Below are positions 1 to 50,373 of a stretch of DNA of 50,373 nt, in pieces (within the stretch, counting starts at the first letter, position 1; each line of letters opens with the position of its first letter). The notes below the pieces were generated by a model. The model was not told the DNA's origin. It made no database searches and saw only the letters and a program-made list of their open reading frames with translations. The translations under genes and the position numbers were made by a program. Source of the stretch: an uncultured Armatimonadota bacterium (GTDB lineage Bacteria; Armatimonadota; Fimbriimonadia; Fimbriimonadales; Fimbriimonadaceae); the NCBI GenBank assembly GCA_903833215.1, contig CAILEM010000122.1:1-50373 (forward strand). Direction: 5' to 3'.

Positions 1-80
1 CTACTTTGGCTCAACTCGACGAGGAATTGAGACTCCTTCTCAGTCAAAACCAAAGGTGCACGAGATGTCTTACTTGCCAT
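1..80 (-). CDS. IS630-like transposase, N-terminal fragment cut by the window edge
   Basis: Reading the minus strand from an ATG at 80 gives 26 residues that run off the window edge (MASKTSRAPLVLTEKE, then SQFLVELSQS). The basic start followed by an x-LVLT-E-x-E helix resembles the first helix of the helix-turn-helix domain of IS630/Tc1-family transposases. The rest of the gene, including any DDE catalytic triad, lies outside the window, so it cannot be judged intact or broken. Family assignment rests on a short stretch and is tentative. The alternative is another helix-turn-helix protein. Confidence 0.5.
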   Translation of the reverse strand, partial: MASKTSRAPLVLTEKESQFLVELSQS

Positions 81-135
81 ATATTTAAGACGAATGAGAA
101 CCTCAGTTGGGACTATGTTTTATTGGAACGATATA

Positions 136-645
136 CTAGTCTGCCCATTTGAGGCTAGCGGGGATATCAAACTTGGTGCCGGGCTTGATACCAAGCTTCT
201 TGGAGGTTCCTGCTTTCAGCTCGACGACATACAGATACGGCCCTTTAGCTTGGAGCGAGGTGTCGTCCTGGACCTTGCCGTTTGAGATGCTCACAACCTT
301 CTTCGAGGCGCTGATGTAGATGATGTCCAACGGGATGAGGGTGTTGTGCATCCAGAAACCGTGATTTCGATCCCCGGGTTGAACCGACGGGAAAAGAAAA
401 ATCATGCCTTCGCTGCTCTTGACCTCCTTGTCTGTCAAGAACATCATGCCTTCTTCGTTTTTCCCCGCGTTGTCCATGACCCAAGCATTAATCGAATGCC
501 CAGCAGCGGTCAACTTGGCAACTTTTAGTGACCGAAGCTGATAAATCCGGTTAGGGTTCGTTGCCTGGGCAGCGGCGGTTTGACAGCCAATTCCGGCTAG
601 AGCAAAGGTGAAAAGTGATATAGCGAGGATTGGCTTCATGCGCAT
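136..645 (-). CDS. DUF192 family lipoprotein
   Basis: Predicted exported protein of about 169 residues. The start MRMKPILAISLF is chosen because a lipoprotein-type signal follows at once, with the lipobox LAGIGC. The upstream in-frame extension is polar and overlaps leuD. The mature part carries the DUF192 signature: a GMMFLTDKEV segment, a second GMIFLFPSVQPG segment, then FWMHNTLIPLDIIYI and a closing G-Y-VVELKAGTSKKLGIKPGTKF. DUF192 proteins are small periplasmic beta proteins with no settled biochemical role. In this copy Ser-Ser-Glu precedes the second GM block. It follows leuD on the same strand and may share its transcript. Confidence 0.85.
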   Translation of the reverse strand: MRMKPILAISLFTFALAGIGCQTAAAQATNPNRIYQLRSLKVAKLTAAGHSINAWVMDNAGKNEEGMMFLTDKEVKSSEGMIFLFPSVQPGDRNHGFWMHNTLIPLDIIYISASKKVVSISNGKVQDDTSLQAKGPYLYVVELKAGTSKKLGIKPGTKFDIPASLKWAD

Positions 646-658
646 GATTGTGTACTGC

Positions 659-1249
659 TTATACGGCGGGAGCGAAGCTATTGTGCGTCGCTTCATATTC
701 TGTAATCCGGTTTTCATAAACCAGGGTCGTCCCGATAAGGTCCAAACCTTCGATGAGCGCCTGCTTCGTTACCGGGTTGATATCGAAAGGAACGATGGAA
801 TCTCCGACCGAAACGGTCTGGGCTGGAAGGTCCACCGTCGCCTCAGATCCCGTCCCCGCCGCAACGAGAATGGCGTGGTCCTCGTTAGTGACCTCGCCGA
901 GCAGGAGACCGCAATTCGCTGCATTCTGCCGAAAGATGTCGCTGTATCCGGGCGAATCGGGAGTGCGGCGAGCGATTACGGCTTTGTAGCCAGCTTGCTG
1001 AATGGCCCAGACGGCATGCTCTCGCGACGATCCGCAGCCGAAATTCGTGCCAACTACCATGATCGTCGTGCCAGACGCATCCGGCTGATCCAAGATGAAT
1101 TCAGGTCCTCGCACGTCGTTGAACAAAAGCTCACCGTATCCGCTTCGATTCACACGAGTGAGGAATCGGGCCGGGATGATGCGGTCTGTATCGATGTCAT
1201 CGCCTGGAATCACCGCGATTTTGCCGGAATAGGTGGTAAATGCGTCCAC
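659..1249 (-). CDS. leuD: 3-isopropylmalate dehydratase small subunit
   Basis: Small (swivel-domain) subunit of isopropylmalate isomerase, which interconverts 2- and 3-isopropylmalate in leucine synthesis together with LeuC. The 196 residues match the usual length. Visible marks are the N-terminal G-DDIDTDRIIPARFL segment, NFGCGSSREHAVWAI (the loop around the substrate-specifying SSREHA), and Y-DIFRQNAANCGLL. The family is shared with small homoaconitase-type subunits, so substrate is inferred from default rather than proven. leuC is not beside it, as would be usual. The gene is divergent from trpE with only about 45 bp between the two starts, so their promoters overlap. The stop lies just upstream of the DUF192 gene. 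Confidence 0.88.
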   Translation of the reverse strand: MDAFTTYSGKIAVIPGDDIDTDRIIPARFLTRVNRSGYGELLFNDVRGPEFILDQPDASGTTIMVVGTNFGCGSSREHAVWAIQQAGYKAVIARRTPDSPGYSDIFRQNAANCGLLLGEVTNEDHAILVAAGTGSEATVDLPAQTVSVGDSIVPFDINPVTKQALIEGLDLIGTTLVYENRITEYEATHNSFAPAV

Positions 1250-1294
1250 AACCTAAGTTTGGCATAGGTGCGCAATGCGCATAATCTGGGACTC

Positions 1295-2761
1295 ATGCTT
1301 GTGCCTAGTAAAGACCAATTCCTCGCTCAGACAGGCGGTCATCGTCCGATGGCTGTTTATCAGGATGTGCTCGCCGATATCGAGACACCCCTCAGCGCAT
1401 ATTGGAAACTGGCACATGACCAAACGTATAGCTTCCTGCTTGAGAGCGTGACGGGCGGCGAACAACTTGCCCGCTATTCTGTTCTCGGTATCCGCCCCAA
1501 GCTCGTCCTTCGCGCGAAAGATGGTGAAGTCCATCGCATCCGCAACGGCGGCGAGGAAGTTGAGTTGCTTGCGCAAGGACAGGATCCGCTCCACATTCTG
1601 CAGCAGGCGATGCTGCCCGAGCCTCCCATTCCCGTCCCGGGATTGCCAACATTCGCAGGCGGCGCGGTTGGACTTCTGAGTTACGACATCGTTCGGTATT
1701 TCGAGAAGCTGCCCGACACGACGCTGGATGACCTCAAAGTCGACGACATGGCAATGATGTTGGCGGATACCGTCGTCGTCTTCGATCACGCGAAGAACCT
1801 CATCCGCGTCATCGTGATGACGGACGGCACCAGTGCCAGTTACGACGAGGCTGCCAACGAGATTGCATCCGTCCTGAAGAGACTTTCTGAGCCGTTGCCG
1901 ACGCTGCCTTCCGGAAGCTATCCGGTTCACCCCGTGGAGTCGAACGTGACTAAGGGTGAGTTCGAGCAGATGGTTTCACGGATGATTGAGTACATCACTC
2001 AAGGTGATGGCATCCAAATGGTTCCCGCCCAGCGGTTCTCCACAAAGGCCGATGCGCATCCCCTTACGATTTACCGTGCCCTTCGCTCGATCAATCCATC
2101 GCCGTATATGTTCTTGCTCCGGTTTGGCGACTTCGACCTCATCGGAGCTTCGCCCGAATTGCTCGTGAGCGTTCATGGACGCAAGACTCGAGTTCGGCCG
2201 ATCGCAGGTACCCGCTGGAGAGGCAAGACTGAAGAAGAAGACAACGCCTTGGCGACCGAACTCTTGGGTGACGAGAAGGAACGCGCCGAGCACATTATGC
2301 TCGTGGACCTCGGACGCAACGACTTGGGTCGGGTTTGCGAGTATGGATCCGTCGTGGTCAATGAGTTGATGGTCATCGAGCGGTACAGCCACGTTATGCA
2401 CATCGTCAGCGATGTGACGGGAGTTTTGGCTGAAGGAAAAGACTCCTTCGACCTATTCCGAGCCTGCCATCCCGCAGGAACGGTCTCGGGGGCGCCCAAG
2501 ATTCGAGCGATGGAGATCATCGACGAGCTTGAGCCCACGCGCCGTGGCTCCTACGCCGGCAGCGTCGGATTTTTCAGCCACAACGGCGACCTCGACACCT
2601 GTATCGCGATTCGGACGATCTATCTCAAAGACGGAGTCGCCCACGTACAAGCCGGCGGAGGAGTCGTCTACGACTCGGTTCCAGAGAAGGAGTACGAGGA
2701 GTCCAGAAACAAAGCAAAAGCCTCACTGCGCGCAATTGAGTTGGCGCAGGAAGGTTTGTAA
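1295..2761 (+). CDS. trpE: Anthranilate synthase component I
   Basis: Chorismate-using large subunit of anthranilate synthase, first step of tryptophan synthesis. It takes ammonia from a TrpG partner that is not in this window. The start at 1295 (MLVPSKDQFLAQ) is preferred over the GTG at 1268 because TrpE proteins begin with an x-PS-x-x-EF segment and GGGA lies just upstream. About 488 residues. Visible: the LLES motif of the tryptophan feedback pocket (YSFLLESVTGGEQLARYS), LIGASPELLVSVHG, RPIAGTRWRG, VDLGRNDLGRVC, CHPAGTVSGAPKIRAMEIIDELE and YAGSVGFF. All catalytic-domain blocks are present and in order. The LLES element suggests that allosteric control by tryptophan is retained. Confidence 0.95.
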   Translation: MLVPSKDQFLAQTGGHRPMAVYQDVLADIETPLSAYWKLAHDQTYSFLLESVTGGEQLARYSVLGIRPKLVLRAKDGEVHRIRNGGEEVELLAQGQDPLHILQQAMLPEPPIPVPGLPTFAGGAVGLLSYDIVRYFEKLPDTTLDDLKVDDMAMMLADTVVVFDHAKNLIRVIVMTDGTSASYDEAANEIASVLKRLSEPLPTLPSGSYPVHPVESNVTKGEFEQMVSRMIEYITQGDGIQMVPAQRFSTKADAHPLTIYRALRSINPSPYMFLLRFGDFDLIGASPELLVSVHGRKTRVRPIAGTRWRGKTEEEDNALATELLGDEKERAEHIMLVDLGRNDLGRVCEYGSVVVNELMVIERYSHVMHIVSDVTGVLAEGKDSFDLFRACHPAGTVSGAPKIRAMEIIDELEPTRRGSYAGSVGFFSHNGDLDTCIAIRTIYLKDGVAHVQAGGGVVYDSVPEKEYEESRNKAKASLRAIELAQEGL

Positions 2762-2940
2762 ATGGCGTCGCGAGCCGACCAAAAAGCCCAGTCAAGAGGA
2801 ATTGGATTCCCTCCAAGTTCTTCCTCACCAACGGCTCACTCTCGAATAGTCGGCTCTCCAATCCGAAAGCTGGTCCCGACGCTCACACCGCTGGGTGCAT
2901 GGGATCTAGATCTACAACCCGACCCTCCGCAACCTCCGAT

Positions 2941-3058
2941 AGCACCAAGGGTGCGTCCAATAATAGCGAAGGGCGGAGCCCTGGAAACCCGTTGGTGCCC
3001 GAACCCAGAGCACTGAAAGTGCGATCTATGTTGTCTGTGGGCGACACCCACAGACATT
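2941..3058 (+). repeat. Structured dispersed repeat, family 2, copy A
   Basis: A roughly 115-bp element made of four small hairpins: GCACC/GGTGC, AGGGC-GGA-GCCCT, GCACTGAAAGTGC and TGTGGG-CGACA-CCCACA. The same order of hairpins and much of the linker sequence recurs at 39103-39212 and, inverted, at 46440-46560. The second and fourth stems differ in sequence between copies but still pair. It fills most of the trpE to TPR gap (2762-3089), which otherwise holds only an unconvincing ORF. Confidence 0.8.
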
Positions 3059-3089
3059 GCGTCTACGCCAAATTCCACGCATCAGGCCA

Positions 3090-3953
3090 TCACGGCTCGA
3101 TGTGCATCTCGTCGAGCAACCGACCCAACATATCGTGGTCGTATCGATCCATTTTCTCGGCTCGACTCGACTCGAGGGCGGCTTCTTCAGGTTGATCGGA
3201 TTCCTCCAAGAGGATTCCGAGAATTCCGTGGTAGAGATGCTTTTCTGGATCCAATTCGCCAGCGAGACGTATCGCCTTGATCGCTTCGACTTTCCGATTG
3301 GCGCGCCAGAAGGCGACGGTTGCGCGAAGATACAGGAAATCGTCACCGGGAGAAATCTCAATTGCCGCTCGGAGGGAATCAAGCGCATCGTCAAACTGCT
3401 CCATCTCGATGAGCAGATCTCCCAACCAGTAGTGGAAGAACGCAACATCCGGTGCACAGGCAACCGCAGCCTGGGCGGCGGCGACGGCCCTCTTCCGCAT
3501 GCGCGCCTCACGAAGGGTCTGGGCTAACTTGATATGCAGATGAGCGTTCTTAGGATCTTTCTCAATCGCCTCTTCGAGTCGAAGAACCGAGTCTTTGAAC
3601 CTTCCGTAGCGGCGATACAGGTCGGCAACCCCGATGATGGGCTCAACTGCATCCTCTTTCGCACGAATCGCCTTTTCATATTGCCGGAGCGCCTGTGGAA
3701 ATTCGTCTCCGTATTCGTAGGCGCCACCCAGGTCGGTTATCACGGCGATATCGTTGGGATCTGCCTTGTCGAGCGCTTCTTTGAAATGTCGAATCGCGGT
3801 TGCCACATCGCCCTGGCCGAGGGCTTGTCGTCCCAAGTCGGTGCTTTCCTCTACGGTCTGGCCGTGGCGTTTGGTGCCGGACTCCACGATCTCGAGATCC
3901 GTCGGCTGAGCGACCTGAAAGAGGTCGGCGATAACTTTAAACGTTGGTTCCAT
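3090..3953 (-). CDS. Tetratricopeptide repeat protein
   Basis: About 287 residues from the start MEPTFKVIADLF; an upstream ATG adds only eight residues. From about residue 40 onward it is built of TPR units, each an A/B helix pair with the W/L-G-A/Y-A/P spacing, for example ALGQGDVATAIRHFKEAL, then YEYGDEFPQALRQYEKAI, and RYGRFKDSVLRLEEAI followed by DPKNAHLHIKLAQTL. There are about six to seven repeats. No signal peptide or membrane segment is seen, so it is likely a cytoplasmic scaffold or adaptor. Partners are unknown. It lies just downstream of, and in the same direction as, the large secreted protein at 4017-5834. Confidence 0.8.
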   Translation of the reverse strand: MEPTFKVIADLFQVAQPTDLEIVESGTKRHGQTVEESTDLGRQALGQGDVATAIRHFKEALDKADPNDIAVITDLGGAYEYGDEFPQALRQYEKAIRAKEDAVEPIIGVADLYRRYGRFKDSVLRLEEAIEKDPKNAHLHIKLAQTLREARMRKRAVAAAQAAVACAPDVAFFHYWLGDLLIEMEQFDDALDSLRAAIEISPGDDFLYLRATVAFWRANRKVEAIKAIRLAGELDPEKHLYHGILGILLEESDQPEEAALESSRAEKMDRYDHDMLGRLLDEMHIEP

Positions 3954-4016
3954 AATTCTTTGATTCACGCAGTGCACAGTGCCATGCGCAATCGGCTGTC
4001 TTATCTACGGCAAAAA

Positions 4017-5834
4017 TCAGCCTTTCGACCTCTGTTCTGCCGGCCGTAAGAACAGTGTGGCAGGATAGCTTCCCCCCGAAACAGGAAGCGTCAATATCTC
4101 AAAGTGTTTGCTTGCCCCGCTCGCAAGATGAAATCGTCCCAATCGGCTTTCCTGCTTCGGACCGAGCAGAGGTGTTTGCACCAGCTTTTGGTCCAGCAGA
4201 AATAGTCCGCCCATGTAGCCCGCACTCGCTTCAAAAGCAAGGTCAACGTCCGTTGGCTCGGCGGTTGGGTTCGTGATCGAAACGGATATTCGATAGATAA
4301 CCCCGAAATTTCCGTCGAGGTTATTCATGTGGTCCTCGCCAGAGATCGGCTTTTGTCCCAACAGAAGAAACCCATACCGTCCGCCCACTCGATAGTCCAA
4401 ATGCTCGTCTTTATAGGGGTTTGGGTACACGTGCGTCGATGGCTCGGATGGACCTCGATCGTATTCATTAACAGGATGGGTACCCGCTTCTCGCCAAGGG
4501 GTTGAACTGAGCGAGGCGTCGTACCAGGCTCCTCTTAACTCAAATGGCGGCAAGGCGTCAGCGCGAACTTGAACATCGGCAGGCCCATCGATCAGTTGAA
4601 GCGTGCAAAGTCCGCTTACCGTCTCTTTGGGACTGATGCGACGGATCGAAATTGGGAACGTGGTGTGAGGGGGCAGACTCACCACTTCCCCACTACTAGT
4701 CCGGAACAATTCTAAGAACTGACGTGCAGCCGTCATCCCGGCACGAACAGGGTTTTTGTCTGGTTTGCTGTCACCTGGCGTGATCAGAACCTTGGCGACA
4801 ACATCGCTATCGTTGATTGCCTCGACACGAAGAAGCATCGGCTGAGTGGCGATGTTGATGTGATGGTAAAGAAACCGGACGGGCAGCTTCGACTTGAGGG
4901 TGGAAGAAAACAACGGGCCGACTTGCCTGACCGCTTCGGGTGCGTTCGAGTACCACAGGGCCGAGTCAGGAGTGTTTGTAAGCGCCAAGTTGCGGACTGT
5001 CACAGAAACATTCCCAACCGCATCGAATGCGTCGGGTGCCTTTAACCTGAGGCGCACGGCGTAAGTCTTGGTCGCCCCGACAGCCAGGGCGTCCCCGCTC
5101 ACAGGAATGAAACTACAAGTTGCGGTCGGCAAGCTCACCACACGGGTTCTCAGGCATGCTTCAACGGCGCCACTCACCGTGGATTTTGCGGCAGGAGACC
5201 CCACGACCTCAGTAATGAACTCTTGAGGAAAGGTGCCTGCGTAAGGCCGGACTGCGACATTCAAAGTCCTCTGGGCATTTCCAGAGATCGCCGTCACCCG
5301 AGTATCTCCGTTGCCGACAAACTGAATATCGAAGCCACTTTCGGTTCGAGCCACTTTGGCGATGGAATCACTCGAACAGGAGACCTCAGCATGGAAAGCA
5401 AGGCTCCCCACCAAGCCGACATGCTTGGTTGTTCCGAGAGGTTCTCGCAGAAACTCCTCGGAGAATTTCAATGGCGGCAACGCAAGAGCATCTCTGAGCT
5501 TTGAAGCCCACTTTTCAGCGAGCATTGGCGCGGTTGTTTGGTGAGAGCGTGCTTCTTGGCTACTGACCATCACGGCTTGAATTTGGCCGGCAAAGACCTT
5601 CGTGTCTTCTCCCGCCGATCGCACTTTGACCACACTTTCTTCATCAAGCGTTCGGAGATTTTTGGCAATTTCGCTGGCGATCCGAGAGGGATCAGAACCG
5701 GACTTCCATTCGAGAATGGGCACGTTGTTGACGTACACGACGTCGCCTTTAACATGCGCCTCAGCGGCAAAACTGGCGGAAGAGAGGACGAGCAAACCGG
5801 CGATGGCTTGTAGACCTTTTGAAAATCGATGCAT
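4017..5834 (-). CDS. Large secreted protein of unknown function
   Basis: A 605-residue protein with a clear Sec signal (MHRFSKGLQAIAGLLVLSSA, cleavage probably near SFA-A or AEA-H). The first 60 mature residues, with VKGDVVYVNNVPILEWKSG, resemble a small beta domain seen at the start of other secreted proteins. The middle looks like stacked beta-sandwich or Ig-like modules (VSCSSDSIAKVARTESG, GNVSVTVRNLAL). The C-terminal third has YRISVSITNPTAEPTDVDLAFEASAG, typical of a beta-sandwich that contacts other proteins or sugars. No catalytic motif is recognised. The 182-bp stretch on either side gives no functional context, so no function is proposed. Confidence 0.75.
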   Translation of the reverse strand: MHRFSKGLQAIAGLLVLSSASFAAEAHVKGDVVYVNNVPILEWKSGSDPSRIASEIAKNLRTLDEESVVKVRSAGEDTKVFAGQIQAVMVSSQEARSHQTTAPMLAEKWASKLRDALALPPLKFSEEFLREPLGTTKHVGLVGSLAFHAEVSCSSDSIAKVARTESGFDIQFVGNGDTRVTAISGNAQRTLNVAVRPYAGTFPQEFITEVVGSPAAKSTVSGAVEACLRTRVVSLPTATCSFIPVSGDALAVGATKTYAVRLRLKAPDAFDAVGNVSVTVRNLALTNTPDSALWYSNAPEAVRQVGPLFSSTLKSKLPVRFLYHHINIATQPMLLRVEAINDSDVVAKVLITPGDSKPDKNPVRAGMTAARQFLELFRTSSGEVVSLPPHTTFPISIRRISPKETVSGLCTLQLIDGPADVQVRADALPPFELRGAWYDASLSSTPWREAGTHPVNEYDRGPSEPSTHVYPNPYKDEHLDYRVGGRYGFLLLGQKPISGEDHMNNLDGNFGVIYRISVSITNPTAEPTDVDLAFEASAGYMGGLFLLDQKLVQTPLLGPKQESRLGRFHLASGASKHFEILTLPVSGGSYPATLFLRPAEQRSKG

Positions 5835-5921
5835 AGCGGAGGACCCGGAGATTACCTAGTTGGGGCTTTGACACGACCAGCCCAAATATGGGTCGCTGGT
5901 AGAATGCCTTCTACAATTACA

Positions 5922-7415
5922 ATGACACCCATTAAGGCTAGGAACTATATTAACGGTGAGTGGATCAGCTCTGAGAACAACTTTGAGAGCTTGAACCCCG
6001 CCGATTCACGAGAGATCATCGGTACTGCACCCATCAGTGGGCTCGCCGAAGTCAACCAGGCCGTTGCTGCGGCAAAGAAGGGCTATGAGAGTTGGCGCGA
6101 GCTGAGTTGGATTAAGCGGGCCGAGTACATCGACACCTTTGCCCAGTTGATGAAGCGAGATATTCCTGACCTGGCAGAGTTGATCACCCGAGAATGTGGC
6201 AAGCCCATCAACGAAGGCCGCGCAGACGCCGTGGAAGCGTTGCATATGGCCCAGTACATGGCCGGCATCGGTCGCATTCCTAACGGCTACACCATCAGTT
6301 CTGAAATCGCTGCAAAGGATGCGTTCATCCTCCGCAAGCCAAAGGGCGTTATCGCATGTATCACCCCATGGAACTTCCCCTCAGCTATTCCGCTTTGGGT
6401 GATTCTGCCTTCGATCCTCGCCGGTAATACGGTGGTCTTCAAACCTGCCGAACAGACCCCGATCGTCGGCCACAAGCTGATGGAGCTGTTCCACGAAGCT
6501 GGCTTCCCCGCTGGTGTCATCAACCTCGTTCACGGAACAGGCGAAGAATGCGGCGACCCTTTGGTAAAGCATAAGGACGTCGCCGGGATCCTCTTCACGG
6601 GCTCTCGTGCCGTTGGCAAGTACGTTCAGCAAGTCGCAGCCGGAGATGCCTACAAGTTCGTCGCTACTGAGATGGGTGGTAAGAACGCCACCATCATCCT
6701 GGAAGATGCTGACTTGGATATCGCGGTGAATGCATGTGTCCTGGGTGGTTTCAAGACATCTGGTCAGCGATGCGTCAGCACGAGCCGAATCATCATCGAC
6801 CGAAAGGTCGAAGCCGAATTCACCCAACGGTTTATCGAGAAAGTCAAGCGCATCAAGGTTGGCAACGGCATGAACGAAGACGTGTTCATGGGTCCGTTGA
6901 TCGAAGCCAGCGGACTCGAAAAGTGGAAACTCCACCGAGCCAAAGCGATTGAAGAAGGTGCCGAAGTTTTGCTTGACGGTGAAGTTCTCACTGGCGGCGA
7001 CTACGACTACGGCAATTTCGTCAGCCCGTTTGTGTACCGAATGGAGTATCGGCCGGACACTTTCTGCCTGCGAGAAGAGGCATTCAGCCCACACGTCGCC
7101 ATCATTCCCGTGGATGGAATGGAGCAGGCGGTCGAAGTTTATAACGACACCGATTACGGACTGTCGATGGCAGTCATCACCGAGGACTATCGAAAGTGGC
7201 GATGGGTTCGCGACCACGCGGACTACGGCCTCGGCTATGTGAACCTACCCAGCATCGGAGCTGAGGTCCATCTTCCGTTTGGAGGCGTCAAGGCAAGTGG
7301 CAATGGCCACCCCGGTGCCGAAGGAATTTTGGAGACGGTCACCCACCGAATCGCATTCACGGTAAACCACGCGAAGGAGATTGTCATGGCACAGGGGCTT
7401 ACGACAAACGTTTAG
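5922..7415 (+). CDS. NAD(P)-dependent aldehyde dehydrogenase
   Basis: Oxidises an aldehyde to the acid with NAD(P). The start MTPIKARNYINGEW at 5922 gives a 497-residue protein of normal family length; an ATG at 5904 adds six residues and remains possible. Visible: TPWNFP of the cofactor fold, GNTVVFKPAE, FTGSRAVGKYV, the general-base glutamate in ATEMGGKN and the catalytic cysteine in TSGQRCVSTSR, then EEAFSPHVAI and PFGGVKASGNG. The base motif reads EMGGKN rather than the commoner ELGGKN. The substrate is not deducible. The HAD phosphatase follows after 6 bp, so the two are probably co-transcribed. Confidence 0.88.
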   Translation: MTPIKARNYINGEWISSENNFESLNPADSREIIGTAPISGLAEVNQAVAAAKKGYESWRELSWIKRAEYIDTFAQLMKRDIPDLAELITRECGKPINEGRADAVEALHMAQYMAGIGRIPNGYTISSEIAAKDAFILRKPKGVIACITPWNFPSAIPLWVILPSILAGNTVVFKPAEQTPIVGHKLMELFHEAGFPAGVINLVHGTGEECGDPLVKHKDVAGILFTGSRAVGKYVQQVAAGDAYKFVATEMGGKNATIILEDADLDIAVNACVLGGFKTSGQRCVSTSRIIIDRKVEAEFTQRFIEKVKRIKVGNGMNEDVFMGPLIEASGLEKWKLHRAKAIEEGAEVLLDGEVLTGGDYDYGNFVSPFVYRMEYRPDTFCLREEAFSPHVAIIPVDGMEQAVEVYNDTDYGLSMAVITEDYRKWRWVRDHADYGLGYVNLPSIGAEVHLPFGGVKASGNGHPGAEGILETVTHRIAFTVNHAKEIVMAQGLTTNV

Positions 7416-7421
7416 ACACCC

Positions 7422-8078
7422 ATGACATTTCAGTGTAAAGCTATTCTCTTCGATCTTGACGGCACTTTGGTGGACTCCATTGCTGCCGTCGACCGTGCTT
7501 GGGCCAAGTGGGCGCTGCGCCACAACCTTGACCCAAGCGTTGTCGTGCCACAAATCCATGGAAGAAGGGCCATTGACTCGCTTCGCCTGCTGGCACCCGA
7601 CCCAAACATTGATTTTGATATCGAGCAAGCCTGGCTCGAAAATGTCGAGGCTTCCGATACGGAAGGTGTCGTACCGATCGCTGGTGCGATGGAGTTTGTC
7701 GCTTCGGTCCCCTTGCATCAATGGAGTGTGGTGACTTCGGGTGCAAGCCCGGTTGCCAACGCCCGCATGAAAGCAGTCGGCTTGGAGCCCCTCCACGCCG
7801 TCTATGGAGAGGATGTTGAAAAGGGCAAACCCCATCCAGATCCCTATCTACTGGCAGCAGAGAGACTCGGTCTCGATCCGAGTGATTGCCTTGTGTTTGA
7901 GGACACGGCTGCCGGGGTTCGAGCCGGTCAATCCGCGGGAATGAAGGTGATTGCCATCACGATAGGGGCAAATCGACCTGATCTTTTGAGTGCGGAAGCG
8001 GTCATCGCAGACTACACAACCTTAGTGATTCAAAGGGACAAAGACGAATTACTTGTCAAATTTGATTCTAAAGAGTAA
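7422..8078 (+). CDS. HAD-superfamily sugar or polyol phosphatase
   Basis: A 218-residue subfamily IA phosphatase. Motif I is FDLDGTLVDS near the N terminus, with the nucleophile Asp and acid/base Asp two residues on. Motif II is the SVVTSGAS segment. Motif III is the Lys in EKGKPHPDPYLLAAERLG. Motif IV is VFEDTAAGVRAGQSAGM. The segment AVDRAWAKWALRHNLDP followed by HGRRAIDSLRLLAPD is the cap type found in sugar-phosphatase and glycerol-3-phosphatase-like enzymes (YfbT and Gpp relatives). It starts 6 bp after the aldehyde dehydrogenase, so the pair may clear a shared carbonyl or sugar-phosphate metabolite. Confidence 0.87.
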   Translation: MTFQCKAILFDLDGTLVDSIAAVDRAWAKWALRHNLDPSVVVPQIHGRRAIDSLRLLAPDPNIDFDIEQAWLENVEASDTEGVVPIAGAMEFVASVPLHQWSVVTSGASPVANARMKAVGLEPLHAVYGEDVEKGKPHPDPYLLAAERLGLDPSDCLVFEDTAAGVRAGQSAGMKVIAITIGANRPDLLSAEAVIADYTTLVIQRDKDELLVKFDSKE

Positions 8079-8101
8079 AGAATTGATCATAAATCAATTC
8101 T
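8079..8101 (+). terminator. AT-rich inverted repeat after the HAD gene
   Basis: A perfect 9-bp inverted repeat, AGAATTGAT and ATCAATTCT around a 5-nt loop, begins directly after the phosphatase stop codon. It has no T run behind it, so termination is uncertain. A stem with no GC-rich base would be a weak terminator, and an operator is also possible. Confidence 0.35.
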
Positions 8102-8140
8102 GATTATCAAGGCTGCTTACCGCTCAGAATACCAACGCGC

Positions 8141-8146
8141 TATACT
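8141..8146 (+). promoter_or_regulatory. Probable -10 box for the RRM protein gene
   Basis: TATACT is a near-consensus -10 hexamer; the best -35 (TTACCG, 18 bp upstream) is poor. A start here would give an untranslated leader of about 120 nt, including the stem CGCCT-ACGGTA-AGGCG at 8241-8256 close before the ribosome binding site AAGGAAG. Long structured leaders are common on genes of RNA-binding and cold-shock proteins. Confidence 0.4.
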
Positions 8147-8272
8147 AGCCTGCATCGGAACAGTTTGCGCCTTCTAGATTCGCACTCAGATACGGGCATC
8201 CGCCATCAGAGCGCCTCGGCACACGCAGAACGGTTACGGTCGCCTACGGTAAGGCGTGGGCAAGGAAGAAAC

Positions 8273-8716
8273 ATGGCAATTAAGACGCTCTATGTAGGAA
8301 ACATTCCCTACTCGGCTAATGAGGACGAACTCGTTCAGCACTTCGCGGCGTATGGCGGCAAGAATCCCCGAATCATTGAAGGTCGAGGTTTTGCGTTCGT
8401 TGACATCGAAGCTGAACACCTAGAGGCAGCAATCGCTGACAAGAACAACTCGGAGATGGGCGGTCGCAGACTGACCGTTAACGAAGCACGACCACGCGGC
8501 GAAGGCGGCGGCGGTGGTGGCGGTCGTAGCGGTGGCTACGGCGGCGGCGGCGGTGGCGGCTACAGCGGTGGCGGTGGCGGCGGCGGTCGAGACAGCGGCG
8601 GCTACGGCGGCGGCGGTGGTCGAGACAGCGGTGGCTACGGTGGCGGCGGCGGCGGTGGTCGCGGCGGCAAGGGTGGTCGAAGCAGCGGCGGTGGTCGTGG
8701 CGGAAACCGCTACTAA
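8273..8716 (+). CDS. Glycine-rich RNA-recognition-motif protein
   Basis: A 147-residue protein. The start at 8273 (MAIKTLYVGNIPY) follows AAGGAAG; the in-frame extension upstream is unlike protein. Residues 1-75 are one RRM with RNP2 LYVGNI and RNP1 GRGFAFVDI. The remaining half is a low-complexity Gly-Gly-Tyr/Arg tail (about 65 percent Gly with interspersed Arg, Tyr and Ser), as in cyanobacterial and other bacterial Rbp-type proteins. The tail is the kind that gives RNA chaperoning or condensation. The RRM core lacks nothing obvious. A strong terminator follows, so this is probably a single-gene unit with its own promoter. Confidence 0.92.
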   Translation: MAIKTLYVGNIPYSANEDELVQHFAAYGGKNPRIIEGRGFAFVDIEAEHLEAAIADKNNSEMGGRRLTVNEARPRGEGGGGGGGRSGGYGGGGGGGYSGGGGGGGRDSGGYGGGGGRDSGGYGGGGGGGRGGKGGRSSGGGRGGNRY

Positions 8717-8739
8717 GAGTTCCGAATCCACTTTTCAGT

Positions 8740-8772
8740 CCCCTTATGTCGAAAGACATGAGGGGATTTTTC
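8740..8772 (+). terminator. Rho-independent terminator of the RRM gene
   Basis: An 11-bp stem, CCCCTTATGTC paired with GACATGAGGGG (one G-T wobble), closed by a GAAA tetraloop, then ATTTTTC. This is a textbook intrinsic terminator 24 bp after the stop codon. Confidence 0.88.
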
Positions 8773-8893
8773 ATGTCATAGCCCCTAAATTCAGATATCT
8801 TTGCGTCAGTAGACGTATGCTGTAGTTAGACGCCGCCGCAGCCTCGCTGCGAGGTTAGCGACGACGCCGAAATTTCCCGATGGAGGGGTTTTG

Positions 8894-10963
8894 GTGAAGC
8901 AATACACCGCAGACAAAATACGAAATGTGGCCATTGTAGGCCATGGCGGATCCGGTAAAACGATGCTCGTTGAGCACGTGCTCTACACCGCCGGAGCAAT
9001 TGACCGAGTAGGAAGCGTGGACGCCGGAAACACGCAAAGCGACTTCGATCCGCTTGAGATCCGCAGAAAGATCTCCCTGAGTGCCAGCGTCGTTCCGCTG
9101 GAGTGGCACGACTGCAAAATTAACCTTATCGACGTGCCGGGTTATCCCGACTTTATTGGCGACCTTCATGGGATAGCGCGCGTTGTCGAATCAATGATCA
9201 TCGTTTGCGAAGCAAAGCGAGATCTCGACGTAGGATTTGAACTTGCCTACGAAGTTGCCCAGCAGCACGGCCTCGCAACCTGTATTTTCGTCAACAAGCT
9301 TGAGCGTGACAATGCAGACTTCGAAGGTCTGATGGACACGTTGCATCAAACGTACGGCCGTAAAGTCGTCAATACGCAAATTCCGATCGGTCACCAAGCT
9401 GCTTTCAGCGGCGTGCTCGACCTTCTCAACATGAAGGTGTATAAGGGCAAGGACCGAGGCGTCGAATTCGAAGAAGCGCCATCCGGCTATTCCGCCGAAG
9501 CCGCCGAACGACGCGAAAAGATGATGGATGCCGCCGCCGAAGGCGACGACGACCTCGCGTTGAAATACCTCGAAGGCGAGCAACTGACTGAAGAGGAAAT
9601 TGAGCACGGCTTGCTCGTTGGAATCGAAACCGGTCGCGTCATTCCCGTTCTCGTCGGCTCCGCAATGAGCGGTATCGGCGTTGCGACGTTGCTTGACCGC
9701 ATCTGTGGCGAACTTCCCTCTCCAGTGGACGTGCCGAAGGAATTCGATGGCACCGTCTTCAAGCCCGAAGTCGATGGTCCCTTGGCCGGTTTTGTTTTCA
9801 AAACCACAGCCGACCCATTCGTGGGCAAGATCAACTACGTCCGCATGTTCAGCGGAGCACTAAAGGTCGATCAAACGGTTCTGAACTCCACCCGAGACGT
9901 CTCGGAGCGAGTCCACAACCTGTTTACTCCCCACGGAAAGGGCCAAGAAGCCTCCACCGTCGTTGGACCAGGCGACATCGGCGCCATCGCGAAGCTGTCG
10001 GACACTCACACCGGTGATACGCTTACAACTTCTAAGGATCACATCCTACTGCCACCCATCAACTTCCCAGATCCGATTTATCGAATCGCGATTCGGCCAG
10101 CGACCAAGGCAGACGAAGACAAGTTGGGCAACGCTCTCCAGCGCCTCCTCGAAGAGGATCCAACGTTTAAGCACACGCGAGACACGGCAACCCATCAAGA
10201 AATTCTTGAGGGCATGGGAGATATCCATCTCGACACCGTGATTGAAAAGCTGAAAGCGAAGTTTGGCGTTAGCGTGGTTACCGAGGATGCACGAGTTCCT
10301 TACCTTGAAACAGTTAAGGGCAGCGCCAAGGCACAAGGTCGCCACAAGCGACAAACGGGTGGTAAAGGTCAGTTCGGCGATTGCTGGGTTGAGATCGAGC
10401 CACTTGAGCGTGGAGCGGGCTTCCAGTTCGACAACAAGGTTGTCGGCGGCGCGATTCCGAAGAACTTCATCCCCGCGATCGAGAAAGGCATTCGTGAAGC
10501 GATGGACGGCGGCCTGATCGCTGGCTATCCGGCAACCGACTTCAAGATCACCGTTTACGATGGCAGCTATCACGATGTCGACTCCAACGAAGCCGCGTTC
10601 AAGATGGCAGGTGCCATCGGCCTAAGAGCCGCAGCTGAGAAGGCGCAAGCCATTATTCTCGAGCCGCAGATGGGTGTCGAAGTCGATGTTCCAGACGAGT
10701 GCGTGGGCGACGTCGTCGGCGACCTCAACGGTCGACGTGGCCGTCTACAAGGCATGGACCCCGTCGCCCCCGGCAAGACCCGCGTCCGAGCCACCGTTCC
10801 GATGGCCACGATGATGCGCTACGCCCTCGACCTACGGTCGATCACCAAAGGCCGCGGCCGATTCCATCAATCCGTGTCCCACTACGAAGAGATGCCCTAC
10901 CCCGAGCAACAAGCCCTCGTCGCCGAATACGCGAAGAGCCGAGCCGCCCACGAAGAGCACTAG
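8894..10963 (+). CDS. Elongation factor G-like GTPase (EF-G2 type)
   Basis: A 689-residue translational GTPase. The start GTG at 8894 is best spaced behind GGAGGGG at 8882-8888; TTG at 8891 is an alternative. It belongs to the EF-G2 branch rather than to canonical FusA: the P-loop is GHGGSGKT (residues 16-23) instead of AHIDAGKT, and the G3 motif reads DVPGYPDF, so the switch-II histidine used by classical EF-G to trigger GTP hydrolysis is Tyr. The G4 motif is NKLERD instead of NKMD. The C-terminal half (EIEPLERGAGFQFDNKVVGG onward, ending at PMATMMRYALDLRSITKGRG) shows EF-G domains IV and V. Its role is unclear; EF-G2 proteins often cannot replace FusA. No ribosomal genes are beside it. Confidence 0.9.
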   Translation: MKQYTADKIRNVAIVGHGGSGKTMLVEHVLYTAGAIDRVGSVDAGNTQSDFDPLEIRRKISLSASVVPLEWHDCKINLIDVPGYPDFIGDLHGIARVVESMIIVCEAKRDLDVGFELAYEVAQQHGLATCIFVNKLERDNADFEGLMDTLHQTYGRKVVNTQIPIGHQAAFSGVLDLLNMKVYKGKDRGVEFEEAPSGYSAEAAERREKMMDAAAEGDDDLALKYLEGEQLTEEEIEHGLLVGIETGRVIPVLVGSAMSGIGVATLLDRICGELPSPVDVPKEFDGTVFKPEVDGPLAGFVFKTTADPFVGKINYVRMFSGALKVDQTVLNSTRDVSERVHNLFTPHGKGQEASTVVGPGDIGAIAKLSDTHTGDTLTTSKDHILLPPINFPDPIYRIAIRPATKADEDKLGNALQRLLEEDPTFKHTRDTATHQEILEGMGDIHLDTVIEKLKAKFGVSVVTEDARVPYLETVKGSAKAQGRHKRQTGGKGQFGDCWVEIEPLERGAGFQFDNKVVGGAIPKNFIPAIEKGIREAMDGGLIAGYPATDFKITVYDGSYHDVDSNEAAFKMAGAIGLRAAAEKAQAIILEPQMGVEVDVPDECVGDVVGDLNGRRGRLQGMDPVAPGKTRVRATVPMATMMRYALDLRSITKGRGRFHQSVSHYEEMPYPEQQALVAEYAKSRAAHEEH

Positions 10964-10979
10964 TCTCTAATTGAAGAAC

Positions 10980-11009
10980 TGAGCCCCGATCCCTTCGGAC
11001 CGGGGCTCA
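10980..11009 (+). terminator. Hairpin after the EF-G-like gene
   Basis: GAGCCCCG pairs perfectly with CGGGGCTC around an inner CTTCGG-type loop, 17 bp after the stop codon. The downstream AATTGTG is only weakly T-rich, so this is a probable but not classical intrinsic terminator. It directly precedes the repeat cluster. Confidence 0.6.
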
Positions 11010-11032
11010 ATTGTGCGTGTGACTAACCCCAT

Positions 11033-11425
11033 GTAGCCCCAGAGGGGCGTCCATGTATCAGCCCAGGCTGGAAGCCTGGTGAAGATGGGCTGCGCACAAA
11101 CCAGGAACTCTACCGGGTACCCCCAGAGGCTCGCCCCTATACCAGCCCAAGCTGCAAGTCTGGTGAAGGTGAAATCGACCGCCAACCAGGAACTCTACCG
11201 GGTAGCCCAAGAGAGGCGACCCTATATCAGCCACAGGCTGACAGCCTGGTGAAGGTGAAGTCGACCACAAACCACGAACTCTACTGGGTAGCCACAGAGG
11301 GGCGACCCTATATCACCCAGGCTGAAAGCCTGGGTGATGCGGGCGACATCAAAACCAAGAGCCCTGAATGGGCGACACATACCGGTCGGGGCATCGCCCC
11401 CAGACCCTCCGGCCGGAAAACGTAC
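11033..11425 (+). repeat. Tandem palindromic repeat cluster 1, family 1 (four units)
   Basis: Four imperfect copies of an about 85-bp unit start near 11033, 11117, 11202 and 11288. Each holds a TAGCCCC-AGA-GGGGCG hairpin followed by a CCAGCCCAGGCTG-AA-AGCCTGG hairpin, then a linker ending ACTCTACCGGG. Unit 4 extends into a second module with a GAGCCCTGAA-TGGGCGAC hairpin and a GGGGCATCGCCCC hairpin, ending near CCGGCCGG. The stretch 11010-11544 contains no gene until the small ORF at 11545. Confidence 0.9.
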
Positions 11426-11544
11426 CTTAGGTCTGATGGCCGAAACGAATTTCGGTGACATCGGAACCAAGGCTTTGCCGCTGAAGTCGGAAGGCTTATC
11501 CAGAACGGCGTGACATGGTCATCCGAATTTGGCGGAGGTTGATC

Positions 11545-11727
11545 ATGCCCACAGGCGACAAAGGTAAATACACGGACAAGCAAAAGCGGCAGGCGCATCA
11601 CATTGAAGCTAGCTACGAAGAAGCAGGGGTGCCAAAACCAGAGGCGGAAAAACGGGCTTGGTCAACCTTGAACAAGATTGACGGGGGCGGTAAGAAGTCC
11701 GGGTCGGGGCGAGGTCATGTGAAATGA
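11545..11727 (+). CDS. Small KguS/plasmid-stabilisation-like protein
   Basis: A 60-residue basic protein starting MPTGDKGKYTDKQKRQAHHI, with GGAGG at 11534-11538 as ribosome binding site. The run KYTDKQKRQAHHIEASYEEAG, then EKRAWSTLNKIDGGGKKSGSG, matches a widespread family of short proteins often labelled plasmid stabilisation protein; the K-Y-T-x-KQ-x-R start and W-x-T-x-NK-x-GGGKKSGSG end are its marks. The activity is unknown, and the label should not be read as proof of a plasmid. Its last codon overlaps the next gene by 4 bp (ATGA), so the two are co-translated. Confidence 0.8.
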   Translation: MPTGDKGKYTDKQKRQAHHIEASYEEAGVPKPEAEKRAWSTLNKIDGGGKKSGSGRGHVK

Positions 11728-12236
11728 CTAGTCATCTCTACGCTACATTTCATTGTCTCGCCGATGCAGAAGCGGCGTATCAAAGCATGATTGCCGAAGG
11801 GGCTCTTCCAAGCGACCTGACGATCGCAGCAATCCAGAGGTTTGATGGGTGCGGCTCTACGACCACTGCGGGGACACCTAACAACATCGGTGAGGGTGTT
11901 GAAGAGGATCGTCCGGCAGGTGCGAGCCCTGACGTTCCAGATTGTCCAACTCACGAAGAACTGCCAACACAGCAAACCCCGTTCGGTGAAGTCCCAGGAG
12001 GGCCACGCATCGCTCTCACGATGAATTACCCTGGGGACCTGTTTACGACCCTGACAAAGATGGGCATCGAAGACGCCACTTCGATCCTCCTCACCGAGAA
12101 GGTCATGTCTGGCGGTGCGGTCCTCTTTGTCCAGGTTCCAAGCGGAAATGTCACCGAAGATCGAGCCAACGAAATCATCGCAATGTGCGGTGGGTCGGGT
12201 ATGGCCAAGACCACGAAGACCGCCTACGTCGTGTAG
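11724..12236 (+). CDS. Stress-related hypothetical protein
   Basis: A 170-residue protein overlapping the previous gene by ATGA. The N terminus MTSHLYATFHCLADAEAAYQ has the alternating pattern of general-stress proteins of the YflT or GS17M group, which begin with a beta strand and a helix containing DAExAYQxM. The middle is a polar low-complexity linker rich in Thr, Pro and Asp. The C-terminal third reads FTTLTKMGIEDATSILLTEK, then VLFVQVPSGNVTEDRANEII, resembling a second alpha-beta unit with a DRANEII helix. No enzyme motif is visible. With its neighbour it sits wholly inside the repeat-flanked island, so it may be cargo of that island. Confidence 0.65.
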   Translation: MTSHLYATFHCLADAEAAYQSMIAEGALPSDLTIAAIQRFDGCGSTTTAGTPNNIGEGVEEDRPAGASPDVPDCPTHEELPTQQTPFGEVPGGPRIALTMNYPGDLFTTLTKMGIEDATSILLTEKVMSGGAVLFVQVPSGNVTEDRANEIIAMCGGSGMAKTTKTAYVV

Positions 12237-12260
12237 TGGCGTTGGGGCGACCTCTACCAG

Positions 12261-12640
12261 GTAGCCCCAGAGGGGCTGCCCTATACCAGCCCAGGCTGAA
12301 AGCCTGGTGACCTGGACCATGAACCAAGAGCCCTGAAAGGGCGACGTATTCAGGTCGGGGCGGCATCGCCTCTAGACCCTTCCGGAATGGAAAAGTGCTG
12401 GTAGCCCCAACGGGGCGGCTCTATACCAGCCCAGGCTGAAAGCCTGGTGACCTGGACCATGAACCAAGAGCCCTGACAGGGCGACATATTCAGGTCGGGG
12501 CATCGCCCCTAGACCCTTCCGGTTTGAATTCGTCCAGGTAGTCGCGGCGGCGTGGAACTATACCAGCCCAGCCTCAAAAGCCTGGTTACTACGCCTACAT
12601 GTACCGGTCGTGGCATCGCTTCCTGTCCCCTCCGATCCGC
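12261..12640 (+). repeat. Palindromic repeat cluster 2, family 1 (two full units plus a partial)
   Basis: Units begin near 12261, 12401 and 12538 (period about 138 bp). Each full unit has four hairpins: GCCCC-A(G/A)(A/C)-GGGGC, CCAGGCTGAAAGCCTGG, GAGCCCTGAAAGGGCGAC and GGTCGGGGC-ATC-GCCCC, then AGACCCTTCCGG. It is the longer version of the unit in cluster 1, in the same orientation. It ends within about 20 bp of the transposase stop codon, which is how repeats typically abut such genes. Confidence 0.88.
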
Positions 12641-12655
12641 CCACGTCCCTACCCT

Positions 12656-13108
12656 TCAATCCCACAAATACTTCTCATCGCATTTAATTCCGTACTCTGT
12701 GAGGAAATCCAGATACTCCTCTTTAAAGGTCTTCTTGCGGTGGTGTTCATCCTGCCTGTGGATGTAGTCGAGAACCATTGCCAAATCTCTATGGTGGATC
12801 GAGAACGCTCCGTAACCGCCTTGCCAAGCGAAGTCACGGAGTCTCGGCGATTGGGTTTTGACCCATTTTGTGGAGTTTGTTTTCAGTTCCTTTACGAGGT
12901 CGGCGACGGTGATCGTTCGGGCGAGGCGAATGGCGAGGTGGACATGATCAGCCACGCCTCCGGCCCGGTAGCATTCGCATCGGTGGGTCCGTGCCACCTC
13001 GGCGAGGTAAGCGTGGACGTCGGGGCGGAAATCAGGTGCCAAGTTTGGTGTGCGGTCTTTGGTGCTGAAGATGACGTGGACGATGACGGAGCTGAGGGAT
13101 TGTGGCAA
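12656..13108 (-). CDS. IS200/RAYT-like Y1 transposase
   Basis: A 150-residue HUH-superfamily transposase (Transposase_17 fold). The start is TTG at 13108, supported by GGAGG five bases upstream; no ATG or GTG is nearby. The HUH pair is His55-Val-His57 in ADHVHLAI, and the catalytic tyrosine is Tyr115 in DYIHRQ, followed by EHHRKKTFKEEY. These features are intact. The gene shows no stop or shift. It is flanked by repeat clusters in opposite orientation (12261-12640 and 13205-13500), the arrangement of REP-associated tyrosine transposases. Unlike true IS200, there are no obvious single left and right ends of one element, so it is better read as a domesticated or REP-mobilising enzyme. Confidence 0.85.
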   Translation of the reverse strand: MPQSLSSVIVHVIFSTKDRTPNLAPDFRPDVHAYLAEVARTHRCECYRAGGVADHVHLAIRLARTITVADLVKELKTNSTKWVKTQSPRLRDFAWQGGYGAFSIHHRDLAMVLDYIHRQDEHHRKKTFKEEYLDFLTEYGIKCDEKYLWD

Positions 13109-13204
13109 GAGAGCCTCCGGTTGGGTTTTCGTGATTGTACATCGGTTGAATGGATTTGGAACGAGGACGTTGTCGAACCGGAAGAGTTCGGGGCGGTTTG
13201 TTGC

Positions 13205-13500
13205 ACCTTAGCGGGCCGGAAGGTTCGGGGCGATTGCCCCTCACGATATATGTCGCCCCTCCGGGGCTGGATTCGTTGGTGGCATCTCACCAGGGTTTCA
13301 CCCTGGGCTGGTATAGGGTCGCCCCTTTGGGGCTACAAGGGGAACGTTCTCTGGGTCGCAATCTCACCAGGGTTTCACCCTGGGCTGGTATAGGGGCGCC
13401 CCTCTGGGGCTCCATGGGAAGCTTTCTCTGGGCGCAATCACACCAGGGATTCACCCTGGGCTCGTATAGGGGCGCCCCTTTGAGGCTACAAATAGACCAT
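13205..13500 (-). repeat. Palindromic repeat cluster 3, family 1, inverted (three units)
   Basis: On the minus strand this reads as the same repeat as clusters 1 and 2: TAGCCCC-(AA)A-GGGGCG followed by CCAGCCCAGGGTGAAACCCTGG. Here the inner stem is CCAGGGT/ACCCTGG where clusters 1 and 2 have CCAGGCT/AGCCTGG, a compensated change. Unit starts, in plus coordinates, are near 13340, 13415 and 13490, and the module ends in CCGGCCCG near 13215. The orientation is opposite to clusters 1 and 2, so the transposase gene is enclosed by inverted arrays. Confidence 0.87.
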
Positions 13501-13535
13501 TCCGACCAAAGATTCACATACTCGAAACCTTATTC

Positions 13536-13564
13536 TTGACTTGAGCGTTATATACTCATGTAAT
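13536..13564 (+). promoter_or_regulatory. cbpA-hspR promoter with a HAIR (HspR) operator
   Basis: TTGACT at 13536-13541, a 17-bp spacer and TGTAAT at 13559-13564 form a good sigma-70-type promoter. Between and overlapping the boxes, CTTGAGC-N7-ACTCATG at 13540-13560 matches the HAIR consensus CTTGAGT-N7-ACTCAAG at 12 of 14 positions. HspR is encoded by the second gene of the operon, so negative autoregulation is predicted. HspR bound here would block the promoter; chaperone titration on heat shock would release it. Confidence 0.85.
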
Positions 13565-13580
13565 TGAGCGGAAAGGTGTT

Positions 13581-14528
13581 ATGGCAAAGGACTATTATCA
13601 GATTCTTGGAGTTACGCGTGGCGCCGATGAGAAGGATATTAAGGCTGCTTATCGGAAGCTGGCGCGTAAATATCACCCGGACGTAAACCCGAATGACAAG
13701 ACGGCGGAGGCGAAGTTTAAAGAGATGAGCAACGCCTATGAAGTCATTGGCGACCCTGAGAAGAGGAAGCTATACGACCAGTACGGCTCCAACTGGGAAC
13801 ACGCTCAAAACCACCCTGGGGACATGCACGGAGGTGGCGCTGCTGACTTTGGCGACTTCAACTTTGGTGGAGGGGGTGCGGCGGAGTCGATCTTCGAACA
13901 CCTTTTTGGTGGCGGCATCAAGATGGGTGGCGGACGTGGCGGCATGAACTTCCAAGACATGGATTCGATGCAGCCTCGAGACCTTGAGAAGGTGGTCGAA
14001 GTCAGCCTCGAAGAGATCGATAGTGGCACCAAGCGTGTGCTGACCTACCAAACCATGGATGCCCATCGCATTCATGATGGGGTCTCAACGGTACCAACCA
14101 CGAAGAAGGTCGAGGTCAAAATCCCTGCGGGTATTTCCGACGGCAAGAAACTTCGAGTACCAGGAAAAGGACATGCGGGCCATAACGGCAAAGCTGGAGA
14201 TTTGTACGTGGTGATCAAGTGGGCCACACACCCCCAATTCAAACCCATCGGCGAGAACCTGGAGGTGGAAGTACCTGTTCCCTACACAACAGCTGCCCTT
14301 GGTGGCGAAATTCGTGTGCCGACCCTAAGATCCGCCGTCACCATGAAGATCCCAGAAGGAACGCAAAGCGGTCAAACTTTTCGGTTAGGTGGTCAAGGGA
14401 TCATGAAGTTGAATTCAAGCCGTGGTGATTTGATGGCGAAGATTAAGATCACTGTTCCCAAGCGATCCACCGAACGCGAGAAACAGTTGCTTCGGGAGCT
14501 TGCCGAACTTGAGAAGGTGACTGCGTGA
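13581..14528 (+). CDS. cbpA: DnaJ-type co-chaperone without zinc finger (CbpA-like)
   Basis: A 315-residue type II J protein that would stimulate DnaK. J domain 1-70 with [21 protein letters not shown] and the HPD tripeptide (YHPDVNP). Residues 75-125 form a Gly/Phe-rich linker. The cysteine-rich zinc finger of DnaJ is absent, giving the CbpA type. The two C-terminal beta domains follow ([54 protein letters not shown]). The last codons overlap hspR by GTGA. dnaK and grpE are not present here. Confidence 0.9.
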
Positions 14529-14926
14529 GAACCGAAAACCAGCCGGTTTACATGATTGGTGTCGCTGCCGAATTGTGTGGGGTGCATCCACAAACCCTGC
14601 GACAATACGAACGGCTTGGATTGGTGATCCCTTCGCGGGCAGGAGCGAAGAACCGCCTTTACAGCGAACTCGATATCCGACGGGTCCAGCGCATTCAACG
14701 GCTCACTCAAGAAATGGGAGTCAATCTTGCCGGCGTGGAGTTGATCCTTCGGCTCCTCGATGAGATGGATGATGTTCGGAAGGACATGGAACGGCAACTC
14801 GAACAATACGTTGCCGATGCAGAGAAACGCATTTCGCAGATGATGGATTCGCCCAAAACTCCCATCCGCAGGGATGAGCGCTTGTTACCTGTGCCCAATA
14901 TTCGAATCAGAAAAGTCGAACTCTAG
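14525..14926 (+). CDS. hspR: MerR-family heat-shock repressor HspR
   Basis: A 133-residue regulator. The start is GTG at 14525, overlapping the cbpA stop (GTGA). The MerR-type winged helix is [20 protein letters not shown], then [10 protein letters not shown], which is the HspR signature (HPQTLR-x-YERLGL); [11 protein letters not shown] completes it. A coiled-coil dimer helix ([20 protein letters not shown]) follows. HspR binds HAIR boxes and uses DnaK as co-repressor. The HAIR box upstream of this operon makes the assignment secure. Residues after 110 are a short basic tail of no known role. Confidence 0.93.
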
Positions 14927-15066
14927 AGGAAGCCAAGCGGAATTTCTAGCCGCTGATCCACTTCAACCTCGTCGTCTTCAAAGTCCAGATCCTCAGGTTC
15001 GTAATTAATGAGGGCTGGTACTAACCAAAACGGGGCATCGTTACAAGGCAGGTTGTTCGTCTCCAT
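14923..15066 (-). CDS. Possible small acidic protein (47 residues)
   Basis: Minus strand, ATG at 15066, with GGGA seven bases upstream. It encodes a 47-residue peptide whose centre is strongly acidic (YEPEDLDFEDDEVEVDQ) and whose ends are hydrophobic ([14 protein letters not shown]). It is convergent with hspR and its stop overlaps the hspR stop. No family is recognised, and codon use cannot decide at this length. The rest of 14927-15189 contains no other reading frame of interest. Confidence 0.35.
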   Translation of the reverse strand: METNNLPCNDAPFWLVPALINYEPEDLDFEDDEVEVDQRLEIPLGFL

Positions 15067-15182
15067 TCAATTTCCCTAAGGACCGCCACAGCTACTACTG
15101 TTGAACTTGTCCTCCGAGTTTCAATCGGCACCGTATTTTTACTGACGCCAACTATCCATGGGTTAGACAGGTCGAACCCCCT

Positions 15183-15226
15183 AAAAGGTTTGGGGCGAGC
15201 CGAATAATTCCGGCTCGCCCCAAAAG
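15183..15226 (-). terminator. rpoC terminator (possibly bidirectional with hspR)
   Basis: A perfect 13-bp stem, TTGGGGCGAGCCG with CGGCTCGCCCCAA around an 8-nt loop, then CTTTT on the minus strand (the plus strand reads AAAAGG). It begins about 24 bp beyond the rpoC stop. Being nearly symmetrical, it could also stop transcription coming from hspR. Confidence 0.85.
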
Positions 15227-15250
15227 AATCTACAGAGATTCTTCTCGATT

Positions 15251-18200
15251 CTAGATTTCTTCTTCGATCTCGATCTCGATATCCTCATCTGCCGCCATAT
15301 CGGCGAGCGATGGGAATGCCAAGGAACTGAGGTTGTCCTCAAGATCTCTGTCGTCAGCCTCAACGAGAGCCTGCAACGATTGCTCGGCCCACGTGGGTCC
15401 TCGCTGAACGTCGACGGCTACGTCTCGGTAGTACTTCACACCGGTTCCAGAAGGAATGAGACGTCCGATGATGACGTTCTCCTTCAGTCCAACGAGGTGA
15501 TCCTTCTTTCCACGGACGGCCGCTTCGGTAAGGACGCGGGTCGTCTTCTGGAACGAAGCAGCGGAGAGGAACGAGTCCGTCGCCAAAGATGCTTCGGTGA
15601 TACCGAGAAGAATCCAGGTCGCGGATGCTTCCTTAGGATCGCGCTCTACGTTCTCACCAGTGATCGGGTCGACGTACTTGATCTTCTTTCCGGTTTGGAT
15701 GAGAGATCGAACTTGATCGTTGGCTCGCTGATAGGCAAATCGGTCGACAATCTGTCCAGGAAGGAACGGCGTGTCGCCTGGCTCTTTCACCTGACGCTTT
15801 CTCAGCATCTGGCGAATGATAACTTCGATGTGCTTATCGTTGATGTCAACGCCTTGGCTCTTGTAAACGCTCTGGAGGTTTTCGACGAAGTAGTCGTAAA
15901 CCGCAGATGCGCCGGCAAGCTCCAAGACCTCGTGTGGATCTCGAGGACCTTCGGTGAGAGGGTCTCCCTTGATGACACGACTTCCCTTGCTGACTGGAAG
16001 TTTTCCGAGTGGTGGTACGAGGATCGGATAGAAGATGTTGACCTTCTCGATCTCTGCCTTTCTTAGGCTTGCCAGAGTAGCCGTTACCAGCTTCTGACCA
16101 ACCGTCTTCTGCAGAGCGCCTTCGTACTCGCCCATATCGTTCTTCGGCCAGTTCTGAACGTCGCCCACATAGGCATCCTTGATCGGCGCCGTTACAGGAA
16201 CGTTCGCCTCAACGATGACCCATCGGCCGAAGCTCGACTCTCGGATATCGCGAACCACGCCCGTGACCGGACAAATGATCGCCTTACCACGAGGCTGACG
16301 TCGCGCTTCGAAGATTTCTTCGACGCGGACGATACCAGACGATTCACCCGTCCAAGCATAGAAGAACGTCTTTCGTGATCGTTCCCAAAGCTTCTTGGAA
16401 TCGCTGTCGGCCTTGTCGGCTGCCTTTTGGGCCGCCTTGGTGGCGCGCTCCGTCTTTCGCTTCACCTTAGGATCGACTGAATCGAGATCCGCTTGGTTGA
16501 TCGTAAGAGGTGCTTGCTCCTTGTTCTGGAAGAACGACTTAACGACGCTCTCCTGGTTCTCAAGAAGCTTGGTCGGGTCGAACTGCTTCATGTCCGTGTC
16601 CGTGGCGACGGCAAAGTCTTCCATGAACTGTCGGATGAACTTACCAGTCTTATACTGGTTCGTACGGGCAATCGTGGCCGATCCAGCAACACCACCGGTG
16701 TGGAACGTTCGCATCGTAAGCTGCGTTCCAGGCTCACCAATCGACTGGGCGGCGATGATTCCGACTGAGACACCAACTTCAACGTTTCGGCTGCTGCTGA
16801 GGTCCCATCCGTAGCAGACCGAACAGATTCCCTGAACGAGGTCGCAAGTCAATGGGCTTCGGATGAGAACGCTGAGGTAACCGTGCTCATCGGCCTCGAA
16901 GCCAAAGCTTCGGTACCGATCGACGATGGCTGTTCGCTCGTCATCGCTGTCTGCCGCGCCATATTCGGCAACGAATCGATTCTCGATCTCGGCAATTCGC
17001 TTGGCATTGTCTCGGCTAATCCACTCTTGGTACGAAACCAACTGAGCGCCGGTATCTGGGTCGGTGATCGAACACAGAGCAACGCGACCGTAGATACGAT
17101 CGGAGATCTGCTCAATAGCCTCGCCTTGATCGGTAATTCGGTGAGCAAGGATGCCTTCCGAAGTTCCGCAGTCGTAAGCCTTGACGATAACATCCTGAGC
17201 GACGTCGCAGAGACGTCGTGTGAGGTAACCAGCGTCAGCCGTTCGGAGAGCGGTATCGGCAAGTCCTTTACGTGCTCCGTGAGTCGTTACGAAGTACTCC
17301 AACATGCTCAAGCCCTTATGGAAGGAGCTCTTAACCGGCAACTCGTAAATAACTTCGTTGAACTGATTAAACATGAGGCCGCGCATTCCAGCAAGCTGAG
17401 CCAGCTGCTTCACGGAACCACGAGCACCAGAGATAGTCGTAATGGAAAGCGGGTTGAACTGCTTAAGACCGTTGACGATTTCTTTACCGATTTCGTCGTA
17501 CGTGTCTGTCCAGAGCTTAACGAGCGTTTGCGTCATCTCGTTATAGGTAAGCATTCCACGTCGGAACTGCTGAGTGATCTTGGTCGATCGGTCATCAGCT
17601 TCCTTGATCATCTCTTCACGACGTGCAGGAGGATCCATGTCGGTGATCGCAACAGAAAGTCCGTAGCGAGTCGCCCACTTGAAGCCCATATCCTTCATGT
17701 CGTCGAGCAGCTTGATCGTCGCACCAACGCCGCTTCGGCGGTGGCACGTGAGAATCATCTCGGATAGAGCCTTCTTGTTAAGCTCGACCTTGAGGAACTC
17801 GTTGGAGTGCTTCAACGGATACGGAAGAATGGTGTTGAGCATGAGCTGTCCCGGGGTTACCGAGATGATCATCGTCTCTTTCGTCATGTCCAGAGGAACG
17901 AGTTCCTCATGGTCATCACCCTCTTCGGTCTTGGTAACGACCTTCTTGTATTCCTGTCCGGTGAGAACGTCTCGGTAATCGACTTCTTTATCCGATCGGA
18001 ACACAGGTCGCGACAAACGAACCTTGATGGGGGTGTTCGTCGCAATTCTCTGCTCCTTGATTGGAGTATCCAAAGCTGCGATGACTTCCTCAGGGCTACC
18101 GTATGTTTTGGGAGCCGGATTCTTCTCAGGATCCTCCGCGTGAAGTCTTTCCTGTTCGATCAACTCGGCTCGGCCCTCGTGAGACACAAAGGTCAACGCG

Positions 18201-19984
18201 TAGTTGCCAAGGATGATGTCCTGCACGGGCGCACAAGTCGGACGACCGTCAGCCGGCGAGAAGAGATTCTGCGTCGAAAGCATCAGAACTCGGGCTTCAG
18301 CCTGAGCTTGGGTGCTTAGCGGAATGTGGACGGCCATCTGGTCACCGTCAAAGTCCGCGTTGTACGCGTTACAAACGAGCGGGTGAACCTGAATCGCCTT
18401 ACCGTCGACAAGAATCGGCTCGAAAGCCTGAATTCCCAATCGGTGAAGGGTTGGAGCACGGTTGAGGAGAATCGGGTGCTCCTTAATAACCTCTTCCAAA
18501 CCATCCCAAACGGCTGGGTGCATTCGGTCAATCATCCTCTTCGCCGTCTTGATGTTCTGGGTGATCTTCTTCTCAACCAGGCTCTTCATGACAAACGGCT
18601 TGAACAGCTCAAGCGCCATCTCCTTAGGGAGACCGGCTTGGTGCAGCTTCAGGTGAGGACCGACAACGATTACAGATCGACCTGAGTAGTCAACACGCTT
18701 ACCGAGCAAGTTCTTTCGGAAACGACCTTCCTTACCCTTGAGCATGTCGCTCAAAGACTTGAGGGGACGTGAGTTAGAACCCACAACCGGACGAGCACGT
18801 CGACCGTTATCGATCAGCGCATCGACGGCTTCCTGAAGAAGTCGCTTTTCGTGATTGATGATCGATTCAGGTGCGTGGATCTCGATAATCTTCTTCAACC
18901 GGTTGTTGCGGTTGATGATACGTCGGTAGAGATCGTTAAGGTCGGAAGTGGCGAATCGACCACCGTCCAACTGAACCATCGGTCGAAGCTCTGGCGAGAT
19001 GACAGGAACGATGTCCAGAATCATCCACTCAGGTCGGCTCTTGGAACTGATGAGGGCCTCGGTAACTTCCAGTCGCTTAATCGCACGGGCACGGCGTTGA
19101 CTGGTGGTCATGATGATCTCTTGTCGAAGCTCGCGAGCGAGTCTTTCGAGATCGACACGATTCAGAAGTTCCTTGATGGCCTCGGCGCCGATGTTTGCGC
19201 GAACGAGACTTCGAAGATCCTTTCCGATTCGGTGACCAACGCTATCCAGCAACTTGCTGACTGCGCGATACTTGTCTTCGTCGATGAGCTGATTTCGCTC
19301 AAGCTTGCCGAGAATGTCGACAGCAAGATCAAGGTCCTTCAACCGATCGTCAGCGTCGCGATACTCTGCCTTGATACGATCGTTGACAGCCTTTGCGCGC
19401 TCACGGGCAAAAACCTCATCGTACTCTTCACGGTTGTTGTTAAGGTCATCCGCAAATCGTCGGAACGACTCCTCTTCCAACTCTCGCATCTGCATCTGCA
19501 AGTTGGCCTTTTCAGACTCAACGGCGACGCGGATCTCGGGAAGACAATCTTGAATCTTGTCATTCTCGATATCGATGATGATAAAGCTCGCGAAGTAGAT
19601 AACCTTTTCAAGGAGCCTTGGCGAAATATCAAGCACCAACGCAAGCGGCGATGGAACGCCCTTTAGGTACCAGATGTGGCAGACAGGAGCAGCCAGTTCG
19701 ACATGGCCCATCCTTTCACGTCGCACTTTGCTGCGTGTGACTTCCACACCGCACCGTTCGCAAACGATGCCCTTGTACTTGATCTTCTTATATCGGCCGC
19801 AGGCGCATTCCCAGTCCTTGACTGGGCCGAAGATGCGCTCGCAGAACAAGCCATCTCTCTCAGGCTTGAACGTGCGGTAGTTGATAGTCTCCGGCTTCTT
19901 GACTTCACCATGAGACCAGCTCATGATGTCTTCACTGCTCGCGATTCCGATTCTGATCTTGTCGAACAGGCTGACGTCTGCCAT
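15251..19984 (-). CDS. rpoC: RNA polymerase beta-prime subunit
   Basis: The 1577-residue largest subunit of RNA polymerase. Zinc site 1 is [20 protein letters not shown] near residues 60-80. The active-site Mg motif [12 protein letters not shown] is present, as are the switch and clamp segments ([34 protein letters not shown]) and the trigger-loop start [16 protein letters not shown] near residue 1090. After that, about 110 residues of charged sequence (around residues 1100-1213) are inserted before [15 protein letters not shown], where most bacteria pass directly to the ITQGLPRVEELFEAR segment. The N terminus [16 protein letters not shown] is normal. The ribosome binding site is AGGAG, rather distant. 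Separated from rpoB by 138 bp. Confidence 0.98.
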
Positions 19985-20122
19985 AAATTTCTCTTATCTC
20001 CTAAACCTCGCCCACTTGGCGAGACAAACCGTAGCTATTGAAGCGATGAAATGCGGCGCTGGGACGCTGAGCCCATTTTCAGGGTCTCATTCAATCCCAA
20101 CACCGCACGATCTACTTCCAGA

Positions 20123-23100
20123 TCAGTTGAAGAAGCCCACCGAACGAGCGAGGCGCATATCATCGCCACCACTCAATTCATCAAGATCCTTCAACGGCAA
20201 TTCCTTGTTCCCGGCATCTTCGACGGCAACCTTCAGACATAGCGAGCGCAACTCGTTCACAAGGATCTTGAATGACTCAGGAATCCCTGGCTCGGCAAGC
20301 GTTTCGCCCTTAACAATGCTTTCGTAAGCTTTCACACGACCATTAACGTCGTCCGACTTGATCGTAAGAAGTTCCTGGAGGGTGTACGCCGCGCCGTAAG
20401 CTTCAAGCGCCCACACTTCCATTTCTCCGAACCTCTGACCTCCAAACTGCGCCTTACCACCCAACGGCTGTTGAGTAACGAGCGAGTATGGGCCAATGGA
20501 ACGAGCGTGGATCTTCTCATCCGCAAGGTGCTCCAGTTTCAGCATGTAGATCATGCCAACTGTGATGCGGTTCGGAAGTTGCTCACCGGTCAGACCGTCG
20601 CGAATGGAGCTCTTGCAGCTTCGAGGATCGATCCCCGCGCGCTCAAACACATTTCGCTCGATGTTTCCGACGATGCCCTTGTAAACTGCCTCGTCTGCGT
20701 TTACTGGCTCTTCACCAAACTCATCTTCTGGTGCCTCTGGGACAAACGTCTCGAGATCGACATCGCCAAGTTCTGCGAAGGTCTTGACTGGCGGAGCACC
20801 AACAATTCGAGAGACTCGCTCAAGACCATTCTTGCCAAGCTTTCGAAGACGTGCTTCAACCTTTGCAAGCATCGTATCAAGCATGTCGTCTTTCTCAAAT
20901 CGAATGTCGAGTAGCAGCTCGGCATTGATATACGCCTGGAGTGCTTGGCCTCGCATGTGGTTGGCCAATCGATCCATTTCACCAAGGATTTCTCCTTCAG
21001 TGGCGCCTTCAAATGCTGGGCAGCGGTACTCGATTCCGAGGTGCTTACCAACATAGCCAAGGTGCGTTTCCAGGATCTGACCGATGTTCATTCGGCTCGG
21101 AACACCAAGAGGGTTCAGAACGATGTCAACCGGAGTTCCATCGGAAAGGAACGGCATGTCTTCTGCGGCGAGAACTCGAGAGATAACACCCTTGTTGCCG
21201 TGACGTCCAGCCATTTTGTCACCAACCATAAGCTTTCGCTTCTGGGCGACATAGACTTGAACCGTCATGTTGGTGCCGGCTGGCAGTTCATCACCAGGGA
21301 TCTGAAGTAGCGGTTCGTCGGTTCGGTCACAAACCAATCGCTCGCGCTTCTTGCTCTCCTTGTAGATGTAGTTGATCGAAGGGCTGAGATACTTGTATCG
21401 GCTGAAGACCTTAACGTCAACGATAATTCCCTTTTCGCCGTGTGGCAATCGGAGAGATACGTCGCGTGTTTCTTCTGCTTTCTTACCGAAGATCGCGATG
21501 ATCAATCGCTCTTCTGCGGTCATTTCAACTTGACCCTTTGGAGCAACCTTTCCTACGAGAATGTCTTCAGGTCGAACTTCGGCACCGATGCGAATGATTC
21601 CATTCTCATCGAGATCCTTAAGCGCATCCTCACCAACGTTCGGAATATCTCGCGTGATTTCTTCTGGCCCAAGCTTCGTGTCGACCGCTTCCGACTCATG
21701 GCGCTCAATGTGGATCGACGTATAGACGTCGTCCTTCACCATTCGCTCTGAGATCAAGATGGCGTCTTCATAGTTGTAGCCGTTCCAGGGCATAAACGCG
21801 ACAAGCACGTTCTTACCGAGTGCGAGCTGAGCATTATCGCAGCAAGCGCCATCGGCAAGAGCGTCTCCCTTGAGCACGCGCTGACCAAGACCAACTACAG
21901 GACGATGTGTAAAGCACGTCGACTTGTTGCTCTGCACCAAGTGCATGAGCGGATACTTATCGACAACTCCCGCCTCGTTTCGGACACGAATTTCAAGCGC
22001 CGTCACATATTCGACCACACCGGAGTTGTGAGCGACAACAGCCGCACCAGAGTCGACAGCAGCAACCCGCTCATAGCCCGTACCAACCAATGGTCGCTCG
22101 GACCTAAGGGTAGGTACTGCCTGGCGTTGCATGTTCGCACCCATAAGGGCACGGTTTGCGTCGTCGTTTTCGAGGAACGGAATAAGTGCCGTCGCAACCG
22201 AGATGATCTGCACAGGCGAAACGTCCATGTAGTCGATCTTGTCGCGCGTTGTGGTTGGATAGCTTGCGCCTCCAATATCACCACCAGCACATCGACACTG
22301 AACTCGCTCTGTGACGATCAAGCCCGTCGTGTCAGTTTCTACGTCAGCCGGAGCAACCAACTGGCCCGTTTCTTCTTGGGCAGTTAGGTACACGATGTCG
22401 TCGGTAACGTGACCGTCGATAACCTTTCGGTACGGGGTCATGATGAAACCGAATTCATCCACACGAGCATGTGTCGTGAGCTGCGAGATAAGACCGATGT
22501 TCGGACCTTCTGGCGTTTCGATTGGACAGATTCGCCCGTAGTGCGAACGGTGAACGTCGCGGACTTCAAGCTTGGCGCTTGTTCGCTGCAATCCACCCGG
22601 TCCGAGAGACGATAGACGTCTCTTGTTCGTGATCTCAGACAAAGGATTGGTCTGATCCATGAACGTGGACAACTGGTTGCTGCTGAAGAAGCTCTTGATC
22701 GATGCGCTTACTGGCTTAACGCTCAGAATGATTCCGGGGAGCAGGTTCTCCTGATCCGTAGAGGTCATTCTCTCTCGTGCAACCTTCTCCATTCGGACGA
22801 ATCCGAGTCGGAGCTGGCTCTGGAGCAACTCGCCAACGCTTCGAACACGCTTGTTCTTCAAGTCGTCAATATCGTCGCGCTCAGCTTCACGCTGAACGTA
22901 CGGCAACATAGCTTGAAGAATGCCAGCCAAGTCCTCAGAGGTCAAGCTTCGGGTTTCGAGAGGTACGTCGATCTTGAGCTTTTGATTCAAGAATCGTCGA
23001 CCGACCTTACCCAGGTCATATCGCTTAACATCGAAGAACAAACCGTAAACGAGTTGCTTTGCAGCTTCTTCGTTTGCAGCTTCACCTGGTCGAAGTCTCT

Positions 23101-24139
23101 TGTAGATATCTAGAAGAGCTTCACGCGCTGTGCTCGTTGGGTCAGCATCGAGAGTTGCCTCGACCAAACCGAGAACGTCTAGCACTCGGAGCGACTGAAT
23201 CTTTAGGGACTCAATTCGACGCGCTGTTTCGCGATCGATCTTCTCGCCCTTTCGGACGATGACCTCTTCGCCAACAACGATATCCTCATAGGTTCGCTTG
23301 CCGATAAGAGTTTCCGTATCAGGCTCTTCAAGGGTTACTTCCTTGCTGAAGGCCTTCAAGATATCCTCGTTGGTACCTAGAGGAGTCTCGGCAAACACTT
23401 TGCCTGCACGAATCGCTTCTGGCAAGCCATCGACGATCTCAGCAGTGAGGAGGGTGCCCTGCTCAACAAGGACTTCGCCCGTGTCCCCATCAACGATGGG
23501 CTCAACGATGCGCTTCCCAGCACACTTGGCGATTGGGAAATAGGAACGACCGCGACCCCTCTCAAAATAGAAGAGCGCTTTGATCAACTGCGTGAGCGGC
23601 AGCTTCTTGGTCTGACTGATCTGAGTGCGGACGACAAAATTCGCATCCGACTCGACTTCAAGCCAAGGACCTTCATTCGGGATGACACGGGCAGACACGA
23701 TGACTTGCATCGAGCTATCCACGCCCTCCTCAAAGTAAAGACCTGGCGAACGACTGAGCTGGCTAACAATAACCCGCTCGCGTCCATTAATGATGAACGT
23801 TCCCTTGTCGGTCATCAATGGCAAGTCGCCGAGGTAAACCTCGGACTCGATCACTTCTCGTTCTCGACCACCAAAGCGAACGATCGCCTTGATTGGGGCC
23901 TCAAAGGTCATATCTCGGTCCCGGCATTCCTGAATGGAATACTTAGGCTCTCCGAGCGTGAAGCTTACAAGTTCAATGTAGTTGGTTTGTGTAAAATCCC
24001 AGATTGGGCTGAAAGTTGTGAAGAGTTCTGGGAGTCCCTCTTCCAGAAACCACTTGTATGAGTTAAGCTGTAGTTCGATTAAATTTGGGACCTCTAGGAA
24101 CCGGCCGATTCGCTTAGAGGTCGGCTGAATAATTCTCAT
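20123..24139 (-). CDS. rpoB: RNA polymerase beta subunit
   Basis: Catalytic beta subunit, about 1338 residues from ATG at 24139. That start is fixed by three things: GGAGG four bases upstream, homology to other RpoB N termini (MRIIQPTSKRIGRFLEVPNLIELQLNSY), and a near-consensus promoter at 24171-24199 inside the upstream in-frame extension. Visible: the rifampicin-site region SNQLSTFMDQTNPLSEITNK, GRICPIETPEGPNIGLI, MPWNGYNYEDAI, GDKMAGRHGNKGVIS and the C-terminal FGGQRFGEMEVWALEAYGA. The rifampicin-site region differs at positions equivalent to E. coli Q513 (Thr) and H526 (Asn). Followed by rpoC in the same direction; ribosomal L7/L12 genes are not upstream. Confidence 0.98.
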   Translation of the reverse strand: MRIIQPTSKRIGRFLEVPNLIELQLNSYKWFLEEGLPELFTTFSPIWDFTQTNYIELVSFTLGEPKYSIQECRDRDMTFEAPIKAIVRFGGREREVIESEVYLGDLPLMTDKGTFIINGRERVIVSQLSRSPGLYFEEGVDSSMQVIVSARVIPNEGPWLEVESDANFVVRTQISQTKKLPLTQLIKALFYFERGRGRSYFPIAKCAGKRIVEPIVDGDTGEVLVEQGTLLTAEIVDGLPEAIRAGKVFAETPLGTNEDILKAFSKEVTLEEPDTETLIGKRTYEDIVVGEEVIVRKGEKIDRETARRIESLKIQSLRVLDVLGLVEATLDADPTSTAREALLDIYKRLRPGEAANEEAAKQLVYGLFFDVKRYDLGKVGRRFLNQKLKIDVPLETRSLTSEDLAGILQAMLPYVQREAERDDIDDLKNKRVRSVGELLQSQLRLGFVRMEKVARERMTSTDQENLLPGIILSVKPVSASIKSFFSSNQLSTFMDQTNPLSEITNKRRLSSLGPGGLQRTSAKLEVRDVHRSHYGRICPIETPEGPNIGLISQLTTHARVDEFGFIMTPYRKVIDGHVTDDIVYLTAQEETGQLVAPADVETDTTGLIVTERVQCRCAGGDIGGASYPTTTRDKIDYMDVSPVQIISVATALIPFLENDDANRALMGANMQRQAVPTLRSERPLVGTGYERVAAVDSGAAVVAHNSGVVEYVTALEIRVRNEAGVVDKYPLMHLVQSNKSTCFTHRPVVGLGQRVLKGDALADGACCDNAQLALGKNVLVAFMPWNGYNYEDAILISERMVKDDVYTSIHIERHESEAVDTKLGPEEITRDIPNVGEDALKDLDENGIIRIGAEVRPEDILVGKVAPKGQVEMTAEERLIIAIFGKKAEETRDVSLRLPHGEKGIIVDVKVFSRYKYLSPSINYIYKESKKRERLVCDRTDEPLLQIPGDELPAGTNMTVQVYVAQKRKLMVGDKMAGRHGNKGVISRVLAAEDMPFLSDGTPVDIVLNPLGVPSRMNIGQILETHLGYVGKHLGIEYRCPAFEGATEGEILGEMDRLANHMRGQALQAYINAELLLDIRFEKDDMLDTMLAKVEARLRKLGKNGLERVSRIVGAPPVKTFAELGDVDLETFVPEAPEDEFGEEPVNADEAVYKGIVGNIERNVFERAGIDPRSCKSSIRDGLTGEQLPNRITVGMIYMLKLEHLADEKIHARSIGPYSLVTQQPLGGKAQFGGQRFGEMEVWALEAYGAAYTLQELLTIKSDDVNGRVKAYESIVKGETLAEPGIPESFKILVNELRSLCLKVAVEDAGNKELPLKDLDELSGGDDMRLARSVGFFN

Positions 24140-24170
24140 CAAGCCTCCGGACGTGTTTGCGCGAACTTTC

Positions 24171-24199
24171 ATCATACCTGCGGGTAGGTCGAAAGTCAA
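24171..24199 (-). promoter_or_regulatory. rpoB promoter
   Basis: On the minus strand TTGACT (24199-24194), a 17-bp spacer and TATGAT (24176-24171) make an 11-of-12 fit to the sigma-70 pattern. It gives a leader of about 25-30 nt to the ATG at 24139 with GGAGG in between, so it also settles the rpoB start. Confidence 0.8.
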
Positions 24200-24292
24200 C
24201 GAATTTAATGATGTGTAAACACAAATCGGCGGGAAATATTAGATAATGGTTGGCCCATTTCCAATTCCCGCGTTCACCAACGATTTGTGAGA

Positions 24293-24574
24293 TTAGCTGG
24301 TCAACCTTTCCCGGATCGAATCCGTGTCTGACTGCCTCTCAAGCAGCCTTCGATGCATCGAGTTTATGTCATCAAGGACAATCGCCTGCTGTGCCAAGAG
24401 TTGACGTAACTCTGAAACTTCGTGTGTCAGGCGATCGAGAGCATCTGGATCCCCGGCACGACTCCGTTGGGCGTTCAAAATCGCCGCCATTTTTCTTTGG
24501 TGATGTGTCATCAAAGCCGTGATGGGTATCGATGCAATGATCGCGAGGATCGCCAGCACAAACATTTCCGTCAT
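24293..24574 (-). CDS. Small PspB-like membrane protein, second of a pair
   Basis: A 93-residue protein. Residues 3-22 (MFVLAILAIIASIPITALMT) form one membrane helix, followed by HHQRKM and a long charged helix (LDRLTHEVSELRQLLAQQ) that reads as a coiled coil. This is the layout of the phage-shock protein PspB, but sequence identity is too low to assign that function. It overlaps its upstream paralogue by one base (TAATG), so they are co-translated. The two share the HxQxxMA and V-x-EL-x-QLxxQQ pattern and are the product of a duplication. Confidence 0.65.
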   Translation of the reverse strand: MTEMFVLAILAIIASIPITALMTHHQRKMAAILNAQRSRAGDPDALDRLTHEVSELRQLLAQQAIVLDDINSMHRRLLERQSDTDSIRERLTS

Positions 24575-24867
24575 TAGGTGTGCTCCAAACGCTTCTGCAG
24601 CGAAACGGGTTCCTGTGGGGGACGAGAACTAGAATAAGAATCGAGTGCAATCATTTGCTGATGAACAAGTTGCTTCAACTCAGCAACTTCGCGCCTCAAC
24701 TGGGCGACATCTTGATTGGAGATCTCGCTTGCAGTGCCATGAATGATCTCGGCCATGCGTTGCTGATGCTTGGTCAAGATCGCAACAATCCCCGCAACCA
24801 CACCCAAGATCGGAATGAAGACCGCAAAATGTTCTGGGCCGACCAGGGCAAAGGGGAGGTTGTACAT
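24574..24867 (-). CDS. Small PspB-like membrane protein, first of a pair
   Basis: A 97-residue paralogue of the next gene. Residues 14-32 (FAVFIPILGVVAGIVAILT) form a membrane segment followed by KHQQRMAEII and a coiled-coil helix (VAQLRREVAELKQLVHQQ). The charge pattern suggests N terminus out and helix in the cytoplasm. Located 49 bp beyond hisA in the same direction, so it may be read through from the his operon. Function unknown; the design of membrane anchor plus coiled coil suggests a scaffold or sensor partner. Confidence 0.65.
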   Translation of the reverse strand: MYNLPFALVGPEHFAVFIPILGVVAGIVAILTKHQQRMAEIIHGTASEISNQDVAQLRREVAELKQLVHQQMIALDSYSSSRPPQEPVSLQKRLEHT

Positions 24868-24915
24868 ATTGAGTGACCGAAATGGGATGACGTTCAGGAT
24901 TTCTATACGGGAAAA

Positions 24916-25647
24916 CTAACCAAAGGATGCAACAAACTCAACGGCTTGCTTTGCAGTAAAGCAACCCTCATAGATGGCCCGTCCAATAATAACGCCCTCT
25001 GGCCGTTGCGCGGCCTCGTGATAGAGAACTTTCAAATCCTTGAGAGATGAAATTCCACCGCTGTGAATGATAGGAATCTCCACTCTCGAAGACACAAGAT
25101 CGAGCAACTCAAGGTTTGGGCCGGTTAGCATTCCGTCTTGTGCGATGTCCGTAAGGATAATGCGTTTTGCCCCTAAGCTGGCCATCTTCTGTGCCAACCC
25201 TTCAGCAGTTAATTCAGACTGCTCGATCCAGCCAGCCACTGCGACTTTGCCATCACGCGCATCGATACCAGCAACAATCTTGTCCCCAAGCTTTTCGAAC
25301 ATCTCCCGCGCGAGATTTTGATCTTGCACAAGTTTCGTACCCACCACAACGCGAGCGGCCCCCAAATCCAAGAGTCTCTGTGCAGTTGCAATTGACCGGA
25401 CGCCGCCTCCAACTTCAATAGGAATGGTCACCGCACGCGCGATAGACTCTATCGCATCCCAATTGGCTGGCTCTCCAGCTTTGGCTCCATCAAGATCCAC
25501 CACATGAATCCACGGGGCTCCCTCATCCGCAAAAGTTCTGGCAACTCGAACGGGATCTGAATCATAGATTCGCTCTCGCGAGTAGTCACCTTGAGTGAGG
25601 CGGACGCATTGGCCGCCACGAAGATCGATCGCTGGAAGGATTAACAT
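24916..25647 (-). CDS. hisA: ProFAR isomerase
   Basis: Catalyses the isomerisation of ProFAR to PRFAR in histidine synthesis. The start MLILPAIDLRGGQCVRL at 25647 gives 243 residues, the standard length, with a TIM barrel; the upstream in-frame segment is out of place. Visible: AIDLRGGQCVRL-x-QGDY, HVVDLDGAKAG, VGGGVRS and DIAQDGMLTGPN, with the catalytic Asp residues in AIDLRGG and DIAQDGM. Both phosphate loops (VGGG, SGG) are intact. The start overlaps the end of hisH by 7 bp. Confidence 0.95.
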   Translation of the reverse strand: MLILPAIDLRGGQCVRLTQGDYSRERIYDSDPVRVARTFADEGAPWIHVVDLDGAKAGEPANWDAIESIARAVTIPIEVGGGVRSIATAQRLLDLGAARVVVGTKLVQDQNLAREMFEKLGDKIVAGIDARDGKVAVAGWIEQSELTAEGLAQKMASLGAKRIILTDIAQDGMLTGPNLELLDLVSSRVEIPIIHSGGISSLKDLKVLYHEAAQRPEGVIIGRAIYEGCFTAKQAVEFVASFG

Positions 25648-26231
25648 TCGAGAAATTTCTTGAGAATTCGGAGCCCAACCGAACTGCTCTTTTCGGGGTG
25701 GAACTGTGTACCCCACACATTTTGTCGCTGCACGGCTGCCGCAAACTCGATTCCGTAGGTCGCGGTAGCTGCAATGTCGACTTCATCCGCACACTCTGTA
25801 TAAAGGGAGTGCACAAAAAACACCTGCTCCCCTTCTCTACCGTCTGCAGCCAATCCAGACGCCGCTCGATAGTGAAGCGGACTCCATCCAATGTGGGGCA
25901 CCTTGAGTCCCATATCCGGCGGCAGATATTTGACACGCCCTCTGATCAACCCCAAGCCTTCATGCTCTCCTAACTCCTCACTTGAGTCGAAGAGAAGCTG
26001 TTGGCCAAGACAAATGCCCATCAGGGGAAGCCCGTCAGAAGCGTATTGCCGAATACGATTTCTCATCGGCTGCAACCGCTCCATGGCAGCTCCAAACGCC
26101 CCTACACCCGGAATGATGAGCTTCGATGCGCTATCGATGTCTGTCGAAACCACGCACGGATATCCTAAAAACTCGACGGCCTTCTCAACGGACCGGAGGT
26201 TGCCCATTCCGTAGTCGAGGATAGTAATCAG
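25641..26231 (-). CDS. hisH: Imidazole glycerol phosphate synthase glutaminase subunit
   Basis: Supplies ammonia from glutamine to HisF. The ATG at 26207 would leave out the first beta strand. In frame upstream, residues read ITILDYGMGNLRSVEKA, the universal HisH N terminus, and the only plausible start is CTG at 26231 (AAGGG nine bases before it, and CTGA overlap with the hisB stop). From there, 196 residues. The class-I amidotransferase triad is present: the nucleophile Cys in GICLGQQLLF, and His and Glu in the WGTQFHPEKSS motif. The oxyanion strand is P-GVGAFGAAM. hisF is not in the window. Confidence 0.9.
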   Translation of the reverse strand: MITILDYGMGNLRSVEKAVEFLGYPCVVSTDIDSASKLIIPGVGAFGAAMERLQPMRNRIRQYASDGLPLMGICLGQQLLFDSSEELGEHEGLGLIRGRVKYLPPDMGLKVPHIGWSPLHYRAASGLAADGREGEQVFFVHSLYTECADEVDIAATATYGIEFAAAVQRQNVWGTQFHPEKSSSVGLRILKKFLEC

Positions 26232-26833
26232 TCTCGTGAACCCTTGGTTGATGGTGAACCACGACGATCGGTTCGACGTGTTGCCTGATGAATCGCTTGT
26301 CCGAGTCCTTTGAAGAGCGCTTCGCAGATATGGTGGTTATTCTCACCGGTGATTAGCCGGAGATGCATGGTGATGCCCCCATGGGTCGCAAGGGCACGGA
26401 AAAACTCTCGAACGCACTCCGTCGATAAATCGCCTATCTTTTCGCGCGTGAAGGGAACGTCATAGAACAACCCACCGCGACCGCTGAAGTCGATCGCCAC
26501 CAGAACCAGCGCTTCGTCCATCGGAGTGTGTGTGCTTCCATACCGCTCAATCGGGTCAGTCTGGTCGAGCGCCTGCCGAAACGCCTTACCCAGCACAATT
26601 CCTACATCTTCGGCTGTGTGGTGGTCATCAATATGGAGATCACCTTCCGCACTGATTCCCAAATCCATCTGACCGTGGAATGCAAGTTGGGTCAGCATGT
26701 GGTCAAAAAAACCAATGCCGGTCGTAATGTCGTGACGAGTTCCACCATCAAGATCTAACACGACCTGAATCCGAGTCTCTGTGGTCTCTCGGTAAATCTC
26801 CGCGTAGCGGACGCCTGGCGCCTCCTTGCTCAT
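26228..26833 (-). CDS. hisB: Imidazoleglycerol-phosphate dehydratase
   Basis: Dehydrates IGP in histidine synthesis. About 201 residues from ATG at 26833 (MSKEAPGVRYAEIYR). Manganese-binding histidine motifs: TGIGFFDHMLTQLAFHGQMD and DDHHTAEDVGIVLGKA near the N terminus, and GENNHHICEALFKGLGQAI near the end. It is the single-domain bacterial form, without the HAD phosphatase of E. coli HisB. The last dozen residues are a basic tail. Its start faces the divergent yggS with about 67 bp between. A ribosome binding site is weak, so a start within a few codons cannot be excluded. Confidence 0.93.
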   Translation of the reverse strand: MSKEAPGVRYAEIYRETTETRIQVVLDLDGGTRHDITTGIGFFDHMLTQLAFHGQMDLGISAEGDLHIDDHHTAEDVGIVLGKAFRQALDQTDPIERYGSTHTPMDEALVLVAIDFSGRGGLFYDVPFTREKIGDLSTECVREFFRALATHGGITMHLRLITGENNHHICEALFKGLGQAIHQATRRTDRRGSPSTKGSRD

Positions 26834-26900
26834 GGAGGAAGTTATACCTTCGGATCGCTCCTCGTCGCGGAGCATGTTGCGGCTGGTGTACCCTTACACC

Positions 26901-27551
26901 ATGTCCATTTCCGGCAACCTGCGGGCCATTCATCACCGCATCGAAGCCGCCAGCACCGCCGTAAAGCGAGATCCAGCCACCGTAACGCTGATCGCGGTTT
27001 CAAAAATGCATACCGTTGACGAAATCAGGGAGGCATACGATTGCGGTCAAAGACACTTCGGCGAGAGCCGCCTTCAAGAAGCCCAACCCAAAATCCAGCA
27101 ACTGCCCAAAGACATCGTCTGGCACTATATCGGCACCCTTCAAACCAATAAAGCCAAGAAGATTGCTTCCCTGTTTCAGGTCATACACACATTCTGCAAA
27201 GCGTCTCAGATCGAAGAAGCTAGCAAGTCGGACACTCCCGTTGACGCCCTAATAGAAGTAAATATTGCCAATGAGCCACAAAAAGCTGGCATATCGACCA
27301 TAGAGCTTGACGAATTCCATCAGAAGGCTTTAAACTCAGGACAAGTACATTTTCGTGGATTGATGACAATCGGTCCAGTTGTGCCCAACGCAGAAGCGAT
27401 GCGTCCCTACTTCAGGGAACTTCGGGAGCTAAGGGAAAAACTGAGATTAGAGTGGTTAAGCATGGGAATGAGCGGGGACTTTGAAGTGGCGATCCAGGAA
27501 GGAGCCAGTCACATCAGAGTTGGAACGGCGATCTTCGGATCCCGACTGTAA
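26901..27551 (+). CDS. YggS-family pyridoxal phosphate homeostasis protein
   Basis: A 216-residue PLP-binding protein with the alanine-racemase barrel but no racemase dimer partner domain. Start MSISGNLRAIHHRIEAAS. The lysine that binds PLP is in LIAVSKMHTVDEIREAY. Also seen: FGESRLQEAQPKI, the conserved WHYIGTLQTNKAKKI, GLMTIGP, and LSMGMSGDFEVAIQEGASHIRVGTAIFG, all hallmarks of the family. The protein maintains free PLP and has no known catalytic activity. Followed at 30 bp by sepF, the usual ylmE-ylmF order. Confidence 0.93.
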   Translation: MSISGNLRAIHHRIEAASTAVKRDPATVTLIAVSKMHTVDEIREAYDCGQRHFGESRLQEAQPKIQQLPKDIVWHYIGTLQTNKAKKIASLFQVIHTFCKASQIEEASKSDTPVDALIEVNIANEPQKAGISTIELDEFHQKALNSGQVHFRGLMTIGPVVPNAEAMRPYFRELRELREKLRLEWLSMGMSGDFEVAIQEGASHIRVGTAIFGSRL

Positions 27552-27581
27552 GAAAGCCACCCTTAAAGGAGGGGTCAAATC

Positions 27582-27998
27582 ATGGAAGAGATGGTAGTCC
27601 AGGACAAACCTGGTTTTATGAGCCGCATCGCCGGTATTTTCACGCGCGCCGACGAGTTCGAAGAAGAGGCTGAGGTTACGCCCGAGAAAGAGGCGAACGG
27701 AGGTCTTCAACTCAGAGCCAACTATCGGTACACCGTTACCGTGCGACGCCAGATTTCATCGTTCGACGATGCTATGGCTGCCGCGAACGGATTGAAGCGG
27801 GGCGAGCAGCAGATCCTCAACCTCTCCGGTACGGATGCCGTCACGAGACAGAAGATTGTCGACTTCATGTGCGGAGTTAATTACGCTCAGGAAGGCACAT
27901 GGGAAGAGGTTGGCGATGGCGTCTACCTCATCGTTCCATCCAACGCCTACGTCGAAGTCGCTCCTCCAACTCCTCGCATGAACGCAATGCGAAACTAA
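27582..27998 (+). CDS. sepF: Cell division protein SepF
   Basis: A 138-residue FtsZ-binding membrane anchor for the division ring. AAGGAGG lies before the ATG. The N terminus MEEMVVQDKPGFMSRIAGIF can form the short amphipathic helix that contacts the membrane; an acidic linker follows to about residue 45. The DUF552 core covers residues 50-122: DDAMAAANGLKRGEQQILNL, then DAVTRQKIVDFMCGVNYA, and WEEVGDGVYLIVPSNA. The core is complete. It follows yggS, as in Gram-positive and cyanobacterial division clusters. Confidence 0.93.
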   Translation: MEEMVVQDKPGFMSRIAGIFTRADEFEEEAEVTPEKEANGGLQLRANYRYTVTVRRQISSFDDAMAAANGLKRGEQQILNLSGTDAVTRQKIVDFMCGVNYAQEGTWEEVGDGVYLIVPSNAYVEVAPPTPRMNAMRN

Positions 27999-28008
27999 GA
28001 AATCATCC

Positions 28009-28037
28009 GAGGGAAACTGACAAGGGCAGTTTCCCTC
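28009..28037 (+). terminator. Hairpin after sepF
   Basis: A perfect 11-bp stem, GAGGGAAACTG with CAGTTTCCCTC, around a 7-nt loop. No T run follows, so it may be a rho-independent terminator of reduced strength or simply an RNA-stabilising stem. Confidence 0.5.
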
Positions 28038-28079
28038 CCCTTCCCTCTCATACCACTTCCTCGAGAGGTTGATCCAAAA

Positions 28080-28406
28080 GTGATTCCGATGCCGCCATTT
28101 GATGAGCTCTGGTCGGTTGTTAAGCGAATCCCGTACGGAAGCGTTTCCTCCTATGGCGAAATAGGCAAGGCCCTCAAAAATCCCACATCCGGCTATTTCG
28201 TTGGCCGATGGATGGCAAATTGTCCGGCTGACGTGCCTTGGTGGCGCGTGGTGGCAAAAGACGGGCGACTTCCCATCTCGAAGCGATCTCCAGAACTGGG
28301 ACTCGATCAAGAGTCACGCCTCCAGGCCGAAGGCATAAAAATTGAGGACGGACTTGTTGACAAGTCCGTCCTCCTCTTTGCACAAGATCTTGATGATCTT
28401 GTTTAG
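28080..28406 (+). CDS. Alkyltransferase-like protein (ATL)
   Basis: A 108-residue member of the MGMT DNA-binding superfamily. GTG at 28080 with AGAGG upstream, or ATG at 28089. The helix-turn-helix RIPYGSVSSYGEIGKAL and the GRWMANCP-x-x-VPWWRVV segment identify the family. Where O6-methylguanine-DNA methyltransferases have PCHRV with the acceptor Cys, this reads PWWRVV, Trp replacing the Cys. Such ATL proteins bind O6-alkylguanine, flip it out, and hand it to nucleotide excision repair without repairing it. Confidence 0.88.
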   Translation: MIPMPPFDELWSVVKRIPYGSVSSYGEIGKALKNPTSGYFVGRWMANCPADVPWWRVVAKDGRLPISKRSPELGLDQESRLQAEGIKIEDGLVDKSVLLFAQDLDDLV

Positions 28407-28409
28407 TGC

Positions 28410-30164
28410 CTACTGTAGCGTGTACGAAGGATTTTGGAAGGTGAAGCCAGCAGCCTGAATTCCTTTGACCAACTGATCAAGTCGCGCTGGGCCAAGGAAC
28501 CAGTGGTAGTACATTCCAGCAATTCCACCGCGGACGCATTTGACAGCGTTGGCATAGCCGACCATGGTCTCTGGTGAATTGATGATTCCGCTCGTTCCGT
28601 TGGGATCGCAGTAGCCAATCGACTCAGGCAATCGATAATTGGCATACTCATCGATGAATGTGAAGGGGCTTGGCTGAATCAGGTACTGAAGCTTGCTGGC
28701 GTTGTTGGTAGCGTAGGTTAGAACGCGGTCCATGCTAAACCAGAAGTCTTTACCGAATACTTTATAGTCGATTGGGGTCGCAAAGTAGTGCGGCGTATTC
28801 CATCCGATCGGGCTGGCAAATCCAGCCTTGTTCATGTAGGAAAATCCTTTAGCTACTCGGTTCGTGACCCATGTTGTCGTGTCCTCAGGGACTGGGCCGA
28901 TGGCTTGCTCAACACCGTTCGCGTCAATCGATACTCGGAAGAATTCCACGTCGATCGCGCTGACACCGTTCACCGGGTTCGTTACGTTGCTGTACTGGTG
29001 CGACACGCCGTGCATGATGAGCTGGCCGCCCTTCGACTGCATGTACTTCAAGTCAGCGATGAACTGAGGGCTGTTCTGCATCTGGATCTCCAAAGGAGTT
29101 CCGTTGTTGTAGACGCCGAGCGGGTCCAAGTAATCAGGAATAACACAAACCACGAACGGGGCGTGATTCGCCGCCATCACATCTGCCAAACCGCGAAGCG
29201 AATTGGTGTCGCAGATTGCGCTAACGTCTTCGATGCGGATGATGGCAGGCTTATTGTCTGGCATCGGGACGCCAGTGACATCGTTCAAGATGTCGCAGAA
29301 TGCCAAATACCTGTCATCGCCTCGGTTGGTAGGAACATACTCAAGGGGATTGTCGGCGACGTACCAGAAGTTAGCTCCACGAGTGATGTAGGGCTGCGTT
29401 GCGGTACCGTTCGTGCTCGTAGCAAGAACGCTTGCGATTGCTGGGTTGTAAACAGCGACGTCACCTTGAACCGGATTGAACTGCTGCTTTGTGAGGGTCG
29501 TGCCCTTGTACAAAACATTGGGGTAGCCGGTGCCGTCTAGGTAGCTAAATTCGAAACCGAAGTTGGTGGCGAAGGCGTTGTTCCAACCTGTTTGGGCAGT
29601 GTTCCAGGCAACTTCCCACAGGTTGTAACCGAGCCAGCAGAAGGGCTTCGTGTTGGCAACTACTTCCGTCTTGAACGAACTTGGTAGCACATAGCCGTAC
29701 TGTGAACCAATATAGAAAGCGCAAGAGTAGATACCGAGATCACCCTTTGTGTAGTTCGACACGTTCTTTCGAGTGACGCTCACTCCAAAGTGGTTCAGAA
29801 GGTTTCCAACCTGATAGGCGTAGAGGCTTCCGATCCAGCCGTACGTGCCACCGCCATCATAAAGGACAAGCGCGGTCACAACCGCTCTCTTTTGGAATGT
29901 GCCTTTGGCCGTGGCATGAAGCGTGCCTTCTCGAGCGATCGAGCCAGCGAAATCGGCTAGCTTGTACTTGCCTGGGAGCTCCTTAACACCAAGAATTCCC
30001 AACGGGCGTGGGTTCTTTGCCATGTTCGGGCCGAGAACGGATAGAGGTCCAGCAGGCTGTTTCGCCTGGACAAATGTTGCCGGGGCCAGAGTAGGTGATT
30101 TAACAGGTTGGGGCGTTCCACCGCCAATGCCTGCAATCAGTGTGAAGACCAAAAGACTATTCAA
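28410..30164 (-). CDS. Secreted DUF2334-like deacetylase-fold protein
   Basis: A 584-residue exported protein: N-terminal signal MNSLLVFTLIAGIGGG, followed by a Pro/Ala-rich linker. Residues 90-300 form a glutamine-amidotransferase-like domain (ALVLYDGGGTYGWIG and similar). The C-terminal half carries the DUF2334 pattern IIRIEDVSA, PFVVCVIPDYLDP, GGQLIMHGVSHQY, which resembles the metal-binding His and Asp motifs of polysaccharide deacetylases. The Asp of IEDVSA and His of IMHGVSHQY are the likely metal ligands. Substrate unknown; an extracellular polysaccharide is likely. Convergent with the ATL gene, the two stops only a few bases apart. Confidence 0.8.
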   Translation of the reverse strand: MNSLLVFTLIAGIGGGTPQPVKSPTLAPATFVQAKQPAGPLSVLGPNMAKNPRPLGILGVKELPGKYKLADFAGSIAREGTLHATAKGTFQKRAVVTALVLYDGGGTYGWIGSLYAYQVGNLLNHFGVSVTRKNVSNYTKGDLGIYSCAFYIGSQYGYVLPSSFKTEVVANTKPFCWLGYNLWEVAWNTAQTGWNNAFATNFGFEFSYLDGTGYPNVLYKGTTLTKQQFNPVQGDVAVYNPAIASVLATSTNGTATQPYITRGANFWYVADNPLEYVPTNRGDDRYLAFCDILNDVTGVPMPDNKPAIIRIEDVSAICDTNSLRGLADVMAANHAPFVVCVIPDYLDPLGVYNNGTPLEIQMQNSPQFIADLKYMQSKGGQLIMHGVSHQYSNVTNPVNGVSAIDVEFFRVSIDANGVEQAIGPVPEDTTTWVTNRVAKGFSYMNKAGFASPIGWNTPHYFATPIDYKVFGKDFWFSMDRVLTYATNNASKLQYLIQPSPFTFIDEYANYRLPESIGYCDPNGTSGIINSPETMVGYANAVKCVRGGIAGMYYHWFLGPARLDQLVKGIQAAGFTFQNPSYTLQ

Positions 30165-30451
30165 AGATGACTCCTTCTACGTGTTCCGAGATACACCTGC
30201 ACGGAACTTCCCTTCTAAAAGCCCCCAGCAGTTTCAAAATTTACGCTACGTGCGTTATTTAAGCGCTTTAGGTGGTCGAATTAAACGTCACAGAAAAGGG
30301 GTACACCGTTAAATGTGCTGGGTTTTTGAACTCAGTCCTTAGAATTCCCTAAGGAAAAAATCGCTCTAGACGGAAAAACGCTACTCGAACCAGTAACACC
30401 AGGATTTGAGTCGGGACAGATCCTCCCCGCTCCTGCCACCCAAACTCAGTG

Positions 30452-30883
30452 CTACGCAGGTGGATTTGCGCCATAAATCATCCATCTGTGAATCGCCTGG
30501 ATGGATTCAAACCCACATTCCTTGTAGACGCCGTGGGCGTCACGCGTTGCTAGAACCCAGCGCCGAAGTCCTTGATGATGGACATCGGCGAGCGCGTATC
30601 GAACGAGTGCCTTGCCAAGACCTTTTGCCCGATGGGCTTCATCCACGATAACATCGCAAACCCAGGCAAACGTGGTTTGGTCGGAGACGACCCGCAAATA
30701 AGCCACCTGTTGCCCATTTAGATAGGCTCCAACCAATAAGGAACTGTTTTGCGCGGCTTGGACGACCCGTTCTTGACTTATTCCGGGACTCCAGTACGAC
30801 CCAGTTAACCATGAATGGACACGAGTGAACTGAATTCTCTCACGATCACAGTCAAGTTCATAGGCTCCAAATGGCGTCATCAC
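30452..30883 (-). CDS. GNAT family N-acetyltransferase
   Basis: A 143-residue acetyl-CoA-dependent acetyltransferase. Motif A is the VCDVIVDEAHRAKGLGKALV segment with the pyrophosphate-binding R/Q-x-x-G-x-G/A reading RAKGLG. The last strand and helix VYKECGFESIQ close the acetyl-CoA pocket. The early part (FTRVHSWLTGSYWSPGISQE) is like the family that includes bacterial GNATs close to Gcn5-like Ycf52. Substrate unknown. The 287-bp gap between its stop and the DUF2334 start (30165-30451) holds only a short CCTTAG/CTAAGG stem and no ORF. Confidence 0.85.
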   Translation of the reverse strand: MMTPFGAYELDCDRERIQFTRVHSWLTGSYWSPGISQERVVQAAQNSSLLVGAYLNGQQVAYLRVVSDQTTFAWVCDVIVDEAHRAKGLGKALVRYALADVHHQGLRRWVLATRDAHGVYKECGFESIQAIHRWMIYGANPPA

Positions 30884-30944
30884 CTCTCCTTGTTACCACT
30901 TCAATCGTTGCGCGCGCCAACATTCAAAAGCTCGCTTCAGCATC

Positions 30945-30977
30945 TTGCCTTTAGCACTCGGGCGGGTACACTGCTAA
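30945..30977 (+). promoter_or_regulatory. groESL promoter with CIRCE-like operator
   Basis: TTAGCACTC-N9-CACTGCTAA at 30951-30977 matches the CIRCE consensus TTAGCACTC-N9-GAGTGCTAA in 16 of 18 positions, with exactly the 9-bp spacer. It overlaps a modest promoter: TTGCCT at 30945-30950 and TACACT at 30967-30972, 16 bp apart. HrcA, the expected repressor, is not in the window. Confidence 0.8.
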
Positions 30978-31031
30978 GAACTGGCCAGAAATGGCCTGAA
31001 ATTTTCAAGCAAAAGAATTGGAGGAAATCAG

Positions 31032-31325
31032 ATGGCGATCCAACCACTACACGATCGAATCATCCTAGAAGCCGCACAGAAGGAAGAGCGGACAGCGGGC
31101 GGCATTATTTTGCCAGACACAGCCCAAGAGAAGCCCCAGCGCGGCACCGTCTTGGCAGTCGGCCCCGGCAAGAGGCTGGACAGCGGCCAACTAGCCCCTG
31201 TTGACGTCAAGCCTGGCGACACGGTGCTTTACGGCAAATATGGCGGAACCGAAGTTAAGGTTGACGGCAAGGACTACGTGATCCTTCGCGCCGAAGACAT
31301 TCTCGCCGTTCTAGAGTCTGCGTAA
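31032..31325 (+). CDS. groES: Co-chaperonin GroES
   Basis: 97 residues, the standard length. PLHDRIILEAAQKEERTAGG is the family start; the mobile loop that binds GroEL is EERTAGGIILPDTAQEKPQ, intact. The closing DYVILRAEDILAVLE is typical. GGAGG precedes the ATG by seven bases. Followed by groEL after 26 bp; both are under the CIRCE-like operator. Confidence 0.97.
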   Translation: MAIQPLHDRIILEAAQKEERTAGGIILPDTAQEKPQRGTVLAVGPGKRLDSGQLAPVDVKPGDTVLYGKYGGTEVKVDGKDYVILRAEDILAVLESA

Positions 31326-31342
31326 GCGGCAACAGCACATAA

Positions 31343-32956
<1,614 letters not shown>

Positions 32957-32969
32957 GCGATAAAACAAG

Positions 32970-33006
32970 AAGGCCCGCGTCGAAAGTGATTTCGACGCGG
33001 GCCTTT
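32970..33006 (+). terminator. groEL terminator, bidirectional
   Basis: A perfect 16-bp stem, AAGGCCCGCGTCGAAA with TTTCGACGCGGGCCTT around GTGA. The plus strand ends with TTTT and the minus strand with TTCT. It lies between groEL and the convergent thioredoxin-like gene and could serve both. Confidence 0.9.
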
Positions 33007-33019
33007 TACTTTGCCTGCC

Positions 33020-34117
33020 TTATTTGCCAGCCTTCTCGTACAATGCCAGCCGCTCTTTCATTTCTTTGAGCGTCGCATCATCCGCTTTAGTGTCGGCGGA
33101 ATACTTCTCGACTGCAGTCTTTTGGGTTTTCAGGGCGTCAGCAACTCGATGAGCTCGATAGTACGCCAGCGCCAGGGTGTCGCAGATCATTGGATCATTT
33201 TTGGACAACTTAGCAGCCTTCTCCGCAATTCGGATCGCGAGTGCGGTGTCTAGGTGCTTGATTGGCGACTTATCCTCTACCATCGCCCAAGCGATCGAAT
33301 TGAGGGACTGGATGTCATCCTTGAACTGGCCGTCAGCCAATTGCGCAGCATATTTCTGTGCGCCGACTTCGTCGTACTGAGACATCGCACTAAACCGCTC
33401 GTTGGTCAGCATTTGCTTCAATCGAGGATCAGCAGCCGAAGCCTTATCGATTGCGGCGACCTCTTCCTTGAATTTCTTGGCGTTTCGGGCGGCCATAATC
33501 GGGCCGATGTATTTCTGCTGGGCAGCAGCTGCGGCTTGGGCCGTCTCTTGCTCTTTTCGCTGACGCTCCGCCTCAACCTTGACATCAAATTTGCCGTCAA
33601 TGACCTTTCCGACGACCTCGTCGAGTCCTTGCATTGGGTGGCCAATCCAGGCGATCTTGCCCTTCTGATCAACCACAAAAGCAGTCGGAATTCCGTTCTG
33701 GCCGGATGCGTCCATCCAGGTCTTCCCCATCGTTCCTTCAACGCCGTCGATTGCCACGTTGTAGTCCATCTTGTCGCCGAAATCGGCTACAAACTTCTCA
33801 ACCTTTGGGTAACAGGTTGCTGCGTTCGGATCATGCTCAAAAGAGTCGACGCCGATGAAATTCGCCTTATCCTTGTACTTCTTCGCAAGTTCTGTGATGT
33901 GGGGGATGCTGACCTTACATGGACCGCACCAAGTTGCCCAGAATTCGACGATATTGACCTTGCCATCGCCCAGCTTCGAAATGGGCTGGCCTTTCGCCCA
34001 TTTTGCAATGACGAGTGGAGGCGCTGAGTCTCCCACGTGAAGGGTTACTGGCCCAGACTGGGCCGATGCCATGCCGACAGCGGCAGAAAGCACGATGAAT
34101 GCGAGTTGTTTTTGCAT
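33020..34117 (-). CDS. Exported thioredoxin-like (TlpA/ResA) protein with a helical tail
   Basis: About 365 residues from ATG at 34117 (MQKQLAFIVLSAAVGMASAQ, a Sec signal ending in ASA). Residues 25-170 are a TlpA/ResA thioredoxin domain with the redox motif WATWCGPC followed by HITELAKKYKDKANFIGV, and a cis-proline near GIPTAFVVDQKG. The remaining 190 residues are helical (QEETAQAAAAAQQKY; then TPR-like units AKFKEEVAAIDKASAADP and MICDTLALAYYRAHRVADALK). It is likely a periplasmic disulphide reductase with a protein-interaction tail. It faces groEL across a shared terminator. Confidence 0.87.
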   Translation of the reverse strand: MQKQLAFIVLSAAVGMASAQSGPVTLHVGDSAPPLVIAKWAKGQPISKLGDGKVNIVEFWATWCGPCKVSIPHITELAKKYKDKANFIGVDSFEHDPNAATCYPKVEKFVADFGDKMDYNVAIDGVEGTMGKTWMDASGQNGIPTAFVVDQKGKIAWIGHPMQGLDEVVGKVIDGKFDVKVEAERQRKEQETAQAAAAAQQKYIGPIMAARNAKKFKEEVAAIDKASAADPRLKQMLTNERFSAMSQYDEVGAQKYAAQLADGQFKDDIQSLNSIAWAMVEDKSPIKHLDTALAIRIAEKAAKLSKNDPMICDTLALAYYRAHRVADALKTQKTAVEKYSADTKADDATLKEMKERLALYEKAGK

Positions 34118-34316
34118 AGTTAATTTCCGAAGTCGTTGTAGAAACCTATTATTCGACATTGGTGGCTCGAATCCACTAGACAATTCAATTTGAATTCGTC
34201 AACATTTGTTCGGAGCCAGGGTCTGAGTCGGTAATCGTTACCACATTCAAGGTCTTCAGAGTGCCGAGAAGTTCCTCATTGCCTCAATCGGCTCGAATAT
34301 CAGTTCACCGTTCGCA

Positions 34317-34934
34317 ATGCCAAAACAGTCATCGCCACTTTTGTCCAGGCCGACCCTTCGCACCCTAACGAGTCGAGATCTTGCCCAATATTCTCTGATT
34401 CCGGCCACATTTGTGGTCCACTCGCGGTTCGCTACAGATCGATTTGATCCGTTAAGTCCAACAGATTTGCCCGAGGAGCCTTGCTCGTGGAAGGTAAAAA
34501 ACAGCGACTTGGAGGTCTCGGAGAATCCGGCTTTTCTAGGTTCTAGATTTGACATCCGAGCTTGGACGGTAATCGGTGCTTTCGATGGAAATCGGCTGGT
34601 TGGGGGAGCGATCGTCGCGCCACTAAGCCCGATTTTCACATTCGTTCCACAACTCAGCCGATGCGCCGTGCTTGTAGATCTTCGGATCGACTCTGGCTAT
34701 CGACGCCAATCGCTAGGCCGCTCACTTGTGGTGGCAGCTGCCAAATCAGCCTCCGACATGAACTGTGAGCGACTCTTCATCGAAACGCAGGACACGAACT
34801 TGAGTGCATGCCGACTTTACTCAGCAGTTGGGTGTGAGCTTTTCTCGGTGGATCCCCATGGCTACGGGCCTGCGATCCAAGAAGCGAATATCGTGTGGTC
34901 ACTCTCGATCGGCATGGTTTCGCCAACGAACTAA
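34317..34934 (+). CDS. GNAT family N-acetyltransferase
   Basis: 205 residues. The catalytic core is at residues 115-175: CAVLVDLRIDSGYRRQSLGR is the beta-4/loop with the acetyl-CoA Arg/Gln-x-x-Gly motif, then RSLVVAAAKSASDMNCERLF and ETQDTNLSACRLYSAVGCEL. The first 100 residues (SLIPATFVVHSRF, KNSDLEVSENPAF) are an N-terminal extension with no recognised function. It resembles GNATs that modify a small molecule; no substrate is indicated. The end overlaps the start of the next gene by 40 bp, so the two are likely translationally coupled. Confidence 0.8.
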   Translation: MPKQSSPLLSRPTLRTLTSRDLAQYSLIPATFVVHSRFATDRFDPLSPTDLPEEPCSWKVKNSDLEVSENPAFLGSRFDIRAWTVIGAFDGNRLVGGAIVAPLSPIFTFVPQLSRCAVLVDLRIDSGYRRQSLGRSLVVAAAKSASDMNCERLFIETQDTNLSACRLYSAVGCELFSVDPHGYGPAIQEANIVWSLSIGMVSPTN

Positions 34935-37030
34935 GCACCTGGAGTCGTCTTTGCTTTGTGGTTGCACTCCTAGCGCTCATAACCCTCCAGGCTTCAGTCC
35001 CGCGAGTTTCCATTGTTTCGCGTGGTGCGACGGTTGCGTCGATTCTTAAGGAGGCCACAAAGCAAACAGGGTTTGCGATGGACGCGATACCTGAGACGCG
35101 TAATGAGATCGTGCTGGTATCGGTAAACGACGCACGGCTACCTGAATTCCAAGAGCATTTGGCTGAGGTTGTTGGCGCTCGCTGGCGAAAATCAGGTGGA
35201 GTATTGCGCTTGGTTCGCCCCCAGGACCTTGAGCGCTCGCAAATCGCAGCAGAGCGCAAACTTCGGATCAACGAGGTTCGCCGAGGTGTTGATAATCTCC
35301 GAAAACAAATATCAGAGCAACCACCATTCGACGAGAAGGTTGCGAACGAGGTCGCCAGAAAACTCGACGAGATCAACACAAAGTACAAGGGGCACACCGG
35401 GGACTCACCGGGACTTGAGGCAGTGATCGCTCACGAGCCTACAACGCCTGGTGGTCGGCTTTCGATCGCAGCGGTCGCCACCCTCAGCGTCGAAGAGGTT
35501 GCGGATGTGCCTCCCGGCGGTCGAATCGTTTACTCCACCAACCCGACAGCAATGCAACGTCCGATGCCAAACGACTTTGGCACCGCTATTCAGCGATACC
35601 AAAAGGAACAGCAAATCTATCTTGCTGCCCTGAGGAAGTTCCCAGTTGGCCAGGTCGATGAATCGTCCAGCCCACATAACCCCACGGAAGGGGCTGACAT
35701 TGCCTCCGTGCTCATGGTCACCGCGCGCTCTCCGTACAACCCAAACCTGACAGTTCATATTCACCTGGTAGGGAAAGACGGCTCGTACATCGGTGGTACG
35801 CGCAGTCTGCTCGATCTGGGCGAATCCAGCACGCTCACTCCTCCCTTAGCAGAAGGCAAAATCCCACTGAGCGCACGGTCTATCAAGTTCATGGAGGCAT
35901 CTGCCCAACTCCAGAAAGGCAAATCTTTCCTTGAAGACAAGGAGTTTGTCGACCAAATGATCCATCCCGAGATCAATGACCCACTCTCGTATGTGGTTGC
36001 CGATGGGGTTTTCGCACTCGGATCGAAACAGAACATCATCGCCAGTGTTCCTGACATTGGATTTGTCGAAGTTGCCTTCAACGGCTCCGCCGATGCCAAG
36101 AATCTCGACGAGAAGAAGTTTTCTCAATGGCTGACCGACAAGTGCAACGTGAAACTGGGCGCCGGCTGGTTTACCGCGAATCCAAAGCGGATGGTAGAAA
36201 CCCGAGACCTCCGAGTCGACAGATCTATCGTTGGCCCGTTCATACGGAAATGCATTGACAATGGCGGAATCTCTATCGAACCCCTGTCAACATTTGCGAG
36301 TCAAATGCCGCCGAGCTACATGGAATCGATCGCACCGATGCTCGCCTTCTTCGTCCTCCCGGATCTGAATGCAGCAGTCAGTGATCGAACGATTGAGTTA
36401 CTGCGGATTTACGGACGCCTCACACCCGATCAACGAGCGGCCCTTGACTCTGGAAAACCGCTGACTGCGCAGAGCCTGCCAACAGAGTCCATTGCCGACC
36501 TCAATCATCTGATCTATCGGGCCGATCCACCCATTGGCTATATCACACGCGCAATTGGCGCGGCTCCCTCGGCCGGCTATCAGCCATCCACAAAGGATGA
36601 GGTCACCATCGCGATGCCGAGTGGAGTACCCAACAACGCTACGATCACGACGAATAATGTTTCAGAAGACGCAGTAATTGCAGATGGAGGCGGTTCGCAG
36701 GTCAATTACCAACCGATGAACGCATACAACGTCGCGTGGAATCTTGTTCGCGCCGAAAAGGCAGATCAGTCTGACAAGCGTGAATCGACCAAGATTGAAA
36801 AATACCGATTCGGTCACATCAGAAAGCTGTTGATCCGCTTGGAATTGACATCCTCACTCCAAGTCGACGGTCAACTGACTGAGACAAACTTCCAACGAAA
36901 GAATGCTTCGGTACCTTACGATCAATTGCCGGGGTCGTTCCGGAAAGCCGTTGAAGGGCACGTCGCCAAACTGCGCGCAACTCCCGGATTTGGCGAGAAA
37001 CCGGGGGTGCGCAAAATCCCGCCACGCTAA
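34895..37030 (+). CDS. Large secreted protein with an STN-like domain
   Basis: 711 residues. GTG at 34895; the hydrophobic segment LCFVVALLALITLQASVP (about residues 19-36) is a signal anchor or late signal peptide. Right after it, VSRGATVASILKEATKQTGF and VLVSVNDARLPEFQEHL look like the secretin/TonB short N-terminal (STN) domain: a beta-alpha-beta fold found before TonB-dependent receptors and secretins. The remaining 550 residues are beta-rich without a known motif, and no beta-barrel or secretin domain is seen, so this is a stand-alone STN-type protein. Function unknown. Confidence 0.65.
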   Translation: MVTLDRHGFANELSTWSRLCFVVALLALITLQASVPRVSIVSRGATVASILKEATKQTGFAMDAIPETRNEIVLVSVNDARLPEFQEHLAEVVGARWRKSGGVLRLVRPQDLERSQIAAERKLRINEVRRGVDNLRKQISEQPPFDEKVANEVARKLDEINTKYKGHTGDSPGLEAVIAHEPTTPGGRLSIAAVATLSVEEVADVPPGGRIVYSTNPTAMQRPMPNDFGTAIQRYQKEQQIYLAALRKFPVGQVDESSSPHNPTEGADIASVLMVTARSPYNPNLTVHIHLVGKDGSYIGGTRSLLDLGESSTLTPPLAEGKIPLSARSIKFMEASAQLQKGKSFLEDKEFVDQMIHPEINDPLSYVVADGVFALGSKQNIIASVPDIGFVEVAFNGSADAKNLDEKKFSQWLTDKCNVKLGAGWFTANPKRMVETRDLRVDRSIVGPFIRKCIDNGGISIEPLSTFASQMPPSYMESIAPMLAFFVLPDLNAAVSDRTIELLRIYGRLTPDQRAALDSGKPLTAQSLPTESIADLNHLIYRADPPIGYITRAIGAAPSAGYQPSTKDEVTIAMPSGVPNNATITTNNVSEDAVIADGGGSQVNYQPMNAYNVAWNLVRAEKADQSDKRESTKIEKYRFGHIRKLLIRLELTSSLQVDGQLTETNFQRKNASVPYDQLPGSFRKAVEGHVAKLRATPGFGEKPGVRKIPPR

Positions 37031-37055
37031 GACGGATCATGCTAAAGTTTGATCC

Positions 37056-39026
37056 ATGCTTTCGGTAATCGCGTTAACTTCCATTTCATGGGTCAACCTG
37101 GCAAGTCAGGATAAAACGTTTCGGCTCGAAGATCTCGATCTGAGTGTCATCCGACAAAGCTCTGGATCCGCCAAAAAGGACAAGAGCACAATGGGCAATC
37201 CGTTGAGGGTTGCTGGAAAGACTTACGAACATGGAGTGGGCACTCATGCCGAAAGCTATTTCCGAATTCAGCTGGGAGGTCAAGGCAAATCATTCAAAGG
37301 TCTGGTGGGGCTTGACGATGACGCCGGCAATTTTTGGGGAACGGGCGTCCAGTTTTGGATAGAGGGCGATGGAAAGATCCTGGCCAAATCACGACCCATT
37401 CGACGTCGGCAAGCGCCACAACCCATTGAGGCTAATCTCACCGGTATCAAGACCCTGACCTTGGTTGTTGCGGCCTCTGGTTTTGGCATTCAAGGCGATC
37501 ATGCCGATTGGATTGATGGCCAATTGACAATGTCGGGCGGTATTCCCGTCCCAGCTTCGCTCCCCTCGGAACGGGAAACCATCCTAACGCCAAAACCTTC
37601 GGCCAAACCCAGATTCACCGGACCGACAGTTTTCGGAATTCGACCCGGAAATCCGGTCCTGTTTAGCGTCACCGCTACAGGTAACAAGCCGATCACTTTC
37701 GAATCGGACGATCTGCCCCATTGGCTAAAACTCGATGGAAAGACTGGACAACTTACGGGCAGTTCCAACACTCCCGGTGAAGTTGAAATCAACGTGATCG
37801 CCAAGAATGCAAAAGGGATGGCGAAGAGGACTCTGAAGATCGCCGTCGGTGAGGCCATCTCGCTCACACCCCCCATGGGTTGGAACAGCTGGAACAGTTG
37901 GGGATGGAATGTCACCCAAGATCAGGTCGCAACTTCGGCGAAGGTGATGGCTGCAAAGCTGCGAGATCACGGCTGGGCTTACGTCAACATTGACGACACT
38001 TGGCAGGGCAAGCGAGGCGGCCCATACGGCGCGATCATGCCAAACAAGAAGTTTCCTGACATGAAGGGCCTCGTCGATCAAATCCATTCCCTTGGACTCA
38101 AAGCTGGAACCTACTCCACGCCGTGGATGACCTCCTACGCTGGCCATATCGGCGGATCCTCAGATCTACAAGATGGAACCTACCCGTGGATGTCATCCGC
38201 GGATGCAAATCAGCAGACCGGCAATGCAGGGCGCTATCAGCACATTGGAAAGTTCGACTTTACCGAGCGAGACGTCAAGCAATATGCAGAGTGGGGATTC
38301 GACTACCTGAAATATGACTGGAACCCGATCGACATCCCTCACACGAAGATCGCCTATGACCTCTTACGATCCTGCGGACGTGACATCGTCTTTAGCCTCT
38401 CGAATAGTGCTCCGTTTGACCAAGGGGATGGCCTGGCGAAATACTCACAACTTTGGCGAACTTCAGGAGATATGAGCGACACATGGGGTGCCATTCGATC
38501 GAATGCGTTCGAATTGGGTCGGTGGGCACCAATTCAGGGCCCAGGGCACTGGAATGACGAAGACATGCTTGTCATCGGAAGAGTTACTTTGGGTGATGGA
38601 ATGCACCCATCTCGACTCACACCCAACGAGCAGTATTCGCACATCAGTCAGTGGTGCTTGCTCGGCTCACCACTTCTGATCGGTTGTGATCTCGAACACC
38701 TCGATGCCTTCACCGAAAACCTGCTAACCAACGACGAAGTGCTGGATGTCGATCAAGATTCGCTCGGCGTTATGGCGAAAGCGATCCGACAAACCGACTC
38801 CGAGCAAATTTGGTCAAAGCCTTTGGCGGACCACTCCATTGCCGTAGGATTGTTCAATGTTTCAGAAGAGCCCCGAGAGATGACCATCAGCTGGAAAGAC
38901 CTTGGCCTGTCTGGCAAGCACCAAGTGCGAGACCTGTGGCGACAGAAGGCTGTTGGTCGATCTACCAAGGAATTCAAGACCATCGTCCCCCGACACGGAG
39001 TCGTGCTTGTGCGAGTATTCAAATAG
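37056..39026 (+). CDS. Secreted NPCBM-Ig-GH27 alpha-galactosidase-like protein
   Basis: 656 residues. A short hydrophobic start (MLSVIALTSISWVNLAS) is a signal peptide. Residues 20-160 are a NPCBM carbohydrate-binding domain (NPLRVAGKTYEHGVGTHAES; GLVGLDDDAG). Residues 190-265 form a putative Ig-like domain with GKTGQLTGSSNTPGEVEINV. From 270 on it is a glycoside hydrolase 27: TPPMGWNSWNSWG, then YVNIDDTWQ, the nucleophile Asp421 in DYLKYDWN, and the acid/base in the RTSGDMSDTWG segment. GH27 enzymes act on alpha-galactosides or alpha-N-acetylgalactosaminides. The long linker suggests action on plant or algal polysaccharide. Confidence 0.9.
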   Translation: MLSVIALTSISWVNLASQDKTFRLEDLDLSVIRQSSGSAKKDKSTMGNPLRVAGKTYEHGVGTHAESYFRIQLGGQGKSFKGLVGLDDDAGNFWGTGVQFWIEGDGKILAKSRPIRRRQAPQPIEANLTGIKTLTLVVAASGFGIQGDHADWIDGQLTMSGGIPVPASLPSERETILTPKPSAKPRFTGPTVFGIRPGNPVLFSVTATGNKPITFESDDLPHWLKLDGKTGQLTGSSNTPGEVEINVIAKNAKGMAKRTLKIAVGEAISLTPPMGWNSWNSWGWNVTQDQVATSAKVMAAKLRDHGWAYVNIDDTWQGKRGGPYGAIMPNKKFPDMKGLVDQIHSLGLKAGTYSTPWMTSYAGHIGGSSDLQDGTYPWMSSADANQQTGNAGRYQHIGKFDFTERDVKQYAEWGFDYLKYDWNPIDIPHTKIAYDLLRSCGRDIVFSLSNSAPFDQGDGLAKYSQLWRTSGDMSDTWGAIRSNAFELGRWAPIQGPGHWNDEDMLVIGRVTLGDGMHPSRLTPNEQYSHISQWCLLGSPLLIGCDLEHLDAFTENLLTNDEVLDVDQDSLGVMAKAIRQTDSEQIWSKPLADHSIAVGLFNVSEEPREMTISWKDLGLSGKHQVRDLWRQKAVGRSTKEFKTIVPRHGVVLVRVFK

Positions 39027-39102
39027 CTTGAACCCTGCCTTTCAGAAACCCACCGGGTGATTGTTGCTTGGGTATTCAGTCAACCGTTGAACCCACCCGG
39101 AA

Positions 39103-39212
39103 ACACCATAGGTGAGACACATACTAGCGATGGCCGCAGTCGTGGTACTGGTGTCACCCAAATCAGAGCACTGTAAGCGCAACCTATCTCGTCAATGAGC
39201 ATGGCCCGTTGG
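39103..39212 (+). repeat. Structured dispersed repeat, family 2, copy C (degenerate)
   Basis: Recognisable over about 110 bp as the element at 2941-3058: ACACCATAGGTG, TAGCGATGGCCGCAG, GGTACT, CAGAGCACTGTAAGCGC, then ACCTATCTCGTCAATGAGC. Several stem positions are changed, so it looks older than copies A and B. It lies in the gap 39027-39290, which otherwise holds only the operators below. Confidence 0.75.
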
Positions 39213-39219
39213 CCTGCCT

Positions 39220-39291
39220 CCAAGGAGAATCTGCCAGAGAATTGGCAGATTCTCCTTGGATATTCTCAAAATGTGTGCCAGAATTCTGGCA
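39220..39291 (+). promoter_or_regulatory. Predicted double operator of the BlaI-type repressor
   Basis: Two copies of TGCCA-N6-TGGCA, with spacers GAGAAT (39232-39247) and GAATTC (39276-39291). The first lies inside a perfect 17-bp inverted repeat (39220-39236 with 39243-39259); the second overlaps the A of the ATG. Their centres are 44 bp apart, about four helical turns, which would allow two dimers on one face of the DNA. BlaI-type repressors bind paired dyads upstream of their own gene, so autoregulation is the natural reading. Confidence 0.8.
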
Positions 39292-39677
39292 TGTCAGAAG
39301 AAGGCACTGATCTTAGCCGTCGTGAACGGCAGATTATGGAGACGCTCTATCGCCTTGGCAGGGCATCAGCGATTGAGATTCGAGACGCCATGCCTTCCCC
39401 GCCGACTTACACTGCGGTGAGAACGCATTTGGCACTTCTCACCGATAAGGGACTCATCCGACATGACCGTCAAGGCGCAAAGCACATTTATGAGCCGGTC
39501 GTCCCCAAAGACGAAATGGCTAAGAACGTGATTGCGGGAGTCATCGAGAACTTCTTTGGTGGCTCCGTCGAACGAGTCGTGGCAACCTTGATTGAGCCTG
39601 GTTCGGAAGGAATCTCTCCTGACCAACTGGATCGATTGAGCAAGCTGATCGAAAAAGCCAAGGAGCAAGGCAGATGA
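39291..39677 (+). CDS. BlaI/MecI-family transcriptional repressor
   Basis: 128 residues from ATG at 39291; an upstream in-frame start would run through the operator. The winged helix reads LSRRERQIMETLYRLGRASA, then PTYTAVRTHLALLTDKGLI and HDRQGAKHIYEPV, the BlaI pattern. The C-terminal dimer helix includes EMAKNVIAGVIENFFGGSVE. BlaI repressors are cut or released when a partner M56 protease is activated, and that protease follows immediately with a 4-bp overlap (ATGA). The target need not be a beta-lactamase; none is found here. Confidence 0.9.
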   Translation: MSEEGTDLSRRERQIMETLYRLGRASAIEIRDAMPSPPTYTAVRTHLALLTDKGLIRHDRQGAKHIYEPVVPKDEMAKNVIAGVIENFFGGSVERVVATLIEPGSEGISPDQLDRLSKLIEKAKEQGR

Positions 39678-41281
39678 TCGCTGTTGACGCCATCGACATA
39701 GCAGTGATGGCCCTTGAACTGACGATCAAAGTCAGCATCGTTCTGGTGTTAGGAATCCTCTTGAGCCGTTCGGTTCGCTCTCGATTCCCGTCCGGAGCCC
39801 ACCTCACATGGGTGTTGGCTTTTGCCACCATCATCACCATTCCATTTGTGGCACAAGTCGTTCCGGGTCGATCCATCCTGAACCTGAATCTGAAACCGGA
39901 GGTCAAATTCCGGCAAAGTGTTCGTAGAGGAGCGGTTTCCACCTCTTCTTCGCGACCTGACTTGAGTCAAAGCGAATCCGGCGGGTCGTCTGCGATAACT
40001 CAAGTGGCGATTGAACCGACAAACACACCGCCGATATTGGTCATTCTCGCTTTGGAAGCACCCTGGCTTGTTACGGCACTCGCTGTCTGGGTAATTGGTG
40101 TGCTGGTTGTCACCTCTCGCGCACTTCTTGGGATGCTCGTGCTGCTGAGATTACGATTCAGAGGAACGCGAGTATTCGATTCCATTTCGGTTCGCAGCAT
40201 CGCCAACAGAATTTCCGCGAAATCTGGTCTCGCCCGAAGATATGACCTGAGGATATGCACAACAGGCAAGATCCCAGTTCCTATGACATGGGGCGCACTA
40301 AAGCCGACCATTGTCGTTCCCACTGAAGCTTCAGAATGGACAGAAACGCGACTTGAGGCGACGCTACTCCACGAGCTTTCTCATATCCGCAGATGCGACT
40401 TCGTCTGTCAGTTGATTGGCGAATTCGCTTGTGCTCTGTACTGGTTCCATCCCCTTGCGTGGTACGCAGCGCGAACGATGCGAGAAGATGCCGAACTCGC
40501 CGCTGACGAAGCGGTTCTTCAAATGGGCCTCAAGCCCTCCGACTATGCATCAGAACTACTGAAGATTGCAGCCGACCTTGGCAACAAGCCGATGCACTTC
40601 GCCACCCTAGGAACTCCAGCAATGACAAACTCGAAGATTGAAACTCGACTCGAATCGATCCTGGCCCCTAACGCGGGTACCCGAGGAGTCACGACGCTCC
40701 AAGTGCTCGCTGCTCTCCTTTTCGTCGCTGTGACCATTCCAACCTTCGCTTCCCTTCACCTTTCGCCAGCCTCTCAGCAGAAAGGCGACGTTAAGCCAGA
40801 ACGTACCGAAGCACTAAACCGCGCGAAACAAATCGCCCTCGCGACGATCATGTATGCCAGTGATGCGGACGACTACATCCCTTACGTTCAGCAGACTGCG
40901 TCAGCCGTCCAAGTTCTACAACCCTACACGAAGTCAGAAGAGCTATATGAGTCTCCAACCAAAGGTGGAAAATTCAACTTCAATCTCAATCTCGCTGGCG
41001 TGGCCCTGACCGCAATCGAAAATCCCGCGGAAACGCCCCTCTGGTACGAAACGCTGCCAGATCCCAAGATGCTCATCGCCGTTTCCTACGTTGACGGGCA
41101 CGCCAGTCTGATCGATCCCAATGCCTTACCGGAGGCTGATAAGAAAGGAGTTGTAGCTGTACAAAAAGATGATTCGGCCAAGCCCATCTCTGCCCTTAAG
41201 CTTGCCCTTAAAAGGAAGTTTCCGAGGGACAAGGGAATGAAGCCACTCCCTGCCAACTATCTGCTTCCAATCAAACCCTAG
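39674..41281 (+). CDS. M56 (BlaR1-type) membrane metallopeptidase with an H-X9-DG-like C-terminal domain
   Basis: 535 residues. Membrane segments near residues 12-30, 43-63, 121-157 and 341-363. The zinc site is His233-Glu234-x-x-His237 in LLHELSHIRRCD, with a downstream Glu (EDAELAADEA). This is the antirepressor protease that answers to the BlaI-type gene beside it. The penicillin-binding sensor of BlaR1 is absent. Residues 380-480 instead read RAKQIALATIMYASDADDYI, then a VSYVDGHASLI, close to the prepilin-like (DUF1559) H-X9-DG domain common in Armatimonadota and Planctomycetota, placed on the outer face of the membrane. It is therefore a signal protease with an unusual sensor. Confidence 0.85.
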   Translation: MIAVDAIDIAVMALELTIKVSIVLVLGILLSRSVRSRFPSGAHLTWVLAFATIITIPFVAQVVPGRSILNLNLKPEVKFRQSVRRGAVSTSSSRPDLSQSESGGSSAITQVAIEPTNTPPILVILALEAPWLVTALAVWVIGVLVVTSRALLGMLVLLRLRFRGTRVFDSISVRSIANRISAKSGLARRYDLRICTTGKIPVPMTWGALKPTIVVPTEASEWTETRLEATLLHELSHIRRCDFVCQLIGEFACALYWFHPLAWYAARTMREDAELAADEAVLQMGLKPSDYASELLKIAADLGNKPMHFATLGTPAMTNSKIETRLESILAPNAGTRGVTTLQVLAALLFVAVTIPTFASLHLSPASQQKGDVKPERTEALNRAKQIALATIMYASDADDYIPYVQQTASAVQVLQPYTKSEELYESPTKGGKFNFNLNLAGVALTAIENPAETPLWYETLPDPKMLIAVSYVDGHASLIDPNALPEADKKGVVAVQKDDSAKPISALKLALKRKFPRDKGMKPLPANYLLPIKP

Positions 41282-41330
41282 TCGGATTTGACAGTTCCAG
41301 CTATACCTAAGGCCGTTTGCAGTCAAACTT

Positions 41331-42191
41331 ATGGGTATGCAGCGACTCTTGGGCAGATGGGATTTGACAGTCGGTGAAGGAAAGGATCTCTTCCCTTCGT
41401 GGGTGGAGTTGACACCGCGCGGTGGCCAGTTTGTGGGGCGAGTCGGAAGCGCACGGCCCATCGTTAGCGTTGAGTACTCGAGTGACAGCGTCAAGTTCTC
41501 GTTGCCACCCCAATACGAAGGAAGGAAAGACGATCTTGTCTTCCAAGGCTCGTTGAGAGCTGGTAATTTGTACGGAACGACGACGCTAGATGATGGATCG
41601 AACGCTCATTGGATGGGGATTCCGGCCCCAGAACTTCCCTCATACTCACCATCGTGGCGAGAGACTCAGGAGTTAATCGGGCCAGACCTATCGAACTGGA
41701 CTCTTCGGAGCCCTGATTGGGTGGGTAATTGGTCGATTGAGGACGGACTGCTTGTTAATTCGGCGGCAGGTTCCGACCTCGTAACCGTCAGTAAATTCGG
41801 AGACTTCAAGCTCGTGGCCGAGTACAAGTATCCGCCAAACAGTAACAGCGGAATCTATCTGCGTGGCCGCTACGAATTCCAGATTCTCGACGACTATGAA
41901 AGTGGAGCCAATGGTGTTGGTAGCAGCGCCGCTATCTACGGCTTTCTCGCTCCGAGCAAGAACGCCATTCTTCCTCCAGACGAATGGAATACGGCGGAGA
42001 TCACCTTAGTCGGTAGGTTCGTAAGCGTTGTTCTCAACGGCGAAACCGTCATCGACCATCAGGAGATTCCGGGGATCACTGGCGGTGCGCTCGATAGCAC
42101 GGAAGGTGCCCCCGGGCCTCTGTTCGTTCAAGGCGACCATGGACCGGTGACTTTCCGACGTCTCTCGATCACTCCCGGCATTCGACTTTAG
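41331..42191 (+). CDS. DUF1080 (3-keto-disaccharide hydrolase-like) protein
   Basis: 286 residues; no signal peptide is seen. An N-terminal lipocalin-like part (LLGRWDLTVGEGK) and the DUF1080 lectin-like jelly roll with NWSIEDGLLVNSAAGSDLVT, FKLVAEYKYPPNSNSGIYLRG and YEFQILDDYES, ending with ALDSTEGAPGPLFVQGDHGPVTFRRL. DUF1080 was named for 3-keto-sugar hydrolysis in some members; others only bind sugars. The EFQILDD and GPLFVQGDHG motifs, the core of the family, are intact. The gene lies 50 bp after the M56 gene on the same strand. Confidence 0.85.
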   Translation: MGMQRLLGRWDLTVGEGKDLFPSWVELTPRGGQFVGRVGSARPIVSVEYSSDSVKFSLPPQYEGRKDDLVFQGSLRAGNLYGTTTLDDGSNAHWMGIPAPELPSYSPSWRETQELIGPDLSNWTLRSPDWVGNWSIEDGLLVNSAAGSDLVTVSKFGDFKLVAEYKYPPNSNSGIYLRGRYEFQILDDYESGANGVGSSAAIYGFLAPSKNAILPPDEWNTAEITLVGRFVSVVLNGETVIDHQEIPGITGGALDSTEGAPGPLFVQGDHGPVTFRRLSITPGIRL

Positions 42192-43819
42192 GTCGCGACT
42201 TCGGATCTCATGCTTAGGACATCTTCCAACGAGGATGCCAGATCCGGCGTGAGATCCGATTGAATCCCGTCAATGGCTGGCCCTCGCAAGATAACACCAG
42301 CTTTCCGCTTGGGTGCAGAGTCTATTCCCTCAAACACAATTCGCACCACGATGGCGGGAAGGACTGTCCGTACCGGGCCAAATCGCTCAATCGTATTCTC
42401 TTTGATGAAGATCTCTATAGATTTGTACTCGTCATCCGTCCAAGGACTGGCCACTTTGGCGATCGGAACGAGTTGTTCGTCTTTCCAAACCCCAAACGTG
42501 AACTGCGTGTATCGACTCGCCTCCGCTCCAGCCCCTCGTTCTGCATACATAAGCACGCCATTGAGACTCATGGTGTCCGGCTTGATGATCAACCAATCCG
42601 GGTCTTGATTTGAATCCGGATAAGGGGCGTCTAGATCTCGTGCCAAGAGGCCGATATGCCCCAAGGCTCGTGCGTGAAGACACGCTTGTTGCAGTTCGGC
42701 CTGGTCTCGAATAGAGATCGACTGAGAAATGCAAATAGCCCCTTGGCCAAGTTCAACATCACCTGTGATGGAATTCGCCTGGGTGATATTGACGTCTGTG
42801 ACAACTTCGTTCAGGAGCGCAAAACGAGTGCTCAACACTTCGTGTCGAACGCTATTCCCGTGATGCTCAAGGACGTCCATCGCGACAAACTGAAGCGGTA
42901 CCTTCGGGTCCAGCGCGTCGACACCGGAAAACGCCAAGGCAAGCGTCATATAGGGGGGTGCCCCTTCGCTGGGGCAAACAATCTCGCCTTCTATAACCAC
43001 GCCATCAGGAATGAACGGTAACGATTTGGCGATCTCGGGAACGAGGTCGGTAACCAGCACTCCAGCAGTGGCCCACACAAACCCCTGCCCTCCACGGCGG
43101 ACGATCTGGGCTCGAAGCCCCCTGCGCTTCCACTCAAACCGTTTTCCGCTCAGAACGTCGATGGTGCCAACTCTCCTCTGCGTATCCGATATCGGGAACA
43201 GATCCAGGGGTGCCGAATGAACCGTATCGGAGATATCGGACGCAAGGAGTCCCTGAAAAGACGACGGACTTAATTCGTTTAGCAATGCGAAGCGAGCCTG
43301 CACAACAAAGTTAGGTATCCCCGCCATGATCGCCACCGCCTCAATGATCGCACCGCGGGAAATGGTTGGCCGGAAGGACCCGAGAACAAATCGGTTGTAG
43401 ACAAATCGCTCCTCCGCATTCAGTAATTCCCAACTCGACCGAAGAATCTCACTCTGGATCGCTGCTGGCTGCTTCGCAAGTGACGCGATGCGCCTGTCCA
43501 GCCACCAGGCAAGATCCATCCGTTCAGTTGTCGATGGCTCAAGATTTGGAAGAACAAGCGCGGCGGCTTCTGCCCGATCACCTGCCGCTTTCACACACTC
43601 CTCAAACAACCAAAGTCCATATCCCGATACCGCGAGTACCGCTTCGGTAAAACCAGACTTGGTCATATAGCGCTTTGGACGTGAATTCAGAAGTACCGCC
43701 ACGGCAGAAGCACATTCCTCCATGCTCGATTTGCGAAGATAATGGGCCAACTGACGCGCTTTCAAACGCATATCGCTACTGAGGTCAAGTTCGAGGCAAA
43801 GTCGAGCGAAGCGCTTCAA
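42188..43819 (-). CDS. Degenerate ATP-dependent DNA ligase (LigB/C type)
   Basis: 543 residues aligning end to end with ATP-dependent ligases of the ligase-exonuclease operon type: N-terminal helical domain, nucleotidyltransferase fold, then OB fold (YTQFTFGVWKDEQLVPIAKV, RFGPVRTVLPAIVVRIVFEG). Motif I, normally KxDGxR, reads Lys231-Arg-Arg-Gly-Leu-Arg, so the Asp is Arg233. Motif II keeps EGEI. Motif III reads FVAMDVLEHHG. Motif IV, normally EGLMLK, reads Ile389-Gly-Leu-Leu-Ala-Arg394. Motif V keeps only the last Lys (Lys413). Motif VI is RKAGVILR. There is no stop or frame change. Adenylation is doubtful. It overlaps the upstream exonuclease by ATGA. Confidence 0.85.
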   Translation of the reverse strand: MKRFARLCLELDLSSDMRLKARQLAHYLRKSSMEECASAVAVLLNSRPKRYMTKSGFTEAVLAVSGYGLWLFEECVKAAGDRAEAAALVLPNLEPSTTERMDLAWWLDRRIASLAKQPAAIQSEILRSSWELLNAEERFVYNRFVLGSFRPTISRGAIIEAVAIMAGIPNFVVQARFALLNELSPSSFQGLLASDISDTVHSAPLDLFPISDTQRRVGTIDVLSGKRFEWKRRGLRAQIVRRGGQGFVWATAGVLVTDLVPEIAKSLPFIPDGVVIEGEIVCPSEGAPPYMTLALAFSGVDALDPKVPLQFVAMDVLEHHGNSVRHEVLSTRFALLNEVVTDVNITQANSITGDVELGQGAICISQSISIRDQAELQQACLHARALGHIGLLARDLDAPYPDSNQDPDWLIIKPDTMSLNGVLMYAERGAGAEASRYTQFTFGVWKDEQLVPIAKVASPWTDDEYKSIEIFIKENTIERFGPVRTVLPAIVVRIVFEGIDSAPKRKAGVILRGPAIDGIQSDLTPDLASSLEDVLSMRSEVAT

Positions 43820-44832
43820 TCTTCGTCTCCATCCGAGAATCCGTCGGAATCAGATCGCCAGCCAGCTTTTAATTCTTGAGCATCCAGCCCTAATTCCCTC
43901 AAGAACTGAGCAACGGTCTCGCTGAATCCGTGGGTAACTAGCACTCTATGTGCGCCGGTGTCCGTAACCGCTTGAATGAGAGAATCCCAATCGACGTGGT
44001 CACTCATCACAAACCCCTTATCGACCGCCCGACTACGCCATGTGCCACGGACTGCCATCCAGCCAGACATGTAAGCGGTGGCAAATGGTCCGATGCCGTT
44101 TGTCCAATTTGCCCCACTAAGGTTGGGAGGAACTAGAACAGCCGCCTTGCTCCAATCAAATCCAGGACCGACCGATTCAAGTGGAATCACCGCTGGCAAC
44201 TCTACACCCTCATCGCGATAGGCTTCGATATATGGAATCAGGGCAGAATGGGCAACGATGGGGCCGATACTTGGATCTAGGCCCGAGAGAACTCGCTGAG
44301 ACTTGCCGAGCGAATACCCCAACAAAAAGGTCGCCTTGCCTTCGGTTTGGTTTTTCTCCCACCATCGGTTGATCTCGCCAAACACGACACTTTCCTTCGG
44401 CCAACGGTAAATGGGGAGGCCAAAGGTCGACTCGGTAATAAACGTGTGACAACGAATCGGCTCGAATGCCCGGCATGTTCGATCAGGCTCCGTCTTATAG
44501 TCTCCAGAGACGACAACGACCTCTCCGCGTCGTTCGATTCGAACCTGCGATGAGCCTAGGATGTGCCCGGCTGGATGCAAACTGACTCGGACTCCGTTCC
44601 ATTCGACGGCCTCTCCATAGGCCAAGGTTTCGATGCTCGCCTTTTGGCCAATCCGGAGATGCAGAACCCGCTTGCAGTCTTCAGCGCAGAGATACGACCC
44701 CATGCCGGGACGGGCGTGGTCGGAATGAGCGTGGGTAATGACGGCACGGTCCACCCTCTTCCAGGGGTCGACGTAGAAATCGCCGTCGGCACAATACAGC
44801 CCACGATCCGTCACTTGCAGCAAGTCAGCCAC
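43816..44832 (-). CDS. Ligase-associated metallo-beta-lactamase-fold exonuclease
   Basis: 338 residues, the Exo partner found with LigB-type ligases. Metal motifs intact: HAHSDHA near the N terminus (TH-A-H-S-D-H), HPAGHILGSSQV, VSGDYKTEPDRTC, and the C-terminal SDHVDW and VTHGFSE. Beta-CASP segments (FLLGYSLGKSQRVL) are present. Such enzymes trim DNA or RNA ends. The Lhr helicase and PdeM parts of the usual four-gene cluster are absent, leaving only the pair. The end overlaps the ligase by 4 bp. Confidence 0.9.
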   Translation of the reverse strand: MADLLQVTDRGLYCADGDFYVDPWKRVDRAVITHAHSDHARPGMGSYLCAEDCKRVLHLRIGQKASIETLAYGEAVEWNGVRVSLHPAGHILGSSQVRIERRGEVVVVSGDYKTEPDRTCRAFEPIRCHTFITESTFGLPIYRWPKESVVFGEINRWWEKNQTEGKATFLLGYSLGKSQRVLSGLDPSIGPIVAHSALIPYIEAYRDEGVELPAVIPLESVGPGFDWSKAAVLVPPNLSGANWTNGIGPFATAYMSGWMAVRGTWRSRAVDKGFVMSDHVDWDSLIQAVTDTGAHRVLVTHGFSETVAQFLRELGLDAQELKAGWRSDSDGFSDGDED

Positions 44833-44974
44833 GCATCAGTTCTACTTGATTTTGGGTTCGAGAGGGTGTTGGAATCGTATTCGGGGTGGGGCGAAGGCAA
44901 ATTGTTTGTTTGCTCTTAAATTCTGGTGTCACGGGCACCCATTCCAAGGTGCGCCACACCCTATAATCTGATCA

Positions 44975-46378
44975 ATGCGCGTGATTATGTTGTCTTGGGA
45001 ATACCCACCACGAATCGTCGGTGGAATCAGCCCTCACGTTCGGGATTTATCGCAACAGTTGCAGCGAAAAGGGATCGAAGTCCACGTCGTCACGAAGCAC
45101 ACACCGCTTGCACCAGATGAAGAAGTTGAACCAAGTGGCGTTCAACTCCATCGCGTCCACCTAGAAGAGCAGCCCAACGATTTTCTCCACGAAATTCAGC
45201 TTTTGAACCAAGCGACCGACCGTCGCGTTCGGCAATTGCTTGAGGATTGGCGTCCAGGCGGACAGCCGACGTTATTCCATGCTCACGACTGGCTTAGTCT
45301 CGACTCGGCAAGAGAGCTCAAGTACGAATACAAGCTTCCGATCGTCGCCACGATCCATGCCACCGAATCCGGTCGTCACGGTGGAATCTTCAACAACACC
45401 TCGAAGTACATCCACGAGCAGGAGTATTGGCTCACCTACGAAGCGTGGCGCGTCATCGTTTGCTCCGACTTCATGAAGAAGGAAGTGGAGCGGCTGTTCA
45501 ACTCACCTGCCGACAAGATTGACATTATCTACAACGGCGTGGAGCCCGAGAAGTTTGAGTTCGAGTGGACAGAAAAAGAGCGCCTCGCCCACCGCGCCAA
45601 GTTGGCGTTACCAACCGAGAAAATCGTCATGTATGTCGGTCGCTTTGTTCGGGAGAAGGGCATTCATGTGCTCCTCAACGCAGCAAGCGTTATTCTCGCG
45701 CAAGAGCCAAACACCAAGTTCCTGATCGTCGGTGGCGGTAACCGCGAGCGGTTTGAGAAATTCGTTCAGTGGGCTGGTCTGCAGGATAAGGTCCTGTTCA
45801 CCGGCTTCATGGCCAACCGATCGCTGCATCAGCTCTATCGATGCGCGGACGTTGCCGTGTTCCCTTCCCTTTACGAGCCGTTCGGGATCGTCGCCCTCGA
45901 AGGAATGGCGGCGGGCGCCCCCGTAGTCGCCTCCGACGCAGGCGGGCTGCGAGAAGTCGTGTTGCATGGCGAGACGGGAACGTTGAGCTATGCCAACAAT
46001 CCTGAGTCGCTCGCTTGGGCAGTTCTCGATGTCCTCCGAAATCCAGAGAGAGCCGACAAAATGTCAGCGACAGCCAGGGTTCGGTTGAAGACTGATTTCG
46101 ATTGGTCGCATCTCGCTGACCAGACGATCGCTGTTTACGATCGTGTCTGGAGCGAGTTCCTTCAAAGCTACTGGGCAGAGAACACCGTCTGGCCAGTCTC
46201 GCCTGGTGCCGAAGATCGCGCGAAGACCCTGCGCCTAGAAGAGAAAGCCGCCGACGGAACCTACATCAACCGCCCACGCCCCCGAATCTCAACCTCTCTT
46301 CCCCCGTTGGCATCGGTTGTCGACGATGAAGAAGATGAGAAAGAAGAGGCCGACGAGTTGGGTCTGAAGACGCCGTAG
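44975..46378 (+). CDS. Glycosyltransferase family 4 (glycogen-synthase-like)
   Basis: 467 residues. MRVIMLSWEYPPRIVGGISPHVRDL is the N-terminal sugar-acceptor Rossmann start with the G-G loop. HAHDWLSLDSA, HATESGRHGG and CSDFMKKEV follow. The C-terminal nucleotide-sugar half has VGRFVREKGIHVLLNA and the E-x7-E pattern YEPFGIVALEGMAAGAPVVASDAGG. It looks most like the GT4-type glycogen or alpha-glucan synthases of actinobacteria and archaea. The C-terminal 90 residues are an acidic, low-complexity tail (DDEEDEKEEADEL). Substrate not proven. Confidence 0.88.
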   Translation: MRVIMLSWEYPPRIVGGISPHVRDLSQQLQRKGIEVHVVTKHTPLAPDEEVEPSGVQLHRVHLEEQPNDFLHEIQLLNQATDRRVRQLLEDWRPGGQPTLFHAHDWLSLDSARELKYEYKLPIVATIHATESGRHGGIFNNTSKYIHEQEYWLTYEAWRVIVCSDFMKKEVERLFNSPADKIDIIYNGVEPEKFEFEWTEKERLAHRAKLALPTEKIVMYVGRFVREKGIHVLLNAASVILAQEPNTKFLIVGGGNRERFEKFVQWAGLQDKVLFTGFMANRSLHQLYRCADVAVFPSLYEPFGIVALEGMAAGAPVVASDAGGLREVVLHGETGTLSYANNPESLAWAVLDVLRNPERADKMSATARVRLKTDFDWSHLADQTIAVYDRVWSEFLQSYWAENTVWPVSPGAEDRAKTLRLEEKAADGTYINRPRPRISTSLPPLASVVDDEEDEKEEADELGLKTP

Positions 46379-46439
46379 CCCATTCGTGATTTCGCGGTCC
46401 CGCGCCATAGAGTTGGACTTTTAGCGTCGGACCAAGGTC

Positions 46440-46560
46440 AATGGGTGATACCCATCGACAAGATGGATCGCACTTACAGTGCTCTGGGTTTGGTTGTCTC
46501 CTAGTACCAGGCCTGCGGCCTTCGCTATTATTGAGCGCACCTTTGGTGCTCTCGGACGGA
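46440..46560 (-). repeat. Structured dispersed repeat, family 2, copy B (inverted)
   Basis: On the minus strand this reads GAGAGCACC-AAA-GGTGC, AGGCC-GCA-GGCCT, GAGCACTGTAAGTGCG and GATGGG-TAT-CACCCATT, the same order as copy A. Stem 2 (AGGGC/GCCCT in A) and stem 4 (TGTGGG/CCCACA in A) have changed on both sides so as to remain paired. It lies in the gap 46379-46663 between the glycosyltransferase and the Clp-N protein, which holds no gene. Confidence 0.82.
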
Positions 46561-46663
46561 TCAAGAAGTTGGTCTGACCCGACAACACTGAATTCACTTG
46601 CAGAGTCCAGAAGAGGAGAGTCCTCATTGTCTCTTCCACAAGTCCAAAATCGTTGCCACAGGA

Positions 46664-47533
46664 TCAAGGATGCCCAGACACCCAATCTCTAAGAGTGTCA
46701 ACCGACACCCCCAAAGCGCTCAACGCACGAGCAGTTGCGTTGTTTCCATGAGCATGAGCAGCGAGCAAAAAGTGGGATGAGTTCAGGAATTGGCTAAGAT
46801 GGTGAGCTTCAACGATAGCCAATTCCAGCAATTGGGAGGCATTTAGAAATCCAGCAAGGATCTGCTCTGGTGTTTTCATCGCGAGGAAGTCTTCCTCAAG
46901 GAGCAGTGCCAATGAGTCAATTTCAACGCCACAGCCAACAACAGCTTGTTCGGCGTAACCACCCGCTTCAAACAAAAACATGAGGCAAAGCTGGTCGGCC
47001 ATCATCCGTTGCTTCCTCGCCGCCAGCACAGTTACCGCTTTGCTTGATGCTGGAATGTCTCGTGGTTGAGTCGGATGCGGCTCGGGTATGAGTTTCGCAC
47101 CTTTCCCGACCATTGAAATCACTTCTTTTCGCGCGGCATCGAGAGTAACACCCTTCTTGTTCAAAACCTCGCTAGCGATCCCATCGACCTGATTAAGCAG
47201 TCCTAAGAGCAGATGCTCTGTGCCGATGTAGTTGTGGTTCAGGTTACGGGCTTCCTCATAGGCGAAATCGACCACTTGTTTTGATCTTGGTGAAAGGGTC
47301 AAGTCTGAAGGATCATTCTGGGGACCACGAGGCAATTGTGCCGAGACTATCCGATCGAATAGGTCGGGCCTTGTGCCGAGTTGAGTCAATACTCTTGACC
47401 CCACACAAAGACTGTTATGAGTGATACCAAGCAGAAGATGCTCAGGATCAATAACTCGAGTCCCAAACCTTTGGGCCTCTTCCTGGGCGTAGTAAACCAC
47501 CTTTCTCGCGGAGTCCGAAAAACGTTGCCACAT
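46664..47533 (-). CDS. Clp-N domain protein without AAA domains, second of a pair
   Basis: 289 residues. MWQRFSDSARKVVYYAQEEA and HLLLGITHNS begin a Clp amino-terminal (Clp_N) repeat; the second repeat reads LSPRSKQVVDFAYEEARNLN, then NYIGTEHLLLGLLNQVDG, the most canonical ClpC-type segment. Residues 165-289 are a second, more divergent Clp_N-like pair (RMMADQLCLMFLFEAGG; SHFLLAAHAHGNNATARAL). No Walker A or B motif exists anywhere, so it cannot unfold proteins itself. It may be an adaptor that takes substrates to ClpC, or a stress-protein decoy. Its upstream paralogue begins the same way (MWQRFS). Confidence 0.85.
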   Translation of the reverse strand: MWQRFSDSARKVVYYAQEEAQRFGTRVIDPEHLLLGITHNSLCVGSRVLTQLGTRPDLFDRIVSAQLPRGPQNDPSDLTLSPRSKQVVDFAYEEARNLNHNYIGTEHLLLGLLNQVDGIASEVLNKKGVTLDAARKEVISMVGKGAKLIPEPHPTQPRDIPASSKAVTVLAARKQRMMADQLCLMFLFEAGGYAEQAVVGCGVEIDSLALLLEEDFLAMKTPEQILAGFLNASQLLELAIVEAHHLSQFLNSSHFLLAAHAHGNNATARALSALGVSVDTLRDWVSGHP

Positions 47534-47573
47534 GAGGCAATATTACACTCGATGAGGGCTGGAATTACCCTGG

Positions 47574-48443
47574 TCAAAGTTGGTCCGCGATCCAATTACG
47601 AAGCTTGTCGTGGGTGGCGCCGAAGAACCTAAGCGCTCGTGTCGTGGCGTTCTCTTCACGGGCTAGCATGCCGAGGATAAAGTGGGGTCCTTTGACATCT
47701 TGTCCAAGGTCCTTCGCTTCGGCATTCGCCAGTCGAAGTAGATCAGTCCCGGACAAGAAGCCAGCTTTGAGCTGCTCAACCGATTTGGGTTCGAGCATCT
47801 CCTCCTCAACCAAAACTGCAATCGAGCAGGGATCAAGTCCGCATGCTTCCAGGGCTTTCGCAGCATCGCCGTTTTCTTCAAACAGAAGAAGCAAGCACAT
47901 CTGGTCTGCCGTCATTCGCTGACGACGCGCTGATAATACCATCCATGCTTTGCTCGCTGACGGAATGTCTTTGAAGACTACTGACACTTGACCTTCCGTC
48001 AGAACCGAACTGGGGTCCGTCTCCAAAATGATGATCGCTCTGGCGGCATCGTAAAACACTGCCAACCTAGATAAGACCATGCCAGTAATGCCTTCCTTCT
48101 GGCGAATCATCGCGAGCAGCAAATGCTCACCGCGTATGAAATCTTGATTTAGGCTTCGTGCATCATCAAATGCAAGCTGCACTAACCTGTGAAAACGGAC
48201 TGTATAAGAATAACTTGGTCCTGTTTCCGTCAACGGTTCGTGCCACTCTTTCACCACCGCGGCCTCAAGTTCAGCGAATGATACGCCTAACTCGACGAGA
48301 ACCCGAGCCGAAAGGCTCTCGGGGTCCCGAAGCAGTGCGAGAAGTAGGTGTTCCGTGGAAACGGTGGCTCCTCCGAGTTTCTTCGCCTCATCCTGAGCCG
48401 CATATACCGCTCGGCGCGCTTCCATCGAAAAACGCTGCCACAT
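47574..48443 (-). CDS. Clp-N domain protein without AAA domains, first of a pair
   Basis: 289 residues from ATG at 48443 (MWQRFSMEARRAVYAAQDEA). The same layout as the gene beside it: VSTEHLLLALLRDPESLSAR, FIRGEHLLLAMIRQKEG, then a divergent second half (RMTADQMCLLLLFEENGDAA; GPHFILGMLAREENATTRAL). The Clp_N repeats are recognisable, but no ATPase domain is present. The two genes are 40 bp apart and their products similar in length, so they arose by tandem duplication. They may work together, for example as a heterodimeric adaptor. The upstream in-frame extension to 48518 has no ribosome binding site. Confidence 0.83.
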   Translation of the reverse strand: MWQRFSMEARRAVYAAQDEAKKLGGATVSTEHLLLALLRDPESLSARVLVELGVSFAELEAAVVKEWHEPLTETGPSYSYTVRFHRLVQLAFDDARSLNQDFIRGEHLLLAMIRQKEGITGMVLSRLAVFYDAARAIIILETDPSSVLTEGQVSVVFKDIPSASKAWMVLSARRQRMTADQMCLLLLFEENGDAAKALEACGLDPCSIAVLVEEEMLEPKSVEQLKAGFLSGTDLLRLANAEAKDLGQDVKGPHFILGMLAREENATTRALRFFGATHDKLRNWIADQL

Positions 48444-48538
48444 GCGAGAATAATACGCCGAGATAACAGGAATCCGCTTCAACAAAATTGATCCGCGAGT
48501 TTTCCAGAAAGCGCTCAAAAAAGGTAGAACGCTCGCTT

Positions 48539-48826
48539 ATGGCGAAGAATCCATCTCGACGTGAAATTCTTGGTGCGGCTGCGGTTGGCGTGGCGGCAAT
48601 GGCGACCCCTATGGCGATGGCAAATATTACACCGCAAGCTCTCACAACCGAAATGCTAGAGAAGGAATTGGCGAAGCCACTTTCGCCAGAGGCAAAGAAA
48701 ATTCTCGCCGAATCACTCAAAGGAATCGAGGCGTCAGCAAAAGAACGCCTTAAGACGAAACTTCCTGAGAACAGCGAACCTTGCTTCAGCTATATCCCCT
48801 CGACTCGGGAGGTCCGAGCGAAGTGA
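48539..48826 (+). CDS. Tat-leader protein paired with the amidase
   Basis: 95 residues from ATG at 48539, GGTAG before it. The Tat signal is MAKNPSRREILGAAAVGVAA, with the twin arginines in SRREIL, and cleavage is likely near AMA-N. After it come helical segments (LEKELAKPLSPEAKKILAES, GIEASAKERLKTK) and the end SEPCFSYIPSTREVRAK. This is exactly the sequence that, in single-ORF secreted amidases, joins the Tat signal to the enzyme core. Here the reading frame ends and the amidase begins in another frame with a 4-bp overlap (GTGA). It may be a real separate subunit or an artefact of a frame change. Confidence 0.65.
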   Translation: MAKNPSRREILGAAAVGVAAMATPMAMANITPQALTTEMLEKELAKPLSPEAKKILAESLKGIEASAKERLKTKLPENSEPCFSYIPSTREVRAK

Positions 48827-50184
48827 GTATCACCCCATTTTCAGGTATTCGCGATCTAGCTAAAGCCCTTGCCGCGCGCGAAGTATCGTCGGTCGAACTC
48901 ACTGAGATGTATCTCAAGCGCCTCAAGACGATCGGCAAAGAGCATAACGCTGTCGCCGAATTGACCGAGGATCTTGCTCTGGCCCAAGCCAAGAAAGCAG
49001 ACAACACCTCAGGAAGCTCCATCCTACACGGCATTCCTTTCGGGGTCAAAGACTTGCTCGCGACAAAGGGAATTCCAACCCGATGGGGTTCGCCGGGGCA
49101 TGCCGACCAGATTTTTGACTACAACTCGACCATTGTTCAAAAACTGGAAGATGCGGGAGCCGTGCTGCTCGCCAAGCTTGAGATGATCGAACTCGCCGGA
49201 GGCGGAAATTATAACGTCGCCAACGCCAGCCGCATGGGCCCGTGCCTCAGCGCCTGGGACAAAAAGCTTTGGGCCGGTGGGTCGAGTTCAGGATCCGGAG
49301 CATCAACCGCACTCGGATGCGTTGGGTTCTCGATCGGCAGTGAAACGAGCGGCAGCATCGTTTGTCCTTCTGCCTTCAACGGCTGCACAGGCTTTCGACC
49401 GACCTATGGCCGCGTGAGCCGCTATGGCGCAATGGCCTTATGCTGGACGCTGGATAAGCTCGGACCCATCTGCCGATCTGCAGAGGACTGTGGAATTGTT
49501 CTGGAAGCCATCGCCGGTCCAGATCCAAAGGATGGCAGCACGTTCGCCAAGAAGCTGAACCTTCGCTACCGAGGACCGAAACCTCGGATTGGGTTGGTTA
49601 AAGAGACGTTCAAAGATAGCAAGGCGGAGGTCTGCGAAAAGGCGTATCAGAATGTCATCGAAACCCTGCGCAAGTTGGGCTACCAAACCGTCGAGGTCGC
49701 CTATCCCGACCTTCCGTACAATGCAGCCATCGACCTGATCGTCAATGCGGAAGGAGCCAGCGCCCATGAGAATTTCATTCGTGGCGAGCGGTTCCAGCAG
49801 CTTCAAGATATCAACCAAGTCGCGGGGTTCGCGGCGGCGCTTGAGGTCAAAGCAGTCGACTATCTATGGGCAATGCGCCTACGGTCGGAGGCACTCAAAG
49901 CGAACGCGGTGTGGGACAAGTGCGACTGCATCTTCACCCCCGCCTTCTATCACCGAGCCATTCCGGCTGATCAGCCTTTCGACAAGACATGGGTGAACAT
50001 GGGCGGCGATAACGGTCCTTCAAACCTGTTGGGTTGGCCCGCCATGGCCTTCCCCATCGGTTTCGAAGACGGTGCCCCCATCGGAGGCCAGATCATCGTG
50101 CCGACATTGCGAGAAGACGTGTGTTTGAAAGTCGTGACCGATTTCCAGCGTCATTCAGATTTCCACACGAAGCATCCGAATTGA
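48823..50184 (+). CDS. Amidase (AS family)
   Basis: 453 residues from GTG at 48823, overlapping the previous stop. Amidase-signature hydrolase: Lys in FGVKDLLATKG, the cis-Ser in GGSSSGSGAST, and the nucleophile in GSETSGSI, so the Ser-cisSer-Lys triad is intact. The N terminus VSITPFSGIRDLAKALAAREVSSVELTEMYLKRL is the family start. The closing DPFDKTW and WPAMAFPIG-x-x-DGAPIGGQII are typical of amidases related to GatA and to peptide amidases. It lacks its own signal; export would need the upstream ORF. Substrate unknown. The last 189 bp of the window hold no gene. Confidence 0.88.
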   Translation: MSITPFSGIRDLAKALAAREVSSVELTEMYLKRLKTIGKEHNAVAELTEDLALAQAKKADNTSGSSILHGIPFGVKDLLATKGIPTRWGSPGHADQIFDYNSTIVQKLEDAGAVLLAKLEMIELAGGGNYNVANASRMGPCLSAWDKKLWAGGSSSGSGASTALGCVGFSIGSETSGSIVCPSAFNGCTGFRPTYGRVSRYGAMALCWTLDKLGPICRSAEDCGIVLEAIAGPDPKDGSTFAKKLNLRYRGPKPRIGLVKETFKDSKAEVCEKAYQNVIETLRKLGYQTVEVAYPDLPYNAAIDLIVNAEGASAHENFIRGERFQQLQDINQVAGFAAALEVKAVDYLWAMRLRSEALKANAVWDKCDCIFTPAFYHRAIPADQPFDKTWVNMGGDNGPSNLLGWPAMAFPIGFEDGAPIGGQIIVPTLREDVCLKVVTDFQRHSDFHTKHPN

Positions 50185-50373
50185 ATGGTAGCCAAAGCAG
50201 TCCCGCGCCCACCGAACACTGAAAGTGTTCGTTCCTCAAAGCCCAGATAGTATTTGACTTTGTCAAGGCTCCCGACATCTTCGGCTTGAATTTCGCGGAA
50301 TATGTTGGGCTAGGCGGCGTGAGAATTGGACGTGGCGTCGAATTGAGATCGGGTCGGTGAAGGGCTTGCTGCC
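50185..50373. other. Terminal intergenic stretch
   Basis: After the amidase stop there is no convincing reading frame. A GAACACTGAAAGTGTTCG hairpin at 50205-50222 resembles stem 3 of family 2 repeats, but the rest of that element is not recognisable. The remainder up to the window edge holds nothing I can support. Confidence 0.5.

Follow-up and report, generated by a model that had tools for sequence, protein, structure and literature searches.

The LigB-type DNA ligase encoded beside a beta-CASP exonuclease in an uncultured Armatimonadota bacterium of the family Fimbriimonadaceae appears, with good support from sequence comparison, to have lost its catalytic residues. The gene lies in a stretch of 50,373 nt (hereafter the window; contig CAILEM010000122.1 of assembly GCA_903833215.1, the genome being labelled G000). 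The explanation that we consider probable, with some reserve, is that this pseudo-ligase has been retained to serve the exonuclease (Exo) as a DNA-binding or structural partner, and that the sealing of nicks is left to LigA.

The gene occupies positions 42188 to 43819 of the minus strand and encodes a protein of 543 aa with a TTG start. An initial annotation of the window had described the frame as open, and the 543 codons between 43819 and 42188 are indeed free of stops. The protein, a TIGR04120 homologue, is LigB-type by descent, with full-length homology and the domain order DNA-binding, nucleotidyltransferase, OB. It scores 302 bits against PRK09247 (match over residues 1-537), below the curated cut-off of 543, and 251 bits against TIGR04120, far below the curated cut-off of 400, while its identity to canonical members is 27-35%. 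A scan of the genome collection with the window protein alone, as a single sequence, found no relative.

The domain boundaries given here are approximate. The N-terminal DNA-binding domain, residues 1-205 (43205 to 43819, minus strand), has a weak PF04675 match of 22 bits and is helical in the AlphaFold2 model, where it aligns to human LIG1. The degenerate nucleotidyltransferase domain, residues 206-420 (42560 to 43204, minus strand), matches PF01068 at 45 bits over residues 228-413. The OB domain, residues 421-543 (42191 to 42559, minus strand), is the best conserved of the three at second codon positions, and contains the block F480-G-P-V-R-T-V-L-P488 (42356 to 42382, minus strand). In an alignment of 19 members, G481, P482, V486 and P488 of this block are invariant in all 19, dead and canonical alike, and R484 is present in at least 90%. 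AlphaFold2 predicts a full three-domain ligase (pLDDT 86), and the model aligns to human LIG1 (6p0d) over 516 residues with a Z score of 28.7 and an rmsd of 6.0.

Of the nucleotidyltransferase motifs, all on the minus strand, only motif III is kept (E277-G-E279-I-V, 42977 to 42991); the other five, I, IIIa, IV, V and VI, are all broken. Motif I (K231-R-R-G-L-R236, 43112 to 43129) reads E-W-K231-R-R233-G234-L-R236 against the canonical E-W-K-W-D-G-I-R; the Lys, Gly and Arg are kept and the Asp has become Arg. Motif IIIa (M314-D315, 42875 to 42880) has lost its aromatic residue, F being replaced by M314. Motif IV (I389-G-L-L-A-R394, 42638 to 42655) has lost the Glu and Lys of the canonical E-G-L-M-L-K, and motif V (I411-I-K413, 42581 to 42589) has lost the first Lys of the canonical K-W-K and kept the second. 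In motif VI (R512 to L523, 42251 to 42286), R515 has been replaced by A, R520 by Q and K523 by L. The changes go beyond chance: the 16 canonical members that were aligned have the same motif residues throughout, except for one K-to-L change in motif VI and the alternation of F and Y at motif IIIa (motif VI of G014 falls beyond the end of its contig), and nearly all relatives in other phyla, described below, are canonical too. The initial annotation had read the changes in motifs I, IV and V as they stand (Lys-Arg-Arg-Gly, Ile389, Arg394 and the first motif V Lys). Its list of broken motifs was correct for these three and incomplete, since IIIa and VI are broken as well.

Residues K231, G234, R236, E279, K413 and R512 are still present, and the predicted structure retains the full ligase fold. 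Both points favour residual or altered catalysis, in which the changed active site would seal pre-adenylated nicks or perform a different nucleotidyl transfer. Such activity is nevertheless quite unlikely: the protein has lost together the Asp of motif I, the Glu and Lys of motif IV, the first Lys of motif V and most of motif VI, and, among the relatives described below, the sister protein in G004 has no nucleotidyltransferase domain, and those in G094 and L194 have no motif I lysine.

A sequencing or assembly error, which the initial annotation had named as an argument against its own claim, was rejected and has a negligible probability. The assembly is a draft of 168 contigs, but the changes are many in-frame substitutions over five motifs, without a frameshift, and the degenerate state is shared with three relatives in separate assemblies. 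The suggestion that the substitutions might be common to a clade proved right. Four genomes of the genus have a non-canonical ligase: G000 (the window), G004, G012 and G019. All four are without two residues, the Asp of motif I and the Lys of motif VI. In the G019 ligase, motif I reads KWNG, the second Lys of motif V is gone and motif VI is mostly lost; that of G012 reads KWTG, has His in place of the motif III Glu, and combines the loss of both motif V Lys with an altered motif VI. Relatives with restored motifs had also been put forward as a counter-argument. Canonical motifs do occur in the genus, in G005, G006, G007, G013 and G014, but these are the more distant members, which represent the ancestral state, while the closest relatives are degenerate.

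In G004, almost all of the nucleotidyltransferase domain has been deleted in frame. The remaining frame, 340 aa as listed, consists of the DNA-binding domain, a short linker and the OB domain. It lies directly downstream of the exo gene, whose end it overlaps by ATGA at its Met 7. AlphaFold2 predicts two well-folded domains (pLDDT 91, pTM 0.65), the relative placement of which is uncertain because of this pTM value. By structural alignment, the modelled domains correspond to the first domain and the last of archaeal and human ligases. The DNA-binding domain aligns to that of LigIV in its crystal structure with a peptide of Artemis (4htp) over 185 residues, with a Z score of 13.8 and an rmsd of 3.3, although a middling Z for helical domains can be unspecific, and the descent of the ligase rests on sequence. 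Given that the G004 form consists of DNA-binding and OB domains only, its role in this species cannot depend on a nucleotidyltransferase domain that recognises nicks.

The window and G004 share a gene order, consisting of a GT4 glycosyltransferase, exo, the ligase, a 3-keto-disaccharide hydrolase and an M56 peptidase. In the window, at 39195 to 41281 of the plus strand, the M56 peptidase is BlaR1-like (PF05569, 122 bits), stands beside a 160-aa BlaI-type repressor-like protein, and has a C-terminal stretch with VDGHASLID beyond the matched domain. Elsewhere in the window (46664 to 47533, minus strand) is a stand-alone protein of 289 aa in which only the Clp N-terminal domain was matched (PF02861, 113 bits, in three stretches); a homologue of it is found in the same neighbourhood of G004 (L024, 5735 to 6652).

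The exo gene of the window (43816 to 44832, minus strand) overlaps the start of the pseudo-ligase gene by four bases, TTGA. Its product is an intact ligase-associated exonuclease of the MBL/beta-CASP type. With TIGR04122, for which the cut-off is 325 bits, it reaches 446 bits, and it retains HxHxDH as well as the other invariant residues of its family. A helicase of TIGR04121 (Lhr-Core) and a phosphoesterase of TIGR04123 (MPE) are encoded together on another contig of G000, C109. The ligase is thus a member of the Lhr/Exo/Lig/MPE cluster, having an adjacent TIGR04122 exonuclease and the TIGR04121 and TIGR04123 proteins elsewhere in the genome. This Lhr/Exo/Lig/phosphodiesterase cluster, with its LigB-type ATP-dependent ligase, is that of Ejaz and Shuman (2018, as cited in PMC10140301); according to PMC10140301, neither its role nor the kind of damage on which it acts is known. 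The window ligase resembles the TIGR04120 LigB-type ligases in its domain order, its exonuclease neighbour and the Lhr-Core and MPE of its genome. It differs from them in what its motifs lack, namely the Asp of motif I, the aromatic residue of IIIa, the Glu and Lys of motif IV, the first Lys of motif V and the larger part of motif VI, and in reaching 251 of the 400 bits.

The association of ligase and exonuclease is unbroken. Exo is present in nine of the 20 genomes of the genus, and the same nine carry Lhr-Core and MPE over cut-off together with a ligase or its remnant. Across the phylum, none of the 23 genomes in which Exo exceeds its cut-off has simply lost the ligase; each retains the gene in some form, if only as a remnant. 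The initial annotation had already called the pairing with an intact exonuclease conserved. A canonical cluster that scores over cut-off is also present in Caulobacter. Loss of the whole pathway was considered and rejected, with Exo, Lhr-Core and MPE all over cut-off in the four degenerate members of the genus. A separate observation concerns G003, a member of the genus without an Exo, ligase or MPE match, in which two Lhr-like helicase matches of 220-225 bits, below cut-off, lie on contigs C11 and C12. The NAD-dependent LigA is intact in the genomes of the degenerate clade, and a search with the TIGR04120 profile (E 1e-5) found no second TIGR04120-like ligase in G000, G004, G012 or G019. For these two reasons, sealing in the four species would be done by LigA.

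Trees of Exo, Lhr and concatenated Exo plus Lhr were built with FastTree. In the Lhr tree, G000 groups with G004 (0.988) and G012 with G019 (1.0), and the two pairs form one clade (1.0) beside the canonical G007 (0.984). The concatenated tree has the same topology. The Exo tree recovers the four-species clade (0.998), with its internal order not resolved. One ancestral loss followed by progressive decay would fit this pattern, since the losses of Asp from motif I and of Lys from motif VI are common to all four ligases. As the replacing residues differ, some losses may also have occurred later and in parallel among members of the clade.

Degenerate ligases are found outside this clade as well. 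In G094, of the same family, the motif I Lys and Asp and the stretch holding motif III are absent; its sisters G092 and G093 are canonical (0.996 in the Exo tree). The mildest case is G156, from another family of the phylum, which reads KWEG at motif I, with Arg for the motif IV Lys, Ile in place of the first Lys of motif V, and changes in motif VI; G128, to which it is most closely related, has a canonical ligase (0.998 in the Exo tree). The losses in G094 and G156 are separate from that in the four-species clade. Among relatives from other phyla, 79 of 80 keep the residues of motifs I, III, IV and V. The exception is L194, from a Chloroflexota MAG (3880 to 6461, plus strand), where motif I reads E-W-T-W-G-G-I-R (Lys to Thr, Asp to Gly); it lies beside an intact exonuclease, and no second ligase copy was found in its genome. 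The TIGR04120 cut-off of 400 bits is no test of activity, since the dead-looking ligases of G156 (437 bits) and L194 (482 bits) pass it. Conversely, a low score alone does not mean a dead enzyme, and the pattern is no by-product of low similarity, because 11 other ligases of the phylum that score below the cut-off have intact motifs (G110, G111, G118, G126, G129, G202, G203, G205, G206, G224 and G274) and are ordinary ligases.

A different departure from the canonical form occurs in L030 (G032:C75, 2 to 2125, plus strand), a further ligase of this family, in which about 180 aa have been inserted between motif IIIa and motif IV. Its frame is 707 aa long, the HMM matches it in pieces 10-344 and 342-526, and the contig starts here. 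No Exo was found in the G032 genome.

A gene without a catalytic function might simply be a relic, with an activity no longer needed, a slow decay under relaxed selection and a frame that is still open for now, chiefly through its translational coupling to Exo or through chance. The ligase does evolve faster in all degenerate lineages, and the loss of motifs is progressive, from G019 through G000 to G004. Branch lengths of the degenerate ligases are about 1 to 2.3, compared with 0.06 to 0.66 for the canonical ones; this much faster evolution indicates that constraint on the ligase has been relaxed as well as changed. Within the four-species clade, identity is 73-80% for Lhr, 55-64% for MPE and 56-64% for Exo, but only about 30% for the ligase. 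In the canonical pair G007-G013, Exo identity is 67% at an Lhr identity of 69%. The divergence in the clade is thus unusual for the ligase, moderate for Exo and not unusual for Lhr and MPE. The divergence of Exo would be as expected if Exo and the pseudo-ligase change together, and could also reflect relaxed constraint on both.

Other features of the gene nonetheless make a relic unlikely. No stop is found in any degenerate frame, and frames remain open in six lineages of the phylum and in L194 despite saturated third positions. In a neutral simulation of 200 runs, in which a canonical gene (G007) drifted to 40% identity by substitutions only, with insertions and deletions ignored, a mean of about 15 stops accumulated, the minimum in any run was 7, and the first stop appeared on average at about 95% identity. 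In comparisons between the four clade members, which are taken to have diverged after the presumed loss, the values relative to random expectation are 0.94-1.01 for third codon positions but 0.54-0.62 for second positions; within the OB domain, the second-position values are 0.42-0.60. The pseudo-ligase is therefore constrained, less than the canonical members and most of all in the OB domain. Saturation of third positions in the pairs of interest is also the reason why classical dN/dS was set aside. GC by codon position in the ligase gene is like that in exo. Furthermore, all 23 genomes with Exo keep the gene, and in G004 the deletion has preserved the reading frame and left two flanking domains that are both predicted to fold. 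Purifying selection on the residual protein is therefore well supported as a reading of these codon patterns. By comparative evidence, the protein combines loss of catalytic residues with selection, two of the features by which a pseudoenzyme is recognised.

The non-catalytic partner favoured here would have arisen as follows. Nucleotidyl transfer would have been lost in the ancestor of the four-species clade, and the gene kept for the functions of its DNA-binding and OB domains. The pseudo-ligase would most likely bind duplex DNA, and possibly Exo itself, and as a structural partner it may position or restrain the beta-CASP exonuclease encoded by the overlapping upstream gene, nicks being sealed by the NAD-dependent LigA. 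Lack of ligase activity, DNA binding, contact with Exo and the takeover of sealing by LigA are all inferred. Contact with Exo is suggested by gene linkage and by precedent, and the partner could instead be Lhr or MPE. Of the proposals in the initial annotation, the pseudo-ligase itself is supported by the losses shared within the clade, the in-frame loss of the catalytic domain in G004, the independent losses and the purifying selection. The role that it had offered, in which the protein either holds nicked DNA for the exonuclease or acts as its regulator, is consistent with the anatomy of the protein and the unbroken pairing with Exo.

The same domain and linkage evidence would also suit a nick guard or inhibitor. 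Sitting on nicks or ends, the protein would block LigA or Exo until Lhr or MPE had done its part, and its role would be to delay rather than to assist. Occupation of the substrate is what would be expected of a ligase shell without catalysis. Such a role is rather improbable, considering that the G004 form is without the domain that contacts the nick itself, though the data do not separate help from restraint; restraint of Exo or LigA and help are equally compatible with them.

Two precedents make a structural role for the pseudo-ligase reasonable. Yeast DNA ligase IV (Dnl4) without catalysis still supports end joining, probably through another ligase (PMC3694833). The likeness is that a ligase protein without catalysis aids repair; the difference is that those are laboratory mutants acting in end joining with the partners Lif1 and Ku, whereas the window holds a natural gene. 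The DNA-binding domain of human LigIV, through its first helices, binds the beta-CASP nuclease Artemis (PMC4037875; PDB 4htp), and it is to this domain that the G004 model aligns. In this case, however, the ligase is active, and Artemis binds by a C-terminal peptide. The pseudo-ligase also recalls another group of proteins, from which it differs in fold and pathway. Inactivated archaeal family B DNA polymerases have been conserved after losing their catalytic residues, presumably in a structural role.

The LigB-type descent and the cluster are known; what appears to be new is a naturally dead ligase, without its catalytic domain in one species, that is kept beside a nuclease. A search of the open-access literature, which most subscription papers lie outside, found no natural pseudo-DNA-ligase. 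Whether the idea extends further is evenly balanced: in several bacterial lineages, the cluster ligase may have come to serve the beta-CASP exonuclease as an obligate non-catalytic subunit, in which selection keeps the DNA-binding and OB domains and repeatedly discards catalytic residues, and once the whole catalytic domain. The conserved job of the gene in the cluster would then be structural, and not sealing. For annotation, the consequence is that profile cut-offs would label the dead-looking proteins of G156 and L194 as active ligases. For the family, natural forms without catalysis, one of them without the catalytic domain, separate sealing from the other functions of a ligase. They would show which parts of a ligase must stay beside the exonuclease, and make a non-catalytic role directly testable.
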